Shown here piece by piece: positions 1-64,000 of a DNA stretch of 64,000 nucleotides. The DNA lies in contig NC_008319.1 of the NCBI RefSeq assembly GCF_000014585.1, positions 1,550,001 through 1,614,000 on the forward strand. The letters are read 5' to 3'. The notes under the pieces were generated by a model. It saw only the letters and a list, made by a program, of their open reading frames with translations. It was not told where the DNA came from and searched no databases. Source of the stretch: Synechococcus sp. CC9311 (lineage in GTDB: Bacteria; Cyanobacteriota; Cyanobacteriia; PCC-6307; Cyanobiaceae). Both the position numbers and the translations under genes were made by a program. The first letter of the stretch is position 1; the number at the start of each line of letters is the position of its first letter.

Positions 1-1
1 G

Positions 2-904
2 GATGAAATCGATGGGCGTCTTGTTGAGCTCAATAACGGGTGTTTGTGCTGCACCGTGCAGGACGATTTTCTTCCCACGATGGAAACGCTGCTTGCACGT
101 GCTGATCAGCTCGATGGAATTGTTGTTGAAACCAGTGGGCTAGCTCTTCCTAGACCCCTACTTCAGGCCCTCGAATGGCCCGAGATCAGGGCTCGGGTAC
201 ATGTGAATGGGGTGATCACTGTTGTGGATGGAGAAGCCCTGAACAACGGAAGTCCCGTGGGAGATCCAGAGGCGTTGGAACGACAACGGCAAGAGGATCC
301 AAGCCTGGACCACCTCACGGCCATTGATGAGTTGTTCGCCGATCAACTTCAATCCGCTGACCTGGTGTTAGTCAGCCGTTCAGATTGCTTAGAGCCCGCC
401 GAGCTGGACCAGATCCAGCAATCACTGGTCCCCAAGATCCGAACCGGTACATCTGTGATCCCCATGACTCGCGGTCAAGTCGACCCGAGCTTGCTTCTGG
501 GAGTGGAACGTGAGACATCTAGCGACCATGAGGTGCATGAGCATGAGCATGAGCATGAGCATCACGACCATGCGCACGATCACCACGATCACACGCACTT
601 AGATGTTGAGGGCGGCAATGTTCGTTTCGAAGGCGTGATCCAACGTAAGGATTTCGAGCGAATCCTTCCTCCTTTTGTGATCGAACATCAGGTGGTGCGC
701 CTCAAGGGGAGGGTTTGGCTACCTGGAAAATCGCTTCCATTGCAAGTGCAAATGGTTGGTCCTCGCTTAGAGACTTGGTTTGAAGCGGCTCCCGATCAGG
801 CCTGGACCCCTGGAAGCCAGTGTGGAGTGGATCTGGTCGTGATTGGCTTTGACCCAACGGCCTCTGAAAAACTCACAGCCCTTCTCCTCGGCGCGAGCCA
901 ATGA
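2..904 (+). CDS. CobW-family G3E GTPase / metallochaperone, 5' end outside window
   Basis: CobW/COG0523 proteins are GTPases that deliver or buffer metals such as zinc or cobalt. The reading frame is open to the left edge, so the Walker A part is missing. At bases 32-55 it encodes the family signature NNGCLCCT (GCxCC metal motif), which lies well before any plausible start, so an ATG-like start inside the window is not the true one. A histidine-rich stretch at bases 520-600 (alternating His with Glu/Asp) is typical of the metal-binding linker. The C-terminal CobW_C domain follows. The substrate metal cannot be told from sequence. Confidence 0.9.
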   Translation, partial: DEIDGRLVELNNGCLCCTVQDDFLPTMETLLARADQLDGIVVETSGLALPRPLLQALEWPEIRARVHVNGVITVVDGEALNNGSPVGDPEALERQRQEDPSLDHLTAIDELFADQLQSADLVLVSRSDCLEPAELDQIQQSLVPKIRTGTSVIPMTRGQVDPSLLLGVERETSSDHEVHEHEHEHEHHDHAHDHHDHTHLDVEGGNVRFEGVIQRKDFERILPPFVIEHQVVRLKGRVWLPGKSLPLQVQMVGPRLETWFEAAPDQAWTPGSQCGVDLVVIGFDPTASEKLTALLLGASQ

Positions 905-1014
905 GTTAAGTAAGTGTTTAAATCGCTAACCAATCTCAGCACAATTATTTAAAACTTAATCGTCAACTTAACCAAACATCCATCTTTTCATTCGCTTAAG
1001 ACTGGCCACTATCT

Positions 1015-1647
1015 TTAATCTTCAACGACCAATAAACGCACATCACTGACTTGGATCAACTGAGACAGTTCGATCAAGTCGTGTTCACGAATCAGTCCGA
1101 TACATCCCAAGGTGCCACTGTTTCCATTGAGACCCGCACTTGGGTCTTGATGAATCCCGAGCACCCTTCGGCCCGTGGTGAAGGTCGGTTCTATGCCGAT
1201 CCACACCGGCCCTAGTTCTGGATAAGCTCCTTTGGCAAGAGGCTCCACTGGTCCGAGGGTGTAGCTCCCAGTTGGCAAGGGGGCTTTGCTCCCCATCTGA
1301 TCACGGTCGGCGTTCTGGCGATGCGCACGACCACTTACTGCATCGAAATGACGCGACGGTTGTCCAGGTATCTCAAGCCGCAAATCCCAGATGGGATCTC
1401 CTGTGGAGCGGATCTGTCTCTTTGTACGGTTAAGGACCAGCTGAGGCTCGGGATCCGGGATTGCGATCGGAGGCTCCAGAATCGCTAAAAGCCTTGAACT
1501 GACCTCAACGGGTTGGGGGCTATTGAGCACAAAGTCGTTGGCCTGACTTGGGGCGCTGAATTCGTGACCTGCGCAAACAGCACTGAGCAGCAACATGCAA
1601 GGGGTTGCTCTACTCGCCAGAAGCTGAAAGGGCGCAGACCAGACCAT
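1015..1647 (-). CDS. L,D-transpeptidase (YkuD-like) exported protein
   Basis: This 210-residue protein has a hydrophobic N-terminus suggesting export and a C-terminal YkuD-type domain. The catalytic segment is recognisable as His166 followed 16 residues later by Cys182 in GTLGCIGL. The canonical motif is SHGCIRM, so the usual arginine after Cys-Ile is Gly here. L,D-transpeptidases cross-link or anchor to peptidoglycan in the periplasm. It converges with the CobW gene and no hairpin terminator was found between them. A second, more canonical YkuD protein lies at 26171-26644. Confidence 0.75.
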   Translation of the reverse strand: MVWSAPFQLLASRATPCMLLLSAVCAGHEFSAPSQANDFVLNSPQPVEVSSRLLAILEPPIAIPDPEPQLVLNRTKRQIRSTGDPIWDLRLEIPGQPSRHFDAVSGRAHRQNADRDQMGSKAPLPTGSYTLGPVEPLAKGAYPELGPVWIGIEPTFTTGRRVLGIHQDPSAGLNGNSGTLGCIGLIREHDLIELSQLIQVSDVRLLVVED

Positions 1648-1726
1648 CCCGAACGATCAAAAGCGCCCCTGTCTTAAGGGTTTTATTTATTTTTTTTGAA
1701 AACAATAAACGGTTGTTCAGCTGGCC

Positions 1727-2305
1727 CTAGCCCTTGCGCCAATCCAAGCCAGGAATGCCGGGCAGGATGGCTGGCGTGTTTCTGCGATAGATCAAATAGT
1801 CCGGATGGACAGAGCAGAGGCGCTTCTCTTCGCGGTGGGCCTTGCCGTTTAACACCGCAACCAAGAGCAAAAACAGCGCCAGGTGAAGCAAACTTCCCTT
1901 AGCCACCACCACACCAAACGAGCAAATCACAACTGCTCGGTACAGAGGATGCCTGCAACGTCCATACACCCCAGTGGTAATCAAAGCGGCATTGGGCTTT
2001 GGATCGGGTAGGGGGGACAAGCTGGGGCCTAACGCCAGAAAACCCTGCAGAGCCAACCCAAGCCCAACAGCAAATACCGTCCACCCCGTAAACAAAAGCC
2101 ATACAGGCCAACTCCAATCCTCGAAAAGCTCAGAGGGCCAGGTCGGAAGACTATGAGCGCAGATCAAAGCCAGTTGCGCCAGCAACCACCACTCACCCTT
2201 TTGATTGTTGAGCAAACCTGTCCAGCTCAACCCCCAACCCTGAAAACTCTCCCGCCAATCAACCTGATGCCTTGGCTCCTCGCAGGGAAGGTCATTGTTT
2301 TCCAT
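1727..2305 (-). CDS. Isoprenylcysteine methyltransferase-like integral membrane protein
   Basis: The 192-residue protein has about four hydrophobic segments. Its C-terminal region reads TGVYGRCRHPLYRA, then an EEKRL...HPDYLIYRR stretch, the SAM-binding pattern of the ICMT/phospholipid-methyltransferase superfamily (RHPxY, ExxL, Y). Bacterial members are membrane methyltransferases of mostly unknown substrate. It lies just downstream of the small exported protein at 2320-2664 on the same strand. Substrate is not inferable. Confidence 0.7.
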   Translation of the reverse strand: MENNDLPCEEPRHQVDWRESFQGWGLSWTGLLNNQKGEWWLLAQLALICAHSLPTWPSELFEDWSWPVWLLFTGWTVFAVGLGLALQGFLALGPSLSPLPDPKPNAALITTGVYGRCRHPLYRAVVICSFGVVVAKGSLLHLALFLLLVAVLNGKAHREEKRLCSVHPDYLIYRRNTPAILPGIPGLDWRKG

Positions 2306-2319
2306 GGAGATCTTCAGGC

Positions 2320-2664
2320 TTAGTCCATCGGAAGGTCGCCTCGAGCGCAGACCTCACCCCAACAAAGCGCACCCTCATCACTCCAACTGGCCTGCACGCT
2401 GTTCCAAGAAGAGCGTTCATTGATCCGCATCCGCATCAAACCGGTGCCGTCATGCTCAAACTGAATCCTGTGGTCGTTGAATGCCAAATTCCAGCGGCTA
2501 CCCACGGGATCGGCCACAAAACGGCATGGCTCCCAGGCCTGATGGCTCCAGCGACACTCCACATCAACGGCCACCGGCTCAGCGTGTGAGAGACGCATCA
2601 AGCCTGGCGCAAGCAACACCAGTGGTGTGATCAATCTGAGTGTGAATCCGATGGATTGGATCAC
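2320..2664 (-). CDS. Small exported hypothetical protein
   Basis: A 114-residue protein starting with GTG. It has a typical signal peptide: a hydrophobic core around residues 8-24 and a cleavage-like SHA motif. The mature part is rich in Trp and has Cys pairs (ECRW, EPCRF, LCWGEVC) that could form disulfides in the periplasm. I recognise no domain. It is divergent from purS. Confidence 0.55.
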   Translation of the reverse strand: MIQSIGFTLRLITPLVLLAPGLMRLSHAEPVAVDVECRWSHQAWEPCRFVADPVGSRWNLAFNDHRIQFEHDGTGLMRMRINERSSWNSVQASWSDEGALCWGEVCARGDLPMD

Positions 2665-2765
2665 AGAAAAAAGACATGAGGTCGTGGTCTGTTTTCAACG
2701 TGAAGAGAAACTCACTGGAACGGGACTACGGCCTGCCAAGATTTAACAATTCCTGCTCCGAGCCC

Positions 2766-3020
2766 GTGCCGCGTTATCAAGCTCGTGTTCTGGTGCATCT
2801 GCGCCCTTCTGTCCTCGATCCAGCCGGTGAGGCCACGCGTTCGGCTGCCAGCCGATTAGGGGTGCAAGGCATCGAACGCCTTCGCATCGGCAAGGCTGTA
2901 GAACTTGAACTGGAAGCGTCTGATGAAGCCGATGCACGCCAACAGGTTGAACTGTTGAGTGATCGACTCCTCGCCAATCCTGTGATTGAGAACTGGACCC
3001 TGGAACTCAAGTTGTCATGA
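2766..3020 (+). CDS. purS: Phosphoribosylformylglycinamidine synthase subunit PurS
   Basis: PurS is the small structural subunit that bridges PurQ and PurL in the fourth step of purine synthesis. The frame is open from 2676, but homology starts at residues [13 protein letters not shown]. The GTG at 2766 gives 84 residues, the usual PurS length, so I prefer it. The stop overlaps the purQ start by four bases (ATGA), implying translational coupling. Confidence 0.9.
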
Positions 3021-3667
3021 GCATTGGTGTTGTTGTTTTTCCTGGTTCCAATTGCGACCGGGATGTCCGTTGGGCAACGGAGGGATGCCTTGGCATGAAA
3101 ACCCGTTACCTCTGGCATGAGGAAACAGATCTGAGCGACCTAGACGCTGTGGTCCTACCGGGAGGGTTCAGTTATGGCGACTATTTACGCTGCGGAGCCA
3201 TCGCCAGGTTTGCCCCAGTGCTGGAATCCTTGATCGATTTCGCGAACAAGGGCGGGAGGGTGTTAGGCATCTGCAACGGATTTCAAGTGCTCACTGAGCT
3301 CGGCTTATTGCCGGGAGCACTCACTCGTAATAGCGGTCTCCATTTCATCTGCGAAGACACTCCTCTCAACGTGGTGAGCGCTCGAACTCCCTGGTTATCT
3401 CACGAACAAGCAGGACGTGAAATTCAGCTGCCCATTGCCCATGGAGAGGGCCGTTATCAATGCAGCGAAGACACGCTCAAATCTCTTCAAGACAACGACG
3501 GCATCGCGCTGAAATACAACAACAATCCCAATGGCTCCATTGCCGACATTGCCGGAATTACAAATCCAGCAGGCAATGTGCTCGGGTTGATGCCCCATCC
3601 TGAACGGGCCTGTGATCCTGCAACGGGTGGCGTTGATGGACGTCGACTGATGGAAGCCCTGATCTAG
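3017..3667 (+). CDS. purQ: Phosphoribosylformylglycinamidine synthase subunit PurQ
   Basis: A class I glutamine amidotransferase that supplies ammonia to PurL for conversion of FGAR to FGAM. Visible features are the N-terminal [11 protein letters not shown], the nucleophile elbow GICNGFQ with its catalytic Cys, and the C-terminal [10 protein letters not shown] supplying catalytic His and Glu. The full length is 216 residues, normal for stand-alone PurQ. It is coupled to purS. purL is not nearby. Confidence 0.96.
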
Positions 3668-3914
3668 GAATATGACCCAGCCTGATCAGCCCTAGAAGAA
3701 ACCAGGGAACTCATGAGCATCAGTTCAATGACGCTAACTAGAATTAATGCAATAAAGACATGCTTTTATCTGAAGCAGTCAGATCATCATTGATCAATAG
3801 TTGCGAACTGATCTGCACTATTGCACCTATTTTCAAGGCTGCACTTTATTAATAACTTAGGCATATAACCGATCAAATTGTCAGACTCGTCTTAGCCAGA
3901 GATGAAGCCCTTTG

Positions 3915-4895
3915 ATGCGTCGTCGATCATTTTTAATGTTGGGAGTTCCAGCGGCCATCGCTATGGCCGTTCCATTCTCTACTAATGGTTTAGCTGCATC
4001 GATTCAAAAGAAGCCCCCACTTCGTCCATTAAAAAAGGGCTCAAGGCTTCGAGCCGTTAATGCCGGAACTTGGCTCGAGCCTGAAACAGACTTTGGCCCG
4101 TTAGTGGAGCGCTGTGAAGCAGAGGGTTGGACGTTAGAAGTCCCAGAATCGGTGAAACGTCAATGGCAATGGTTTTCGGGCACCGATCAACAGCGAGTCG
4201 ATGATCTTGAGCGTGCCTGGCGCAATCCTTCCCTGGATGGTCTGATTTATGTCGGTGCTGGCTGGGGAGGCGCCAGGGTTTTAGAAGCTGGATTTCGCTT
4301 CCCCAATCGACCGCTCTGGACCCTGGGGTTTTCTGACACCAGCTCGATGCTGATGGCGCAATGGTCAGCTGGCTTGCGTGGCGCCATCCACGGATCCACC
4401 ACTGGACCTGACCAACAGTGGGAGCGAACGGTCAATCTCCTGAGAGGGGAACCGGTCGCTCCACTGCAAGGGCGTTCCGTACGTGCCGGAGTGGCCAGAG
4501 GTCCGCTCGTGGTGACCAATCTCACGGTTGCAACCCATTTGATTGGCACACCCTGGTTCCCTGATCTGCGTGGATCAATCCTGGTGCTGGAAGATGTTGG
4601 AGAAGCTCCCTACAGAGTGGATCGCATGCTTACGCAGTGGCGCAGCTCCGGCGTACTGCGTGGCCTTGCGGGAGTAGCAACGGGACGCTTCAGCTGGAAA
4701 GGAGAGGTAGAGCCAGGTGATTTTTCAATGGATGGGATCCTCGAGGAGCGACTCTCTGATCTCGGCATCCCCTTGGTCATGAATTTGCCCCTTGGGCATG
4801 GACTTCCCAATATGGCTCTCCCCCTTGGTGCCGCAGCAACGCTCAACGCCAATCGAGGCACGCTAGTTCTGGATCCCGATCGCACGCAGTCATGA
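3915..4895 (+). CDS. LD-carboxypeptidase, peptidase family S66
   Basis: S66 enzymes remove the terminal D-amino acid from muropeptides, or cleave microcin C-like compounds in MccF. The catalytic triad is visible: Ser140 in LGFSDTSS, Glu226 in LEDVGE and His295 in LGHGLPN (numbered from the ATG at 3915). The start MRRRSFLMLG followed by a hydrophobic segment resembles a twin-arginine-like or ordinary export signal, so it probably acts in the periplasm. Cytoplasmic LdcA lacks such a signal. The TTG three bases earlier is a less likely start. Confidence 0.85.
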   Translation: MRRRSFLMLGVPAAIAMAVPFSTNGLAASIQKKPPLRPLKKGSRLRAVNAGTWLEPETDFGPLVERCEAEGWTLEVPESVKRQWQWFSGTDQQRVDDLERAWRNPSLDGLIYVGAGWGGARVLEAGFRFPNRPLWTLGFSDTSSMLMAQWSAGLRGAIHGSTTGPDQQWERTVNLLRGEPVAPLQGRSVRAGVARGPLVVTNLTVATHLIGTPWFPDLRGSILVLEDVGEAPYRVDRMLTQWRSSGVLRGLAGVATGRFSWKGEVEPGDFSMDGILEERLSDLGIPLVMNLPLGHGLPNMALPLGAAATLNANRGTLVLDPDRTQS

Positions 4896-4902
4896 AGCCA
4901 TC

Positions 4903-4925
4903 AAAAAAGGGGGCTGGTGCCCCCC
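4903..4925 (-). terminator. Intrinsic terminator of class II aldolase gene
   Basis: On the minus strand GGGGGC-ACCA-GCCCCC forms a six-base-pair GC stem with a four-base loop, followed by six T. It sits 25 bases beyond the fba stop, and it could also end plus-strand transcription of the LD-carboxypeptidase less efficiently. Confidence 0.85.
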
Positions 4926-4949
4926 GCTTTGTTGGTTTTGACCGAACGA

Positions 4950-6023
4950 TCAGGCAGCAACTGCTGTCTTGGGGTCAAGGGTGCCTTTTGCATAAAGGCC
5001 GGAGTAGAAGTTGATGTCGCGCTGCTTGATCTTGCTGGCGTTACCGGCAGCCCAGAACTGCTGGTAGCGATCCAAGCAAACCTGCTTCATGTACTTACGA
5101 GCGGGCTTGTTGAAGTGACGGGGGTCGAAGTTGGCAGGATCAGCCATGGCTGCTTCACGCACGGCAGCGGTGAAGGCCAAACGGTTGTCGGTGTCGATGT
5201 TCACTTTGCGAACACCGTTACGGATGCCTTCCTGAATTTCTTCCACTGGAACGCCGTAGGTCTCAGGGATGGCACCGCCGTACTTGTTGATCATTTCCAA
5301 CCATTCCTGGGGAACGGAGGAGGAGCCATGCATCACCAGATGGGTGTTGGGGATGGCTTTGTGGATTTCAGCGATACGGCTGATCGCAAGCACTTCACCC
5401 GTGGGCTTGCGGGTGAACTTGTAGGCACCGTGGCTTGTACCGATGGCGATTGCCAAGGCATCCACCTTGGTCTTGGCGACGAAGTCAGCAGCTTCAGCGG
5501 GATCGGTCAGCAGCTGATCCTTGGAAAGCTCACCTTCAAAACCGTGGCCGTCTTCGGCTTCGCCTTTACCGGTTTCAAGGGAGCCAAGGCAACCCAATTC
5601 GCCTTCAACACTCACGCCGATGGCATGGGCAACGTCCACCACTTCCTTGGTGACGTTGACGTTGTAGTCGTAACTCGCAGGAGTCTTGGCATCAGCCTCA
5701 AGGGAACCATCCATCATCACGGAGGTGAAGCCGTTAGCAGCTGCTCCGAAGCAAGTTGCAGGGCTATTGCCGTGGTCTTGGTGCATCACGACAGGGATGT
5801 CGGGATAGGTCTCAACGGCCGCCAGGATCAGATGACGCAGGAAATTCTCACCTGCGTAAGTGCGTGCCCCACGTGAAGCCTGGAGGATCACAGGAGAGTC
5901 AGTCTCGTGAGCCGCCTCCATGATCGACTGCACCTGCTCAAGGTTGTTGACGTTGAAAGCAGGGATGCCGTAGCCGTTTTCCGCGGCATGGTCGAGCAGA
6001 AGTCGAAGCGGAACGAGCGCCAT
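4950..6023 (-). CDS. fba: Fructose-bisphosphate aldolase, class II
   Basis: This is the zinc-dependent aldolase of the Calvin cycle and glycolysis, also acting on sedoheptulose bisphosphate. The 357-residue frame starts [27 protein letters not shown]. It has the metal-binding [10 protein letters not shown], the second metal motif LVMHGSSS and the substrate loop [12 protein letters not shown]. It lies directly downstream of the class I aldolase gene on the same strand with about 125 bases between them. A strong terminator follows. Confidence 0.97.
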
Positions 6024-6049
6024 AGTGAAGTCCTAACGAAGGCCGATAA

Positions 6050-6065
6050 ACGGACATGTGTCCGT
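6050..6065. promoter_or_regulatory. Perfect inverted repeat in fba leader
   Basis: ACGGACA-TG-TGTCCGT, seven-base arms with a two-base spacer, 27 bases upstream of the fba start. Two further inverted repeats (GTCGTG/CACGAC and CACTCCG/CGGAGTG) lie between it and the upstream aldolase gene. It could be a protein operator or leader hairpin. No known binding consensus is claimed. Confidence 0.4.
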
Positions 6066-6149
6066 AGCCGCGAGACTTTACAGTTGAGTCGTGTGAATGT
6101 CACGACACTCCGTTGCAGAAATCACACCGGAGTGCCAGCAAATGATGGC

Positions 6150-7217
6150 TTAGTAGGTGTAGCCGGCTACAAAAAGCTGCTCGTCTGATGAGGGTTGAGA
6201 GCCTGGCACGTAACGCGCTTGTGAGGCCTCAGAGTTGGCTTTTGCCCGCGCAAGCAAGGCTGCCTGGCCTGCCACTTGATCCTTACCAGCCCATGCCTTG
6301 AGGCAGGAATGCTGCAAAGCGCGTCCGTAGGAGAAACCAAGATTCCATTGCGCTTTTCTTGAAATCTTATTCATGTTGTTGAGATACACCGACGCCGCTT
6401 CTTCACTCAAACCGCCTGATAAAAAGACAATTCCAGGAACACTGGCAGGAACACAACGCTCCAGTGTTCTCACGGTCATTTCTGCAACAATTTGAGGATC
6501 AGATTTGTGAGCACAGTCGGCTCCTTGAATTGTCATCGAAGGCTTGAGAAGAGTGCCCTCGAGCAGAACTCCGTTGAGCTGGCAAGCGAAGTACACCTCC
6601 TTAAGAATCTGTTCTTGAACCGCTGCTGTGACTTCAATCGAATGATCACCATCCATCAAAATCTCAGGCTCAATGATTGGCACAAGACCTGATTCCTGAA
6701 CAGAACGTGCATAACGGGCTAGGCCCCATGCATTTTCACGAATGGCCAGGTCAGAGGGGCATCCATCAGCCGTGATCTGAAGTACAGCTCGCCATTTTGC
6801 AAAACGTGCGCCTTGGGCGTAATAATCTGCAGCCCGCTCCACCAAGCCATCAAGGCCTGTACAAACGGTTTCAACGGATTTGGCTCCGGGTAAAGGGCAA
6901 AGGCCTTTATCCACTTTGATACCAGGAATTATCCCCGCTTTGTTTAACTTCTGAACCATTGTTTCGCCATCAGCATGGCTCTGAAACAAGGTTTCTTCGT
7001 ACAAGATTGCGCCACTAATAAAGTCACCAAGACCTGCCGTTGTAAACAGCATTCCACGGTAGGCCTGGCGATTAGCCTCAGTATTTTCAACTTGGATTCC
7101 ACCTAGTCGCTTCCCGATGGTCTTAGTGGACTCATCAACAGCAAGGATTCCCTTCCCCGACTCTGCCAAAGCGTTGGCTGTTGCAATTAACTCTTTGGAA
7201 TAAGCGGAGAGAGACAT
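6150..7217 (-). CDS. fda: Fructose-bisphosphate aldolase, class I
   Basis: A metal-independent, Schiff-base aldolase of 355 residues, related to plant and animal enzymes. Recognisable regions are GILAVDESTKTIGKRL, the lysine region ITADGCPSD and WRAVLQI, the conserved EPEILMDGDH, and the Schiff-base lysine in LEGTLLKPSM. The tail ends in Tyr as in many class I enzymes. Its pairing with an adjacent class II gene gives the cell two unrelated enzymes for the same Calvin-cycle step. Confidence 0.96.
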   Translation of the reverse strand: MSLSAYSKELIATANALAESGKGILAVDESTKTIGKRLGGIQVENTEANRQAYRGMLFTTAGLGDFISGAILYEETLFQSHADGETMVQKLNKAGIIPGIKVDKGLCPLPGAKSVETVCTGLDGLVERAADYYAQGARFAKWRAVLQITADGCPSDLAIRENAWGLARYARSVQESGLVPIIEPEILMDGDHSIEVTAAVQEQILKEVYFACQLNGVLLEGTLLKPSMTIQGADCAHKSDPQIVAEMTVRTLERCVPASVPGIVFLSGGLSEEAASVYLNNMNKISRKAQWNLGFSYGRALQHSCLKAWAGKDQVAGQAALLARAKANSEASQARYVPGSQPSSDEQLFVAGYTY

Positions 7218-7351
7218 AGGAATGAAGCAACAACGACGAAAGCGCCAGAACTATACACACCAAATCTAAGCTGAAAAAAGATTTTTTGATGCTGATGCCT
7301 GTATCGAAGGCCGCAGAGAAAATTGATTATTAATTCTTTAATCTGTCAAAT

Positions 7352-8440
7352 TCAATCGGTTCCCGCGAGTGATTGATCACATGCTTGCTGACTGATCAGC
7401 CCCTCTGACAGGCCAGGCACCATGGGAGCACCGGTTTGAATGCTGTGCGCCCACCAGCTCTGGATGCGGGCCACCGGCGCCACACGACCATCACTCCAAG
7501 TGGTGGGGAACATGAACTCAGCATCCGCCTCGATATTGCGAGTGGCCTCTCCCATCGGCGTGTGCCACAGCCCGAAGCCATGGACATAATCCTTTTGGTT
7601 TGAGCTACCGAGCGTGAGGCTTCCATGAGATCCATAGATCTCCAGCCAGCAACCTCGACCATTGCGGGCCACAGACGCCAAATTGACCTGGGCTGGAACC
7701 CTCTGATCAGAGCGGCCCTGCCAATCGAGCTGCATCTGAATCAGCGAGACATCTTCAGCATCCACTGGAGCCATGCCCCCACTGGGATGGGGACGCTCCT
7801 TAATCGACACGCTATTGAGACCTTGAACGGATCGAATCGGTCCGATCAACCAAGCCAACATGTCGAAAGCATGGGTACCAAGGGCACCGAGCACACCTCC
7901 ACCGGCTTCCCGTTGTGAATACCAGCTCCATGGTCGAGACGCATCCGCACGGCTGCTCATCAACCAGTCGAGTTTCACCAGCCACGGAGTGCCTACGGCT
8001 CCTGCCTCCAGCATCCTCGCAGCCTGCATGAACAGAGGCACAGCCCGATACTCATAATCCACCGCAACACTGAGCCGGTTCTGGATGGCGATGCGTTGCA
8101 GCTCTGCCACCGATTCAGCCTTGAGAGCAACAGGCTTTTCAAGCAACAAGTGTTTGCCTGCTTTTAGCGCTTGAAGGGCTAACGCAAAGCGAGGCTCAGG
8201 AGGAGTGGCAATGATCACCGCCTGCACGCGAGGGTCGCTGAGCAAAGACTCCCAATCGTGATAACCAGGGAGATTGTGCTCAAGGCAGGCCTGATCTAGG
8301 CGTTCACGGCGGGGATGCCAGAGCGCTACTCCTTCCAGATCAGATTGAGCGGCAAGGGCTTTCAGATGAACCGATTCACCAAAGCCAAGACCCGCAATCG
8401 CCACTCCAATGGGGGAATGGCTTGAAGATGGGAGCGCCAT
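7352..8440 (-). CDS. Gfo/Idh/MocA-family oxidoreductase
   Basis: An NAD(P)-dependent sugar or inositol-type dehydrogenase family protein. The N-terminal Rossmann motif is VAIAGLGFGESVHLKAL and the family signature EKPVALKAESV contains the usual Lys. The C-terminal substrate domain contains GGGVLGALGTHAFDM. I start at the ATG at 8440. The frame is open 23 codons further, but that part reads into the neighbouring gene. Substrate is unknown. Confidence 0.85.
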   Translation of the reverse strand: MALPSSSHSPIGVAIAGLGFGESVHLKALAAQSDLEGVALWHPRRERLDQACLEHNLPGYHDWESLLSDPRVQAVIIATPPEPRFALALQALKAGKHLLLEKPVALKAESVAELQRIAIQNRLSVAVDYEYRAVPLFMQAARMLEAGAVGTPWLVKLDWLMSSRADASRPWSWYSQREAGGGVLGALGTHAFDMLAWLIGPIRSVQGLNSVSIKERPHPSGGMAPVDAEDVSLIQMQLDWQGRSDQRVPAQVNLASVARNGRGCWLEIYGSHGSLTLGSSNQKDYVHGFGLWHTPMGEATRNIEADAEFMFPTTWSDGRVAPVARIQSWWAHSIQTGAPMVPGLSEGLISQQACDQSLAGTD

Positions 8441-8459
8441 AAGGAAGGCCGAGTTGGGG

Positions 8460-8858
8460 TCAGGAAAGCGACGAAAGCTCGTCCGATGAGCACACACCGG
8501 AGAGAACACCGTCGATCAAAGGATCAGAACCAGAAGGTTGCCATTCGGCTCTGAATTGAGGCAAACCATTTTTTTGCTTGTCTCGATACAGCTGTTGGCT
8601 GCAGTCAATCTCCATCACAACAAGCGTTCCCAAAGCAGGGCGATCATCCTCCTGACGCAAGCTGTAGCGGCTCAGGACTGACACGGTGCCATCCTTCTTA
8701 AGCCGCAAACTTCCGGCATCCCACCATTGCTGTCCCTCTCCACTGGAAGGCACTTCTCGCCATTCAACCTGACCTGCGCTAACAGGAGCAACGCAAAGGA
8801 TCAGGGCTAAAACAACTACAGCGACCGTCCTGAAGCGTGAGGCCAAAACTTGAATCAT
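8460..8858 (-). CDS. Exported hypothetical protein after accD
   Basis: 132 residues with a clear signal peptide (hydrophobic residues 12-25, cleavage near VSAG). The mature domain is short, with two Cys (DCSQQ, GVCSS). The start overlaps the accD stop by four bases, so the two are probably co-translated. I know no function. It likely acts in the periplasm. Confidence 0.65.
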
Positions 8859-9733
8859 GAGCTGGCGACCCGAGATTCACAGCCGTGCAATCTGAGCAAA
8901 CTCGCCAAGGTCGATCGCAATTGTGTACGCGGAACAATCGAATCCACGAATCCGTGCTCTTGCAGATATTCAGCAGTCTGAAAATTATCCGGTAATTTTT
9001 CCCTCAGGGTCTGTTCAATCACGCGCCTCCCTGCAAAGCCAATGAGAGCTTTTGGCTCCGCCAAAATCAGATCACCAAGCATCGCAAAACTTGCTGTAAC
9101 TCCCCCGGTGGTGGGGTGAGTAAGCAAAGGCATGTACAACACGCCCGCCTCACGGTGGCGCTCCAAAGCACCAGAAATCTTGGCCATCTGCATCAGGCTG
9201 AGCATCCCCTCCTGCATCCTTGCTCCACCTGACGCACACACAATGAGGAGTGGCAGCTTTTTGGCAGTCGCGACTTCCACCAAGCGGGTGATCTTTTCAC
9301 CAACCACCGAACCCATCGAACCGCCCATAAAACGGAAATCCATCACGGCAAGAGCCATAGGGATGCCCTCAACCTCACAGAGCCCAGTGATAACACCGTC
9401 TCGAAGCCCTGTGCTGGCCTGAGTTTCGCGCAGGCGATCCGCATAGGCCCTGCGGTCTTTAAAACCCAATGGATCCGTGGGTTGAAGCTCTTGATCCATG
9501 GGCACGAAGCTGTTGGGATCCACCAACACCGCAATGCGCTCAGTGCTATCGATGCGGTGGTGATACCCACAGTTGCCGCAAACACTTGCGTTGCTCAGCA
9601 GATCCTTGCGATACACCACCTGCCCACACTCTGGGCACTTACTCCAAAGACCATCCCCTTCATCGGGCTCTTGATTCACCTTGCCGACGTACTGACCCTT
9701 ACGGCGGTCAGCGAACCAGTCGAACAAACTCAA
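8855..9733 (-). CDS. accD: Acetyl-CoA carboxylase carboxyltransferase subunit beta
   Basis: AccD with AccA transfers the carboxyl group from biotin to acetyl-CoA, the first step of fatty-acid synthesis. The N-terminal zinc ribbon is complete (Cys33, Cys36, Cys52, Cys55). The carboxyltransferase core contains [10 protein letters not shown] and [15 protein letters not shown]. The start is TTG, with a strong AAGGAG Shine-Dalgarno about nine bases upstream. Length 292 is typical for cyanobacteria. Confidence 0.96.
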
Positions 9734-9739
9734 GGTTGA

Positions 9740-9943
9740 TTACTCCTTAATTTCAACAGCAGATCTCAGTTGGCATTGGGGCTTTCGGTTTGTACGAGAG
9801 CCACATTGGGGAGATCCGAGGGTACGAATGATCAAACCAAAGGCCTGAATCTTGTACCAATCACCTAAGGCTAGGACAGGGATGTTGCAATCTCTCGGTG
9901 CGCCAGCCATGGAGCTGATTTCTCTTCTTTTAAACGCCACCAA
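9740..9943 (-). CDS. Possible small protein between pilD and accD
   Basis: A 67-codon frame fits neatly between pilD and accD. It overlaps the pilD end by 14 bases and its last codons carry the accD ribosome site. I recognise no domain. Residues 24-41 look folded (LALGDWYKIQAFGL), the rest is basic and Cys-containing. An internal Met at residue 12 is another start. It may be only a transcribed spacer. Confidence 0.3.
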   Translation of the reverse strand: MVAFKRREISSMAGAPRDCNIPVLALGDWYKIQAFGLIIRTLGSPQCGSRTNRKPQCQLRSAVEIKE

Positions 9944-10763
9944 ACAGGCTGAGCCATTGCTGGCCCCACCATTCAGGACCGCCGAGCCAGGTCAGCCAAA
10001 TTCCAAGGGCAATAAAGGGGCCAAAGGGGAAGGGCTGTCTCGGCCCTAACCGTCCAGACACTCGTCCAATCGAGCCAAAGATTGCACCACTAAAAACGGC
10101 GATTGCCAAAGCAACCAAAACGCCGCCCAAGCCGAGCCAAGCTCCCGCGACAGCTGCCAATTTGGCGTCACCAAGGCCAAGGGCGGGTTGTCCAAGCATG
10201 CGCTCTGCAAGGGCGCTTAACCCTTCCAGCGCCAGCAATCCTGCTGATGCCGCCAAAAGATGATTGAGAAGCACGGCACTGGCTTCTGGCCCTGGGATCA
10301 CCAGATAGAGAGCCCCGGTGAAGGCAAGGCCAAGCAACACCCCCATCCTGCAAAGAGGTTCGGGGAGCCAAAGATGGTCGATATCAATCAACACCAATGG
10401 AAGTAGCACGCTGATGAGAACAATTCCTGCCAGCACATTGAGAAATGCCAGGCCTAATTGATCGGAAGCAGCGAGCAATCCATCTCCCCACAATGCACTC
10501 AGCCAAAGGAGGGCACTCAAAAGTTCCACCAATGGGTAACGGCTCGAGATGCCCTGATGGCAATCGCGACAACGTCCCTGAAGCCAGAGCCACCCCAACA
10601 CAGGCACATTGTCGTGCCAGCGCACTGCTTGCCCACACTTCGGGCAGTGGCTGCCAGGCCACACCACTGATTCTTCGCGAGGCAATCGCCAGGCCACCAC
10701 ATTGGCAAAACTCCCCACACAGGCTCCAGCCACCACAAGGACCAAGCCCAGTGCACTATTCAC
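9930..10763 (-). CDS. pilD: Type IV prepilin leader peptidase / N-methyltransferase
   Basis: PilD cleaves the leader of type IV prepilins and methylates the new N-terminus in the inner membrane. The 277-residue protein has the N-terminal CxxC pairs (Cys40, Cys43, Cys65, Cys68) in the methylase loop. The two catalytic aspartates are in DIDHLWLPE and in the GxGD motif GLGDAKL. About eight membrane spans are visible. Pilus-based transport or DNA uptake is the likely role. Confidence 0.93.
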   Translation of the reverse strand: MNSALGLVLVVAGACVGSFANVVAWRLPREESVVWPGSHCPKCGQAVRWHDNVPVLGWLWLQGRCRDCHQGISSRYPLVELLSALLWLSALWGDGLLAASDQLGLAFLNVLAGIVLISVLLPLVLIDIDHLWLPEPLCRMGVLLGLAFTGALYLVIPGPEASAVLLNHLLAASAGLLALEGLSALAERMLGQPALGLGDAKLAAVAGAWLGLGGVLVALAIAVFSGAIFGSIGRVSGRLGPRQPFPFGPFIALGIWLTWLGGPEWWGQQWLSLFGGV

Positions 10764-11089
10764 AGCCCTGACCCTCTTGGTCGCTCTCGCCAGCCACGCG
10801 GCCGCCGCAGTCTTCGACCGATCAGATCGATGCTGATGAAATGTTCTTGAAGCAACAGCGTGGGGCTTTCGAACACAACCCTGCCCTCATCTAAATGCTC
10901 ATTCACAACAACACCCATCGGTTCAAGCTGCTGTCCTGAGTCGCTTAAAAAGCGGAAGTAGATCCGTCGTGCCAAAGCGATCAAACGACGACTATCCACT
11001 CTGTCCCAGCGCGGTGGAGGAGTTGTTGATCCACTGGCACCTGCAATCTCAAATGAGGGAGACGACAAAAAAAGGACCCACCTGATCAA
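10760..11089 (-). CDS. Hypothetical protein between prk and pilD
   Basis: The frame ends four bases inside pilD, the usual overlap of a translated gene. The longest version starts with TTG inside the prk terminator hairpin, so translation more likely starts later, for example at the GTG encoding VDSRRLIALARR or at Met57 (MGVVVNEHL). The C-terminal half is strongly basic (RRLRRPRGWRERPRG). No domain is recognised. Confidence 0.45.
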   Translation of the reverse strand: MIRWVLFLSSPSFEIAGASGSTTPPPRWDRVDSRRLIALARRIYFRFLSDSGQQLEPMGVVVNEHLDEGRVVFESPTLLLQEHFISIDLIGRRLRRPRGWRERPRGSGL

Positions 11090-11101
11090 TCAGATGAGTC
11101 C
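11067..11101 (-). terminator. Intrinsic terminator of prk
   Basis: On the minus strand a 12-base-pair stem GGACTCATCTGA/TCAGGTGGGTCC (two G-T pairs) with a TTGA loop is followed by seven T. It begins about 40 bases past the prk stop. Confidence 0.88.
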
Positions 11102-11141
11102 ACGATAGATGTGAATGCTCAACATGTATCGAGCAAAGCAA

Positions 11142-12044
11142 TCAGGAGAGCTTGCTTTGCTCCTCAATCATGCGGTGAATGATGGGGGTCAAGATGAGTT
11201 CCATCGCGAAGCCCATCTTTCCTCCGTTCACAACAATGCTGGTGGGACTACTCATGAAAGAGTCATGAATCATGCTCAGCAAGTAGCTGAAATCAATTCC
11301 CCACTTCTCACGAGCTCCCTTGCGGAAGTGAATGATCACGAAGCTTTCATCAGGCGTCGGGATGTTCCGGCAGATGAATGGGTTGGAGGTGTCAACCGTG
11401 GGAACCCGCTGGAAGTTGATGTCCGTGAGGCTGAATTGGGGACAGATGTGATTGATGTAATCCGGCATGCGGCGCAGGATCGTGTCAACGATCGCTTCTG
11501 CTGAATAGCCACGCTCGGCGTTGTCACGCTGAATCTTTTGGATCCACTCGAGATTGGTGATCGGAACCACACCCACGAGTAGATCAGCGTGCGACGCCAC
11601 GTCGTAGCCGTCTCCGACAACGCCACCGTGAAGGCCTTCATAGAACAACACGTCTGTGCCACCAGGGATGTCCTCCCAAGGGGTGAACTGACCTGGATCC
11701 AAGCTCACACCGAGGCGAGCGTTGTGTTCAGCAGCCTCTTCTGGGCTGTGAAGGTAGTAGCGCTTCTGGCCTCCACCTGTTTCGCCGTACACGCGGAAGA
11801 GCTCTTCGAGCTTGTCGAAGAGGTTGGCTTCAGGACCGAAGTGGGAGAAATTCTCACCCTTCGCAAGCGATTCAGACATGGCGGTCTTCATCGCCATCCG
11901 CTCGAAGCGGTGGTAGCTGTCGCCCTCCACCACTGCAGGAGTGATGTTCTCCCGAGCGAAGATGTGCTCAAAAGCCCTCTTAACAGTGCTAGTGCCTGCA
12001 CCTGAGGAACCCGTGACAGCCACGACGGGGTGACGCTTCGACAT
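11142..12044 (-). CDS. prk: Phosphoribulokinase
   Basis: PRK makes ribulose 1,5-bisphosphate, the CO2 acceptor, from ribulose 5-phosphate and ATP. The P-loop GSSGAGTST is at residues 12-20, the catalytic region is VVEGDSYHRF, and FYEGLHGGV carries the second conserved acidic/His region. At 300 residues it is shorter than the about 330-residue enzymes of other cyanobacteria and plastids. I do not see the regulatory Cys pair of the plant enzyme. The gene stands alone with its own terminator. Confidence 0.95.
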   Translation of the reverse strand: MSKRHPVVAVTGSSGAGTSTVKRAFEHIFARENITPAVVEGDSYHRFERMAMKTAMSESLAKGENFSHFGPEANLFDKLEELFRVYGETGGGQKRYYLHSPEEAAEHNARLGVSLDPGQFTPWEDIPGGTDVLFYEGLHGGVVGDGYDVASHADLLVGVVPITNLEWIQKIQRDNAERGYSAEAIVDTILRRMPDYINHICPQFSLTDINFQRVPTVDTSNPFICRNIPTPDESFVIIHFRKGAREKWGIDFSYLLSMIHDSFMSSPTSIVVNGGKMGFAMELILTPIIHRMIEEQSKLS

Positions 12045-12118
12045 CGACGGAGGAGGAAATGGCCCGATGAGTTTGGCAGGTCAAAGGGCAAATTCCACAT
12101 TTTTCATGCCAGGTCGCA

Positions 12119-13192
12119 TCAGAGTGTCTTAAGAAGTTCCTCCCCCATCGCCTGACAGCCCAGAGCAGTACAGCCTTCAGACATCAAATCTCCAGTACGG
12201 AATCCGGCTGCCAAAACGCGATCGACAGCGTGTTCAAGATCGTCCGCAGCTGCGTTTTGCTTGAGACCAGTCCGCAACATCATCGCTGCGGAGAGCACCA
12301 TGGCCATCGGATTGGCCTTGTCTTGACCAGCGAGATCGGGGGCTGAACCATGAACCGGTTCATACAGACCAGGCCCCTCGCTTCCCAGAGAAGCTGAGGG
12401 AAGCATGCCAATTGAGCCAGTGAGCATGGCAGAGATATCGCTGAGAATGTCTCCGAAAAGATTGCCTGTGAGCACCACATCGAACTGGCGAGGATCTCTC
12501 ACCAGTTGCATCGCCGCATTGTCCACATAGAGGTGACTGACATCCACTGCGGCGTAGTCACTTTTCATTCCCTCCACGCGATCACGCCACAGTTGGCTGA
12601 CGTCGAGCACATTGGCCTTATCCACCGAGCAGAGTTGCCCGCGACGCTCACAGGCGAGTTTGAAAGCCACCCTGGCGATTCTGTCGATCTCAGAATCGGA
12701 GTAGGTCATGGTGTTGAACGCACGCTCTTCACCATCGGCCTGCACCCGACCTTTCGGTTGACCGAAATAAATTCCGCCCGTGAGCTCCCTCACCACCATC
12801 AGATCCACTCCTTCCACCACTTCAGGTCGCAGGCTGCTGGCACCAATCAGCGCTGGAACAATTTTGACTGGCCGGAGATTGGCGAAGAGCTCCATGCCCG
12901 CGCGCAGGGCTAGCAATCCACTTTCAGGTCGTTTCTCACGGGGCAACGAATCAAATCGAGGGCTCCCAATCGCTGCAAGCAAAACGGCATCGGCAGCCTT
13001 ACAAGCTTCAAGGGTGCTCGCCGGTAACGGCTCACCCGTGGCATCGATGGCAGAGCCACCGATCGGCGCTTCACTGAACTCGAGCGAGAAACCATGACGA
13101 GTAGACACGGCTTCAAGGAGCTGCTTCGCCACGGCAGTGATCTCTGGACCAATGCCGTCACCAGGAAGCAAAACAACGCGATGCTGTGGCAT
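12119..13192 (-). CDS. leuB: 3-isopropylmalate dehydrogenase
   Basis: LeuB oxidatively decarboxylates 3-isopropylmalate in leucine synthesis with NAD+. Signature regions seen: LPGDGIGPEI, RELTGGIYFG, SVDKANVLDVSQLWR, the metal-binding GNLFGDILSD and the NAD-binding HGSAPDLAGQDKANP. Length is 357, standard. It is followed by prk on the same strand, and lpxD precedes it by 28 bases. Confidence 0.96.
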   Translation of the reverse strand: MPQHRVVLLPGDGIGPEITAVAKQLLEAVSTRHGFSLEFSEAPIGGSAIDATGEPLPASTLEACKAADAVLLAAIGSPRFDSLPREKRPESGLLALRAGMELFANLRPVKIVPALIGASSLRPEVVEGVDLMVVRELTGGIYFGQPKGRVQADGEERAFNTMTYSDSEIDRIARVAFKLACERRGQLCSVDKANVLDVSQLWRDRVEGMKSDYAAVDVSHLYVDNAAMQLVRDPRQFDVVLTGNLFGDILSDISAMLTGSIGMLPSASLGSEGPGLYEPVHGSAPDLAGQDKANPMAMVLSAAMMLRTGLKQNAAADDLEHAVDRVLAAGFRTGDLMSEGCTALGCQAMGEELLKTL

Positions 13193-13220
13193 TGGTTTTC
13201 AGAGGGAGGAACCTGAGAGG

Positions 13221-14261
13221 TTACTGAGCGGCTTTCTTGAGTTCACGGATCTGTTTCGCCATCTCAGGCAATTTGCTGAATGCTGCCGAACATCGCAGCC
13301 AAAGCCTGTTGGGAATCGCTGGATAGCCACTCACCACTTCACCGGACTCCACCTCACCATGAATCCCGCTCTTGGAGCTCGCAATCGCACGATCACCGAT
13401 CACCGCTCGGTTGGCCACACCAACCTGTCCAGCCAATATCACCCCATTACCGAGGCGAGCACCCCCGGCAATACCCACCTGCGAAGCCAAGGCACAGCCT
13501 TGTCCGGTGACAACGCCATGGCCAATTTGAACGAGATTATCGATCTTTGTTCCCGCCCCAATTCTGGTTTCACCAACTGATGGGCGATCAATCGTGCTGC
13601 CGCAACCCACTTCAACACCCTCCTCCAGGACCACCAGACCCGTTTGAGGCATTTTTCGCCATCCCTTAGCAGTCGGAACAAATCCAAACCCCTCGGAGCC
13701 CACCACCGCGTTGGAGTGAACCACGCAATGGCTGGCTAAACGCACTCCGGGATGAAGCACTGCATTGGCATGCAATTCGCAGAACTGACCAACCTTCACA
13801 TCGCCGTAAATCACCACACCGGCATGAATGGTGCTGTTGGCACAGATGCGTGTGTCGTCGCCAATGCAAACGTGAGGGCCAATCGAGACGCCAGCATCAA
13901 TTTGAACCCTCTCACCGATCACCGCAGAAGGATGAATGGTTGCTTGTGTTCTGGGCCGAGGATGCAAACGTTCGAGCGCTTCTGCAAAGGCCAAACGGGG
14001 ATCTCGCATCACAGCCCAAGCCAAGCCGCGCTGCTGAGCCATGGCCTTGAGGTCGTCCTGATTAGGAATCAAAACGGCGCCGACATGGCTGGTTTCCAAG
14101 CTCTGAATCAGAGCGTTGCCCTTTTCAAGGAAGCTGAGTTGATCGGAACCGGCTCTCTCCAAAGATGCCGCACCACGGAGCTCAGGATTGCTGCTGAGCT
14201 GATGCTCCAGCAGGCCTGCCTCTCCGTCCTGAAGGATGGCGATTAACTGGCTGAAACGCAT
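13221..14261 (-). CDS. lpxD: UDP-3-O-(3-hydroxyacyl)glucosamine N-acyltransferase
   Basis: LpxD adds the second hydroxyacyl chain to UDP-glucosamine in lipid A synthesis. After an N-terminal uridine-binding domain the protein is a left-handed beta helix of hexapeptide repeats, with the catalytic His in [10 protein letters not shown] choose the ATG at 14261 ([10 protein letters not shown]), because the longer frame runs into proB without homology. The proB stop is only four bases upstream. Confidence 0.93.
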
Positions 14262-14265
14262 GGAG

Positions 14266-15381
14266 TCAGGGGTCTGGTTGGCGGATCGTAGGCGTGCTGA
14301 GGACAAGCACGTCGCGATGAACCACCACAGGCGAGCTCCCTTGCCGATCAGTCCGCGCCGGCTCTTTCACAAGACTTCGAAGGGTCTCACTACTGAGAGA
14401 GCTCAGACCTCGGGCTACTTCATGGCCTTCCTGATCAAGAATCTGCACAGGTTGGTTGGCCTGAAACTCCCCCTTGAAATCCGTAATCCCAACCAAAAGT
14501 AAGGAGGCGCCTTTATTGCAGAGCGCCTTGCAGGCACCGCGATCGATTTGCAGGCTGCCCAGAGGTTGCAAAGCATGCGCCAGCCAGCTTTTTCGATGAC
14601 CAAGGGGCTGGGGATGGGGATGAAAGACCGTGCCTCCGCGCCCCCCCGCCAACATGGTTTCAAGCATGTGCTGATCACGACCATCCGCCAGATGCACTGT
14701 GATTCCACTCGCGGTGGCGATCCGAGCGGCCGCGAGCTTGGTGGTCATCCCGCCGGTTCCCCAACGGCCTCCATCTCCTGCGCCCTGTTGAAGGGCCTGC
14801 AGCTCTGCTGGGTGATGCACGTCCGAAATCGGGCGAGCCGATGCATCACTGCGCGGATCAGCGGAATACAAGCGGTCGATATCGGTCAAAAGGATCAGAT
14901 CGTCCGCATTAATCGCTGCTGCCACTAAGGCTGAGAGCGTATCGTTGTCGCCAAAACGCAACTCAGCGGAAGACACCGTGTCATTTTCATTGATAACGGG
15001 TAAAACCTTCCATTCGATCAACTGATGCAAGGTTGCGGAAGCGTTGTGATAGCTGCGACTGTCGGCCAGGTCAGATCGGGTGAGAAGCACCTGCGCTACA
15101 GGGATCCCATGGACAGCCATCGCGTCTTCGTACAGAGCCATCAGATGGCCTTGACCGATCGCTGCAGCAGCTTGAAGACCCCTCAGCGTTGAAGGCCTGG
15201 CCTTCAGGCCAAGGCGCTGACATCCGAGGCCAACAGCCCCACTCGTGACTAAGACAACGCGGTCGCCTCGATGGAGACATTGGGCGAGATTCAGACACAG
15301 AGCTGAGATGGCATCAGCAGTGCTGCGACTTTCCGTGCTGCGCAGCAAACTGGTTCCCACCTTCACCACCCGCAGGCTCAT
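14266..15381 (-). CDS. proB: Glutamate 5-kinase
   Basis: ProB phosphorylates glutamate as the first step of proline synthesis. It has an amino-acid kinase domain ([47 protein letters not shown]) and a C-terminal PUA domain. The ATG at 15381 overlaps the yqeG stop by four bases, which supports that start over the longer frame. Part of a close minus-strand operon running to lpxD. Confidence 0.94.
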
Positions 15382-15890
15382 GCGTGGCCTGCTCCAAGCC
15401 ATCGGGCGAGTTGTCGCTCCAACACCTGAACACGATCGTGACGACAAGGTGTTCCGTCTTCTTTGAGGGGTCTGACCAAAACGGTATACAGACCCAGTCG
15501 ATTTCCGGCAAGAACATCGGTAAACACGCGATCGCCCACCATGGCGATCTGCTCTGGCTTGAGATCTAGGGTCTCAATGACACGTCGGATCGCTCCCCGA
15601 CGCGGTTTGGCGGCTGAGCTGGTGAATCCAATCCCAAGCTGATCAGCGACAGCCCCAATCCGCTGGCGGGAGGGATTGTTACTGATCAAGTGAAGATGGG
15701 CATGGCGTTGAGCCGTTTGGACCCAGCGAAGAACGGTGGCAGGCAACTCAACATCGCGTCCTGGAAGCAGGGTGCGATCAACATCAAGCAAAAGAGCCTT
15801 GATGCCTCTGCCAAGTAAGGGCTCCAAGGGAAGATTGGCCAGGGTTAACCCCGGATCCCAATCAGGTCGCAGCCAATCACGACGCATCAC
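15378..15890 (-). CDS. YqeG-family HAD-IIIA phosphatase
   Basis: A 170-residue HAD hydrolase. Motif I is LLLDVDRTLLPG with nucleophile and acid/base Asp. Motif II Ser/Asn is in LISNNPS, and motif III/IV includes KPRRGAIRRV and VGDRVFTDVLAGNR. YqeG-like proteins act as phosphatidylglycerophosphate phosphatases in plastid and cyanobacterial relatives, so this may complete PG synthesis (inference). Both ends overlap neighbouring genes by four bases. Confidence 0.85.
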   Translation of the reverse strand: MMRRDWLRPDWDPGLTLANLPLEPLLGRGIKALLLDVDRTLLPGRDVELPATVLRWVQTAQRHAHLHLISNNPSRQRIGAVADQLGIGFTSSAAKPRRGAIRRVIETLDLKPEQIAMVGDRVFTDVLAGNRLGLYTVLVRPLKEDGTPCRHDRVQVLERQLARWLGAGHA

Positions 15891-16432
15891 TCAGAAAGCT
15901 CACGCTCATCAAGCTCAGCCTCGATTCGAGGTTGAATTTGGTCAAACTCATCCCCTTCCACTAAAACTGCAGCGCCATCATCCATTCGAGCCACAACAAA
16001 GAAAGGATCTAAGGGGATGTAAAGCCCATATTCCAATTCATCAACCAAAAAACTCACCAGCAATTCATAGGTCTCCGATTCATCGTCACCCGCCTCATCC
16101 TCATCGAGATCTTCAGGATCGGGCTCATCCAGCTCACCATTCACCGTGAGGGTTACCGCGGAGCGCACGAGGGTGAGGTCATGCTCTTGTAGAACCACAT
16201 CAGCAACCGAAAGAATCGGTTCATTGCTTGTGATGCTGTCGATGAGCTCAGGCTCATCTCCATCCTTCAACCGAAACAAGCAGACCGGAGTGTCGACAGG
16301 AGTGAGTAACGCATAATCCTGACCATCGAGGGGGATGAGCTGCTCAAGGAAACAAAGAAGATCACGACCTTCACTGTCTTTCACCAGCAGAGTTGGCACG
16401 TCTCCGCTGTTGTTCGGGCCGCTAGAACTCAT
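15887..16432 (-). CDS. DUF3727 protein of cyanobacteria
   Basis: 181 residues, highly acidic. The N-terminal region resembles DUF1292-type small domains (VKDSEGRDLLCFLEQ), a long Asp/Glu linker occupies residues 108-125, and the DUF3727 region contains YGLYIPLDPFFVVARM. The family occurs mainly in cyanobacteria and plastid-bearing eukaryotes and has no settled function. It is translationally coupled to yqeG and lies downstream of ruvX. Confidence 0.75.
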   Translation of the reverse strand: MSSSGPNNSGDVPTLLVKDSEGRDLLCFLEQLIPLDGQDYALLTPVDTPVCLFRLKDGDEPELIDSITSNEPILSVADVVLQEHDLTLVRSAVTLTVNGELDEPDPEDLDEDEAGDDESETYELLVSFLVDELEYGLYIPLDPFFVVARMDDGAAVLVEGDEFDQIQPRIEAELDERELSE

Positions 16433-16451
16433 TGCTCAGGAATCAGTACAT

Positions 16452-16928
16452 TCAGGATCCTTCATTGCTGACCGTCTCGCTAGCAGACAGGGTCGCCATG
16501 TCGACCGGTTCAGGCTCTGGCCCATCAGCAAGCCATTGCTCCAGCAGGAGTGAGGCGGCAGCACTATCGAGTCTGCCGCTTCGATCACCTTGTAAGCCAT
16601 AACGTTCGGCCGCGGCCCAACTACTGCTGTGTTCATTCACAAGAGCAAGAGGCAGCTTTAACGCCATGGCCAAGCGCTGGCCATAGCGCTGGCAATGGGC
16701 AGCTTGCTCTGTGAATTGGCCCGCTGCATCCAGAGGTAGACCCACAACCAGCCCTTGCACACGACGGGTCAGGCAGACCTGTTCCAAATGCCCAAGGTCT
16801 TGCTTAAACGCCCTGCGTAAAAGTGCGGGGAGGGGACTGACCGTGATCCCTAGAGCATCACAACCAGCCAACCCAATACGCTTTCGGCCCACATCAAGGC
16901 TCAACATTGAACGGGAGGATGGGCTCAC
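16452..16928 (-). CDS. ruvX: Holliday junction resolvase-like RuvX/YqgF
   Basis: An RNase H-fold protein implicated in rRNA 5' processing and possibly recombination. Conserved acidic sites are LSLDVGRKRIGLA at the N-terminus, VNEHSSSWAA (Glu), and RLDSAAASLLLEQWL (Asp). Length 158. It is two bases from the preceding gene, within a minus-strand cluster. Confidence 0.9.
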   Translation of the reverse strand: MSPSSRSMLSLDVGRKRIGLAGCDALGITVSPLPALLRRAFKQDLGHLEQVCLTRRVQGLVVGLPLDAAGQFTEQAAHCQRYGQRLAMALKLPLALVNEHSSSWAAAERYGLQGDRSGRLDSAAASLLLEQWLADGPEPEPVDMATLSASETVSNEGS

Positions 16929-16930
16929 GA

Positions 16931-17995
16931 TCAGCGCTCACGACCCAATGTTGGTGTCGGCAAGGGGGGCTGCTGCGGCTTGAGACGACCCAGCATCGAT
17001 TCAAGGGGACGAATACCACTGAGCTCTCGGCTGCCAAGTTTGCGCCAGAGGCTACGGCCAAGGACGAGCTGGGTTTGCCGCAACTGGAATCCAGAACGCT
17101 GAACGATGGTCTGGAGACGGTCATCATCCTCATCGACCAGGAGTTCAGGGGCTGACTGAAGCCTTGCCAAGCGCTCCAAAGCAGGAGGTAGGGCATCCGT
17201 GAGGCGATCATCCCAGGCCAAACCACGCAACAGCTCAAGCCTTGGTTTGGCAAAGCCAGAGGGTCTTGCAACCAGTCCTGCAAGAACTTGATTTTGATCG
17301 GAGTCGATCTGTTCTAAGAGACCGCAACCCTTGGAACCTTGATCCACCAGGTCTTGCCATTGGCGATCAAGAAGTTGCCGATGATGCGTCGAACAACAGG
17401 CTTGCTCGAGAGCGAGCAGTTGTCTCGCAGTGCTGTTGTCGAGAGCGCTCCAACGGCAGTGAGGCGGCAGCTCAGAGATTGGTTTCCCTGAGAGGGAGGA
17501 AGGATCAACCCGCCAAATCCCAAACCTTCTCAGCGGTTGAAATCCCAGTTCACGGGACAGATCAAGCTGATCTTGATCGTTGCTATCGCAACGAATCAAC
17601 CAACTCTGTGAACGGGCAACTCCATCGCTGAGGGCCTCATGCAGCAACTGCCTGATCACCGAAATTCTGCTGGTACACCTTGGCGCTAGCCGTTCCTCGA
17701 GTTCGAGCTGCCAACAGCTACCGCGACGATTCAATGACCGCAAAACCACAAGGGAGAGCAATTGGTCAGATCTTGTTTCGTCTTGCTCCAAAGCAACGAG
17801 CACTCTCAGCCTGCGGAGAAGCCAGCTCTGGAGAATCATCGCCTGCGGTTGATCGGCCCATTGGTTCGATGAGCTGACCTGAGCAGACGTCAACAGCAGG
17901 CGCAAATGGGCTGCTTTAAGAGCTTCCACCCGTGGAGAGCTGCCGGATGCTTGATCCACATCGCGTCCGCTGTAGGTCTTTAATGTATCGCTCAC
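16931..17995 (-). CDS. Conserved cyanobacterial protein, possibly GNAT-like
   Basis: 354 residues starting with GTG. The layout resembles two weak acetyltransferase-like halves: residues 38-180 with LRVLVALEQDETR and RELGFQPLRRFGIWRV, and residues 190-330 with a similar RSGFQLRQTQLVLGRS ending. The recurring ...R.GFQ...... pattern in both halves suggests an internal duplication. Assignment to GNAT is an impression, not a motif match. It is directly upstream of ruvX. Confidence 0.6.
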   Translation of the reverse strand: MSDTLKTYSGRDVDQASGSSPRVEALKAAHLRLLLTSAQVSSSNQWADQPQAMILQSWLLRRLRVLVALEQDETRSDQLLSLVVLRSLNRRGSCWQLELEERLAPRCTSRISVIRQLLHEALSDGVARSQSWLIRCDSNDQDQLDLSRELGFQPLRRFGIWRVDPSSLSGKPISELPPHCRWSALDNSTARQLLALEQACCSTHHRQLLDRQWQDLVDQGSKGCGLLEQIDSDQNQVLAGLVARPSGFAKPRLELLRGLAWDDRLTDALPPALERLARLQSAPELLVDEDDDRLQTIVQRSGFQLRQTQLVLGRSLWRKLGSRELSGIRPLESMLGRLKPQQPPLPTPTLGRER

Positions 17996-18012
17996 CTCGA
18001 GCAGCCGAGGAT

Positions 18013-19179
18013 TTAGTCAGGTCGAACCAACACAAGAGGCGTCCGTTCGTTGGCATTACCAGCAGGGTTTGGCTTCAGAGCACGGTGGAGCAACGCTTCA
18101 TCGCAACCACGACTGGAAGCCAACACTTTGACCCGACCTAGATCGTTGACATCAACGATTGCCACCGACACGCCCAGCGACTCAGCAGCAGCGTTGCAAA
18201 GCTCTGCGGGAGAGTCCGGACCAAGAACAATCGTTTGATCGTAGGGAGGTGTGGTGCCAGTGATGTCGTCAATCAGGCGTGCTTGGTCACCAGCAAGTCG
18301 ATAGAACCAACCCTTCTGACCCACGAGTTTTAAAACAAGCCCCACACTCCAAGCCACCAGAACGCGAGTAGGACCGACCTGGTCAATCAACGTTTGAAGG
18401 CCACAGGCTGTTGCGAGGCTGCTGGTGGGATGGAACACACGACAGAGCAATCGGGCGATCCAACTTGGCTGAACAGTGGAGGGGTGAGCGTATCGGCCTT
18501 GAATCACAGCAACAGGCGTTTCCCCAATCGTGAGAACATCTTCAGGCTGAATCAGACCTCCTGCGTAATGCCTCAGCACATCAACCGTGTCATCTAAAGG
18601 ACCGAGCAAATGCGTCTTGATTGGCAAAACCGCGCATCCATCACCCTGACGGAATGAGGCATGAGCCACCTGCAGCGGTTCGGGTTGACGGGTTGGAACC
18701 ACCATGCCCTGTCGACGTTGTAAACGGCCAAACGGCCCATAATTCACCCACCGCACATCAACCCAAACGCTGTCGACGCGATCCTTGATCGCAACCTCTT
18801 GATCCGCACTGACTGTGAGTTGCACCTTCACCTGAGTGCTCTGACGACCTTTCACGATGTAGGCAGCCCAATACCCATCTGGACGTGCGTCCTCATCAGG
18901 GTGCTGCGGTGTGATGTTGGTTTGGACGTTGAGTGAACTGAGGTCGTTGTTTCCGAGCAAGGTCGGTTTCACTTCAATCTCAGGCACCATCACTTCCATG
19001 CGCTGATGCGGATTGGTGATCGTCAACCAACCCTCAAGAACGAGGCTCTTGGGCGTGTGTTGCACTTGCCAATCGTGAGCGCGTAATTGAAGGGGTGACG
19101 AAGGCCTGAGTCTGTGCCGTGCCTCAATCCAGAGAACACCGATGCCGAGCAGGAGCAAGATCAGCAGCAGCGTACACAT
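18013..19179 (-). CDS. F420-0:gamma-glutamyl ligase (CofE)-like membrane-anchored protein
   Basis: 388 residues with one N-terminal membrane helix (residues 3-18), a beta-rich middle domain, then a CofE-like domain. The latter is recognisable from VLPIKTHLLGPLDDTV, ETPVAVIQGRY, and the late region ELCNAAAESLGVSVAIVDVNDLG. True CofE adds glutamates to F420. Without F420 genes in view the substrate here is probably different. It lies in the run leading to ruvX. Confidence 0.65.
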   Translation of the reverse strand: MCTLLLILLLLGIGVLWIEARHRLRPSSPLQLRAHDWQVQHTPKSLVLEGWLTITNPHQRMEVMVPEIEVKPTLLGNNDLSSLNVQTNITPQHPDEDARPDGYWAAYIVKGRQSTQVKVQLTVSADQEVAIKDRVDSVWVDVRWVNYGPFGRLQRRQGMVVPTRQPEPLQVAHASFRQGDGCAVLPIKTHLLGPLDDTVDVLRHYAGGLIQPEDVLTIGETPVAVIQGRYAHPSTVQPSWIARLLCRVFHPTSSLATACGLQTLIDQVGPTRVLVAWSVGLVLKLVGQKGWFYRLAGDQARLIDDITGTTPPYDQTIVLGPDSPAELCNAAAESLGVSVAIVDVNDLGRVKVLASSRGCDEALLHRALKPNPAGNANERTPLVLVRPD

Positions 19180-19238
19180 AGGGAAACGGCCAGCCGACCG
19201 GAAACAATCAAGCAGCGTAAAGCGTTCCAGTGGATTGA

Positions 19239-19817
19239 TCAGCGCGAGAGCACTTCTGTATTGAGCTCGTTGAAACTGATTGTTGTACTGCCCTTGGCAG
19301 GTGCCTCAATTCCAGTGGCTGCACTGATGGCAGCGTTAATGGCTTCAAGAGGAACCTGTCCGTCCTCATCGAGCAGGACCGTGCCCTTTCCATCGATCAC
19401 CACAACCTGCGGGATCGTGCCATGCCAATAGGTCGCTGGATTGGATGGGTCTTGGCTGTCATCACCTTGAAAGGCATCGGTGGTGAATGGCAGAAGATCC
19501 ACCTCACGCCCCCAAAAGCGCTGAAGTTCAGACACAACAGGGGCAAAAATCTTGCTAGTGCTGCTGTCATCCAAGTAAAAGACGATCACGCTGGTGCGTT
19601 CTTTCTCTAAAGCGTCTTTCAGAGTTGTCGCGGGTGGAACAAGCGACCCATTACCTGCATACAGCGCAAAAATATTGCCGTCGTAACTATCGGTGTCCCT
19701 AGCTGCCTCGGAAGGGCTAGCAAGCAGCAGCAAACTCAATCCCACAACGATGAGAGAACGCAGGACCGGGCGCATGATGCTGAGCAGAGGCATGGTGCTG
19801 AACAGTTGATGCAGCAT
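19239..19817 (-). CDS. Thioredoxin-fold exported/thylakoid protein, PSI accumulation factor-like
   Basis: 192 residues with an N-terminal signal or membrane anchor (residues 15-38). The rest follows a thioredoxin fold: SVIVFYLDDSSTS for the first strand and active-site loop, then GTIPQVVVIDGKGTVL with the cis-Pro. The CxxC is absent (DDSSTS in its place), so it is not a disulfide reductase. Similar cyanobacterial proteins are labelled thylakoid photosystem I accumulation factors, and I transfer that name only tentatively. Confidence 0.55.
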   Translation of the reverse strand: MLHQLFSTMPLLSIMRPVLRSLIVVGLSLLLLASPSEAARDTDSYDGNIFALYAGNGSLVPPATTLKDALEKERTSVIVFYLDDSSTSKIFAPVVSELQRFWGREVDLLPFTTDAFQGDDSQDPSNPATYWHGTIPQVVVIDGKGTVLLDEDGQVPLEAINAAISAATGIEAPAKGSTTISFNELNTEVLSR

Positions 19818-19831
19818 TCTGACCGCTTGGA

Positions 19832-21469
19832 TCAGCTGCGCTTGAAGCTGCGGCCCATCCCTTGAGCAATGCCTCTACCCACCAGTCCAATCGCTCGACC
19901 AATCACTTGGGTTAGAACCACAGCCAGCAAATCACCCACTCTGCGGACGAGAAGTTGAACCTGAGGAGCCAGGGCATCCCGCGCTTCCAGCAGAAGAGCA
20001 ACCTGTTGTTGCCACCAGCCAAGACGACGCAACTCTTCGTCTCTGGGTTCCGTTAGCAGCAACGGTGCAATCGTTCCATTGTTGAGTTGATAGAGAAGCC
20101 GCTGGCTTTCGTAGAGGCGAATCGGACGTTGAATCCAGGTTTGCCAACGAGACTGGGTATTGAGTTGGTTGCGTAGACGTTCCAGCTCTCGGGTGGAGAT
20201 CAAGCGTTGCTCTAACAGATAGCGCCTTAACTCAGGCCAATCTCCGCAGACGCCAAGAAGCTCAGAGCCAATCAGTTCCGCTGTGCGCACCAACCAATTG
20301 CTCACCAACGTTTCAAGCTGCAGCAAGGCGCGGGGATCATCGGCAGGCAGTAGCTGTCCATCGACCAAAACAGGCTGGTCGTCCAGAAAAGGAGCCAGCA
20401 TCCGCTTCGGATTTGGTAATTCCTCATCGATGTCTTCGAGTTCGGTATTGAGAAGAAGGTGATCGGCGACACCGCTTAATTCCTCTCCCATCGGAAGGCG
20501 CACGTAATGACCCGCCATCGTGCACAAAGCCTGCTGACGCAATTCAGGTTGAAGAGCCTGCCAGTGCTCCGAAAGCGCCTGATCGGATCGCTTTTCGACG
20601 CAAGCCTGCTGATCGAGGCGCAACCTTTGCAGAACTGCATTGAGCTGTCCCAAAAGGGCAAGCAGGAGCTCGCGTCGTCGCTCAGGGTGAAGACCTTCAA
20701 TCGCCAGCATCTGACCGGTAGCGTTGCTGAGGCCTCCAGAGACCGCTGTTTCAAGGCGTTGATGAATGGCGTCCCATACCGCAGCACCATTTCTCTCCTT
20801 TAACTGAATCGAAGTTCCTGGAGGTTCACTGAAGGAAGACGATTGTTGGAGGGGAACAGAACCTTCAAGCCCCAATTGCAATGGACCCCAAAGCCAGAGC
20901 AACAGCTGACGGGCACTGCACAATTCACGACAGCGTCCCTCCAGCATGAATCGCAACATCGGATTCTCAGGTGGTGGGTTCAACATGACCTCGATCAAGC
21001 GAAGGTCATGATTAATTTGCTGAAGCCCAGTCATCAACAACCAAGCCCCAAGCCCTGGTGTCTGAAAAGGTTCAAACGGCTCAGACGAAGAGTGCGCCGT
21101 CAATTCGACCACCCTGCCCCCAGACAGCAGAGTTTCAATGCTCTGCTGCAATTGCGTGAGATCAGGGTCTTGAAGCAATCCCGCGCAGTTCAGGGAAAGA
21201 AGCTCAGTGGGGTCGCAAGGGAGGGTCGCGGGGAGCAACAACAACAGAGGAGCTGATCCCCAACGACTTTGAAGCTTTAAAACCTCGAGCTGAAGAAGTG
21301 CCGGAGATGCAACCGTTTCAATGGACCAGATCACAAGATCAGGTTGCCCATCCAGCTGATCTGTTGAAACAGAGACCTCTAGATCTTTGTTGCCAGCCAG
21401 CCCCGACAAAAGAGATTCAGCAAGCAGATTCCTTGCGATAAGCAAAATCTTGTTTGGAATCCCGTTCAC
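19832..21469 (-). CDS. DUF3685 / Ycf55-like protein with receiver-like N-terminus
   Basis: About 545 residues from a GTG at 21469, whose product begins with a strand-helix pair KILLIARNLLAESL like a response-regulator receiver. The receiver part has SLNCAGLLQDPDLTQL but not the full Asp/Lys phosphorylation set that I can verify. The remainder is helical and matches the DUF3685 family related to plastid Ycf55. The longest frame starts TTG 21 codons earlier without homology. Function unknown. Confidence 0.65.
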   Translation of the reverse strand: MNGIPNKILLIARNLLAESLLSGLAGNKDLEVSVSTDQLDGQPDLVIWSIETVASPALLQLEVLKLQSRWGSAPLLLLLPATLPCDPTELLSLNCAGLLQDPDLTQLQQSIETLLSGGRVVELTAHSSSEPFEPFQTPGLGAWLLMTGLQQINHDLRLIEVMLNPPPENPMLRFMLEGRCRELCSARQLLLWLWGPLQLGLEGSVPLQQSSSFSEPPGTSIQLKERNGAAVWDAIHQRLETAVSGGLSNATGQMLAIEGLHPERRRELLLALLGQLNAVLQRLRLDQQACVEKRSDQALSEHWQALQPELRQQALCTMAGHYVRLPMGEELSGVADHLLLNTELEDIDEELPNPKRMLAPFLDDQPVLVDGQLLPADDPRALLQLETLVSNWLVRTAELIGSELLGVCGDWPELRRYLLEQRLISTRELERLRNQLNTQSRWQTWIQRPIRLYESQRLLYQLNNGTIAPLLLTEPRDEELRRLGWWQQQVALLLEARDALAPQVQLLVRRVGDLLAVVLTQVIGRAIGLVGRGIAQGMGRSFKRS

Positions 21470-21538
21470 CGCTGTAATCCATCCCACGCGAATGATCGCA
21501 GGGAAATGGTGCAGGAGCAAATGCTCCAGCAAGAATGA

Positions 21539-22003
21539 TCAGCGGTCATCTAACTCTCTGGGACGTCCACTGAGTTGAAGGGTGTAGGTCTCAATTGTGT
21601 AACCAGTGCGCTCCTCGATTTCCCGCAGGAGTTCATCAGGCAGTTGAACATCGAGATCCTCAATTCGTCCACTCTCGAGGCAGGTGAGATGACTGTGAGG
21701 GTCACTTCGATAACCGTAAAGGCGACCACTCGCTCGATCCAAACATTCGATCACGCCAGCTCTCTGGAGAGCTTCGAGGTTTTGATACACCGATGTATGC
21801 CCAATTCGTCGACCTTGATCATTCAATTTTTCAAAAATATCCCTCGCGCTCAAGTGGCTGGCTTCAGTCCATAGCAGATCAAGAACCATCCGCCTCTGCT
21901 GACTGAGGCGCATTCCCAGCTTTCGGCACAACTCAAAAGTGGCTTGGAGTCCACTGGAAGCAGTGGACAATTCCGAACTTTGATTCCTGCTATCGACCGC
22001 CAC
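21539..22003 (-). CDS. Fur-family metal-responsive repressor
   Basis: 154 residues, GTG start. The winged helix includes LSQQRRMVLDLLW and HTSVYQNLEALQRAGVI. The C-terminal metal domain has DPHSHLTC, but the usual CxxC is CLES and no second CxxC is present, so the structural zinc site seems to be missing. That argues against a classic Zur and leaves Fur or PerR types open. It is divergent from nothing nearby; hisA ends 92 bases upstream of it on the same strand. Confidence 0.85.
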   Translation of the reverse strand: MAVDSRNQSSELSTASSGLQATFELCRKLGMRLSQQRRMVLDLLWTEASHLSARDIFEKLNDQGRRIGHTSVYQNLEALQRAGVIECLDRASGRLYGYRSDPHSHLTCLESGRIEDLDVQLPDELLREIEERTGYTIETYTLQLSGRPRELDDR

Positions 22004-22094
22004 TAATGCAAGTTTATTAACGGCATCTTAAAACCCTATTCAAGACTTCGTTGAACACGAGGAGTCTCCAGGGTTCCAATGAATTCAATTCGTA

Positions 22095-22865
22095 TCAAGC
22101 GATCGTGCGGCTCTGATCACTCAGAGGGTCTTGCAGACGGCCCTCCGCAATCGCCTGGATGGCTTCATGCAAGTCGACGCGACCGTCGTAGAGCGCTCGA
22201 CCCACGATGACTCCCTCCACACCCAACGGTTCCAGGGCTAGTAACGAAAGCAGATCTGCCATGCAACCCACGCCTCCAGAGGCGATGACGGGAACCTCAC
22301 TCGCTTGAGCCATGGCGCGCAATGCTTCCAGATTCGGACCAGCCAACGTGCCATCCGTTGCGATATCGGTGCTGATAATTGCTGCAATTCCCGCCTTACT
22401 CAAACGCTGAGCCAGAGCCGTGGCCTCCACCTCGCTCTCTTCGACCCAGCCACGCGTGGCGACGAACCCGTTGCGTGCATCAATGCCCACCACAATTTTG
22501 TGCGGGTGGCGGCTAGCAAGCTCCATCACCAACTCGGGGTTCTCAATCGCCACGGTGCCGAGAATGACCCGATCCAGTCCACAACTGAGCAGCTCTTCAG
22601 CCCTCTCCAACGACCGCACTCCGCCACCCAGTTGCACGGGAATCGATAACTCTTTGGCAATCAAGCGCACCGCTTGATCATTGATGGGCTGACCACTGCG
22701 CGCACCATCGAGATCCACCAGATGGAGGCGGGTTGCACCCTGTTTCACCCACTGTTGAGCCTGTGCGAGTGGATCGTCGCTAAAGCGCGTGACCTGGTCA
22801 TAGTCACCCTGGTGCAGACGAACACAGCTTCCCTGCAAGAGGTCAATGGCGGGGATGATCTCCAT
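22095..22865 (-). CDS. hisA: HisA, ProFAR isomerase
   Basis: A TIM-barrel isomerase of histidine synthesis. The catalytic Asp pair is visible in [11 protein letters not shown] at the N-terminus and in [15 protein letters not shown] mid-sequence. Phosphate loops are VQLGGGVRS and VIASGGVG. Length 256. Divergent from the epimerase gene at 22972. Confidence 0.96.
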
Positions 22866-22971
22866 GACGCCCGTGGCACGTTTCTCACTCCCATCCTGCA
22901 GGCCAGGGGGTCAAGCTTCATGCCTGCGGTTGAATGGGCGCGCTTCAATGGCTGGGTTGAGCGCCTTGCTG

Positions 22972-23895
22972 ATGAAGATTCTCGTAATGGGTGGCACCCG
23001 CTTTGTTGGGAAGCCATTGGTAGCAAGGCTTCAGGACCAGGGGCATGCACTCACCCTGTTCACACGAGGGCGCCTTCCTTCTCCCGAAGGAGTGGAGTCA
23101 GTCCAAGGAGATCGCAGCGTTGATGCCGATCTCGAACAACTCAAGGGACGCGGCTTTGAGGTGATCATCGACAGCTCGGGGCGCAGTTTGGACGACAGTC
23201 GTCGCGTCTTAGCGATGACAGGCGCCCCCACACATCGCTTTCTTTATGTGAGTTCCGCCGGGGTCTATGCCGCATCGACGCAATGGCCGTTGGATGAAAC
23301 AGCTGCGATCGATCCCGCCAGTCGACATTCCGGCAAGGCTGACACCGAACAATGGCTTCAAGAGCAGGGAATACCATTCACCAGCTTCCGTCCCACCTAC
23401 ATCGTGGGGCCTGGGAATTACAACCCAGTGGAGCGCTGGTTCTTTGACCGAATCGTGAATGATCGGCCGATTCCCCTTCCAGGATCAGGTGAAACCATCA
23501 CCCAGATCGGCCATGCAGAAGACCTTGCTGAGGCGATGGCTCGGTCACTTGAGGTGGATGCCGCTAGCAATCGGATTTACAACTGCAGCGCAAGCCGGGG
23601 CATCACCTTCCGCGGCTTGATCGAAGCGGCAGCCGTGGCCTGTGGCCGAGACCCCAAAAGCTTGGATTTACGACCATTTGACCCCAGTGGACTTGACCCC
23701 AAAGCGCGCAAGGCCTTCCCTCTAAGGCTGAGTCACTTTTTGACCGACATCACCAGGGTCAGGCGTGAACTGGCTTGGGAGCCGCGGTTTGATGCTTGTG
23801 CCTCGCTTGTTGACAGTTATCAACGGGAGTACAAAGACCTGCCCACGTCCAATCCCGACTTCAGCGCTGACCAGGCTTTGATCGGCAAGGCTTGA
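22972..23895 (+). CDS. CSP41-like NAD-dependent epimerase/dehydratase
   Basis: An atypical SDR protein of 307 residues. It starts MKILVMGGTRFVGKPL, whose GGTRFVG glycine motif is typical of the cyanobacterial/plastid CSP41 group. CSP41 proteins bind and cleave RNA stem-loops in plastids rather than epimerising sugars. The ATG at 22972 is favoured because 42 upstream codons overlap hisA without homology. Its end overlaps the convergent phosphatidyltransferase gene by 35 bases. Confidence 0.8.
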   Translation: MKILVMGGTRFVGKPLVARLQDQGHALTLFTRGRLPSPEGVESVQGDRSVDADLEQLKGRGFEVIIDSSGRSLDDSRRVLAMTGAPTHRFLYVSSAGVYAASTQWPLDETAAIDPASRHSGKADTEQWLQEQGIPFTSFRPTYIVGPGNYNPVERWFFDRIVNDRPIPLPGSGETITQIGHAEDLAEAMARSLEVDAASNRIYNCSASRGITFRGLIEAAAVACGRDPKSLDLRPFDPSGLDPKARKAFPLRLSHFLTDITRVRRELAWEPRFDACASLVDSYQREYKDLPTSNPDFSADQALIGKA

Positions 23896-24409
23896 GATAC
23901 CCCCAAGCTGACCACAAAGCCAAAAGCAACGAGGGCCAAAACAACCCCACACCAACCCCTTTCAAAGCCTGAACCAGTGCTGGATCTCCCCAGAGAGGAG
24001 GCCAAAGCATGAGGGCAAGGCTGAGGAATTGGAGGATTGTTTTGGCTTTACCTGCAGCGGATGCTGGCGCCCCATCACTGCTGTCACCACGCCAGCCAGA
24101 GATCAGCAATTCACGGGCCAGCAAAAGCCAAACAGCCCATACCGGAAGGATTCCGTCTGACGCCAACCAGACCAGAGGTGCGCTGATCAACAACTTGTCA
24201 GCGAGAGGGTCAAGCCGGGCACCCCAGGTACTGCCACCGTCGGCACGTCTCGCCAACCACCCATCCGCTGCATCGCTCCAGCCTCCAAGCAGCAATAACC
24301 ACCAGGCCAACGCGTCGTATTGCAACGCCAAAGCGAGAAGAAGCGGGAGTCCCATCAGGGCTCGAGCCAGGGTGAGTCGATCAGCCCAGAGGCGCCAGGG
24401 AGAGATCAA
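23861..24409 (-). CDS. pgsA: CDP-alcohol phosphatidyltransferase (PgsA-like)
   Basis: An integral membrane enzyme that most likely makes phosphatidylglycerophosphate from CDP-diacylglycerol and glycerol 3-phosphate. The family signature DxxDGxxARxxxxxxxxGxxxDxxxD is present in full around residues 45-72. About five membrane spans. Phosphatidylglycerol is essential for photosystems, and YqeG at 15378 could supply the following phosphatase step. The gene symbol rests on the family and not on proven substrate. Confidence 0.8.
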   Translation of the reverse strand: MISPWRLWADRLTLARALMGLPLLLALALQYDALAWWLLLLGGWSDAADGWLARRADGGSTWGARLDPLADKLLISAPLVWLASDGILPVWAVWLLLARELLISGWRGDSSDGAPASAAGKAKTILQFLSLALMLWPPLWGDPALVQALKGVGVGLFWPSLLLALWSAWGYLKPCRSKPGQR

Positions 24410-24440
24410 GGCTCAGAATGCATTGAGATGCGTGGATTCC

Positions 24441-24911
24441 ATGGTGCTTCAGCAGACTGTCAAAGAGGTGATGTCATCGCCCGTATTGACTGTGACACCA
24501 GAAACGGCATTAAAAGATGCCGTGAGTCTGCTGAGCGATCACCACATCAGTGGCCTGCCAGTGGTGGATAAGAGCGGACTTCTGATCGGTGAGCTGACGG
24601 AACAAGACCTCATGGTTCGCGAAAGCGGAGTGGATGCTGGCCCCTACGTGATGCTGTTGGACAGCGTGATTTATCTGAAGAACCCGCTCAACTGGGACAA
24701 ACAGGTGCATCAAGTGCTTGGCACCACTGTTGGCGATCTCATGGGACGTGACCTTCACAGCTGTTTAGAGAGTCTCCCTCTTCCCAAAGCCGCATCATTG
24801 CTGCATGAGCGCAGCACCCAGCGACTGATCGTGGTTGATGACGACAAACACCCCGTGGGTGTGTTGACACGGGGTGACATCGTCCGAGCCTTGGCCTCAG
24901 AGCAGCCTTAG
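24441..24911 (+). CDS. CBS-domain pair protein
   Basis: 156 residues forming two CBS repeats: VKEVMSSPVLTVTPETAL with LSDHHISGLPVVD, then VGDLMGRDLHSCLESLPL with RLIVVDDDKHPVGVLTRGDIV. Such stand-alone pairs bind adenine nucleotides and regulate partners. The ATG at 24441 begins just ahead of the first repeat; the frame extends 144 codons upstream over the antisense pgsA gene and that part is spurious. Confidence 0.85.
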   Translation: MVLQQTVKEVMSSPVLTVTPETALKDAVSLLSDHHISGLPVVDKSGLLIGELTEQDLMVRESGVDAGPYVMLLDSVIYLKNPLNWDKQVHQVLGTTVGDLMGRDLHSCLESLPLPKAASLLHERSTQRLIVVDDDKHPVGVLTRGDIVRALASEQP

Positions 24912-26092
24912 CGAGAAGCAAGTGGCGTGATTCGAATCGCCACTGGCTTGATGAAACGGAACTCCACTAGATCCCCGAGCACCAGCTCATCGAACACCGT
25001 TTCAGGCATTCGGTTGCTGACGTCGAGATTGTGAACCTTCCCGAATGGTCCGCGGAGACTCAAGGTGCGATCGGTCCGCGAAATCCTCACCACTTCGGCG
25101 CTGCCTGTAGCCATCGCCACGCGAGTGCCCTTCGGAACAGGACCAAAATCTCCTGCAATTTCAACATCCTGGCGCTCAAAACTGAGGGCTTTATTTGTGG
25201 CAGGGCGAAGGTCAACCACCAACCCATCCAGGATGTCCATCGCAATCTCTGTGCCTGGACTCAACTTCAAGCTGTTGAGATCCACGGCTGAAGTCACAAG
25301 AATGTTGTGGCCTTCTGGGCCTTCAATTTCCAGAACTTTCTGATCTGGAAGAAGGCGTGTCACGGTTGCGTGGAGATGGGTGATCTCAAACGACTCCAGA
25401 AGTTCCGCCTTCAGGGTGGTTCCAGACCGAAGCAGATTGGCCTTTAAGGGAGCCTTTAAGGCAGAAGGACGGCTTGCAGAGCTAGATAGCTTGCGAACAT
25501 CAACTGCGATGGGCTGCACCAACCGGAAATCAACGAACTCGCCAACTTTCAAATCCTCAAGAGGATCATTCTCTGGCGTCACTAAAACGTCGAGATTATT
25601 GATGCCCCCAAACGGACCCATCAGGCTCAGACTTCCATCCTGACGATCCAGCTTCACCACCCTTCCCGTTCCTGAGGCAAGAGCGACGCGCATTCCTTTC
25701 TTCAATCTCCCCATATCACCAGGAAGGATGATGTCTTCACGACTAAAGCTCAGATCTTGATCTTGGCTCGGCTCAAGGTCGATCAGCAATCCATCGAGAA
25801 CGGACAGGCTGACCTCATCTCCAGGTTGCAAGCCAAGGGGCGCTAGATCCAGGCCAACCGTATAAACCTCGGTGTGCCCCTCTGGATCAACAATTTCGAT
25901 CACTTTTTCTTTGGCCAGAGCTTCGCTAACAGTGCCTGTCAGCTCCGTCACTTCAAAACCAGCCAGTTGCTCGTCATTGAATCCAGCCAGAGCACGCTGG
26001 GGGCTGATCACAGCTGAAGCCAGCAAGGTGCAGATCAGCAGCACTCGGCCATGGAGTTGTTGACGGGTCTTCTGGCGCGATGTGCGGATCAT
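24908..26092 (-). CDS. Exported protein with internal tandem duplication
   Basis: 394 residues with a signal peptide (ending near ALAG, residue 37). Two halves of about 165 residues repeat. Unit one has DPEGHTEVY, DGLLIDLEP, GDMGRLKKGMRVALASG, MGPFGGINNLDV. Unit two has GPEGHNILV, DGLVVDLRP, GDFGPVPKGTRVAMATG, RGPFGKVHNLDV. Each looks beta-rich. No known domain is recognised. It probably resides in the periplasm, and its end overlaps the convergent CBS gene by four bases. Confidence 0.65.
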   Translation of the reverse strand: MIRTSRQKTRQQLHGRVLLICTLLASAVISPQRALAGFNDEQLAGFEVTELTGTVSEALAKEKVIEIVDPEGHTEVYTVGLDLAPLGLQPGDEVSLSVLDGLLIDLEPSQDQDLSFSREDIILPGDMGRLKKGMRVALASGTGRVVKLDRQDGSLSLMGPFGGINNLDVLVTPENDPLEDLKVGEFVDFRLVQPIAVDVRKLSSSASRPSALKAPLKANLLRSGTTLKAELLESFEITHLHATVTRLLPDQKVLEIEGPEGHNILVTSAVDLNSLKLSPGTEIAMDILDGLVVDLRPATNKALSFERQDVEIAGDFGPVPKGTRVAMATGSAEVVRISRTDRTLSLRGPFGKVHNLDVSNRMPETVFDELVLGDLVEFRFIKPVAIRITPLASR

Positions 26093-26170
26093 TGGTTGGT
26101 GATCAAACGTGCAGAGACGGTAGCTCCCTATTTTAATGAGTCAAAATACGCACAGTTTTGCTTGCGGCGC

Positions 26171-26644
26171 ATGTCAAATTCCTGGATACGCCGAGTGGCT
26201 GTTTGCATCGGTCTCGCGGTGGTTGCCTCAGCCACGCAGCTTCCAGCCCGCGCTGAGAAGACGATCGAAATCAGCTTGAAGGATCGCTATTTGAAGCTGC
26301 TGGATTCCGGGGTTGTTGTCGCTCGTTATCCCGTTGCCATAGGAGCTCCTGAATCACCAACGCCTGCAGGGAGCTACGAGATCACCCGTATGGAAGATGC
26401 GCCGGTGTATCACAAGAAAGGAAAGGTCATCGCGCCTGGCCCCAAGAATCCTGTTGGAGTGCGTTACATGGCCTACTTCCAGCTTGGTTCCGGTGAATAC
26501 GCCATCCACGGAACAGCCTGGCCCAACTGGGTCAATCTCAGAGCTGCTGTCAGTCTTGGCTGCATTCGCATGCTCAACAAAGACGTGATCAGCCTGTTCA
26601 ATCAAGTGGACGTCGGAACTCCCGTCGTTGTGACATCCAAATAA
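26171..26644 (+). CDS. L,D-transpeptidase, YkuD domain
   Basis: 157 residues with a signal peptide (residues 8-29, ending PARA). The YkuD domain has the canonical HGTAWPNW...SLGCIRM with His and catalytic Cys spaced about 18 apart. It should form 3-3 cross-links or attach proteins to peptidoglycan in the periplasm. The ATG at 26171 starts the signal peptide, whereas the longer frame overlaps the divergent gene. Confidence 0.9.
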   Translation: MSNSWIRRVAVCIGLAVVASATQLPARAEKTIEISLKDRYLKLLDSGVVVARYPVAIGAPESPTPAGSYEITRMEDAPVYHKKGKVIAPGPKNPVGVRYMAYFQLGSGEYAIHGTAWPNWVNLRAAVSLGCIRMLNKDVISLFNQVDVGTPVVVTSK

Positions 26645-26659
26645 CCCCACCATCAAGCC

Positions 26660-26938
26660 ATGCGTTTAAATCCCCTCCTGTTGGTTGCGATTTCAGCCTG
26701 CATCGCCGCCCCCGCTCAATCTCAAAGCTCATCCAGCCGAGAGATGCCAGAGCAACAATTTTTAGATCAAGTTGAAGCCCCTGGTCATGTTCTGATTTCA
26801 GCCCGTGGTGCTGAAGCTGTCAACGCTGAAGCCCGGCGCAAAGGACTCAAATTTCCGGCTGTGGGCTACTGGTCTCCCGACGATGTGTGTTTCAGCAATC
26901 CACCCAAGGGAGATTGCAACGGTTTGTTCAAACGATAA
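26660..26938 (+). CDS. Small exported hypothetical protein
   Basis: 92 residues with a signal peptide (cleavage near PAQS, residue 21). The mature part has two Cys (DVCFSNPP, GDCNGL), probably a disulfide. It lies 15 bases downstream of the L,D-transpeptidase on the same strand, so it is probably co-transcribed. No domain recognised. Confidence 0.6.
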   Translation: MRLNPLLLVAISACIAAPAQSQSSSSREMPEQQFLDQVEAPGHVLISARGAEAVNAEARRKGLKFPAVGYWSPDDVCFSNPPKGDCNGLFKR

Positions 26939-27239
26939 CGACGCATACGGCAACTGAGAACGCAGACAGCCAACGCAAATAACCAAAAACGTGACTTAAC
27001 TCTTGACCTAATGATCTCACCGAGGTCAGATCATTAGGTTCTAAAGCGACATGAACACTTTTCTTGGTTGAATTCAGCCGCATGAGAGCACGCTTCATCG
27101 CTGAAAATTGCTTTATTCTAATATTGAATAGAATTAAAACTTAGATTGACGCATTGCTAATGTGTTTGACAATCCCTTTGAAAGCATGAGTTGAATGGAA
27201 GCTGTTGAAGAAATGAAAAGCCATCAAGCTGAGGATGGC
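26939..27239. other. Non-coding stretch with a strong inverted repeat
   Basis: No convincing gene. At 27006-27039 ACCTAATGATCT and AGATCATTAGGT form a perfect 12-base-pair inverted repeat around a ten-base loop. No T-run follows, so a standard intrinsic terminator is not supported, although it could end transcription of the two genes upstream. Confidence 0.55.
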
Positions 27240-27240
27240 T
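27215..27240 (-). terminator. Hairpin at end of 39-codon gene
   Basis: On the minus strand AGCCATC and GATGGCT make a seven-base-pair stem with an eight-base loop, followed by TTTC and further T-rich sequence. It starts at the stop codon of the 27240-27359 reading frame. A weak intrinsic terminator. Confidence 0.45.
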
Positions 27241-27359
27241 CATGCAGCTTTTGCCTCTCCCTCTGACATGAATTCAAAAGATGCTTTCTTTGCTAGCTCT
27301 CTGAACTTTATTCCTTTTGCCATCAGAACAACAGTTGGCCTTTGAGATGTCGTGGCCAT
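27240..27359 (-). CDS. Candidate 39-residue protein
   Basis: ATG to TGA, 39 residues, basic and helical in the second half (MAKGIKFRELAKKAS, then FEFMSEGEAKAA). It has no membrane segment. Evidence is indirect: reasonable codon use, a terminator-like hairpin exactly at the stop, and a palindrome 43 bases upstream of the start. An internal Met13 could give a 27-residue form. No family recognised. Confidence 0.4.
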   Translation of the reverse strand: MATTSQRPTVVLMAKGIKFRELAKKASFEFMSEGEAKAA

Positions 27360-27401
27360 TGTTTCTGGGTTGTGCCTGATTGGCGTGACAATGGGACCAG
27401 C

Positions 27402-27419
27402 ATCCCCCAAATGGGGGAT
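27402..27419. promoter_or_regulatory. Perfect palindrome between divergent small genes
   Basis: ATCCCCC-AAAT-GGGGGAT, seven-base arms. It lies between the minus-strand 39-codon frame and the plus-strand 47-codon frame, where an operator for both would be expected. Neither strand has a T-run directly after it. Confidence 0.4.
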
Positions 27420-27504
27420 TTAAACAACAAAGAAATCAGCGAAACTTAAAGCATCAGGATTCTTCCTCTCCTTCTGATAATCGCTAACACCTTGAATTTA
27501 ATTC

Positions 27505-27648
27505 AATGAAAGCTACGCAAAGAGCCGCTGCTTCTCGACTATTAGCAGATGTGGAGCAAGACCCTGAACTACATCAAAAAGCGGGAACCTACGGCAACTT
27601 GTATCAGGACTTCTACAAACATTCAACTCAGAAGGATGCCAATGATTG
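27505..27648 (+). CDS. Candidate 47-residue protein upstream of a coupled gene
   Basis: ATG to TGA, 47 residues: a basic helix-forming start (MKATQRAAASRLLADVEQD) followed by ELHQKAGTYGNLYQDFY. The first part recalls the helical start of Nif11-type leader peptides, but it is far too short and I do not claim membership. Its stop overlaps the ATG of the next gene by seven bases, a strong sign that it is translated. Confidence 0.55.
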
Positions 27649-27932
27649 AATCAGTAACCATAGACGAGTTACGTCAGGCCGTGATCAACGATTACGCTCA
27701 ACAATGTGCCGCTGATGGCGGGACACAAGCTAACGGGATCCCATTAGAAAGTTATAAAGCTCTTGTAGCAATAATGACGTGGAATCAGCTGATTAGTGAG
27801 ACAAGTGTTATTAAAAATGCTCCTGGCTTCGCACTAAGCGATTACGTTGAACATTGGTTAAGAGCTACGTTAATTTCAGAGTTGACATACGACATAAATG
27901 CAGACGGAAGCACTACCTTGTCTATCGAATAA
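27642..27932 (+). CDS. Hypothetical 96-residue protein coupled to 27505-27648
   Basis: Starts at the ATG at 27642 with AGAAGG seven bases upstream; the frame stays open to 27549 but that region is occupied by the 47-codon gene. The product is acidic, soluble and predicted helical (ESVTIDELRQAVINDYAQQC, DYVEHWLRATLISEL) with a beta-like end. No domain recognised. Confidence 0.55.
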   Translation: MIESVTIDELRQAVINDYAQQCAADGGTQANGIPLESYKALVAIMTWNQLISETSVIKNAPGFALSDYVEHWLRATLISELTYDINADGSTTLSIE

Positions 27933-28051
27933 CCAAGAGAATAAGTTATACAAGACACGGCCGGATCAATACATCAGAAGCATTTGCTAGTGGTACATAG
28001 ACATGGTTGGATACATAAAAGTGTCTCAACTAAAGTGCCTTCAGATAACGA

Positions 28052-29602
28052 TCAAGGCAAGGGCGGAGGAGGGAGCACCGGTGGAGGTGGTGCTCCATAA
28101 ATGATGCTCTTCTCTTGCTCAGCTGTCGACAGAGATTCCTGCTCCTCAAGCCCAGAGGTGGGTGGGATGGGTTCAGGCCAGGCTTCAGGATCCTCCGGAA
28201 GAATCTGATCCTCCTGAAGCAAGACGGGTGGGGGCAGGTCGGGAGGAAGATCGAAATCCCATGACGGAGACTCCGTATCTGAGTTGAGAGGCTCCTCCTG
28301 TTCGGTCTCTACGTCCGACCGTTCTCGGAGCACGAGTGGGTCGGCGGTAATCGGAGGTTCCCTCAGCGGTTGCCTCGTCGGCACCATTTCAGTGACAGGG
28401 GTGGTCTGATTGTGATCGAGACGTGGTGTGGGCTTGGGCGCCCAGATCATGCGCGCAATTGGCTCAACACCTTGCTCCATCACACGGTTCAAACCAGCCA
28501 AAGCACGATCCATCAGTTGCCCTCCATAAAAGAACGCGCAATCCGATGCACCATCACAGCGCTTGCTGGACTCGATGCGTCTGGTCAAATCAGCCATCAG
28601 CCCTCCTTCCAGTGGGACACGACGCTCACTCAGCCGGAGTAGGTAGGGGACATGCACAAAACTGGTGGCACCACCACTAATCCAGTTGGCATCCTCTTCA
28701 GTGAAACCTTTCACGCCAGGAATGATTAGACGACTCTTCGAGGCGTGATCGGGCATGTAGGCCGCCACAAGACCCCGCCTGCGTGCCAGATCTTTTGTTT
28801 GCTCAAGAGTGAGACCGTCTTTACTCATCAGCATTTCAATTCGACCATCGGCCCTTAAGCCATAGACCATGCGAATGCGAGGCAGGTAATAACGAATCCG
28901 TTGCCCCATGCTGATGCTGTAAGCCCCCTTGTAGCTCTCAGGTGGCTCCTCCAGGTCGTTGTAGATGCTGTGCAGCCCCCCCACAAACATGTCGTAGGCC
29001 TTGGCCCGATCCGGAGTTAACTCTCCATATCCAAAATCAACGGTTCCATCCTTAAGGATGCCGATAAAGGCACGTTGTCTTGAGGCCGTTCGATTGCGAC
29101 CACGCCACACCCTGCTGCCAAGTTTTAGATCACCCAGGGGAACGGTGATTTCCTGTCCAGACTCATCAATATGGCGCTCGTACATCGGTCCTGAGACGTA
29201 GGCGAGAGCAGCAGTGTCTTCAAAGGCATCCTGTTCACGATCCCAACCTTCAAGTAGGCCTAGCCGCACATCACGAGGGTCAAAGTCAAGTGCATAGACC
29301 TCATCGTCAGGTTGGTAAGCAAAAGGCCCCGCCAAAGAGTTGGAAGTTTCGGTGGGCTCGGGCTCGGTCGAGATCTCGTTGTTTTCGGGAGTTCCAGGCG
29401 CAAGAGCAATCAAACCCGTGAAGACCGTGACAGGAACAACCACGATTAGCCAACGCTTGCGCCAAAGGATCGAACGCTGGGGGCGTGGCTTGGGCTTGCG
29501 TCTCTTCTTCTTAGAGGAGATATCTGCAGCAGAAGCTGTAGTCCGATTGCGAATCACCGGACCAGCCTTTTTTTTCGAGCTCGGGATTCTGGGTTCTGCC
29601 AA
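28052..29602 (-). CDS. Single-span membrane protein with proline-rich tail
   Basis: 516 residues. A very basic cytoplasmic start (KKKRRKPKPRPQR) precedes one membrane helix at residues 51-67, then a large extracytoplasmic domain. The region AFIGILKDGTVDFGYGEL...AYDMFVGGLHSIYNDLE hints at the NAGPA/phosphodiester-glycosidase fold, weakly. The last 110 residues are acidic and Pro-rich and end in a poly-Pro run. The start overlaps the pdeM stop by 49 bases. Confidence 0.65.
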   Translation of the reverse strand: MAEPRIPSSKKKAGPVIRNRTTASAADISSKKKRRKPKPRPQRSILWRKRWLIVVVPVTVFTGLIALAPGTPENNEISTEPEPTETSNSLAGPFAYQPDDEVYALDFDPRDVRLGLLEGWDREQDAFEDTAALAYVSGPMYERHIDESGQEITVPLGDLKLGSRVWRGRNRTASRQRAFIGILKDGTVDFGYGELTPDRAKAYDMFVGGLHSIYNDLEEPPESYKGAYSISMGQRIRYYLPRIRMVYGLRADGRIEMLMSKDGLTLEQTKDLARRRGLVAAYMPDHASKSRLIIPGVKGFTEEDANWISGGATSFVHVPYLLRLSERRVPLEGGLMADLTRRIESSKRCDGASDCAFFYGGQLMDRALAGLNRVMEQGVEPIARMIWAPKPTPRLDHNQTTPVTEMVPTRQPLREPPITADPLVLRERSDVETEQEEPLNSDTESPSWDFDLPPDLPPPVLLQEDQILPEDPEAWPEPIPPTSGLEEQESLSTAEQEKSIIYGAPPPPVLPPPPLP

Positions 29603-30276
29603 GGAACGATGGTGCCCTCAGCCACCAACCATTTGCGGTAAAGCTGATCGCATTCATGCCCTCCCGTCAACTCACCAAAGGCAGGAATCAACAATCTCGC
29701 CTCAGAAGAGTTGTAGGCAAAGCAAGGAAGACGAAGGCGATCACTGCCAGAGCTGAGGTTCGCAACAGGGTGAATGTGCCCGCAGACATTAAGCAAACGA
29801 GCGTGTTGGCCGGAATGATCGGGTGGATAGTCAGGTTCATGGCTGAGCCAAAGTTGTCCGAGGCGATAACTCGGTTGCTGAACTAAACCCAACGTGCGGC
29901 AGTGACGATCATGGTTGCCACCGACAAGGGTGATGGGGCAACCAATGAGCTCAGGAAGTGCAGACAACGTCTGATGAAGGGATTCAGTCAACCCAAGAGG
30001 GCCGTGGACAAGATCCCCAAGGATGATGAGGGTCTTGGGCTGTACCCGCGCGCACAGTTCAAGCAATGGATTCAACGTGCCGCGATCCCCATCACTCGGT
30101 AGGGGAATGCCATGGGCTTGAAACACTTCGGCTTTGCCCAAATGCAGATCGGCAATCAGAAGCTCACGCCCTTCAGGACGCCAGAGAGCCTTTTCAGCAA
30201 GAAATTCAAGGCGCTCCTGCTCCCAGCCCCAAGACAGGCCATACCCTTCTCTTCGATCACCGTGTCTTGATGGGAT
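29554..30276 (-). CDS. pdeM: PdeM-type metallophosphoesterase
   Basis: Calcineurin-like phosphoesterase related to the ligase-associated endonuclease/phosphodiesterase PdeM. Motifs: LLIADLHLGKAEVF, ILGDLVHGP, VGGNHDRH, WLSHEP and CGHIHPV. Together these supply the di-metal ligands. The frame is open to 30420 with no ATG. A TTG at 30276 gives about 240 residues, the usual size, so the start is uncertain. DNA repair is the family role where the ligase cluster is present; none is in view. Confidence 0.8.
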   Translation of the reverse strand: MPSRHGDRREGYGLSWGWEQERLEFLAEKALWRPEGRELLIADLHLGKAEVFQAHGIPLPSDGDRGTLNPLLELCARVQPKTLIILGDLVHGPLGLTESLHQTLSALPELIGCPITLVGGNHDRHCRTLGLVQQPSYRLGQLWLSHEPDYPPDHSGQHARLLNVCGHIHPVANLSSGSDRLRLPCFAYNSSEARLLIPAFGELTGGHECDQLYRKWLVAEGTIVPWQNPESRARKKRLVR

Positions 30277-30452
30277 CAACTCTGGATTCAAAAGGTGCGT
30301 CCCCAACGACAACCTGGCGGCCTCAGGATCCCGATCAAAGTAAGACGAGCACTTAGGCCGCAGTTTGATTGCAATTATCACGCAAGTGTTCGTTAGAGAG
30401 TTCCCTCCAGACAGCCGCAATTAGAGTCTTTGAAGGAAGACGCATTGGAACG

Positions 30453-30533
30453 ATGACCCTGGCATTGCTACTTGCACTCCTTGGATCGCTGATGGCCATG
30501 GGTTTCATTATTCGCCGCCTCGAAAGGGGCTAA
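30453..30533 (+). CDS. Candidate 26-residue single-span membrane peptide
   Basis: ATG to TAA, 26 residues: MTLALLLALLGSLMAMGF then IIRRLERG. One transmembrane helix with a positively charged C-terminus, the layout of the tiny subunits found in photosynthetic complexes. It matches none that I know. It lies 17 bases upstream of the channel gene on the same strand. Confidence 0.45.
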   Translation: MTLALLLALLGSLMAMGFIIRRLERG

Positions 30534-30549
30534 TCAAGCCGAGGTCGTC

Positions 30550-31614
30550 GTGTTACGTACGCTTTTGCTCGCAGGAATCGTCCTGATTTCACTTCCCATT
30601 CAGACAGTCGCCAAGGAGTTGCAGGTGGGAGTGAGTGGATCTCCTCCATTTGTGATGGATGAGGATGGCAATCTCAGTGGGATCAGCATTGAAATCTGGA
30701 AGGACGTCGCAAAGCGACTCGATCAACCCTACAAATTGGTTATTCAGCCGAATACCAATGCGAATATAAAAGCTGTTGCTGATGGCAGTGTTGATCTCGC
30801 CATCGGTCCAATCAGCATTACTCCAGCACGATTGGCCAATCCAAAGATTGATTTTACACAACCCTATTTCCATGGCTACGAAGGATTGCTAATCCCTCAG
30901 AAACCACCCGGACTCATCACACGTCTGCGTCCATTTATTGGCTGGGCTGCATTGTCATCGGTTGGAATACTTGTCTCGCTTCTATTCATTTTTGGCAATC
31001 TGATTTGGTTGGCTGAGCGACGCAACAACACCGACCAATTTCCACGGCAATACATGCGTGGCGTCGGAAACGGAATGTGGTTTGGCCTCGTCACACTTAC
31101 CACAGTTGGATACGGCGATCGAGCACCAGTTTCAAGAAGTGGTCGCACCATTGCAGGCATTTGGATGGTAATGTCGCTTGTAGCAGTGTCGTCAATTACC
31201 GCAGGACTTGCATCAGCATTTACCTTATCTCTTGCAGAGCTGGCTCCTTCATCAATTCGAGACAAATCAGACTTAAGGGGCAAAAAGATAGCCGTTGTAG
31301 AAGGAACTACAAGTCTAAGATGGGGGAAATTATACGAGATAGATCCAACCCTAACAAAAAACCTGAACGAAGCAATTAATATGCTTAATCAAGGAAAAGT
31401 TGAAGGAGTAATTTTTGACGAGGCACCTCTACGGCATTATCTCAAAGAAAATGAACAGAGCAAACTAAAGCTAGCAAACTTTCCACTAGCCGTTCAAACC
31501 TATGGCTTCGTACTGCCTATGGGCAGCCCATTAAGAAACCCATTAAATATTGAGCTACTAGCTATGGAGCGAAACGGGGAGACAGAAAAAATTGAAAGCA
31601 AGTTATTAGATTAA
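30550..31614 (+). CDS. GluR0-type ligand-gated potassium channel
   Basis: 354 residues. After a signal peptide (to about residue 21) comes ligand-binding lobe S1 (ELQVGVSGSPPF, with ligand Arg94 in SITPARLA). Then M1 (residues 131-155), a K+-channel pore loop with filter TVGYGD at 185-190, M2 (201-226) and lobe S2 (GKKIAVVEGTTS, then VIFDEAP). This S1-M1-P-M2-S2 order is that of prokaryotic ionotropic glutamate receptors such as Synechocystis GluR0. Amino-acid gating of K+ flow across the plasma membrane is the likely role. Start is GTG. Confidence 0.9.
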   Translation: MLRTLLLAGIVLISLPIQTVAKELQVGVSGSPPFVMDEDGNLSGISIEIWKDVAKRLDQPYKLVIQPNTNANIKAVADGSVDLAIGPISITPARLANPKIDFTQPYFHGYEGLLIPQKPPGLITRLRPFIGWAALSSVGILVSLLFIFGNLIWLAERRNNTDQFPRQYMRGVGNGMWFGLVTLTTVGYGDRAPVSRSGRTIAGIWMVMSLVAVSSITAGLASAFTLSLAELAPSSIRDKSDLRGKKIAVVEGTTSLRWGKLYEIDPTLTKNLNEAINMLNQGKVEGVIFDEAPLRHYLKENEQSKLKLANFPLAVQTYGFVLPMGSPLRNPLNIELLAMERNGETEKIESKLLD

Positions 31615-31622
31615 AAACTCTT

Positions 31623-31859
31623 TTATCGAATAACTGTGTGACGTCGCAAACCATCTTCAATCAAAAATGTTGCTAAACTGCTACAACTCCTCCCTTCCTT
31701 GAGAGCTTGCTGCTTAAGCCGGCTCATAATGCCAGCGGGAAGAGTCACGTTGAGACGCTCAGATGTGGCTGCCTCGGCCACATGGCCTGCGCTGACTGAG
31801 GAATCAGCAGAAGCAAGTTGGTCCTGCAACTCATGCAAGAGACTTTCGAGAAATGACAC
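31623..31859 (-). CDS. Ribbon-helix-helix (CopG-like) DNA-binding protein
   Basis: 78 residues. The C-terminal half reads ERLNVTLPAGIMSRLKQQA, then RSCSSLATFLIEDGLRRH, the strand-helix-helix pattern of CopG/MetJ-type repressors. The N-terminal 30 residues are an added helix. It converges with the channel gene. A toxin partner is not adjacent. Confidence 0.65.
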   Translation of the reverse strand: MSFLESLLHELQDQLASADSSVSAGHVAEAATSERLNVTLPAGIMSRLKQQALKEGRSCSSLATFLIEDGLRRHTVIR

Positions 31860-31953
31860 GGCTACGTAACGCTTACGGCTCTATTGAGTACCTTAGCAAA
31901 GGATCAGGCTCGGGTTATTGTTCTTACTACAAAAGGGAAGTCCAACTCGACGA

Positions 31954-32550
31954 ATGGATACGCTGACGCTTCATCTTGAGCCAGGCCAAGACTTACTTCT
32001 ATCTCTTTCTGAGGTAGCCAAAGAGAAGAGGGTCAGCGGATTTTTATTAGGGGTTGTTGGAAATTTATCAAAAGCATCATTTCAATGTCCCGGACGAGAT
32101 AAGCCAACAGTTCTAGAAGGTGAACTAGAAATCATCACCTTGAATGGAACCTTTGATGTAGATGGAGTTCATCTCCACTTAAGCCTTTCTGATGGTGCAT
32201 GTCAGGTTTGGGGGGGCCATCTCGAAACAGGCTCACTGGTATTGAAAGGTACAGATCTTCTCCTAGGAATTCTCAAACAGGGTCAGGAAGCACGAAGCCA
32301 AAGCGAAACACGGCTAGAAATTGCAGTACTGCCTGGATGTCCATGGTGCGACAGTGCACTTCGGCTCTTAGACGCGTACAACATTCCAAACAAGGTCATC
32401 ACTGTTGATAACGACAACACCTTTCAACAGTGTAAGCAACGCAGTGGGATGAATACCTTCCCACAGGTGTTTATTGATGGAGCCACTGTTGGTGGCTTCG
32501 ATAGTCTTGAAAAACTACAACGTTCAGGCGAGTTGCTCACACTCAAATGA
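31954..32550 (+). CDS. PPC (DUF296) domain fused to glutaredoxin
   Basis: 198 residues from the ATG at 31954. Residues 1-115 are a PPC/DUF296 domain (SGFLLGVVGNLSKASFQ, HLHLSLSD, QVWGGHL), a trimeric fold with conserved His found in plant AT-hook proteins and alone in bacteria. Residues 120-198 are a glutaredoxin with dithiol site CPWC (129-132), TFPQVFI and GG at 180-181. It may sense thiol state or bind an iron-sulfur cluster. The fusion is unusual. Confidence 0.8.
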   Translation: MDTLTLHLEPGQDLLLSLSEVAKEKRVSGFLLGVVGNLSKASFQCPGRDKPTVLEGELEIITLNGTFDVDGVHLHLSLSDGACQVWGGHLETGSLVLKGTDLLLGILKQGQEARSQSETRLEIAVLPGCPWCDSALRLLDAYNIPNKVITVDNDNTFQQCKQRSGMNTFPQVFIDGATVGGFDSLEKLQRSGELLTLK

Positions 32551-32576
32551 GCAGAGCAATCATCAAAGCTAGATTT

Positions 32577-32601
32577 TAAGTTGTCCACAAGTGACAACTT
32601 A
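32577..32601. terminator. Hairpin after the PPC-glutaredoxin gene
   Basis: TAAGTTGTC and GACAACTTA form a perfect nine-base-pair stem with a seven-base loop, 27 bases past the stop. No T-run follows on the plus strand; on the minus strand only AAAATC follows. Terminator function is possible but incomplete. Confidence 0.35.
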
Positions 32602-32666
32602 TAAAGAGATGATGGCCAAAACAACGTTGAGCGCTCTTGGCTAAATCATTTCACTAAGTTCAATCG

Positions 32667-32855
32667 TTACTTCTCTCTAAACTGCTGCTTCTCATGAAGC
32701 AACTCAGTTTCTAATTGATGAATCAACTTCGTGACAAGCGCCTGAAATTCAGGCTGGCAACCACGAAATGCAGCTTTATGGCGAATCGGCTCGTTTCGCG
32801 TTCGTAGATCCGTCAGCATCAGCTGCAAGGCATCAATTTTTGCTGTGAAATTCAT
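32667..32855 (-). CDS. Small helical hypothetical protein
   Basis: 62 residues from the ATG at 32855 (MNFTAKIDALQLMLTDL). Mostly amphipathic helix, highly charged (HKAAFRGCQPEFQ, HQLETELLHEKQQF). A longer frame starts 36 codons earlier without support. No domain recognised. Confidence 0.45.
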   Translation of the reverse strand: MNFTAKIDALQLMLTDLRTRNEPIRHKAAFRGCQPEFQALVTKLIHQLETELLHEKQQFREK

Positions 32856-33152
32856 GGCTGAGCTTGTCACACAAAAAGAGGCTATGACACCGTAGGGGTC
32901 TTGAAAAGCATTTGTAACCGAAGCAGAGGTATAAGCCTTACCAAAAGCCAAACCATTCAACAAAGCGCAAAAGAAAGCGTATTATGAAAAACCAAGATAG
33001 ACGGACGCGGCAAATCACCAAAAGCTAGTAATAAACAAACAAGATTATGAATCAACAATCGATCAGATAATCGGCAAGGCAAGGATAAACAGTATAATCT
33101 AAGCACACAAAACGGAACCTGCAGGGCTAACACCCTCAGGAGAGAACAGTCA

Positions 33153-33371
33153 ATGTCCAACCGATGCTGCCCGCGCTGTGGATCAACCTCCCTTCGGGCT
33201 GATCGCTCCCTTGGAGGACGCATCGTTTGCACTAATTGTGGTGCTTCAGTTGGTCAAGGACAAACCTATCGAGGCAAACAACAGTCATTCCGCTCAGCCA
33301 ACCGACAGTGGATTTGGTGGGCGCTTGGACTGGGAACATTACTAATTATAATCATCGCTCAATCAAGCTAA
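33153..33371 (+). CDS. Zinc-ribbon protein with C-terminal membrane helix
   Basis: 72 residues. CCPRCG at residues 5-10 and CTNCG near 26-30 form a rubredoxin-like zinc ribbon. Residues 52-68 (WIWWALGLGTLLIIII) are one membrane helix. AGGAGAG lies nine bases upstream of the ATG. The ribbon should face the cytoplasm. Function unknown. Confidence 0.65.
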   Translation: MSNRCCPRCGSTSLRADRSLGGRIVCTNCGASVGQGQTYRGKQQSFRSANRQWIWWALGLGTLLIIIIAQSS

Positions 33372-33559
33372 TGTTATTCATAAACAAAGAATCAGAAGCC
33401 AAAAATGCACTCCGAAAAGGGAAGTGACAGACCAGCCTTGCTACAAAAAGCAGTTTAAACCGCCAGCAAACGGAATAATTAGCGACTATTGTCTTAATAT
33501 TTAAAGCTTTAATGGGTGCAACAAAAAAACTACGCGTAAGGGTTGATGGCTAAAAAAGA

Positions 33560-34072
33560 TCAAATAACAGTGAAATATCTCCATGGAATACCAAAGGTAG
33601 CCAGTGCATGACCGTTGTCCCCTGTATCTGTAGGAAAGACCGCTGCGATCGCTAATTCGTCACCCTCAAAGCATGTCCGAGATTTGACAACAAAACTGGC
33701 TAGATCATCAGCTCCCCACATCAAGGGTCCCGCTTTTTTTTCTTCTTGATATTCCTCAAACACATCAGAGAACTCTTTTCCATTCTGGCCATTTAGCATT
33801 TCCTCGATAGCGGCATCAGAACCACGATCAGGGTATAGATCAAATAATTGGCGAATCAAAGGGTGATCAATCTTGGTAGAGACACGCAAAACATTTCCCA
33901 AACTTCCAACCGATGCTTGAGTTAACACAGGTGGCTCTTGTCGAGCATCAATGACAGCCACAGGAAGGCTGAAGTCCCATACGAGACGCTTTTTCACATC
34001 AGCAGCTATCACCGCAAGAGGATCAGACAACTCCTCCACCAATCGTTTAACTCGGTCTTCTGAAATGGTCAT
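33560..34072 (-). CDS. Hypothetical soluble protein
   Basis: 170 residues from the ATG at 34072 (MTISEDRVKRLVEEL). Acidic, with beta-rich patches (LPVAVIDAR, GNVLRVSTKIDHP, ELAIAAVFPT). No signal peptide or known domain. Stands alone in a sparsely coding stretch. Confidence 0.55.
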   Translation of the reverse strand: MTISEDRVKRLVEELSDPLAVIAADVKKRLVWDFSLPVAVIDARQEPPVLTQASVGSLGNVLRVSTKIDHPLIRQLFDLYPDRGSDAAIEEMLNGQNGKEFSDVFEEYQEEKKAGPLMWGADDLASFVVKSRTCFEGDELAIAAVFPTDTGDNGHALATFGIPWRYFTVI

Positions 34073-34397
34073 GAATACAAAATAACAGTTAAAAACGACA
34101 ACTGTTACGGCTCCAGCAATTTGACAAAAGAGAAAGTGCACCTAAACAACGAGTCTAAGGTTGCTCAAAGACAACAAAAAGACCAAATGCCATCAAGAAA
34201 CAGGATCTATGAATTAACAATAGGGGGCAAATCTGCAGAATCAATGCACTTAGCTCAGACCCATCAAATATCAAGCACCAACCAATTCATCAATCATTTA
34301 CTTTTATAGACGCAAACAACAAACATCAGATCAAGACAACAAATGAGAAAGAACTAGTCAATAGAGAACCAGTGTCCCCCATTGAAGTTGTTAAAAA

Positions 34398-34514
34398 TCA
34401 AACAAGTGCATCTGCATACATCCACATCGCTGTCATCACTCCTACAGCAATTGTAATCATCAGTACGCTCATGGTGATGGTATTGAAACGAATACGCCTT
34501 TGGATTTCAGCCAT
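34398..34514 (-). CDS. Candidate 38-residue single-span membrane protein
   Basis: ATG to TGA, 38 residues. A charged start (MAEIQRRIRFNT) is followed by a hydrophobic stretch rich in Met (MSVLMITIAVGVMTAMWM). AGGG lies eight bases upstream of the ATG. The charge pattern places the N-terminus in the cytoplasm. It is not a high-light-inducible protein: the chlorophyll-binding motif is missing. The plus-strand frame over the same bases lacks such features. Confidence 0.5.
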   Translation of the reverse strand: MAEIQRRIRFNTITMSVLMITIAVGVMTAMWMYADALV

Positions 34515-34915
34515 AACTTTTACCCTGAGAGATCACATGACAATACGACGAATAAAAGTTTGTGACGAGTTCTTATTATTCCTTCGTGAAAGAGATATCT
34601 CAATAGAGCATGTAGTGCACAAATCCCAGTGAGGCCATAGGATCTCAAGGTTTACAAGCAAAGCCGTATCCCACGAACAAATGAGGGAAAACGTGCGTGC
34701 GTTGAGCAGTGATCAGCAAAAGAAACGGCTCTTGAAAGGAGGGCTCCATCAATGGGTCGCATTCAACGCAAATCAAGTGTCAGAGCAAATGGTCATGCAG
34801 GACCTAGTTCATGACCTCAACAAAAGACAAACCACCTCTACATCAAAAGCCAAACGGCCAAGAACAATAGTATGGAATCAACAGTGTGTAGAATTTGCAA
34901 AGCAAAAACAACAGA
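34515..34915. other. Coding-poor stretch
   Basis: No convincing gene. A plus-strand frame at 34681-35001 (106 codons) is open but overlaps the better-supported secreted protein by about 85 bases and has no domain or obvious ribosome site. The minus-strand promoter of the 38-residue protein should lie here. Confidence 0.4.
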
Positions 34916-35287
34916 ATGCAGACACTGATTCGCAGAAAATATGCTTTTGTTATTATGATTCTGACGGGATTAACAATATTAAATACTGCATCAGCGAGTG
35001 ACAAAAAAGGTAAAGGCTGGAATCACGTTGGACCATCACAAGATCTCCAGGAGATCTCTATCAAAAACATCAGAAGATTAGGAGACAAAGAGTTTTCCTA
35101 TCAAAACGAAGACAATAATATTATTCTTGTAAGATGCGAAGACAACAAAATCTTGGTCAGATATTGGTACCTCGTCAAGGTCAAAACTGCCAAACCTAAA
35201 GAGGCCACAATCAAGATGCAATGGCATAAGGCAGCACCCAAATCACAAACACAATTAGAAAGTGAATTGGTGTGTGATTACAAATGA
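34916..35287 (+). CDS. Small exported hypothetical protein
   Basis: 123 residues from the ATG at 34916 (MQTLIRRKYAFV). A signal peptide with positive start and hydrophobic core ends near ASAS (residue 27). The mature part is basic with two Cys (VRCEDNK, LVCDYK). Codon use is AT-rich compared with the core genes. No domain recognised. Confidence 0.5.
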   Translation: MQTLIRRKYAFVIMILTGLTILNTASASDKKGKGWNHVGPSQDLQEISIKNIRRLGDKEFSYQNEDNNIILVRCEDNKILVRYWYLVKVKTAKPKEATIKMQWHKAAPKSQTQLESELVCDYK

Positions 35288-35606
35288 AACGCAAAAAATC
35301 AACTCCATATACATCTCTTCACCGGTCAAGAATCACACAAAGCGAGCAAAATGACGCCATCAAGAAGCCTGAATAGCACAATATATATGCAATTTCGCGA
35401 CAATCATAGTCCGAAAAGATGTATCTCAATCTTTAATTGATTTTTGCAAGACTCAACTAAAGCAATTATTTCAACCATTATTCCAGCAGCCAAAGCCCCT
35501 TTGATGCAAGGAATTTGGTCATTTTAGATTAAATGCCAAGCACATTGACATTTCACAAGCTTCTCTCTGGGAGGAAAAAAGTCTGAGATTTTAAAGGGAT
35601 TTTGAC
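35288..35606. other. AT-rich intergenic region
   Basis: About 320 bases between the secreted protein and the petJ terminator. I see no reading frame, RNA motif or repeat worth calling. Confidence 0.5.
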
Positions 35607-35639
35607 AAAAAAACTCCTCTACTCCTTGAAGAGCAGAGG
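35607..35639 (-). terminator. Intrinsic terminator of petJ
   Basis: On the minus strand CCTCTGCTC and GAGTAGAGG form a nine-position stem with one mismatch around a six-base loop, followed after AG by seven T. About 48 bases past the petJ stop. Confidence 0.8.
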
Positions 35640-35686
35640 ATAGGAACAATCAACGATAGGTTTTTAATCAAAAACCATACCTGCTA

Positions 35687-36028
35687 TCAAGCCCAGCCTT
35701 TTACTGATTGAGATTCAACATAAGCTGCAACATCACTGATATCGTCACTGCCAAGTTTGGAGCCAAAGGCTGGCATACCGTTTTTACCGTTGGTGACTTG
35801 GTGAGCGATGGCAGACTCATGGCCATCGTTGTAATCAGACAAGTAAGCCTTCAGGTCATCCTGCTTCAAGGTGCGCTGGCCATTCACCACATTGCCTCCG
35901 CCCATGTGGCATGCAGCGCAATTGGCAGAAAACACCTGTTCTCCATGGGCAACATCTGCTGCAAGAGCAAACGAGGGCATGATGAGGCCAATGAGGGCAA
36001 CCAAAGCGACTGAAATAATGTGACGCAT
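35687..36028 (-). CDS. petJ: Cytochrome c6 (first copy)
   Basis: Soluble thylakoid-lumen haem protein that carries electrons from cytochrome b6f to photosystem I or oxidase. From the ATG at 36028 there are 113 residues: a signal peptide to SFALA, then ANCAACH for haem attachment and GMPAFG with the axial Met. The end is [10 protein letters not shown]. The longer frame adds 15 residues upstream without a signal. Divergent from 36166. A second copy lies at 43827-44168. Confidence 0.93.
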
Positions 36029-36165
36029 GACTCGAGTTGATGACGCATTATTTTCGATCAAATGACGCCCCATTCAAAGCTCACCGAGATAGAGCTTCAT
36101 TTTTGTTTTGTAAAGTCAGCCCCAAAATCGAACAAACTAGAGGAATGTCCCAAATTGGCTAAGCC

Positions 36166-36651
36166 ATGATTCGAACTGTGCGCTCCGCACTTTTCGCCTT
36201 CGCTCTAGTGACCTGCTTCGTCATGGGTCCGTCCACAGCGGTCGCTTGTGTTGAAGGATTGGCCTGGGGAATGCCCCAATCAGAGATCAACGAGCACCTC
36301 CATGGTGCGATCAGGCAAGAAGACCTCAACCATCAACGTTTGATCGCAAGAAACGTCCATCTCGATCAATTACCTGTTCCTCAGCTCACGTTGGACATGA
36401 ACGAGCAGGGAGGGCTTGAATCACTGGCCTACGAATTCAGCATGGATGACATGACAGAGGTTCTTGCTGGTTTAAATGCTCGGCACGGCAAACCAATCAG
36501 CACATCGATTAAAGAAGCTAACTATGAGGATCAGCTCTGGGTATGGAACACAGGTGAAGACCTGATCACAGCCGTGAAGCGAACGAGCGGAACTGTACAA
36601 AAATTTCTGATTGGCTACCGACCAAGCCGACTCAAACCTGAAATGCTTTAA
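36166..36651 (+). CDS. Exported hypothetical protein
   Basis: 161 residues with a signal peptide (residues 5-27, ending AVAC). The mature protein starts VEGLAWGMPQSEINEHLHG, a pattern seen in small periplasmic proteins that begin with a short conserved W-G-M segment. No recognised domain. It is divergent from petJ with about 137 bases between them. Confidence 0.6.
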   Translation: MIRTVRSALFAFALVTCFVMGPSTAVACVEGLAWGMPQSEINEHLHGAIRQEDLNHQRLIARNVHLDQLPVPQLTLDMNEQGGLESLAYEFSMDDMTEVLAGLNARHGKPISTSIKEANYEDQLWVWNTGEDLITAVKRTSGTVQKFLIGYRPSRLKPEML

Positions 36652-36821
36652 CCCCAATCGATTTCAAAGGATCAAAGATCGATGCCAAGCATCATGTGCA
36701 TTGTTTAAATCTCTTGAAAATAGATAGCTAACTGCAAAGCTTAAACTGGAAAGTCTGACTAAGCGTCTCATCCCCTTGAAAAGTTGCTATCACTCCATTG
36801 AAGATGCAGTGACATCAACTG

Positions 36822-37016
36822 ATGAGCGACTTTTTTAACTTTCTAGAAAGCTGGAAATGGCCTATAGCAATCGTCCTTTCGATGTATTTTGTGAGTCGTG
36901 CCCTCATCATGGTTGCAAGAATTGGGATCCGAGTTGAAATCTTCACGCGTCTGCCTATTCTTGTAGGAACTGGAAGAGAGCCCATCAAAGCAGAAGTGGG
37001 AAAAGTGCGAATCTAA
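36822..37016 (+). CDS. Small membrane protein
   Basis: 64 residues. MSDFFNFLESWKWPIAIVL leads into one or two short hydrophobic segments (residues 14-35). The tail is polar and basic (GTGREPIKAEVGKVRI). The opposite-strand frame is less protein-like. Function unknown. Confidence 0.5.
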   Translation: MSDFFNFLESWKWPIAIVLSMYFVSRALIMVARIGIRVEIFTRLPILVGTGREPIKAEVGKVRI

Positions 37017-37043
37017 AAGAGACACACTGCAGACAACTTCGTA

Positions 37044-37328
37044 TTAAATTCTGTTGATCTCCCGATTGATCTCCGCTTCACTAAACGAGTGACGATGCGG
37101 GTGAGTGATTTTCCAACCTTGAATCAAGAGTGCGCCCCCCCAGCCTAAGAGGGGGTAGATCGGCCAGAAAAAGCCAAATCCTGTTAAACACCACACCACA
37201 ATCAAGAGACCATTCACCCAGAGGTAATTGATCACTTGATGGCGATAAGCCCTCTTGCGGCTGAGACGGCTAATAGCCAGATGACGAGCGTCATGCTCGT
37301 CATCAAACTTATCTGAAGATCTAGTCAT
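37044..37328 (-). CDS. 2TM-domain protein
   Basis: 94 residues from the ATG at 37328 (MTRSSDKFDD). A charged helical region is followed by two membrane spans: YLWVNGLLIVVWCLTGFG and WPIYPLLGWGGALLIQGW, then a His-rich end (THPHRHSFSEAE). This matches the 2TM family (WPxxP...GWG.....W), usually attached to sensor kinases and here alone. It follows the barrel gene on the same strand. Confidence 0.75.
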   Translation of the reverse strand: MTRSSDKFDDEHDARHLAISRLSRKRAYRHQVINYLWVNGLLIVVWCLTGFGFFWPIYPLLGWGGALLIQGWKITHPHRHSFSEAEINREINRI

Positions 37329-37344
37329 CGTACGAGAATTAAAA

Positions 37345-38283
37345 TTAGAAACTAAAGCTAACACCAGTACCAATATGATGCTGCCAACCTATTCCCCATC
37401 CCCCTCCTTTGCGCTCATCGGTGCTGTAGATAGGCTCCCAATGAGCAAACAAGACGACTTGGTCATTGATCGGGTATTCAAGAGCAATTTCTCCACCCCA
37501 GTCAGTTCGTTGCGATAGACCTGAATAGTCTCCTGGGGTGTAAAAACGTGGTCCTCCCGTGAGAGTCACATTTAGCAAATCAACGTTGAAACCTAAACCA
37601 AGCCAAGTATCAGTGTAATTACCTAAATAGGTTCCGTCACTTTCCCATCCACTGCGATTTTCAGCTGAAATAAATATGCCATCTGCAATTGATTCCAGCC
37701 CATCACCAAGTGCAAAATTGAGATCACCATCTCCAAATGCATAAGCTAATTTAGCTCCAACTTCATGCTTAAGTCCCTTTGTATCTTCAGCGATACTGGA
37801 AGTTACGTAGTACGGCTTCCAATCAACTGATATAGAAAAACGATCATTGGGCTGATATCTGGCTGCTAAATAAGCCTTTGCATCAACCCTTCGAAAGGGT
37901 GCCCCTGATTCTTCTTCTTCTTCCTCTTCACCTTCTTCCTCAATCTCAACTCTGCCATAAAAGTGCTCCGCTTCACCGTAGACAGCAGCAGGACCGATCA
38001 GTGCTTCAATCGCAAACGCACCATCGTTCTCGAGCCCCCACTCAAAAACACCTCCGAACTGGAGATCAATGGCATAGTGCCTGGGTTGGCCTTCGAGATT
38101 ATCTTCTAGTCCTGCATGACCTTCTATGGTCAGGACTGGCGAAGCTTTAAATTCTCCAGCTTCTAATGATTCACCACCTGCAGCGCCATGAGCTCTTACG
38201 GCTGTAAAAGATGAGGTAGAAAGTACAAAAAAGGCCGCCGAAGCTCCAATGTGAACAAGTTGTCGAGTGAATGATGATTGCAT
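37345..38283 (-). CDS. Outer-membrane beta-barrel with Glu-rich loop, in zinc operon
   Basis: 312 residues with a signal peptide (to about residue 31). The mature part has alternating hydrophobic strands and ends in SFSF with terminal Phe, typical of outer-membrane barrels. Around residues 112-126 is a run of Glu with few other residues, a possible metal-binding loop. The mature N-terminus is AHGAAGGES. It is the last gene of the zinc-type operon, suggesting a metal-linked porin or receptor (inference). Confidence 0.65.
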   Translation of the reverse strand: MQSSFTRQLVHIGASAAFFVLSTSSFTAVRAHGAAGGESLEAGEFKASPVLTIEGHAGLEDNLEGQPRHYAIDLQFGGVFEWGLENDGAFAIEALIGPAAVYGEAEHFYGRVEIEEEGEEEEEEESGAPFRRVDAKAYLAARYQPNDRFSISVDWKPYYVTSSIAEDTKGLKHEVGAKLAYAFGDGDLNFALGDGLESIADGIFISAENRSGWESDGTYLGNYTDTWLGLGFNVDLLNVTLTGGPRFYTPGDYSGLSQRTDWGGEIALEYPINDQVVLFAHWEPIYSTDERKGGGWGIGWQHHIGTGVSFSF

Positions 38284-38320
38284 GAAATCAATACAGTAAA
38301 GAAGAAAAAGAAAACGCTAA

Positions 38321-39256
38321 TTATTTAATAGAGGCCCATTGCTTTTGCAACCTGCTAGCAGCGGCTTCATTACAACTGCCACCTTGAGCTACAACAAAAA
38401 TACAAACATTTCTCGTAGCTGTTTGCACCAAACTTTTCCCTGGAGCTTGACCATCAGCAAAAAGAGCTTGCTTTGCTATTGGAACCCCGCTGCTACGACT
38501 AATCCGTCGCATCGTTTTAGAGGGAGGAAGCGACTCAGGAAAAATGGCCTGACTTCCAGATGCTTTGATCGACTTGCTAATTGCTGACAAGCTGGAGGGA
38601 CGCAGAGTTCCACCTGTGGTGTAGTCATCCAGAACGGGAAGCTCCCGAACGCCGTAACGGTTAGCCAAGAAAGAATAAGCTCGGTGACCAGTCACAAGGA
38701 CGCGCTGCTTTTCCGGAACAGTTGCTACCTGTTCACCAATCCATCCTCCAAGAGAGACAAGAACGCGATCTGCCTTCGCACGACGCTGATCAATCTGAGC
38801 ATCACCATTGACATCAAACAGCGGTTTTAAACTCGATGCCACGGTGTTAGCCATCGCAATCACGTTGGCTGGGTCATGCCAAAGATGGGGATCTTTTACA
38901 GAGTTGTTTGGGACAGCAATATTTCCAACTTTTACAACATTGCCAGGTGTTCTGATCTTATTTAACGCCGGAGTGAGGTTGTACCCGTTCAAAAGCACAA
39001 TCTTTGCTTTCGCAAGATTTTGCCGATCAGCAGGACGCAACGCCAAGGTGTGGGGATCTGAACCTGGTTTGATCAAACAGATCACTTTTGCTTGGTCACC
39101 CACCAAGGTGTTCGTGAGATCGCAAAGGATCCCGTCCGCGGCCACGACAGTGGGAGTTGCCGTATTGGCTGCCGCCAGCAGGAGACTTGCAAACGGTAAG
39201 GACGCGAGCAAGGACACTTGAAAAACAAGGAAAAGAAGCAATGAAACGATAATCAT
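38321..39256 (-). CDS. znuA: Zinc ABC transporter substrate-binding protein
   Basis: 311 residues from the ATG at 39256 with an export signal. It belongs to the cluster A-I metal-binding proteins. Likely ligands: His in GSDPHTLAL, His in DPHLWHD, His in TGHRAYSF and Asp in LFADGQAP. The third ligand being His and not Glu is typical of zinc proteins. The His-rich loop of many ZnuA is absent. The next gene upstream is the permease, and an outer-membrane barrel follows. Confidence 0.85.
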   Translation of the reverse strand: MIIVSLLLFLVFQVSLLASLPFASLLLAAANTATPTVVAADGILCDLTNTLVGDQAKVICLIKPGSDPHTLALRPADRQNLAKAKIVLLNGYNLTPALNKIRTPGNVVKVGNIAVPNNSVKDPHLWHDPANVIAMANTVASSLKPLFDVNGDAQIDQRRAKADRVLVSLGGWIGEQVATVPEKQRVLVTGHRAYSFLANRYGVRELPVLDDYTTGGTLRPSSLSAISKSIKASGSQAIFPESLPPSKTMRRISRSSGVPIAKQALFADGQAPGKSLVQTATRNVCIFVVAQGGSCNEAAASRLQKQWASIK

Positions 39257-39260
39257 TCTC
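39248..39260 (-). promoter_or_regulatory. Zur/Fur-box-like palindrome over the znuA start
   Basis: On the minus strand GAGAAT-G-ATTATC, six-base arms with one mismatch, close to the GATAAT-N-ATTATC core of Zur and Fur sites. It covers the znuA ATG. If real it would repress an internal promoter for znuA; otherwise it is coincidence within coding sequence. Confidence 0.3.
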
Positions 39261-39270
39261 AAACAATTGT

Positions 39271-40053
39271 CTAGGTATTTCTCCACGCCAATGGGCAAAG
39301 CAACACAACGCAAGCCACGCCGATCAACGGTCCTGGTGGGAGATTAAGAGGCAAAGCCAAAAGAAAACCTCCGCCACTGAGAGCCAAACCCACAAAAGCT
39401 GACTGCACCATTGCCGCACGAAGACTTCTCACACGACGAAGCCCCGGAAGAACAGGAGCACACAGCAAACCAATGACCAAAATCACTCCCACTGCTGCCA
39501 TAGCGCTGACAATCACCGCAGCAGTTACCGCAGATAGGGCAAGCCGTAGTCCGCGCACCGGCAGTCCAGTCGCCGCAGCACCCTCTGGATCAACCCCCAA
39601 ATAAACAAGCTGCTTGTAGCGAGTGCCAAGAAGCAAAGCCACAGCCAAGCAAGCAAACAAGACCCGACCCACATCGAGCCAACCCACCGTGAGCAAATCA
39701 CCAAACAACAAGGCCTCAAGGTCCAGCCGCAAACTCAGCAAAGGGATCAGCAAGACTCCGAGCCCAAGAAAACCAGCGAGCACGGTATTGATGACAGCTT
39801 CCTCATTCAGCTTTGAGCTGCGCTGCAATCGTTCCGCCAACAATGAACCAAGAATGCCGCTGATGACTCCCCCCACTGCTGGGTCAAAACCAAAGGCCAC
39901 CGATAATGCCAATCCTGGAAGCACGGCATGGGAAATGAGGTTGGCTTGAAGAACCCGGCGTTGAGTGACTAAGAGAGTCCCAGTGACAGGACATAAAATC
40001 CCCACCAAAAGTGCCATCAACAGAGGCAACAACCAAAAAACGATCTCATCCAC
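39271..40053 (-). CDS. znuB: Zinc ABC transporter permease
   Basis: 260 residues, about eight membrane spans, of the ABC-3 family. Conserved regions: GTLLVTQRRVLQANLISHAVLPGLAL near the start, GVDPEGAAATGLPV and AAVGVILVIGLLCAPVL. It overlaps the ATPase gene by eight bases and is followed by znuA. Specificity follows the binding protein. Confidence 0.9.
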   Translation of the reverse strand: MDEIVFWLLPLLMALLVGILCPVTGTLLVTQRRVLQANLISHAVLPGLALSVAFGFDPAVGGVISGILGSLLAERLQRSSKLNEEAVINTVLAGFLGLGVLLIPLLSLRLDLEALLFGDLLTVGWLDVGRVLFACLAVALLLGTRYKQLVYLGVDPEGAAATGLPVRGLRLALSAVTAAVIVSAMAAVGVILVIGLLCAPVLPGLRRVRSLRAAMVQSAFVGLALSGGGFLLALPLNLPPGPLIGVACVVLLCPLAWRNT

Positions 40054-40798
40054 AGAGATGATTTCCCGGATTAACCAAACCTTTGAGAGCGCGTCTCACC
40101 TCAGCAGGAGGTCCATCAGCAAGAACACACCGATCAACCACAATGACGCGGTCGAAGGAATCCAGCGACTCACCCCAGTCATGACTGCTCACCAGCAAGG
40201 TATGACCCGCATCAGCCAACTGACGCATCAGAAGCAACAACTGATCCCGGGAGGGCGGATCGATCGCGGCACAAGGTTCATCGAGAAGAAGCATCCGAGA
40301 GGGTTGAACAAGGCAACGAGCAAGCAAAGCTCGTTGCTGCTGTCCACCTGAAAGTGCATCAAGGCGTCTATTTGCAAGTTCTGCCAGACCAACGCGTTGG
40401 ATTGCAGCCTCCCGATCGCAACACCCGAAGGATTGACCATTCATCGATCCAAGATCAACGAGATCACGCACGCTGATTGGGAACGACCAATCAATCCGAC
40501 TGCGCTGAGGCATCAATACCACTCTTTCACGACAAGTTTCGATCGGATCCCCATGGCAAAAAATCGTTCCACCACTAGGACGCAATTGCCCTTGAAGCAC
40601 ATGCAGCAGAGTGGATTTACCGGCGCCATTGGCACCAACTAGAGCTGTCAATGTGCCCGATTGCAGCGACAACGAAACGTTTTCCAGAACAACGTTATCG
40701 CCATATTGAACATTCACATCTCTTGCTCTGAGAACTGGCTCTTCCAAAATCGAACCGTCAAGTTGGCCCAACCTATCGACGGACCCGATGAAATTCAT
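40046..40798 (-). CDS. znuC: Zinc ABC transporter ATP-binding protein
   Basis: 250 residues from the ATG at 40798. Walker A is GANGAGKST, signature LSGGQQQR, Walker B LLLDEP and the switch His in VSSHDW. The first residues overlap the end of the preceding gene by 26 bases. It energises the ZnuB channel. Confidence 0.9.
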   Translation of the reverse strand: MNFIGSVDRLGQLDGSILEEPVLRARDVNVQYGDNVVLENVSLSLQSGTLTALVGANGAGKSTLLHVLQGQLRPSGGTIFCHGDPIETCRERVVLMPQRSRIDWSFPISVRDLVDLGSMNGQSFGCCDREAAIQRVGLAELANRRLDALSGGQQQRALLARCLVQPSRMLLLDEPCAAIDPPSRDQLLLLMRQLADAGHTLLVSSHDWGESLDSFDRVIVVDRCVLADGPPAEVRRALKGLVNPGNHLCG

Positions 40799-42161
40799 CC
40801 AAGTCACCACCGGCAGGTAACCACCGTGCCAAGACAACTTGAGGCTTAAGAAGCTCAAACTCCAAACTTTTTCCATCAATTAGGGCAGCTCGGCGTTTCG
40901 CACCATCCCCATTTGTCATCACTGTGAGAAGACGATTCGTAGCGGGGTCCACATCAAGTACCGCTCCTGAAGCCAAGTACCATCCAGGAAAATACCTTCG
41001 CTTGAGCACTGATCCAGAGCTATTCAGAAGCAGTAATTCATCGCGAAGAATGGGCGATGCATCACGAAGAACAATCCAAATGTTTTCTCCCCGGTTATCG
41101 CAAGCCGTTGCCATGACCCCCTCCTCCCCTAACCAAACCTGGCGTGGAGGCTTTCCGGGAATAACGAGCTCAATCGAGCGTCGATAATCAGGCCAATTCC
41201 TTAACAACACCGCGCGACCGGAGCCAGAACAAAACGACTTAAGTTCTCGGCTTCCAGGCAGGCTTTGTGCAGTATTCCCCGTTTTATCAGGGTTCATTGG
41301 CAGAAGGTCAAGACCGTCGTAGGAAGGAACAACCAATCCACTGCCATCAGGAAGAAGACGGATCGCACCTGCAACCTCCAGGTCGAGGTCACGACGCTTG
41401 GCATTAGCAGAACGAATCCAGGTTCGGTCACTACCAGCTTCGATACCTCCAACTTGTACGAGTAACTCCCCGCGCCGATTACTACTTAAGTGGGCAAATA
41501 AAAGGGATCCAGTCGCTAATGATTGGATGGCACCTGGAAGGGGATCTGCCAATCCTTGAACTCGATCGCTCATCGCCCGTGGAGTGAGCTGGCGAAGCAA
41601 CACCTCCAGCTTGGATGGATCTTTATCGGTTACGAAAGCAACGCCCTCACCATTACCAAGTGGCTCGATCTGAAGAATGCGCTGCTCGATAGACGACAAC
41701 GGCAACCAACTGCCATCCTCACGAAGCAATTTCAACTGTTCTCCCTCCTCCTCGACCATCACGGCCACGAGATAAGAACGAGGGTCCCACCAAATTGAAC
41801 GGTTCGGCAGTGCAAGCCCCCGTTGATCACGACCGGCAAGAACAAGCTTCTGGGGCGAACGAATCAGGGCACCTGGATCAAGAAGCAAGCGGAACTGGTC
41901 CTGTTGACCAAACCATTGATGGGGCTGATGAGGCACAAGACGACTGTTCTCAGCCACCGACTTGCGGTCCATCGTCCGACTGAAGCGCACGTCAAGTGCT
42001 GCAGCGCCAGAACGGATGGATTGAATCGCGACGGATTGCAAACGCGGCGGACGACGCAACAAAATCTGCTGCTGGACCAAAGCGACAAGGCCCAGGCCCA
42101 TCAAAGCAACGCTGAGGAGTCGAACCTTGCCAGTCGATGAGCCAAACCCCTTTGAGCTCAT
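40773..42161 (-). CDS. Membrane-anchored Ig-like/propeller-like protein in zinc operon
   Basis: 462 residues. One N-terminal membrane helix (residues 13-30) leads to a short Ig-like domain (AALDVRFSRTMDRKSV, then KLVLAGRDQRGLALP, the Big_5 pattern). A long beta-rich part of repeating blades follows (for example LLPDGSGLVVPSYDG, AGAIRLLPDG, WIVLRDASP). It probably acts in the periplasm. Overlaps with TIGR03943 (four bases) and znuC (26 bases) tie it to metal handling. No known function. Confidence 0.6.
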   Translation of the reverse strand: MSSKGFGSSTGKVRLLSVALMGLGLVALVQQQILLRRPPRLQSVAIQSIRSGAAALDVRFSRTMDRKSVAENSRLVPHQPHQWFGQQDQFRLLLDPGALIRSPQKLVLAGRDQRGLALPNRSIWWDPRSYLVAVMVEEEGEQLKLLREDGSWLPLSSIEQRILQIEPLGNGEGVAFVTDKDPSKLEVLLRQLTPRAMSDRVQGLADPLPGAIQSLATGSLLFAHLSSNRRGELLVQVGGIEAGSDRTWIRSANAKRRDLDLEVAGAIRLLPDGSGLVVPSYDGLDLLPMNPDKTGNTAQSLPGSRELKSFCSGSGRAVLLRNWPDYRRSIELVIPGKPPRQVWLGEEGVMATACDNRGENIWIVLRDASPILRDELLLLNSSGSVLKRRYFPGWYLASGAVLDVDPATNRLLTVMTNGDGAKRRAALIDGKSLEFELLKPQVVLARWLPAGGDLDEFHRVRR

Positions 42162-42847
42162 GGTTCCAGAGGCCTCTCAGGTCGCGGGATGACTGTGATT
42201 GTGCTGGGCTTCACCACATTGGTGAGCAATCCATCCCTGATCTGCGTTGTCATCGTCCCCTCGATAGCCAGCCATTCATCCGGCTGAGGGTCCGCAGTCG
42301 CAGGCCATTCAATCGGAAGACCAGCAGGAGTGGCATCAGCCAGGCAGCAACGGACCGTGAGACGGGCGAGCTGTGGTTCCATCCCTGGACGTTGAAGCAC
42401 AAAGCCACTAATCCGCACGGGATCTCCTGCATGCAAATTGGGATCCGGTTGACTGCGCAACAACCGCACCCATTCCGTCAACGTGCGTTGTTCTGGCGGA
42501 AGGAAAAAACTCAATCGCGGCGCCTCAGGCAAATTTTCGCTGCGGTTCGCAGCCAAATCACTGAAGGAAGGTGATGGGGGAAACAACAAAACCAAACAGG
42601 CCACCGCAATCGCAACCAACCAACTCAGAGGTGCCGGCGATGTTTTCAAGCGTGGAGCAGAGCGCAGCTGAACAGCACCGAGCACCATCAGAACAACTCC
42701 AGCAATCGCAACCACCGGATGGAACACCGCATTGAGAAGCAGATCCAAGCGAGCGGACACACTGCTCCAGACCAACACCCATCCCCAAAGCAACAAAACA
42801 AGGGGGGGAAGATATCGCGTTTGCCGAATCCAGTTCAGACGTGCCAT
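42158..42847 (-). CDS. TIGR03943-family membrane protein (YcgQ-like)
   Basis: About 229 residues. Two or three N-terminal membrane spans are followed by a soluble domain with DPVRISGFVLQR and LTVRCCLADATPAGLPIEW. The CC and the G-x-P-x-E-W pattern identify the family. Its members pair with YcgR-type permeases, often under Zur control. The start at 42847 is six codons inside the longest frame. Confidence 0.8.
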   Translation of the reverse strand: MARLNWIRQTRYLPPLVLLLWGWVLVWSSVSARLDLLLNAVFHPVVAIAGVVLMVLGAVQLRSAPRLKTSPAPLSWLVAIAVACLVLLFPPSPSFSDLAANRSENLPEAPRLSFFLPPEQRTLTEWVRLLRSQPDPNLHAGDPVRISGFVLQRPGMEPQLARLTVRCCLADATPAGLPIEWPATADPQPDEWLAIEGTMTTQIRDGLLTNVVKPSTITVIPRPERPLEP

Positions 42848-42851
42848 CGCG

Positions 42852-43811
42852 TTACAGCAGCACAAGATTGACCCACTGCCCGATCAATAGAACGAGCAAC
42901 GATGCTGCGACTGCTGTGATTGCAATGGCTCGCGTTGAAAGAAGCACAGTGAACAAGCCAGCAAGCTTGAGATCGACCACTGGACCGAGAAGGAGAAAGG
43001 CCAACAAGGCTCCAGGCGTGACCTGGGCGGCAAAGCCAAGGGCAAGAAACGCATCAACGCTGGAACAGACCGAAACCACCAGTGCCAGAAGCATCAGAGC
43101 AAGCACCGACACGGTGGGGCCTGACCCCAAAGCCAGCAACCAACTGCGCGGCAACCAGATTTGAACCGCTGCTGCGAGAGCACAGCCCAACACCAACAAG
43201 GTGAGCAGGCTCAAAAATTCACGCGTGCTGTGTTGCAGCAGATCCGCAGGCCGAAGCGGCACCTCCTCTAGCCGACGTTCAGACGTATTGAGGCTCACTC
43301 CAACCAGCCCACTGCGACGTTCAAGCAGTCCCACACGTGAGAGGGGTTGACTCAGTCTTCGCTCTTCGAGCAAGGCAGACGCCAACAAACTGGATTCAGG
43401 CAGCAACCCCAGAAGAGCACTGAGCCCTATGGCAATTAGAAACGCACCAATGGGTCTCCCCCAGAGCAACCAGGTCTGGTCAGGGAAAGCGGCCCAAGTA
43501 CTGGCCAAGACAATCGGATTGAGAACCGGTGCTGCGAACAAAAAACCAAAGCCGGTGCCCAACGGCGCTCCGCTTGCAATCAGACGTCTGGCAACTGGAA
43601 CATTCCCACATTCACAGGCGGGCAACGCGAAGCCCAGCAAGGCTCCCACAACTGGAGCAAGCAGTGGATGGCGTGGCAAACGCTTGATCCATGTTGACTG
43701 GGGGACAAGCCATCTCGCCAAACCAGCAATCGAAACGCCCAGAAGCAAAAAAGGAAGCGCTTCGATTAACAGACCTTGAAAAATGGCCCAGCCAGTGGCG
43801 AAGCGTGTCAT
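42852..43811 (-). CDS. YcgR-type permease (UPF0718/DUF318)
   Basis: About 319 residues, eight or more membrane spans. The family motif PACECGNVPVARRL with a Cys pair near residue 66 and the second half SSVDAFLALGF are clear. Related proteins include ArsP and the YcgR partner of TIGR03943. Zinc or another metal transport across the inner membrane is likely, though not shown by the sequence. It lies 15 bases after the cytochrome c6 gene. Confidence 0.85.
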   Translation of the reverse strand: MTRFATGWAIFQGLLIEALPFLLLGVSIAGLARWLVPQSTWIKRLPRHPLLAPVVGALLGFALPACECGNVPVARRLIASGAPLGTGFGFLFAAPVLNPIVLASTWAAFPDQTWLLWGRPIGAFLIAIGLSALLGLLPESSLLASALLEERRLSQPLSRVGLLERRSGLVGVSLNTSERRLEEVPLRPADLLQHSTREFLSLLTLLVLGCALAAAVQIWLPRSWLLALGSGPTVSVLALMLLALVVSVCSSVDAFLALGFAAQVTPGALLAFLLLGPVVDLKLAGLFTVLLSTRAIAITAVAASLLVLLIGQWVNLVLL

Positions 43812-43826
43812 CAACCCTGGAAGCAG

Positions 43827-44168
43827 CTAACTCCAGCCATGGCTGGCTTGATCTTCCACGTAGGCCGCAACATCAGCAATTTCATTTTCACTCAGCACAT
43901 CCAAGAATGCAGGCATTGCATTACGCCCGTAGGTCACTTGAGCCACGATTCCAGTCTCATGACCGGTCAAGTAGTTAGGGAGAAAAGCCTCAAGGTCGTC
44001 CTGGCGCAAGGTCCGCTCACTCTTCACAATATTTCCACCGCCGGCATGGCAGGCGGCGCAATTGGTATTGAAAATCTGACCACCCCTCACCGTGTCAGAG
44101 GCCATCGCACGAAGAGGCATGCTCAAGACCAGGACCAAAGCAAAAACAACGGAGAGTAAAAAACGCAT
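43827..44168 (-). CDS. petJ: Cytochrome c6 (second copy), at head of zinc operon
   Basis: 113 residues with signal peptide (to AMAS), haem site TNCAACH and axial Met in AMPAFL, ending DVAAYVEDQAS. It shares roughly half its residues with the first copy, including GGGN.V...RTL.QDDL. The ligand-neighbour residues differ (GMPAFG in the first copy). It is just upstream of the metal permeases in the same direction, so it may be co-expressed with them. Confidence 0.9.
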   Translation of the reverse strand: MRFLLSVVFALVLVLSMPLRAMASDTVRGGQIFNTNCAACHAGGGNIVKSERTLRQDDLEAFLPNYLTGHETGIVAQVTYGRNAMPAFLDVLSENEIADVAAYVEDQASHGWS

Positions 44169-44260
44169 GGCGCACCATTATCAATTGTCACCATTCTCAG
44201 GAGATCTGAAGCAGCGGTGGTGCCGTTGCTGCAGATCGTTATGGAATGAATCTGACAGTG

Positions 44261-44893
44261 TTAAGCCACCAGTGCAGCCCAAGCGAAAGCTCCGCCAATA
44301 CCAATCCAAATCCCAGCAGCAACACGCTTGCCCTGATCGCCAAGAGCATTCAGCAATCGCTTCGAGCCCAGGCTGACAGCAAGAAGCAAGGCACCTTGGG
44401 CAATCAACAGACCCAAGAAATAAGTGATGAGTGGCGTGGATTCAGCGCCAACAATCGCCCCACCTAGCAAATACCCATGCAATCCAATGACCGGAAGCAA
44501 CAGTCCTGCAGGAATGATATTGAGAGCGATCAAACCCTCAACCACCAAACTCAATGAGACGAGCGCCTCAGCAGCGGGCTCGAGACTGGAGGGGAGGGGA
44601 ATGAATTGCGTTAAAAGCGCACCTCCAAGGGCGAACGCCAAAAGGGGAATCACCCAAGCGACTGGGCGCTTAAGTCCGATCCATCCAATTGCCAGCAGAA
44701 AGAAGAGATGGTCAGGGCCCAGCAGAGGGTGGCCAATGCCACTGAGCAATCCCTGCACCGCATTCATTTCACCCCCTTCAGGCATCGCGAAGGGATGGTG
44801 GGCAACCGCGGGCCCAGCAGTCATGAGTAACAACGCAGCTACAGCAAAAACTCCGAGACCGCGAAAGACTCTGGTGATTCGTTTGGACGTCAA
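44261..44893 (-). CDS. hupE: HupE/UreJ-type cobalt (or nickel) transporter
   Basis: 210 residues, TTG start with GAGGA upstream. Signal-like first span then about six more, with the family motif HPLLGPDHLFFLLAIGW and AHHPFAMPEGG. HupE proteins import Ni or Co. A cobalamin riboswitch directly upstream points to cobalt for B12 synthesis. The gene stands between DUF3721 and cytochrome c6. Confidence 0.88.
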   Translation of the reverse strand: MTSKRITRVFRGLGVFAVAALLLMTAGPAVAHHPFAMPEGGEMNAVQGLLSGIGHPLLGPDHLFFLLAIGWIGLKRPVAWVIPLLAFALGGALLTQFIPLPSSLEPAAEALVSLSLVVEGLIALNIIPAGLLLPVIGLHGYLLGGAIVGAESTPLITYFLGLLIAQGALLLAVSLGSKRLLNALGDQGKRVAAGIWIGIGGAFAWAALVA

Positions 44894-44920
44894 TGGTCGA
44901 TCCTCGTCGATTGAAAAAAA

Positions 44921-45050
44921 TCGGCGGGCGTTCTGACTTCTGCTGACGAATTTTTCAGCAGTTCACAGCTGCGGGACAGCGACGGAATTTCACCGTTCTT
45001 TCCCCGTTACCTCTAGTGACTGAATCCCACTAGAACCGATTAACCGTTCT
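44921..45050 (-). promoter_or_regulatory. Cobalamin (B12) riboswitch
   Basis: On the minus strand the conserved pieces appear in order: GGTTC with a CTAGTG/CACTAG stem, GGTAACGGGGAA, GGTGAAATTCC, GTCCCGCAGCTGTGA, a CTGCTGA/TCAGCAG stem and a closing AGTCAGAACGCCCGCC (B12 box). This is the core of the B12 riboswitch. T-rich sequence follows just before the hupE ribosome site. Binding of adenosylcobalamin should reduce hupE expression. Confidence 0.88.
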
Positions 45051-45064
45051 ACTTCAGTTCCAAT

Positions 45065-45349
45065 TCAGTGTCCTGCACTGGAGCCATGGTTATGAGCGTT
45101 GCAAGGCATCCATTTTGCCCCCATCTGATGGGCTCCCTTGCAGTTGAACAAAGCTGCGGCCTCCTCGGCTTCTGCCTTCGTGTCATACATCGCTTTGATG
45201 GGCTCTGTACCAGGTTTCGATGGGGAAGGATCTTTCCCCATCGAAAGCAACGTTCTGCTGTGGTCAGAACCAATCTCGTGATGAGCAATTGCCGGAGTCG
45301 TCAAAGCCAGCAAGCTCAAAAGCAATCCAGCGGATGTGGTGAGACGCAT
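45065..45349 (-). CDS. DUF3721 His-rich exported protein
   Basis: 94 residues from the ATG at 45349. Signal peptide ends near AIAHH. The DUF3721 region is MYDTKAEAEEAAALFNC, followed by GAHQMGAKWMPC; the C-terminus is NAHNHGSSAGH. The two Cys and clustered His suggest metal binding in the periplasm. It sits between mntB and the B12 riboswitch. Confidence 0.75.
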   Translation of the reverse strand: MRLTTSAGLLLSLLALTTPAIAHHEIGSDHSRTLLSMGKDPSPSKPGTEPIKAMYDTKAEAEEAAALFNCKGAHQMGAKWMPCNAHNHGSSAGH

Positions 45350-45487
45350 CTCAGGTTTACTGCAACTCTCTGATTTTGATGCATCAGGCGCCCCTGGACA
45401 GGTTCCCCTACAAGATGAGCTGCGGATGGTGCTGAATGTGATGGTGAATGATCTAAACGCTTCCATCCCACACCTCAAAAGTGGATC

Positions 45488-46354
45488 TTATGGATTCGGC
45501 AACCTTGAAATTGGCATCGACGATGCGAATCGATGGCGCAAGATCCCGTGCTTAGGAGCAAACAGAAACGCCATCACAAACAAACCTGTCTGTACAAGAA
45601 CGATGCAACCAGCTGGTGAACTATCAGTCCAATAACTTGTATATACGCCAAGAAGACTGGAAAGAATGCTGCTGCCAATCGCCAACCAACTCATTCGATC
45701 AAAGCGATCTGTTAGCAGATAAGCAGTAGCCCCAGGAGTAACCAGCATGGCCACCACCAAAATGATGCCTACCGTTTGCAAACCAGCAACCGCAGCAAGA
45801 GAGAGCACAGAGAGAAGGAGGTAATGGAGAACACCCGTGTTGATTCCAATCGAGCGTGCATGCGTCGGGTCGAAACAAAACAACAAAAGATCACGACGGA
45901 ATAACAAAAGAACAGCAGTTACAAGAGCTGAAATCAGAACCGTTTGTTGAATATCAGCAATAGAGATACCAAGCACATTGCCAAAAAGAATATGAGTGAG
46001 ATCAATATTGCTCCGCGTCTTCGAGACCAGCACCAGTCCAAGAGCGAAGAAACCAGTAAAAACAAGGCCAATCACCGTGTCTTCTTTAATTCGGGACTTC
46101 TGCTTAACGAAGCCAATCATGGCGACTGATCCCACACCAAAGACAAAGGCCCCAACCGAAAAAGGCAGTCCAATGGCATAGGCCAGGATGACCCCTGGCA
46201 ACACTGAATGAGAAACCGCATCACCCATCAACGCCCAGCCCTTGAGAGTCATGTAACAAGACAGGAGACCGCAAACGGCACCAACGGTGGCACTGATTAG
46301 AAGAGCCCTCACCATGAAGGCGTGCTGAAGAGGCTCGAGCAAAAATGTAGTCAA
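45488..46354 (-). CDS. mntB: Manganese ABC transporter permease
   Basis: 288 residues, ABC-3 family with about nine spans. Regions TLKGWALMGDAVSHSVLPGVIL and GIILVVAMLVTPGATAYLLTDR are conserved. Its start overlaps the ATPase stop by four bases. Mn specificity is inherited from MntC. Confidence 0.92.
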   Translation of the reverse strand: MTTFLLEPLQHAFMVRALLISATVGAVCGLLSCYMTLKGWALMGDAVSHSVLPGVILAYAIGLPFSVGAFVFGVGSVAMIGFVKQKSRIKEDTVIGLVFTGFFALGLVLVSKTRSNIDLTHILFGNVLGISIADIQQTVLISALVTAVLLLFRRDLLLFCFDPTHARSIGINTGVLHYLLLSVLSLAAVAGLQTVGIILVVAMLVTPGATAYLLTDRFDRMSWLAIGSSILSSLLGVYTSYWTDSSPAGCIVLVQTGLFVMAFLFAPKHGILRHRFASSMPISRLPNP

Positions 46355-47121
46355 GCGTCCTCCGAGGAACTATTTCCGGTCAATAAATCTGGAGGGAGGC
46401 CACCAAAGGCCAAAGAAAGATTTTCTGGAGTGAACACCTTCGATGTTTCACCGTAAGCCAAAACCGTTTTATTGATTAGAACTGTGAGATCGCAGAAGTC
46501 TCTGACATGACTGAGATCATGCGTTGAAATCAAAATGGTGCGTCCTTCCTTACGCAACTGGAAAAACAGCTCTGCCATCAACTTCTCCGTACGAACGTCC
46601 ACGCCATTGAAGGGTTCATCCAATAACAACACCGATGCGCGCTGTGCAATGGCTCTTGCCAAAAAGGTCCGTTTACGTTGACCTCCGGAGAGAGCAGCGA
46701 TCGGGCGATCCCTTAGATCAAGAAGCTCAACGCGCTCAAGGGCATCGCGAACCGCAACCCTGTCTGACTGCCGTGGGATCCGGAGCACATTCATGGCTCC
46801 ATAGCGACCCATCATCACCACATCCCAAACAGAGACAGGAAAATCGCAATCGATCCCTTCGTTCTGAGGCACATACGCAACAGCTTGATCACGCTGAGCC
46901 CTAGACACACTGCGACCATTGATTTTGATGTGTCCACGTGAGGGACGAATAAAACCAGTGAGCGCCTTGAAAAGGGTCGATTTACCAGACCCATTCATCC
47001 CCACCAGACCACAGATGCATCCCGCAGGCAGATGAAGAGAAGCGTCGTAGAGGGCAACTGTGCCGTTGTAGTCAACACAGATCTGATCTGCCTCGATCCT
47101 CATCAATTCACTCTGGGTCAT
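46351..47121 (-). CDS. mntA: Manganese ABC transporter ATP-binding protein
   Basis: 256 residues. Walker A GMNGSGKST, Q-loop AYVPQNEG, signature LSGGQRKR, Walker B LLLDEP, switch His in STHDLSH. Overlaps mntC by four bases at its start and mntB at its end. Confidence 0.93.
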   Translation of the reverse strand: MTQSELMRIEADQICVDYNGTVALYDASLHLPAGCICGLVGMNGSGKSTLFKALTGFIRPSRGHIKINGRSVSRAQRDQAVAYVPQNEGIDCDFPVSVWDVVMMGRYGAMNVLRIPRQSDRVAVRDALERVELLDLRDRPIAALSGGQRKRTFLARAIAQRASVLLLDEPFNGVDVRTEKLMAELFFQLRKEGRTILISTHDLSHVRDFCDLTVLINKTVLAYGETSKVFTPENLSLAFGGLPPDLLTGNSSSEDA

Positions 47122-48089
47122 GAGGACTTTTCGGAGGAAGCAGCCAACCCCTGCCTAAGAAGTTTCACATTGTGGCGTTGAAGGTCGAGCAGAGTTGGTG
47201 CAGGACCGTTGCGTTTTGATAGAGAGTCCACATAGAAATTGCCACCAAAACGAGCGCCTGAAGCGCGAGCCACCTCTCGCTGGGCTTTATCACTCACCGT
47301 GGTTTCACAAAACACCGCAGGAACCTGATCTCTTTTCACACGCTCAATCAACCGAGCCATGCGTCTTGGAGTGATCTGGCTTTCAGCATTGACCGGCCAT
47401 AAATAGGCCTCATCAAATCCATAATCTTGAGCCAAATAGGAAAATGCCCCTTCACAGCTGACCAAAACTCGCTGTTTTTTGGGAATGACAGCGAGGAGGT
47501 TTCGCAACTCGGTATCCAAATTTTTCAATTGGAACTTGTAGCGTTTGCCATTGTCTCGATAAATCTGAGACCCCTCTGGATCGAGGTCAGAAAAGGCATC
47601 GACGAGTTGATCCACATATCCCTGAGCCCGCAAAGGTGACATCCAGGCATGGGGATTGGGCTTTCCGGCATACACATCCCCCTCAATGAGCAATGGCTGC
47701 ATCCCCTCGGTGAGAGTGACAGTGGGCACGTCTCCAGCTGATTGAACAAAGCGACGAGCCCAAAGTTCTAATCCCAATCCATTTTCAACGATTAAATCTG
47801 CTCCTGATGCTTGTTCTAAATCCTTAGGAGAAGGCTCATATCCATGAATTTCTGCACCCGGCTTCGTAATTGACTTCACTTGCAAACGATCACCAGCCAC
47901 CTGACGAGCCATATCAGCAAGGATCGTAAATGTTGTCAAAACAATTGGACGATCATCAGAACCATTACCAGATTTATTAGATAAATCACCTTGCTTAGAA
48001 CATGCAAAAACCAAAGGCAAGCCCACTGCAAGTGTTGTCATCTGGCGCAAAAGCCGCCTTCTCGATGACTTCGAAAGAAAGTTGTTCAT
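47118..48089 (-). CDS. mntC: Manganese-binding lipoprotein
   Basis: 323 residues from the ATG at 48089. A basic signal peptide ends in a lipobox-like PLVFACSKQ. The four metal ligands appear as His in AEIHGYEPS, His in NPHAWMSP, Glu in SCEGAFSY and Asp in FYVDSLS. Glu in the third place is the Mn-type pattern (as in Synechocystis MntC). Feeds the MntAB importer, which supplies the photosystem II Mn cluster. Confidence 0.92.
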   Translation of the reverse strand: MNNFLSKSSRRRLLRQMTTLAVGLPLVFACSKQGDLSNKSGNGSDDRPIVLTTFTILADMARQVAGDRLQVKSITKPGAEIHGYEPSPKDLEQASGADLIVENGLGLELWARRFVQSAGDVPTVTLTEGMQPLLIEGDVYAGKPNPHAWMSPLRAQGYVDQLVDAFSDLDPEGSQIYRDNGKRYKFQLKNLDTELRNLLAVIPKKQRVLVSCEGAFSYLAQDYGFDEAYLWPVNAESQITPRRMARLIERVKRDQVPAVFCETTVSDKAQREVARASGARFGGNFYVDSLSKRNGPAPTLLDLQRHNVKLLRQGLAASSEKSS

Positions 48090-48131
48090 GAATTCCAAAA
48101 CAGTTGAATCAGTGGGTAGACAAATATTCAT

Positions 48132-48287
48132 TCATGAAGATGGTTTTACTCCAATAGTTCCACGCCGACGCCTACAGCGCTCAGAGCAGTAACGAACCTC
48201 ATCCCAAACATCTTTCCATTTGCGACGCCATTGAAATGGGCGACCACAAACAGCACATATTTTCGTGGGGCGATCCGGTGACGCCAT
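48132..48287 (-). CDS. DUF2256 small zinc-finger-like protein
   Basis: 51 residues with [33 protein letters not shown]. The two CxxC pairs and the WRKKW...YCSERCR pattern are the DUF2256 signature. Very basic, possibly nucleic-acid binding. Starts 43 bases upstream of mntC on the same strand, so it may be part of that operon. Confidence 0.85.
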
Positions 48288-48526
48288 CTAACAGAAAACC
48301 TAATGTAGGAAAGCTAATCAGGCTTTTGATGCCTTTAAAGGTTCCATTCTAAAGGCTGACGATACTGAAATGAGACCACACCAACCAGCACAACAGAATC
48401 AAATCAAAGCAACCTCAAACAAGGCCTTCTAACGCAACCATTGAACCTTTTTATTCCTTTAACTAACAAAATCAGCAAGCAATTTTCGATCGATTCAACG
48501 TGTGCATCAGCCAACACTTCTAAACC

Positions 48527-48781
48527 CTAGGAGTCGTCATCAGTTGAACCTGTCCAGCGCCGCTCCACTTGAACAAATAGCAACCAGGCCAACGATGCTC
48601 CTGCTCCCGCAGCCCAATTAGAGCGCAGCAACGCAACCAAGGCCAAAGTGCTCGCCGCGATTCGCAATGCTCGTAGGCCAAAGCGGCTGTATTGAAGCAA
48701 ACGATGATTCACAGGTGAAAGCACCAAGCAACGGCGTCCAAACCAAGTGGAGCGAAGGCAGGAGCCAAGCAAAACCGGCAA
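48527..48781 (-). CDS. Small membrane protein, start unclear
   Basis: 84 residues from a TTG. Residues 34-50 form one membrane helix (LRIAASTLALVALL). Protein-like sequence continues upstream in frame (ending DGSSWALHRSDGV) to a TAA near 48889 with no ATG or GTG, so the gene may be broken at its 5' end or use the TTG. An overlapping frame has an ATG near 48877. Confidence 0.4.
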   Translation of the reverse strand: MPVLLGSCLRSTWFGRRCLVLSPVNHRLLQYSRFGLRALRIAASTLALVALLRSNWAAGAGASLAWLLFVQVERRWTGSTDDDS

Positions 48782-48905
48782 GACTCCATCCGAACGGTGA
48801 AGCGCCCAGCTACTGCCATCACTGAGCTCAGAAGAAGCGAGCGAAACGTTTCGCGCAGTCGCGGACTCGGACGCATAGCTTTACAGAACTTCATGCCTCC
48901 GCGAC

Positions 48906-49064
48906 ATGCTCGAGCTTTATTTAAATGCCACCTTGCACAACCAAATCAGTGTTGATCACTATCGCCAAGTCTTACTGAACCGTGGATTGGATGAGCAAGA
49001 CCAAAAGCTGAGGAGCAATCTCCTGAAACGCGTTGAAGCAGGAACGATTCAACTGTCATCCTGA
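48906..49064 (+). CDS. 52-residue soluble helical protein
   Basis: MLELYLNATLHNQISVDHY, then LNRGLDEQDQKL and ending TIQLSS. A folded, charged, mostly helical small protein, start ATG. Position is divergent from the 48527 gene. No family name can be given. Confidence 0.6.
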   Translation: MLELYLNATLHNQISVDHYRQVLLNRGLDEQDQKLRSNLLKRVEAGTIQLSS

Positions 49065-49086
49065 CTGATCTGTTCAGGTAGGTCTC

Positions 49087-49185
49087 ATGTTCCAAACCAA
49101 TGATCCTCGCTTCTGGAAAGCAGTTATCGGCACCTTCTCATTGGTACTGAGCTGCGCACTGGCTTGGCTGATCCTTAAACTCTGA
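49087..49185 (+). CDS. 32-residue single-span membrane protein
   Basis: MFQTNDPRFWKAVIG starts a protein whose remaining residues are one transmembrane helix (TFSLVLSCALAWLILKL). It lies 22 bases after the 52-residue gene, suggesting co-transcription. Confidence 0.5.
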   Translation: MFQTNDPRFWKAVIGTFSLVLSCALAWLILKL

Positions 49186-49269
49186 TTACTTCCATTAAGT
49201 CGCAACTTAACGCTATCAACTTTAGCCAAGAGAAAGCAACAAATTAAAACGCTGCGACAATCAGATTTC

Positions 49270-49623
49270 TCAAAAAAGAAAATTCGCAATGGCCATCATT
49301 AAAAGCCCAAAAAACAATATAGATAAAATCAAAACAAAGATCAGAGTGCTTCCAGCAATTAAGGCGAAACGTTTTGCTGCGTCTGGGAACAGCAAGTAAA
49401 AGCTAAGAGCTGCAGCAAGTCCCCAAAGAGGAGGAATCAAGACACAAACTCCAGTCAAAGCGATAAGACGCACGCGTCGATGTCGTTGCTGTTCGATCAG
49501 CCTCAACGCTTGGGTCTCCTCCTCTTCCAAAGCCAAACGCTCTTCATCGCTCAGCCAACGTCCGAACTGTTGTGCCTGCTTGAACTCACGTTCAAGTTTG
49601 TCCGTGCTGGAAAAAGGATCCAT
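49270..49623 (-). CDS. Two-span membrane protein
   Basis: 117 residues. A soluble helical start (FKQAQQFGRWLSDEERLALEEEE) is followed by two or three hydrophobic stretches (residues 52-72, 85-112). No domain recognised. The C-terminus is FLF. Confidence 0.55.
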   Translation of the reverse strand: MDPFSSTDKLEREFKQAQQFGRWLSDEERLALEEEETQALRLIEQQRHRRVRLIALTGVCVLIPPLWGLAAALSFYLLFPDAAKRFALIAGSTLIFVLILSILFFGLLMMAIANFLF

Positions 49624-49644
49624 CGGATTAATTTATCGCCGTTT

Positions 49645-49815
49645 TCAATGGGGGCTGCGTTCCCAGGCCCGTTCGAGTGACTCTCTCATCGCTTTGCTCG
49701 AAGGATCAGCCAAGCGATTGTTTCGACGAAAGGCTGCTGTGATCCGCCAGAAACGCGTAGCGCAAGCTATCGCGACGACGAACCAAGCGAACAAGATCCA
49801 GGCAGAACCGTGCAC
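49645..49815 (-). CDS. Candidate 56-residue membrane protein
   Basis: GTG start. WILFAWFVVAIACATRFW is a membrane helix, then a charged helical end (AMRESLERAWERSPH). No ATG is available; in-frame protein-like sequence also continues upstream without a start. The opposite strand frame is less protein-like. Confidence 0.4.
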   Translation of the reverse strand: MHGSAWILFAWFVVAIACATRFWRITAAFRRNNRLADPSSKAMRESLERAWERSPH

Positions 49816-49863
49816 GACAATGTTGTGAATACCCCCATGATGGTGGTTGTAAGGATTTAGTCG

Positions 49864-49962
49864 ATGAACGGAAAGCTCGTAGTTGGGGCCATCGGACTGC
49901 TTGTGACCGCAGTTGCGATCTATGAATTCCTGTTGTTGAGAGGATTAGCACCCTCCACCTGA
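49864..49962 (+). CDS. 32-residue single-span membrane protein
   Basis: MNGKLVVGAIGLLVTAVAIYEFLLLRGLAPST splits as a short polar start, a membrane helix and a polar end. AAGGA is eight bases before the ATG, a good ribosome site. The 3' end overlaps the convergent secreted-protein gene by 43 bases. Confidence 0.55.
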   Translation: MNGKLVVGAIGLLVTAVAIYEFLLLRGLAPST

Positions 49963-50327
49963 GCCTCACAGGAATAGGTTTCAATAGACGCCTTCCTTTG
50001 GCGGAATTCAGGGTGATCAACATCCTCCACCCGCCACCACCAACGCCCATCGGTATAGCTGGGTGGACCAGCATTGTTGGTACGTGGCAGTTGCAAGTTG
50101 AGGTTTCGCCAGTGGAGAAGGATCCCATCGCCAGGCACGGTTCCATCAGAACTGTTAGGGATTGGTTCCAACACAGCACCGATTGCCTCCTGCCCCAAAT
50201 TGGTCCGCTCGGCAGTGAGCAGGTCTCCTTCACACAAATAGCTATCGGCAAAGACAGCAGAACATGGGGCGAGCCAAAACAATGCCCCCAGACAAAACGA
50301 AAAGAGAGTGCGCAAAGCGGGGGACAT
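49920..50327 (-). CDS. Exported hypothetical protein
   Basis: 135 residues. Signal peptide ends near VFAD (residue 28). The mature part has CEGD and YSCEA Cys and Trp-rich WWWRVED. No known domain. Divergent from the membrane protein gene at 50385. Confidence 0.6.
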   Translation of the reverse strand: MSPALRTLFSFCLGALFWLAPCSAVFADSYLCEGDLLTAERTNLGQEAIGAVLEPIPNSSDGTVPGDGILLHWRNLNLQLPRTNNAGPPSYTDGRWWWRVEDVDHPEFRQRKASIETYSCEAQVEGANPLNNRNS

Positions 50328-50384
50328 CGTTCACCCCACCCAAGCACCAAACACGACAGAGTGTTGTGAAGACAGAGCGTATTG

Positions 50385-50681
50385 ATGATCCCTACTAAAG
50401 ATCAGCTGCTCGCCGCATCCGCTGGCTGGGTGGCCGTTGTCCTGAACGTGGTGCCAGGACTTGGTGCCGGTTATTTGTATCAACGACGTTGGAAGGCTTA
50501 CTGGATCACATCCATACTTGCCACAACCTGGTTTGTTGTTGGAGCAGTGTTAACTCAGAACTCCGCAACTGAAGCTGAACCACAAAACCAACTCGTTGGG
50601 CTGATCGGTTTGATTGTGCTGGCAGCTGTGACCAGCGCTGAAGCTGGGATGGCTGTAAAGGCAGTCCGTCAAAACAGCTAA
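50385..50681 (+). CDS. Small three-span membrane protein
   Basis: 98 residues from the ATG at 50385. Starts soluble, then LNVVPGLGAGYLYQRRWKAYW (like TM2-type small proteins), then two more spans. The stop overlaps the DUF924 start by one base (TAATG). Confidence 0.6.
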   Translation: MIPTKDQLLAASAGWVAVVLNVVPGLGAGYLYQRRWKAYWITSILATTWFVVGAVLTQNSATEAEPQNQLVGLIGLIVLAAVTSAEAGMAVKAVRQNS

Positions 50682-51418
50682 TGCAGACCAACCCGAATGC
50701 GGTGCTCCGCTTCTGGTTTCATGACTGTCGCCCGCACCAATGGTTTCGTAGGAATGCAGACTTTGACGCAGTGGTGTGGAAACGCTTCGGAAAGCTCACA
50801 GCCTCAGCATTAAAAAGTGAACTCAGCCACTGGGAGCAGAACGCGACCGGTGCACTGGCTCTTGTTTTGATGATGGATCAATTCACACGGCAACTGTGGA
50901 GGGATGAACCCAGAGCTTTTGCGGGCGATGCTCAAGCCCTAAGCCTGACCCAGAAAGCGGTCGCCGAAGGATGGATCGCCCAAGAACCAGCACAGGTGCG
51001 ACGCCAGTTCTGGTTGATGCCGATGCTCCACAGCGAGGAATTGGAAGTCATTGTGGACGCGATTTCCTTTCTGGAGCGATGGAGCGACCCAGCCACAGTG
51101 GCAGTCGCTTGTCGCAACAAGACTTTGATCCAACGCTTTGGACGTTATCCACAACGCAATGCCGCACTGGGAAGACCCTCCACTCACGAGGAGTTGAGGT
51201 TTTTAAAGGATTGGAATTCACGTGCCAAACAGAAACGATGCCTTTCTCACGCTTGTGATCAATGCTCTAAACAAGGACCGATTCAGTACAGGGTTAAAAC
51301 AGCAGCACAACCAAACTGGCGATTTGCATGCCCCAGCTGCTTGAACAATCTGCAACACCAACCTGGTTATCAATACGGGGGAACTCGAAAAGCAAACCGT
51401 CGCAAACGACAACGTTGA
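50681..51418 (+). CDS. DUF924 protein with extra C-terminal zinc ribbon
   Basis: 245 residues. Residues 1-180 match DUF924 (VLRFWFHDCRPHQWF, LALVLMMDQFTRQLWRDEPRAFA, FGRYPQRN), a helical family near tetratricopeptide-like folds, without known function. Residues 185-245 add a zinc-ribbon-like segment, HACDQCSK with FACPSCLNN, then a basic tail (RKANRRKRQR). Other DUF924 proteins end before that point, as far as I know. Confidence 0.8.
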   Translation: MQTNPNAVLRFWFHDCRPHQWFRRNADFDAVVWKRFGKLTASALKSELSHWEQNATGALALVLMMDQFTRQLWRDEPRAFAGDAQALSLTQKAVAEGWIAQEPAQVRRQFWLMPMLHSEELEVIVDAISFLERWSDPATVAVACRNKTLIQRFGRYPQRNAALGRPSTHEELRFLKDWNSRAKQKRCLSHACDQCSKQGPIQYRVKTAAQPNWRFACPSCLNNLQHQPGYQYGGTRKANRRKRQR

Positions 51419-51562
51419 TGAGCAACGAATTCATCACATCAACCAACAGGGATTAAAAAGCTCTGCAGACAAACAAAGCAATGTGAATCAGCTTTGCCTC
51501 TCCATGAGCAAAACCTCTTTTGGGAACGTGGGATAAGGGATAAGCGTGATGGCTTTAAAACC

Positions 51563-51721
51563 ATGAGCCCGATGTTTCAGTGTTTGATCTGCAGACAAAC
51601 GATCGAACGTTCAACCCGTGCCTATTGGAAACACAAGGGTCATCTCCTTTGCTCAACCTGCAAAGACAACATCGAGGCAGAGGTTGGTCAAAGTAGGCAG
51701 CAGACGCCGCCTAGCTCTTGA
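51563..51721 (+). CDS. Small zinc-ribbon protein
   Basis: 52 residues from the ATG at 51563: FQCLICRQTIERSTRAYW, then LLCSTCKDNI. Two CxxC pairs 23 residues apart. The stop overlaps the glycosyltransferase start by three bases. Confidence 0.6.
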   Translation: MSPMFQCLICRQTIERSTRAYWKHKGHLLCSTCKDNIEAEVGQSRQQTPPSS

Positions 51722-52941
51722 ACCTGATCCAGATTGTGGCTTTGGTTGCAGGAGTCACAGCTCTAGCGGCTGGAATAGGCCTAAGCATCCTTCGCGTAGG
51801 CCTACAACGCGTCTTTGCCTCAGCTCCCACGCTCTGGAAAAACAACGATGAGCTCGTCACCGACACCAGTCTCACCGTTGTCATCCCAGCCTTCAACGAG
51901 GCGAACAACATTGAGGGTTGCCTGACTCACGTGCTGATGTCTGACAAGCCTTGTTCTCACTGGGAAGTGTTGGTTGTCGACGATCAGTCCAGCGACGACA
52001 CAGTCAAGATTGCGGAACAGACGATCGGTACCGTCGCTCGTGCTGACCAACCCGTTGCAGCCGTTCTCCAAGCTGGCCCGCGACCGAAAGGAGAGCGCTG
52101 GGTGGGGAAAAACTGGGGTTGCAGCCAAGCCATGGAGCGGATCCGAACCGAATGGGTGCTGTTCATCGACGCAGATGTGACCTTGACGCCCGATGCCATC
52201 CTTCGCGCACTGCAGCAGAGCATCAACGAAAAGGCCGATTTGTTCAGCTTGGCTCCACGCCTGAGCTGTGGATGTCTTGCCGAATGGATGGTCCAACCCA
52301 TCATTGCGAGCTTGTTAGGACTCGGATTTCCGATCCTTGAAGCCAACGACCCTGACTCAAAGGTGGCCTTTGCTGCAGGCCCTTTCATGTTGTTCCGCAG
52401 AAGCAGCTACAACTCCATCGGCGGCCATAGGGCCCTCGCAGGAGAGGTTGTGGAGGATCTGGCCTTGGCGCGTCGGATTAAGGAGGGGGGATTCCGCTTG
52501 AGATACGTCCTTGGAATTGATGCCGTCGACTTACAGATGTACGCCAATTTCGAGGCTCTCTGGGAAGGCTGGAGCAAGAACTGGTTTCTTGGTCTAGATC
52601 GCAGCATCAGCAAATCCCTGGGTGCTGGAGGTGTGGTGCTGTTGATGTTCACGCTGCCATGGCTACTTGTACCGACCAGCCTGACGATGGCGTTGCTGAG
52701 CAACCACGATCAGATCCTATGGCTCATTGATGCGGGTTTCGGATTGATTGCAATCTTGATGCAGCTCAGCGTTCGCCTCTGGACCCAAGCCCGTTTTTCG
52801 GTGCCTTTACGACACTGGTGGCTGATGGGCATAGGCGGAGTGATCATCGGGCTGATCGCACCCACTTCCGTTTGGAAAAGCTTGACGGGTAGGGGCTGGA
52901 CCTGGAAAGGACGCTCCCTTGCCGAGGATCAGGCGCTCTAG
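51718..52941 (+). CDS. Family 2 glycosyltransferase, carotenoid/hopanoid type
   Basis: 407 residues, TTG start that overlaps the previous stop. One N-terminal span, then the GT2 domain: VIPAFNEANNIEGC, DDQSSDDT, FIDADVTL (DxD), GERWVGKNWGC, VVEDLALARRIKEGG, and three or four C-terminal spans. The GKxW motif and topology match HpnB/CruC/CrtQ-type enzymes that glycosylate carotenoids or hopanoids. Exact acceptor is unknown. Confidence 0.8.
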   Translation: MNLIQIVALVAGVTALAAGIGLSILRVGLQRVFASAPTLWKNNDELVTDTSLTVVIPAFNEANNIEGCLTHVLMSDKPCSHWEVLVVDDQSSDDTVKIAEQTIGTVARADQPVAAVLQAGPRPKGERWVGKNWGCSQAMERIRTEWVLFIDADVTLTPDAILRALQQSINEKADLFSLAPRLSCGCLAEWMVQPIIASLLGLGFPILEANDPDSKVAFAAGPFMLFRRSSYNSIGGHRALAGEVVEDLALARRIKEGGFRLRYVLGIDAVDLQMYANFEALWEGWSKNWFLGLDRSISKSLGAGGVVLLMFTLPWLLVPTSLTMALLSNHDQILWLIDAGFGLIAILMQLSVRLWTQARFSVPLRHWWLMGIGGVIIGLIAPTSVWKSLTGRGWTWKGRSLAEDQAL

Positions 52942-52989
52942 CGGTTAGAGCCAACATCCAGACAAAATGAATGCATCTGTCAAACCCCC

Positions 52990-53517
52990 ATGTACCGACT
53001 TGGTGCACTCTTGGCTCTGTGCCTGGCATTGCTAATGCCTGCCACCGTGCAAGCCAGCACGATTGAGGTCACGATTAATAGCATCAACACCGAGGGAATC
53101 GGTGAATCCATCGGCACAATTAGTGCCCGGGATACAGACCAAGGCTTGGTGATTATTCCTGAACTCAGTGGCTTGAGCGAAGGCGAGCATGGTTTCCACT
53201 TGCATGCTGGAGATCAGTGCGCTCCACAAACCAACTCCGAAGGGGCCTCCATTGCAGGTCTGGCAGCTCTCGGACATTGGGATCCAGACCAAACCAACAC
53301 CCATCTCGGACCATTTGGGAATGGCCATCGCGGCGATCTCAGTCGATTAGTGGTGGACCGAGATGGCAACACCACAACAAGCGTTGTGGCACCAAGACTT
53401 AAGGCCTCCGATCTTCGCGGCCGCGCTCTTGTGGTGCATGCAGGGGGAGACACCTACTCCGACACGCCCCCCCTAGGAGGAGGCGGTGCACGCATTGCCT
53501 GCGGTGTGGGGTCTTGA
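52990..53517 (+). CDS. sodC: Copper-zinc superoxide dismutase
   Basis: 175 residues with a signal peptide (to VQAS), acting in the periplasm. Cu ligands appear in HGFHLHAG, the bridging and Zn His in ALGHWDP, HLGPFGNGHRGD, and the last Cu His in VVHAGGD. Cys in GDQCAP and in ARIACGVG form the usual disulfide. Many marine picocyanobacteria rely on Ni-SOD, so a Cu/Zn enzyme is notable. Confidence 0.95.
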   Translation: MYRLGALLALCLALLMPATVQASTIEVTINSINTEGIGESIGTISARDTDQGLVIIPELSGLSEGEHGFHLHAGDQCAPQTNSEGASIAGLAALGHWDPDQTNTHLGPFGNGHRGDLSRLVVDRDGNTTTSVVAPRLKASDLRGRALVVHAGGDTYSDTPPLGGGGARIACGVGS

Positions 53518-54329
53518 GCGCATCTCTCCTGCTCCTCATTCATCCCATTGGCGTTGGCTTATCCAGTCGATTTTGGGATCGATTCATCAGGTGTTGGCGA
53601 GCCTATGACGACACAACTACCTTGCTCGCACCTGACCTACTCGGTTGCGGAGAGAACGAGCATTCAAAACAACAGATTGCCCCCGAGGATTGGGCGGCAC
53701 CACTGATCGATCTTCTGAGAGAACACAACAACACCCCAGCAATCCTTGTCTCACAAGGAGCCTCCCTTCCGATTGCTTTAGCTGTAATCAAGACCGCACC
53801 TGAACTCGTTGGTGGCTTGATCGCGATCAGCCCACCAAGTTGGCGCATTCTTGAGGACTCCGTTCCAAAAATGCAATCTCAACTCCTCTGGCGATTGCTG
53901 TTTCAAGGACCAATCGGATCTCTGTTTTACCGCTATGCACGCCGCCGTACATTTTTAAAATCATTTTCAACCAATAATTTATTTGCAAGCAACGAAAATG
54001 TTGATGCTGAATGGCTCGACACGCTGGAACAAGAAGCAGCAAACATGACAACACGCTGGGCAACATTTTCCTTTTTAGCTGGTTTTTGGAGACGCAACTG
54101 GACCAAGCAATGGCAAGACATCAAGCAACCTGTATGGCTGCTATTCGGGCAGGAGGCAACTGGCATTGGCCGTTCCAAGCATTGGGATGATGCACAAGAT
54201 CGCATCAACACTTATGCGCAGCAGATGCCGAATGCTTCGAGCGCAACGATTCGTGGGCGAAACGTTCTTCCCTATGAATCAACTACTGAGTGTGTAACCC
54301 AACTTCAAAGCTGGTTGCTACACAATTAA
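53514..54329 (+). CDS. Alpha/beta hydrolase fold protein without nucleophile serine
   Basis: 271 residues, TTG start overlapping sodC by four bases. The fold is indicated by LLLIHPIGVGLSSRFWDRF and LLAPDLLGCGEN. At the nucleophile elbow the sequence is ILVSQGASLP where G-x-S-x-G is expected, so the nucleophile position is Gly. The acid/base end is not clear either. Likely non-catalytic or uses another residue. Confidence 0.7.
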   Translation: MSASLLLLIHPIGVGLSSRFWDRFIRCWRAYDDTTTLLAPDLLGCGENEHSKQQIAPEDWAAPLIDLLREHNNTPAILVSQGASLPIALAVIKTAPELVGGLIAISPPSWRILEDSVPKMQSQLLWRLLFQGPIGSLFYRYARRRTFLKSFSTNNLFASNENVDAEWLDTLEQEAANMTTRWATFSFLAGFWRRNWTKQWQDIKQPVWLLFGQEATGIGRSKHWDDAQDRINTYAQQMPNASSATIRGRNVLPYESTTECVTQLQSWLLHN

Positions 54330-54369
54330 ACCCACATCAAACCCAGCGCGACAATCCTCGGGCGCTCTC

Positions 54370-54591
54370 CTAAGTCGATGGCTGCCCCCCATGGGCTGAA
54401 ACGTCGCGCATGGCCTCAGATGGATTCAACGAACGCGCCAGAGCCAACAGGCCAGCAGCAAGAACAGTTTCACCTTCAAGCTGCATCATTCGGTGGAGGC
54501 TGATGACCTCGCTGTAATCAGCGGCAGCAGTTCCGTTGATCAGACCGCGAGCGGTACATCGAGCCACAGCCAGTTGAAGGGAGATCGTCAT
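54370..54591 (-). CDS. Hypothetical 73-residue protein
   Basis: Helical and soluble: LQLAVARCTARGLINGT, EVISLHRMMQLEGETVLAAGLLALARSL. No domain recognised. Converges with the hydrolase gene. Confidence 0.5.
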   Translation of the reverse strand: MTISLQLAVARCTARGLINGTAAADYSEVISLHRMMQLEGETVLAAGLLALARSLNPSEAMRDVSAHGGQPST

Positions 54592-54708
54592 GACCTAAAG
54601 CTGGCCCAAGGATGAGCAAAACCACCGAAGCTTCCAGTTTCCAGCTGATTCAGAAACGCAAATCAGCAACAAACCGGTTAACGTTTCTTAATATTAGGAA
54701 TTTGACGG

Positions 54709-54957
54709 ATGCTTTCTGCGCTTTTCCCCTTGGCTTACGGCACAGTCTTTCTTTTCCTTTTAGTTCAAGCCTTTCGAATGATGCGCTTGAGCCCTGGCTT
54801 TTCTAGCCCTGATCACTCAAGACGCCGAACAGACCGCACTGGACTGTTGACGACTCATCCAGAACTCCTAGATGCGGACGGTTCCATCACAGGAGAAGAC
54901 CTACTGGTTGTCCGCTTCCGAGGCTTGGATCAACCTGAGACTTCCATCACGGATTGA
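54709..54957 (+). CDS. DUF2973-like small membrane protein
   Basis: 82 residues: an N-terminal membrane helix (LFPLAYGTVFLFLLVQAF), then a tail with THPELLDADGSITGEDLLVVRF. HPELLD.dG...e.LLVV matches DUF2973, known from cyanobacteria. Function unknown. Confidence 0.65.
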   Translation: MLSALFPLAYGTVFLFLLVQAFRMMRLSPGFSSPDHSRRRTDRTGLLTTHPELLDADGSITGEDLLVVRFRGLDQPETSITD

Positions 54958-55003
54958 AGATCCGCGAAGGCGCATTCAGAATGGGGGAACCACTTTCAAA
55001 CCC

Positions 55004-55135
55004 ATGACACTCAACCAATTTCTGATCTTCTTGGTCATCGGAATTGCAATAGCAGTCGTAACAAGCGCAACTTGGATTTGGTGGATACTCGCGATCTGCA
55101 CAGCTTTGGTTGTCATCAAACTTTTGATGAAATAA
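55004..55135 (+). CDS. 43-residue hydrophobic protein
   Basis: MTLNQFLIFLVIGIAIAVV then TSATWIWWILAICTALVVI; two membrane helices. It starts 46 bases after the DUF2973 gene and ends 12 bases before the next. Confidence 0.5.
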   Translation: MTLNQFLIFLVIGIAIAVVTSATWIWWILAICTALVVIKLLMK

Positions 55136-55147
55136 TTCGAGACACAT

Positions 55148-55777
55148 ATGACAACGCAACTAACAGCAATCAATTGGGCCAAAGCAGTCACAATTGCATT
55201 AATTCTCTTACTAATCTCACTCTTTGGCATCGATGGTCAGCGACAGATTCTTTATGCATGCATGCATATCAGCTACTGCATATGGTGGCTTTTAGAACAA
55301 CAAATTTACCCTGATCGTTGTAAGCAGATTTTTACAGAAAAAGTTGATACCGGTGGATTCACAGGAGCAATCCTTATTATTGGAATTTTTTATTCACTAC
55401 CAGCATTTATTGCTTTCACCAATCCAACAGAACTCTCGATAGCAGCCACGGCAACAGCTATCCCATTGTTTTACTTTGGCAGCTTGATTAATACCGCAGC
55501 CGACATCCAGAAAACAACAGAGAAAGCAGCAGGTGCAGGGTTAGTCAATACTGGCATTTGGAGCGGCGTAAGGCATGTTAATTACACAGGTGATTTGATG
55601 CGCTATTTAAGCTTTAGCATAATAGCCGGATCCCTATGGGCTTTTTTAGTGCCACTATGCATCTTCGTTTTATATGTTCAGAGAATCCGAGACAGGGAGT
55701 CATCAATGAGAAATAAATACAAAGGGTTCTCAGATTACAAATCAAAAAGTTTCCGTTTAATCCCTGGAATTTGGTAA
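55148..55777 (+). CDS. Steroid-reductase/ICMT-like membrane protein
   Basis: 209 residues with about six spans. The C-terminal region GLVNTGIWSGVRHVNYTGD, then RDRESSMRNKYKGFSDYK, is the pattern shared by DUF1295, steroid 5-alpha reductase and ICMT proteins (RHPNYxGE, E). The usual HP is HV. Substrate unknown. Confidence 0.65.
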   Translation: MTTQLTAINWAKAVTIALILLLISLFGIDGQRQILYACMHISYCIWWLLEQQIYPDRCKQIFTEKVDTGGFTGAILIIGIFYSLPAFIAFTNPTELSIAATATAIPLFYFGSLINTAADIQKTTEKAAGAGLVNTGIWSGVRHVNYTGDLMRYLSFSIIAGSLWAFLVPLCIFVLYVQRIRDRESSMRNKYKGFSDYKSKSFRLIPGIW

Positions 55778-55787
55778 GAATGTATAC

Positions 55788-56198
55788 ATGGTCAGATCAA
55801 TCCTCAATATTCTTTGGGTCGTCCTTGGCGGACTGCCCATGGCATTGGGCTGGTGGTTAGCAGGTCTTGTCTCTGCCATCAGCATCGTGGGCATTCCATG
55901 GAGCAGATCATGTTTTGTGATTGGCAAATTTGCTCTATGGCCTTTTGGGTTTGAAGCCATCAACCGCCGAGATCTCAGCGGACGCGTTGATCTAGGCACT
56001 GGCCCGATGGGACTCATCGGAAATGTAATTTGGTTTTTAGTGGCTGGCTGGTGGTTAGCGATTGGCCATCTCACCTCTGCACTCGCATGCTTCGTCTCCA
56101 TCATTGGGATCCCCTTCGGAATTCAGCACATCAAACTCGCTCTAATTGCTTTAGCGCCGGTCGGAATGACCATCGTTCCAACTGATCGGACGAACTAG
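55788..56198 (+). CDS. YccF-domain protein
   Basis: 136 residues with two YccF repeats: ILNILWVVLGGLPMALGW...SIVGIPWSR and GNVIWFLVAGWWLAIGH...SIIGIPFG. Inner membrane. Function of the family is unsettled. Confidence 0.85.
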   Translation: MVRSILNILWVVLGGLPMALGWWLAGLVSAISIVGIPWSRSCFVIGKFALWPFGFEAINRRDLSGRVDLGTGPMGLIGNVIWFLVAGWWLAIGHLTSALACFVSIIGIPFGIQHIKLALIALAPVGMTIVPTDRTN

Positions 56199-56229
56199 TC
56201 AATAGGAGCTGTACGCAAGGAACAAAACC

Positions 56230-56343
56230 ATGAATCCAGAAGTACGACAATTCGTGATCGCTCAGCTTTTAGTGATCGTGATCCCTGTAGGGACCCTATT
56301 TGCAATCTGGATCAGCATGCTGCGCTGGAAAGGCAATCGCTAA
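56230..56343 (+). CDS. 37-residue single-span membrane protein
   Basis: MNPEVRQFVIAQLLVIV then IPVGTLFAIWISMLRWKGNR; one membrane helix with basic end, start ATG, 31 bases after the YccF gene. Confidence 0.5.
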   Translation: MNPEVRQFVIAQLLVIVIPVGTLFAIWISMLRWKGNR

Positions 56344-56436
56344 CGGAGGGGATGAGACAGCTTGCAACTGAAGTGGTCCTTCAAGGCATCCGTTGCCAAG
56401 CTGAGAACGACGAGCTTGCCAATAATCAGAATCACA

Positions 56437-56664
56437 ATGAACATTCCTAGCGACTTTCAAGCCTTTTCAAACGTCCACGCCATCAGAGACGGCAGTGCAT
56501 TCATTAATGTGCTCGGCTGGATGTGGACCGAAGATAAAGGGGTCCAGTATCTCGCCTGGGACGGGAGCATCTATTCAGCGAGTTCAATTGACGGGATCAG
56601 CCCGCAAGCTTCACACCAGATGTATCGAACAGCTAACTCCCTGGAAAAGCTAGCTGACCAGTAG
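56437..56664 (+). CDS. Hypothetical 75-residue protein
   Basis: From the ATG at 56437 (MNIPSDFQAFSNVH). Soluble and mixed alpha/beta, Trp-rich (LGWMWTEDKG). The 25 codons before it lack support. No domain recognised. Confidence 0.4.
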   Translation: MNIPSDFQAFSNVHAIRDGSAFINVLGWMWTEDKGVQYLAWDGSIYSASSIDGISPQASHQMYRTANSLEKLADQ

Positions 56665-56773
56665 GCAAAGGGACAAAATCACAAACTGGATGCCTGGTCA
56701 ATAGGAATCACCAACAAGGGTTGCAAACTCACAGCAAGACGTGCCAGAACAAAGGAACGCATGCCTTTGGCAG

Positions 56774-57004
56774 ATGACCAGCACAGCTCAACGCACAATT
56801 CAGGCCACAACAGGCGAAGACATGCTGATTGATGCGTTGCGAGGAATCAAAACAAAACCAGAGCTCATCCTCTTGCAAGAGCGGCTTACTTCCAACCCAG
56901 CCAATCCTCCACTTTTTAATTGGGTTTGCAACTTGTTGATCGAACGAAGGATTTCGCGAGGTCTGGCCGCCAGGGTTTTATCCCAATTGCATGACGAGGA
57001 TTGA
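56774..57004 (+). CDS. Hypothetical helical protein
   Basis: 76 residues from the ATG at 56774; Met at 56822 is another possible start (MLIDALRG). Helical and charged (TKPELILLQERL, SRGLAARVLSQL). No domain recognised. Confidence 0.4.
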   Translation: MTSTAQRTIQATTGEDMLIDALRGIKTKPELILLQERLTSNPANPPLFNWVCNLLIERRISRGLAARVLSQLHDED

Positions 57005-57315
57005 GCAAGTTAGGCAAAAGACCAGTGAAGCCTCGTACGGCCGTGCTCCAGCTGATGTCTTAGTACACAGAAACTCGGGATCCAGCACAACAGTGGGATC
57101 GATAGAAAAAGCTAAAGACGGAAAACCTAGAGGCAGAAGGATCTAAGCAACAACATCGACAGGAAAGCCAACAGCAAACGTAAAAGGACAACAAGCGACT
57201 GGATCGACATCAGCAGCTCAAGGCAACAAATACACAAATTGAAGTCAAATCAATCCAATACGTTGACTTCGATAAGGAAGGGCTGTTAGTAATAGTTTGT
57301 TGAAGCTTTTCTCAA
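57005..57315. other. Intergenic region upstream of cyAbrB gene
   Basis: About 310 bases. No open frame, RNA or repeat called. The promoter of the cyAbrB gene is expected here. Confidence 0.5.
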
Positions 57316-57681
57316 ATGCTTACTGGTGTAGACCTGCTCACTAAGGTCAAAGACCTTGGCGATGTATCAAAAACCGATTTAGCCACTCAGTGCGGCTATG
57401 TTTCTCAGAAGAAAGATGGAAGTAATCGAGTGAACTTCACGGCGTTTTATGAAGCACTTCTAAATGCAAAAGGCATTGATCTTGGTGGCGGAGCAGGGGG
57501 AATTGGCAAAGGTGGGCGCAAACTGAGCTACATCGCCAAAGTTCAAGGCAATGGAAATCTTTTGATCGGGAAAGCCTATACAGCAATGCTTGAGCTCAAT
57601 CCTGGAGATAATTTCACCATCAAACTAGGTCGAAAGCAAATCCGGCTTATCCCTGAAGGCGCGGAAGACACCGAAGAATAA
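57316..57681 (+). CDS. cyAbrB-family transcription regulator
   Basis: 121 residues. A helical start (LTGVDLLTKVKDLGDVSKTDLATQCGY) and the C-terminal AbrB-like part (GNLLIGKAYTAMLELNPGDNFTIKLGRKQIRLIP) match the cyanobacterial AbrB group, which adjusts nitrogen, carbon and hydrogen metabolism. Its own terminator follows. Confidence 0.9.
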   Translation: MLTGVDLLTKVKDLGDVSKTDLATQCGYVSQKKDGSNRVNFTAFYEALLNAKGIDLGGGAGGIGKGGRKLSYIAKVQGNGNLLIGKAYTAMLELNPGDNFTIKLGRKQIRLIPEGAEDTEE

Positions 57682-57706
57682 TCAATGTAAGCAAAAAGTA
57701 AAAAAT

Positions 57707-57732
57707 AAGAGGTTACTCAAACCTCTTTTTTA
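57707..57732 (+). terminator. Intrinsic terminator of the cyAbrB gene
   Basis: AAGAGGTT and AACCTCTT form an eight-base-pair stem with a five-base loop, followed by a T-run. About 26 bases past the stop. Confidence 0.88.
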
Positions 57733-57780
57733 TAAAAATATTTTTAAAAGCATACTAGAAAGTGATTGACGATCAATCAA

Positions 57781-57975
57781 TCAGACGTTGTCCCATTTAA
57801 TTTTGCCATCAAGGAGCTCCATGAGTTCCTCCAGCTTTTGATTCGTGACGCGAACATCTGCAGCATCTGGCATGGTGCCCTCTTCGATAAGAACGTTGTA
57901 GTGCTCTCGACACATATTGCGCAGTTCCTGCAAACGCTTCTTGGTGATGGTGCGCTTCTCTTCTGCTGTCGCCAT
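57781..57975 (-). CDS. Hypothetical 64-residue coiled-coil-like protein
   Basis: Highly charged and helical: MATAEEKRTITKKRLQELR, then NQKLEELMELLDGKIKW. ATG start. No domain recognised. Convergent with the cyAbrB gene. Confidence 0.5.
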   Translation of the reverse strand: MATAEEKRTITKKRLQELRNMCREHYNVLIEEGTMPDAADVRVTNQKLEELMELLDGKIKWDNV

Positions 57976-58379
57976 GCTTGATTCCTTGACCTTTGGATAG
58001 TCTGCCTTATGGGCAGCAACACATGACTGGTCTAAGCCAGTTAGGTCATCAACCTAAAACTGAGAACACCCAGTCAATCAACGTTCAAGCGCATCTCAGA
58101 GTTCACCGAACAATGATCGAAAAGCCGAGGGAAGGCAGCAGGAAGGCAAAAAACAAAAGCGACTATGCTCGGCCAACGGGACAATTCCATCGACAAAACA
58201 ATAAGTGGTGCGTCAAAGACAAGCTAAACAAGCAACATCCATCAACAAAGAAGCTTCTAGATATCGAATACGTCACTATTCAGCCAGAACATGAGAATCT
58301 AATCAACACAAAATAAAAGGAGCCACAAACATGAAGGCTTAAGGCAGCACACTGATCCAGTGGCCGTGTCTTGCCTGTC
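57976..58379. other. Coding-poor stretch
   Basis: Holds a plus-strand frame at 57993-58316 (107 codons, or from 58113) that is basic with no fold or ribosome site I would trust. Nothing else called. Confidence 0.4.
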
Positions 58380-58545
58380 ATTGGCCATGACGAGTCGCCC
58401 ACCGAGCATGGCGACTTCTACTCTCGATTTCCCAACGACGCCACTCCGTTGAAGAGGCAGGTGCCGCAGACGACATCAAGGCTGGATCAGTCCAATAGTC
58501 AGGTGAGTCGAGAGTGGACTGATGGATAGGGCAACAGGGACCGTG
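58380..58545. ncRNA. Possible structured RNA
   Basis: Two strong inverted repeats: AGTCGCC/GGCGACT at 58393-58416 and ATCAGTCCA/TGGACTGAT (nine bases, perfect) at 58486-58523. ACTCTCGA near 58420 can pair with TCGAGAGT near 58510. The stretch is GC-richer than its flanks and has no gene. Strand is not clear and no T-run was found, so this is only a candidate. Confidence 0.3.
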
Positions 58546-58814
58546 GATCACGCCAGAAAACTACAGATTTTCTTTATCTTGCTCCCCCGGGCTGCCGTTT
58601 TGCAATACTTGCGAAAAAGAATTCACTTCACAACCCTGGACGAGGGATTCAAACGTTCAGAGTCGCACCGCGCAGCTTCTCCCTAGAGAGCGTCGGATGA
58701 GGGGAACCATATGAGGAGAAAGCGAATTACAGAATTTCTGAAGGGCAAACACAAGGATGAACCCGTTCTGATTTCAAGATCCAACGTAAGCTCTTGTACC
58801 TAGTTGGTTGGTCG
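58546..58814. other. Intergenic, nothing recognised
   Basis: About 270 bases with no gene, repeat or motif to report. Confidence 0.4.
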
Positions 58815-58976
58815 ATGTCCGCACCTCTTCAGAAATACGAATTGTCTTCGATGAAGTGGGCATCGAATGGAGAGCTCTCCACTCATGACATTCATAAGTT
58901 GCTCAGCAAAATGAATCAGGCACAAGCTTTTGAGCGAAAAATACGGTGCCTGGAACCCACAGAAAATTCAAAATAA
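58815..58976 (+). CDS. Hypothetical 53-residue protein
   Basis: From the ATG at 58815 (MSAPLQKYELSSMKW). Helical second half (THDIHKLLSKMNQAQAFERK). No domain recognised. Weak support. Confidence 0.35.
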   Translation: MSAPLQKYELSSMKWASNGELSTHDIHKLLSKMNQAQAFERKIRCLEPTENSK

Positions 58977-59166
58977 ATTCAATGCCGACACTCAGAGAAG
59001 TGTTCGATCTCTTCGCATAGGTACGGACTAATTCAAGTGAAACTAAATAAAATATACAGAAACGCTTTAAAGCAGTCAAAAAAACCTTCCTGATCCCAAG
59101 GTTAATCAGTAGATCGAACGTTTTTGAGCCAATCAAGGCCAGCATATCGATAACGGACAGATCTTG

Positions 59167-59364
59167 ATGTACACGATTGAACACTTATCTGATGAAAGCT
59201 GGACACCAGAAGTAACGAGAGAGACCGAGTTCAAAGCATTTGTAGATGCTCGAACAAAATGTTTGGCTACAGGGAAAATTTATAGAGTCGTGGATGACAA
59301 ACACAATGTAAGGTACACAATTACATTAGATGCCTGCAAAAAACAACTTTTTTCAAATCATTAA
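59167..59364 (+). CDS. Small MY-I-LS-W family protein (copy A)
   Basis: 65 residues starting MYTIEHLSDESW, with RETEFKAFVDA and IYRVVDDKHNVRYTI. It aligns without gaps over about 50 residues to the product of 63682-63888 (MYRIQELSSSGW, TTEIEAFWAA, ARVLNPLDEMVFIM): strand, loop, helix, strand, strand. A small cytoplasmic protein family not otherwise known to me. Confidence 0.55.
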   Translation: MYTIEHLSDESWTPEVTRETEFKAFVDARTKCLATGKIYRVVDDKHNVRYTITLDACKKQLFSNH

Positions 59365-59376
59365 TAGCTTGAGACC

Positions 59377-59526
59377 TCAAGGTCGTGATTGCAAGGCTGG
59401 CATAGCCTCTTGCAGCTCGGTAGAAGATTCAGAATCGCTAACGCCCTTGGTCAGCTGGAATGCCAAAGCAGCTAATCCAAGAAAAGCCAAAATAACGACT
59501 ATGAGCAAAATTTTTGTTGGTGACAT
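59377..59526 (-). CDS. 49-residue membrane protein
   Basis: From the ATG at 59526: MSPTKILLIVVILAFLGLA then LAFQLTKG and an acidic end (SDSESSTELQEA). One membrane helix. Converges with copy A. Confidence 0.5.
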   Translation of the reverse strand: MSPTKILLIVVILAFLGLAALAFQLTKGVSDSESSTELQEAMPALQSRP

Positions 59527-59765
59527 GAACGTCAGTAGGTTTAATAAAATATAGGATATCGATAAAAATTCAGGCAATCCAGGTTCCATTAAATCGTAAA
59601 ACCACCATACTCTAGGCAAATAACTAAAGCCAGTAGCAGATCAATTCAATGTATTACTAGACCAATCGTCAATTAATGAGTACTTCAGCGAGGGAAGTAA
59701 GCCTACAGAGACAACCAAAACAAGAGACTAACCACAAAACCTAATAAACCATGTCAATCGAACAC

Positions 59766-59791
59766 AAAAAAACCGCCCAAAACACGAGCGG
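59766..59791 (-). terminator. Intrinsic terminator, minus strand
   Basis: CCGCTC and GGGCGG form a six-base-pair stem with one G-T pair and a seven-base loop, followed by seven T. No gene ends close upstream on that strand; the nearest minus-strand stop is at 60185. Confidence 0.7.
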
Positions 59792-59945
59792 CCTTTAACC
59801 AAGCAATCCCCATCACCCGGCCTTGTTCACCACATTGAGATGTGATGTGCAGATCATAGTGACAACACACGCCAACAGAGCACGAGTATCGATTCGCTCA
59901 AGGTTGTGACTACATTATGTAAAGCAGTCAACAGGTAGACCAAGC
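59792..59945 (-). ncRNA. Possible small RNA ending at the 59766 terminator
   Basis: No reading frame on the minus strand here. A CACAT-CTCA-ATGTG hairpin lies about 50 bases before the terminator. TTGACT is present near 59930 as a possible -35 element, but no -10 at proper spacing is clear. Alternatively this is the 3' leader of the 60185 transcript. Confidence 0.3.
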
Positions 59946-59948
59946 AAA

Positions 59949-60139
59949 ATGTATTGGAAGCTCAACGACTCTAACGATGGATGCAGTGAGAAGAAAACAC
60001 GGAACTTGACGAGCCTTCATTGTTCGATGCAGAACGCTATCAAGTGATCGACGTCGAAAACAAACAACATTCCTTCAAATCTTTTACTGATGCTACATAA
60101 TGCATTCATCTCATTAAATGCAAGACGGCAAGCATCTGA
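59949..60139 (+). pseudogene. Broken member of the small-protein family
   Basis: An ATG frame MYWKLNDSNDG shifts frame near 59985 and then reads ERYQVIDVENKQHSFKSFTDAT, a TAA, and CIHLIKCKTA. The YQVID and FKSFTDA pieces resemble the YRVVD and FKAFVDA pieces of copy A, although in other order. At least one frameshift and one stop are needed, so it is not functional. Confidence 0.35.
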
Positions 60140-60184
60140 CTTAGAGAATCATTATCCAAAGCAACCCACAGCTCAAGCAAGGGA

Positions 60185-60400
60185 TTAAATTATCACAATT
60201 GAGTATTCAACCCGCTCATCAGAGCAACACAAATCCCCATAAAAGCTCTCCAGTTCATCATAGGCATCATCGTAGCGAGTAAACTTTAATTTAGTGATCG
60301 AATCTTCCTGAAAATCATCACGAACAATGCGATACAACGGTTCATCCGCATCTACCTTTTTGGTATTTGACTGAGGGGCCTCACATGATTCGCTTTGCAT
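60185..60400 (-). CDS. Small acidic hypothetical protein
   Basis: 71 residues: LYRIVRDDFQEDS, TRYDDAYDELESFYGD, RVEYSIVII. Strand-helix-strand layout and the YRIV/DDAYDE pieces recall copy A, but similarity is too low to be sure. Codon use is AT-rich. Confidence 0.5.
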   Translation of the reverse strand: MQSESCEAPQSNTKKVDADEPLYRIVRDDFQEDSITKLKFTRYDDAYDELESFYGDLCCSDERVEYSIVII

Positions 60401-60577
60401 AGAATCACAATATCAACAAACAGAATAGCCTGTCTAGATCAATGATCGACAGAATGCAATCAAACCAAGGCCTGATAACAAGTCAATCTCTTGGCTCATC
60501 AGCATCACATCAACAAAAAATAGATCTAGGAAAAACTATCGAATTAAACAAGTTTAAATGAATTTACTACAGTTCAG

Positions 60578-60862
60578 TCAAGAAACATCTACACCCTTGC
60601 CAGAATAGAAAGCAAACCGATAACGTATAGCTTCGGCATCAGGTTTTGGTGTCTCATAGCTCCAAGCCACATTAGTAATAATTTGGTCGTCAACAATCAA
60701 ATCCCAGTAGCGCGCCTTTCCTTTCCAACCACACACCGACGTGTGCCGGGAGTCGCGAAAATATTGAATTTGCATTGCTTCACGAGGGAAATAAGGATTT
60801 CCATCCACATAAACAATATCATCGCTTTCAGCAAGAAGACTACCGTTAAAAATTGCTTTCAT
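60578..60862 (-). CDS. DUF427 protein
   Basis: 94 residues from the ATG at 60862 (MKAIFNGSLLAES). Motifs YFPREAMQIQYF, SVCGWKGKARYWDL and NVAWSYETPKPDA are typical of DUF427, a small beta domain. Function unknown. Confidence 0.9.
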   Translation of the reverse strand: MKAIFNGSLLAESDDIVYVDGNPYFPREAMQIQYFRDSRHTSVCGWKGKARYWDLIVDDQIITNVAWSYETPKPDAEAIRYRFAFYSGKGVDVS

Positions 60863-60895
60863 TGAGACCCAGTTTTTACCTATATTAAGTAGCAA

Positions 60896-61257
60896 TGTGC
60901 TGAGGTGTGAGAATTGGTATCGCTAACACAAATGAAGTCGGGTCAGAACCAATCAAATAGCACGACAAAACCAATAGTCTTTTTAAGAATTCTCCAAGGC
61001 AAACTCTAATCTAAATTGGCAATTGTCTGCACATTTTGTTCCAAAGAAAGGAACAAAAGAATCAACTTTTACTAAACACTGACTGCAAATATTATCAATA
61101 CAGTCAACGCATAGACGTGGAGAAGCCACGTAAAGACCAGACAACGAACCAGCTTTTTATTCTCTGCCAGAATCTATTTCGATCTGAAAAGGAATAGGAG
61201 AAAATGGAGCGCAATTGCACGATGCTGACTTAGACCATGAATAACTGAGTCAATCCA
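60896..61257. other. Non-coding stretch
   Basis: About 360 bases, no gene recognised. Promoter of the DUF427 gene lies at its left end. Confidence 0.5.
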
Positions 61258-61422
61258 GTGGCCTTTCTCAGCAGAATCTGCGCAACATCCAAAGGTTCAA
61301 CAATCGATGCCGTTGGGAATGGAAAATACCGAGTCTGTGACAAGGAATTCACATGTTCAGAGGTTGATGGATTGTGGAAAGCCTATGAAATGCTTAGAAC
61401 TCAGGAGCAGCGAGTGAGCTGA
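61258..61422 (+). CDS. Possible 54-residue protein or gene remnant
   Basis: GTG start. GKYRVCDKEFTCSEVDGLW then KAYEMLRTQEQ. The YRV.D....F......A piece recalls the small-protein family of this region. A stop lies just upstream in frame, so it may be the tail of a broken gene. Confidence 0.3.
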   Translation: MAFLSRICATSKGSTIDAVGNGKYRVCDKEFTCSEVDGLWKAYEMLRTQEQRVS

Positions 61423-61496
61423 GAATCGTCTAGCCGACAACTTTTCTAAACCAGCGGCGACTCGAACCAAACGGTTGACCCATCGGTCATCTCAGC

Positions 61497-61546
61497 AGCA
61501 AGTAGACACGACCTCAGATCATTTGAGGAAGTCATGTCTACTTGCT
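61497..61546. repeat. Long inverted repeat
   Basis: AGCAAGTAGACA and TGTCTACTTGCT are a perfect 12-base pair, and CCTCA/TGAGG pairs inside it, giving a bulged hairpin of 50 bases. No T-run on either side. It lies 33 bases past the stop of the 61579 gene. Confidence 0.5.
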
Positions 61547-61578
61547 TGAACCTTCATGTTTACATGGCTGATCACCGA

Positions 61579-61962
61579 TCAATAACATGCATCCCCTTGC
61601 TTAAGCTTATAAGCAGCTTCAGGATAGGCATTCTTCCAAATAACACAATTTTTCTCTTCCTGAGACAAACTTGTAAATTCATTTTCGGAAGAGGAAGTGA
61701 TGGCTGGTAGATTTTCATCTTGCAGCGGTTTAGCATCAGTTGCTTCTGACTTAGAGACACTATTAGGATTTTCACGATCAAGGAATGATTCATCCAAATA
61801 AGGCTTGGATTCAGATTGAGTTACTTCCTGAGGCGAATCCAACTGTATTTCACTATTGAAAGTATTTCCGATTAATGTTGAGCCAATAGAAAAGCCCACT
61901 AAAGAGAAGCTGATTCCCACCAACAATTCAATCCTGTTGGCTGAACGTAATTTTTTGAGCAT
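61579..61962 (-). CDS. Membrane-anchored or exported hypothetical protein
   Basis: 127 residues. MLKKLRSANRIELLVGISF leads into a hydrophobic stretch (residues 13-32), then a Ser/Glu-rich region and a short Cys-containing end (NCVIWKNAYPEAAYKLKQGDACY). A G-rich ribosome site precedes the ATG. No domain recognised. Confidence 0.5.
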   Translation of the reverse strand: MLKKLRSANRIELLVGISFSLVGFSIGSTLIGNTFNSEIQLDSPQEVTQSESKPYLDESFLDRENPNSVSKSEATDAKPLQDENLPAITSSSENEFTSLSQEEKNCVIWKNAYPEAAYKLKQGDACY

Positions 61963-62395
61963 ATCCCCCCAGCTTGCAATACATTACATATTAGAGATAA
62001 GATCATCTTCTAGCAGGTCTGGTGGATAAAATTATTATTAGATTTCACGAAATAAGCAAGAATGCCTAATCAAATAGTTTGGACCATCTCTTGAAGACAG
62101 TCCATCACACCTAGGTTGAAACAATGGCTTAAAAGACTAAGCTCGAAGTCAAATCACTCTTGGCCAAAGAATAAAAAATCAACTATAAAAAATATATCAA
62201 AAACAAGAGGAGTTTCGAAACATTATGATTCGAGGATAATTCAATAGAAAAGATGCCCACATCCGTCAACTATTTTGCATACATTCATGCAAAACAAATG
62301 AGCCAATGAAGACATTCTAGGTTAGATAGGTACTAAATTTCAGCCCAATGATGCAGCGTTGATTAGAGGCGTAGTCGTCACACCTCGAAGCATAA
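61963..62395. other. AT-rich intergenic region
   Basis: About 430 bases with many stops in all frames. I see no gene, RNA or strong repeat. Confidence 0.5.
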
Positions 62396-62635
62396 TCAAC
62401 GATGGCTACCAAGAGGTTCAATCCAATCAACTAGCACCTCACGATGATGCAGCCAGCGTTTTGAGACGCGGCATCCAAGATTGACCTGCCCTTCGTCCAT
62501 AAGACGGCCTAAACGAATGGCAGCTGCTTCTTCAGGCCGTGAAAAGGTCTGAAGGTGATCTGTCAGCCATGTGACCTCATCTTCCGTAATTATCCCCGTA
62601 GAGAGGGTTTCCAGCACTAACTCACCGACAGTCAT
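62396..62635 (-). CDS. Hypothetical helical protein
   Basis: 79 residues from the ATG at 62635 (MTVGELVLETLSTG). Helical (EDEVTWLTDHLQTFS, EEAAAIRLGRLMDEG), then a Trp-rich basic end (SKRWLHHREVLVDW). The frame is open 22 codons upstream but that part holds the palindrome below. No domain recognised. Confidence 0.55.
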   Translation of the reverse strand: MTVGELVLETLSTGIITEDEVTWLTDHLQTFSRPEEAAAIRLGRLMDEGQVNLGCRVSKRWLHHREVLVDWIEPLGSHR

Positions 62636-62641
62636 TGGGTT

Positions 62642-62659
62642 TGTAACAACTTCGTTACA
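62642..62659. promoter_or_regulatory. Operator-like palindrome
   Basis: TGTAAC-AACTTC-GTTACA, six-base arms and six-base spacer, seven bases upstream of the chosen start of the 62396 gene and 80 bases from the divergent start at 62740. The form suits a dimeric regulator. NtcA sites are GTA-N8-TAC, whereas this is N10. Confidence 0.35.
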
Positions 62660-62739
62660 TTCTGGCGCTTCCGTGGCCCAGCCGTGGCCCGCAGTCCACA
62701 TAGAGAGTTTTTAAGGTGGTGATACCAACAGGCAATTTC

Positions 62740-62898
62740 ATGCAAGCCACTCTTGCCCAGCAATTCGAAACAGAATCAATCAAGAGGCAAATCGATTCCA
62801 TGACTGACTTGGCTGAACTCCAAGCACTAGCGAGACATCTTGCAGATCTCTACCTAAAACAACGCGTTGCTACTGCCTGGGTCATTGCAAATAAATGA
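62740..62898 (+). CDS. Small helical protein
   Basis: 52 residues from the ATG at 62740 (MQATLAQQFETES). Amphipathic helices: MTDLAELQALARHLADLY and LKQRVATAWVIANK. A GTG eight codons earlier is another start. Sequence looks well conserved in style, but I cannot name a family. Confidence 0.55.
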   Translation: MQATLAQQFETESIKRQIDSMTDLAELQALARHLADLYLKQRVATAWVIANK

Positions 62899-63144
62899 AC
62901 CATCTGATTTCAAGCTCCTCCTTTCGAAGAACATTTAACTTTTAGACTTAAGCCTTACAGATAAAATCAATCATTTACTGCTCACACCTTTATAACAAGA
63001 AAGTCTTGCCTTAATAAAGAATACTTACTCGCAAAGACACTAAAAAAGCCTGTTACCAGCGAATGTTCAATAAAACTCTCTTGCTTTTACAGCTATCTGA
63101 AATTAACAACACAACAAGTTGCATTGCTTATTGTTTAATGTTTA

Positions 63145-63408
63145 ATGTTTTTTTTGCAGACCACGCTTTCATCTATCTTTTCTACGTCAAATCACCTTGA
63201 ACCATTACCAGGACACTGGTCACAGAGATTGAAGCCATCCCTCACCAGGTTCAAAGTTGAAAGACGGTTCCAAGCAGGCTGGCTGGGTGCTCAAACTGCT
63301 CTGCAGTTCGACGCTCGAGCTGAGCAATCATCACGAGATGAGCCGTGGTTCGAATCGCTGAAAGCAGCGCTAAGCCGATACAGAGAGGACAGTGAGTCAA
63401 AGTCATGA
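63145..63408 (+). CDS. Hypothetical protein
   Basis: 87 residues. The first 20 are hydrophobic/polar with unclear start; the rest is basic then acidic and helical (RRFQAGWLGAQTAL, WFESLKAALSRYRED). No domain recognised. Confidence 0.4.
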   Translation: MFFLQTTLSSIFSTSNHLEPLPGHWSQRLKPSLTRFKVERRFQAGWLGAQTALQFDARAEQSSRDEPWFESLKAALSRYREDSESKS

Positions 63409-63489
63409 CGTCAATTTTGGAGCCAGTTCACGCCTCTGACTCCATTCCTTGCCATTTCTTGACCTAAAGGAAGATTCGACAGCTCATCA

Positions 63490-63678
63490 TCAGAAGCGAC
63501 ACCCGACCTCATGGATCAGGTCAATACTGTTGGGCCATCGCCGAATGTGCTCGTAAAACTCCATGGCAAGGATGCGAGCCTCCCAAGCGTCGGATGCGTA
63601 GAAACAAGCTTCCTGTTTGCTGCCATCTGACAGCTTGTAGCGAATCGTGAAATGTTTGTAGTGACTGAAATAAGCCAT
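63490..63678 (-). CDS. Small hypothetical protein
   Basis: 62 residues: HYKHFTIRYKLSDG, EACFYASDAWEARILAMEF, NSIDLIHEVGC. Strand-strand-helix-strand with the SDAWEA piece, a layout like the small family here (copies A and B). ATG start. Confidence 0.5.
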   Translation of the reverse strand: MAYFSHYKHFTIRYKLSDGSKQEACFYASDAWEARILAMEFYEHIRRWPNSIDLIHEVGCRF

Positions 63679-63681
63679 CGG

Positions 63682-63888
63682 TTAAGCCACCATTTCGTGA
63701 TCAGTCTGAATCGCGGTCGAACCCGAGCGATTCATGATGAAAACCATCTCATCCAAAGGGTTCAGGACTCTCGCAGATTGTCCTTCCTGCTGGCTGAGGG
63801 CATGAGCAGCCCAGAAAGCCTCGATTTCAGTTGTTCTGGATCCATGATCCATCCACCCCGAGGAGCTCAGCTCTTGAATTCTGTACAT
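63682..63888 (-). CDS. Small MY-I-LS-W family protein (copy B)
   Basis: 68 residues from the ATG at 63888, MYRIQELSSSGW. It aligns along its length with copy A at 59167 (same spacing of MY, I, LS, W, R, TE, AF, A). The codon next to the 63490 gene stop is three bases away, so the two form an operon. Function unknown. Confidence 0.5.
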   Translation of the reverse strand: MYRIQELSSSGWMDHGSRTTEIEAFWAAHALSQQEGQSARVLNPLDEMVFIMNRSGSTAIQTDHEMVA

Positions 63889-64000
63889 CAATGACGTTTC
63901 GTATATACACAATTTATGCACCCAACCTCCAAAAGACGGTACAAACCACCCACATCGATCAGAAGTCTTCGGGATCACGGATGATTCATGTGGTAATAGA

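Follow-up and report, generated by a model that had tools for sequence, protein, structure and literature searches.

Dmd, the antitoxin of phages T4 and RB69, neutralises the toxin LsoA or RnlA; the anti-CRISPR protein AcrIF9 inhibits the type I-F Cascade by binding; and Gp2 of phage T7 binds and inhibits RNA polymerase. These small binding or inhibitor proteins were the three nearest solved folds, all as weak matches, to P1, one of five small proteins of Synechococcus sp. CC9311 considered here. In cyanobacteria, the small proteins CP12, PirC and PipX regulate enzymes or regulators via protein-protein contact (PMC7760959). P1 and its relative P2 are likewise small, lineage-typical and cyanobacterial, and protein-protein contact is the analogy proposed; the resemblance is in kind only, with no sequence or fold sharing known here.

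The window analysed was a stretch of 64,000 nucleotides (positions 1,550,001-1,614,000) of the 2,606,748-base single-contig CC9311 genome. The ORFs of P1 and P2 were confirmed where a preliminary description had placed them, on opposite strands and with about 4.3 kb between them (Table 1). Their products aligned without gaps from the start methionine and shared MY, I4, LS7-8, W12, R18, TE20-21, AF24-25 and A28 at equal spacing, as that description had it, with additional matches at G36 and RV40-41. BLASTP found 15 of 43 residues identical (E 7e-8 as a single comparison); at whole-genome scale this match dropped to E 0.15-0.2, which is marginal for the pair alone. The anchored ungapped alignment scored 63, compared with 9.0 +/- 3.6 in shuffled sequences, and the score was reached by none of 5000 shuffles. 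Profile searches covering 1045 window ORFs and 10450 shuffled decoys joined the two proteins in both directions. P1 was retrieved at E 1.3e-10 by a profile from 22 P2-type sequences (best decoy E 0.2) and P2 at E 3.6e-5 by a profile from 32 P1-type sequences (best decoy E 2.5); the member sets were collected by an iterated search that started from P1, and are thus not wholly independent of it. Searches over the genus with P1 and with P2 had returned many relatives, and the iterated search also united P1 and P2 in one set. Profile-profile comparison gave a probability of 99.7% (E 1.5e-25) with a P1 set that contained four P2-type sequences; corrected sets were used in the cross-type searches. 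Judged from these alignments and profiles, P1 and P2 are homologous, as paralogues in one family.

Members of this family were recognised by the core residues W12, A24, A28 and R40 together with a profile score well above the decoys, and both P1 and P2 had these properties. The core motif was [YF]xI-E/Q-x-L...W...(T)E..A...A.......G...RV. W12, A24, A28 and R40 were invariant in a diverse 17-sequence alignment, in which no His, Cys, Asp or Glu was invariant. Searches of Pfam, NCBIfam and PHROGs gave no family that hit two or more of the 17 members (best E 0.0089), and no description of the family was found in the open-access papers searched. The family was previously unnamed and uncurated, and is named here the W-TE-A-A-RV small-protein family; it occurs widely and in several copies per genome across a lineage of major ecological weight, but curated family libraries lack it.

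Table 1. Small genes of the P1-P5 stretch and the upstream regulator gene, in window coordinates
Feature	Coordinates	Strand	Product and assignment	Basis
P1	59167..59364	+	65 aa; W-TE-A-A-RV family, P1-type	profile membership, 8 orthologues, model
P2	63682..63888	-	68 aa; W-TE-A-A-RV family; ATG start at 63888	orthologues, dN/dS, profiles
P3	63490..63678	-	62 aa; different family	orthologues, dN/dS, hhalign
P4	60185..60400	-	71 aa; small-protein family without kinship to P1/P2	orthologues, dN/dS, hhalign
P5	61258..61422	+	54 aa, GTG start; own small-protein family	orthologues, hhalign, co-clustering
cyAbrB-type (PF14250) regulator gene	57316..57681	+	upstream of P1	PF14250 E 1.6e-27

P3, P4 and P5 had been described as similar to P1 and P2 in strand-helix layout, with weaker matches, and as part of one family with them. 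The layout held for P3, whose predicted structure was strand-strand-helix-strand (bbab; pLDDT 76), but kinship failed for all three: the hhalign probability of belonging to the P1/P2 family was 0.9% for P3, 1.0% for P4 and 3.0% for P5. By profile comparison, P3, P4 and P5 are three distinct families outside the P1/P2 family. Of the duplicated local family that had been suggested, the paralogy was borne out, with three P1/P2-family copies in the CC9311 genome (the third at 1,135,880-1,136,035, outside the window), but the local set of five was not, as three of the ORFs belong elsewhere. The five anonymous ORFs therefore became four separate conserved small-protein families. At E <= 1, the P3 family was detected in 69 of 151 Cyanobiaceae genomes, small ones (1.5-2 Mb) among them, and had two further copies in the CC9311 genome. 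The P4 family was confined to the CC9311 clade among the loci examined by iterated search.

Orthologues of P1 were 90-97% identical in eight relatives (dN/dS 0.029) and those of P2 46-97% identical in eight (0.113). The corresponding values were 93-98% in eight relatives for P3 (0.019), 66-74% in seven for P4 (0.167) and 91-100% in eight for P5 (0.049), each dN/dS being computed against seven or eight orthologues. All five genes are coding and under purifying selection, and with such low ratios the term fast-changing was wrong within the CC9311 lineage. Despite this, the subtypes of the P1/P2 family have strongly diverged from each other outside the core. Gene order and spacing of the P1-P5 stretch were conserved in eight related genomes, so that the label accessory end was not apt either. 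P3 starts three bases past the P2 stop, and the two genes therefore probably share one transcript. An N-terminal extension of P2 was considered and rejected: the 82 open codons 5' of the ATG had a pN of 0.167 and a pS of 0.175 and contained stops in some relatives, showing that the open frame upstream of this ATG is non-coding. Elsewhere in the window, a 64-aa ORF at 57781-57975 on the minus strand was 97-100% identical in eight relatives (dN/dS 0.015) and had no family match; it is an unnamed small protein, conserved even more strongly.

Of 300 Cyanobiaceae genomes, 92 carried the P1/P2 family, the largest number of copies in one genome being 10. In a phylum-wide draw of 386, all matches fell in Cyanobiaceae except one borderline match with a stop, and the named relatives retrieved were nearly all Synechococcus. 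As far as found, the family is limited to Cyanobiaceae, in marine Synechococcus and close relatives. In an 88-member tree, all 32 P1-type sequences, from several Synechococcus lineages, formed one separate clade (support 0.81), and the P2-type sequences formed no single clade; the deeper branches of this tree are unreliable because the sequences are short. The tree places the split between P1 and P2 types before the CC9311 clade arose, and with the P1-P5 stretch also syntenic in eight other genomes, a recent local duplication is therefore not needed. In UW105 and UW140 (L168 and L171, both 8001-8450), two P1-type members were arranged tail to tail with about 40 bases between them. One contig labelled Porticoccaceae (NYWV01000058.1, L162) carried P1 at 97% identity together with a cyAbrB gene, and is probably a misbinned piece of Synechococcus DNA in that MAG.

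The AlphaFold model of P1 was beta-beta-alpha-beta-beta-(alpha), with a pLDDT of 90.8 and a pTM of 0.75 (E2-8, E11-18, H21-35, E39-42, E48-52, H54-62). P1 is thus predicted to form a small sheet of beta-beta-alpha-beta-beta order, followed by a C-terminal helix that varies, and we infer the same fold for P2 from its sequence kinship. The P1 orthologue in genome G006 (L103 6084-6285) was split across frames near its C-terminal end; given this split, the helix may be dispensable. A Foldseek search of the P1 model against the PDB gave no match at E <= 0.001, and all P1 matches to PDB structures had a fold-match Z of 6 or lower, where the tool deems values meaningful from 8. The best was Dmd (5hy3_B; also 5i8j), similar in size and in strand-strand-helix-strand-strand order (Z 6.0, below the meaningful level; 2.4 A over 54 residues). 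However, the fold alignment had 6% identity and a Foldseek E of 0.36, no sequence relation was detected, and Dmd is a phage gene whereas P1 is a host chromosomal gene. AcrIF9 (7c78, 6w1x) was also a small fold resembling P1 (Z 5.8, again below the meaningful level; 2.7 A over 57 residues), but with 14% identity and no sequence link. T7 Gp2 (4lk0, 4llg) showed a partial likeness to P1 (Z 4.2, 2.4 A over 45 residues), as well as to the P3 model (Z 6.0, 1.8 A over 49); it is a phage protein, and no significant sequence relation was seen. PsaD and the RuBisCO small subunit were rejected as matches to P1 (Z about 4), being taken for a common arrangement. The P1 fold is a common small arrangement that says nothing on function, and this commonness could be the source of the weak fold matches.

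The closeness of Dmd and AcrIF9 in the PDB would fit a domesticated phage-type protein, descended from takeover or counter-defence proteins of this fold and now neutralising a toxin or blocking an invader. Many unnamed small phage proteins in a viral structure library also matched P1 (best TM 0.74, prob 1.00, E 0.012), including proteins of the Synechococcus phages S-CAM7, ACG-2014f, S-CBP1 and S-N03, with no fold match at E <= 0.001 in that library. The patchy presence of the family and its amplification in one stretch of genome G018 are consistent with such an origin. However, no sequence relative of the family was found in the phage records or viral contigs searched, and PHROGs gave nothing above noise. 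PADLOC had no match for P1 or P2, and for six neighbouring genes it gave nothing that exceeded noise. In the CC9311 clade the genes also keep their syntenic place and are under strong constraint, which argues against phage descent; we consider this origin improbable. No toxin-like gene was recognised beside P1 or P2, a plasmid collection had no match to one divergent family member, and a profile search of PDB sequences with the family gave no match and did not return Dmd. In G018, nine of the ten family copies lay in one 215-kb stretch (G018:C1, about 1,000,000-1,215,000).

We propose, with moderate confidence and by analogy with the cyanobacterial proteins above, that the P1/P2 family consists of host regulatory microproteins. 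Its most conserved positions (W12, the N-cap-like T20-E21, the helix alanines 24 and 28, and R40-V41) look structural and no catalytic set is conserved, which points to a protein that would act by binding, probably to another protein. The closest solved folds, each a small binding or inhibitor protein, fit this role, although as matches they are weak. Each paralogue would be small and cytosolic and would bind a single host protein, inhibiting or adjusting it, and different copies would serve different partners. If the members do act as inhibitors or adaptors of proteins, they would enlarge the small group of known cyanobacterial regulatory microproteins.

The genomic distribution of the P5 family bears on whether the P1/P2 members have a joint role. 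Among the copies listed, 29 of 83 P5-family copies lay within 5 kb of a P1/P2-family copy, compared with 1.3 expected from circular shifts in 30 single-contig genomes, and 17 lay within 2 kb, compared with 0.5 expected. Since related genomes are non-independent and some genome lengths were rounded, this excess is strong but is not a calibrated probability. Such genome-wide clustering of two unrelated micro-families is a concrete handle on function. Recurring in several lineages, it speaks against the members being ordinary lineage-specific orphans that have a stable fold in common and no joint molecular role, each kept for its own reason, as does the W, A, A, R core common to members. Sequence outside the core is nevertheless very different from subtype to subtype and neighbourhoods vary among lineages, as expected of such orphans, and this explanation is rather unlikely in our estimate. 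P5-family copies flanked one P1/P2-family copy on both sides in G018.

A PF14250-type gene was near a family member in seven of the nine genomes of the CC9311 clade, and in the window it lay about 1.5 kb upstream of P1. In several other lineages such a gene was also near P1-type or related members: in G018 and G002 (divergent, 256 bp), about 5 kb away in G025, directly adjoining a member of a different subtype in G076, and 1.1 kb away in G166. This proximity, and the weak fold match to the RNA polymerase binder T7 Gp2, would suit a transcription accessory factor that works with the neighbouring cyAbrB-type regulator or itself binds DNA or RNA polymerase. On the other hand, cyAbrB was absent near most family loci, no cyAbrB gene was found near P1 in two of the nine genomes of the CC9311 clade, and cyAbrB genes number 1-14 per genome; the linkage was noticed post hoc, without a controlled statistic. 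We regard a role in transcription as unlikely, and continue to favour host regulatory microproteins. A bolder reading, to which we assign a low probability, is that the P1/P2 and P5 families form a recurrent two-family micro-gene module, sometimes with cyAbrB, which is amplified in Synechococcus hot spots and adjusts host or phage proteins as an undescribed microprotein regulatory layer.

A gene with a 499-residue product, immediately beyond the end of the window (L095:6561-8060), was also near family members in four other genomes (G157, G208, G294 and G299). Although GH57-like in appearance, it had no family in Pfam or NCBIfam and is treated as unassigned. Genes for a Band 7 protein, an orange carotenoid protein and a desaturase-family protein lay farther on.
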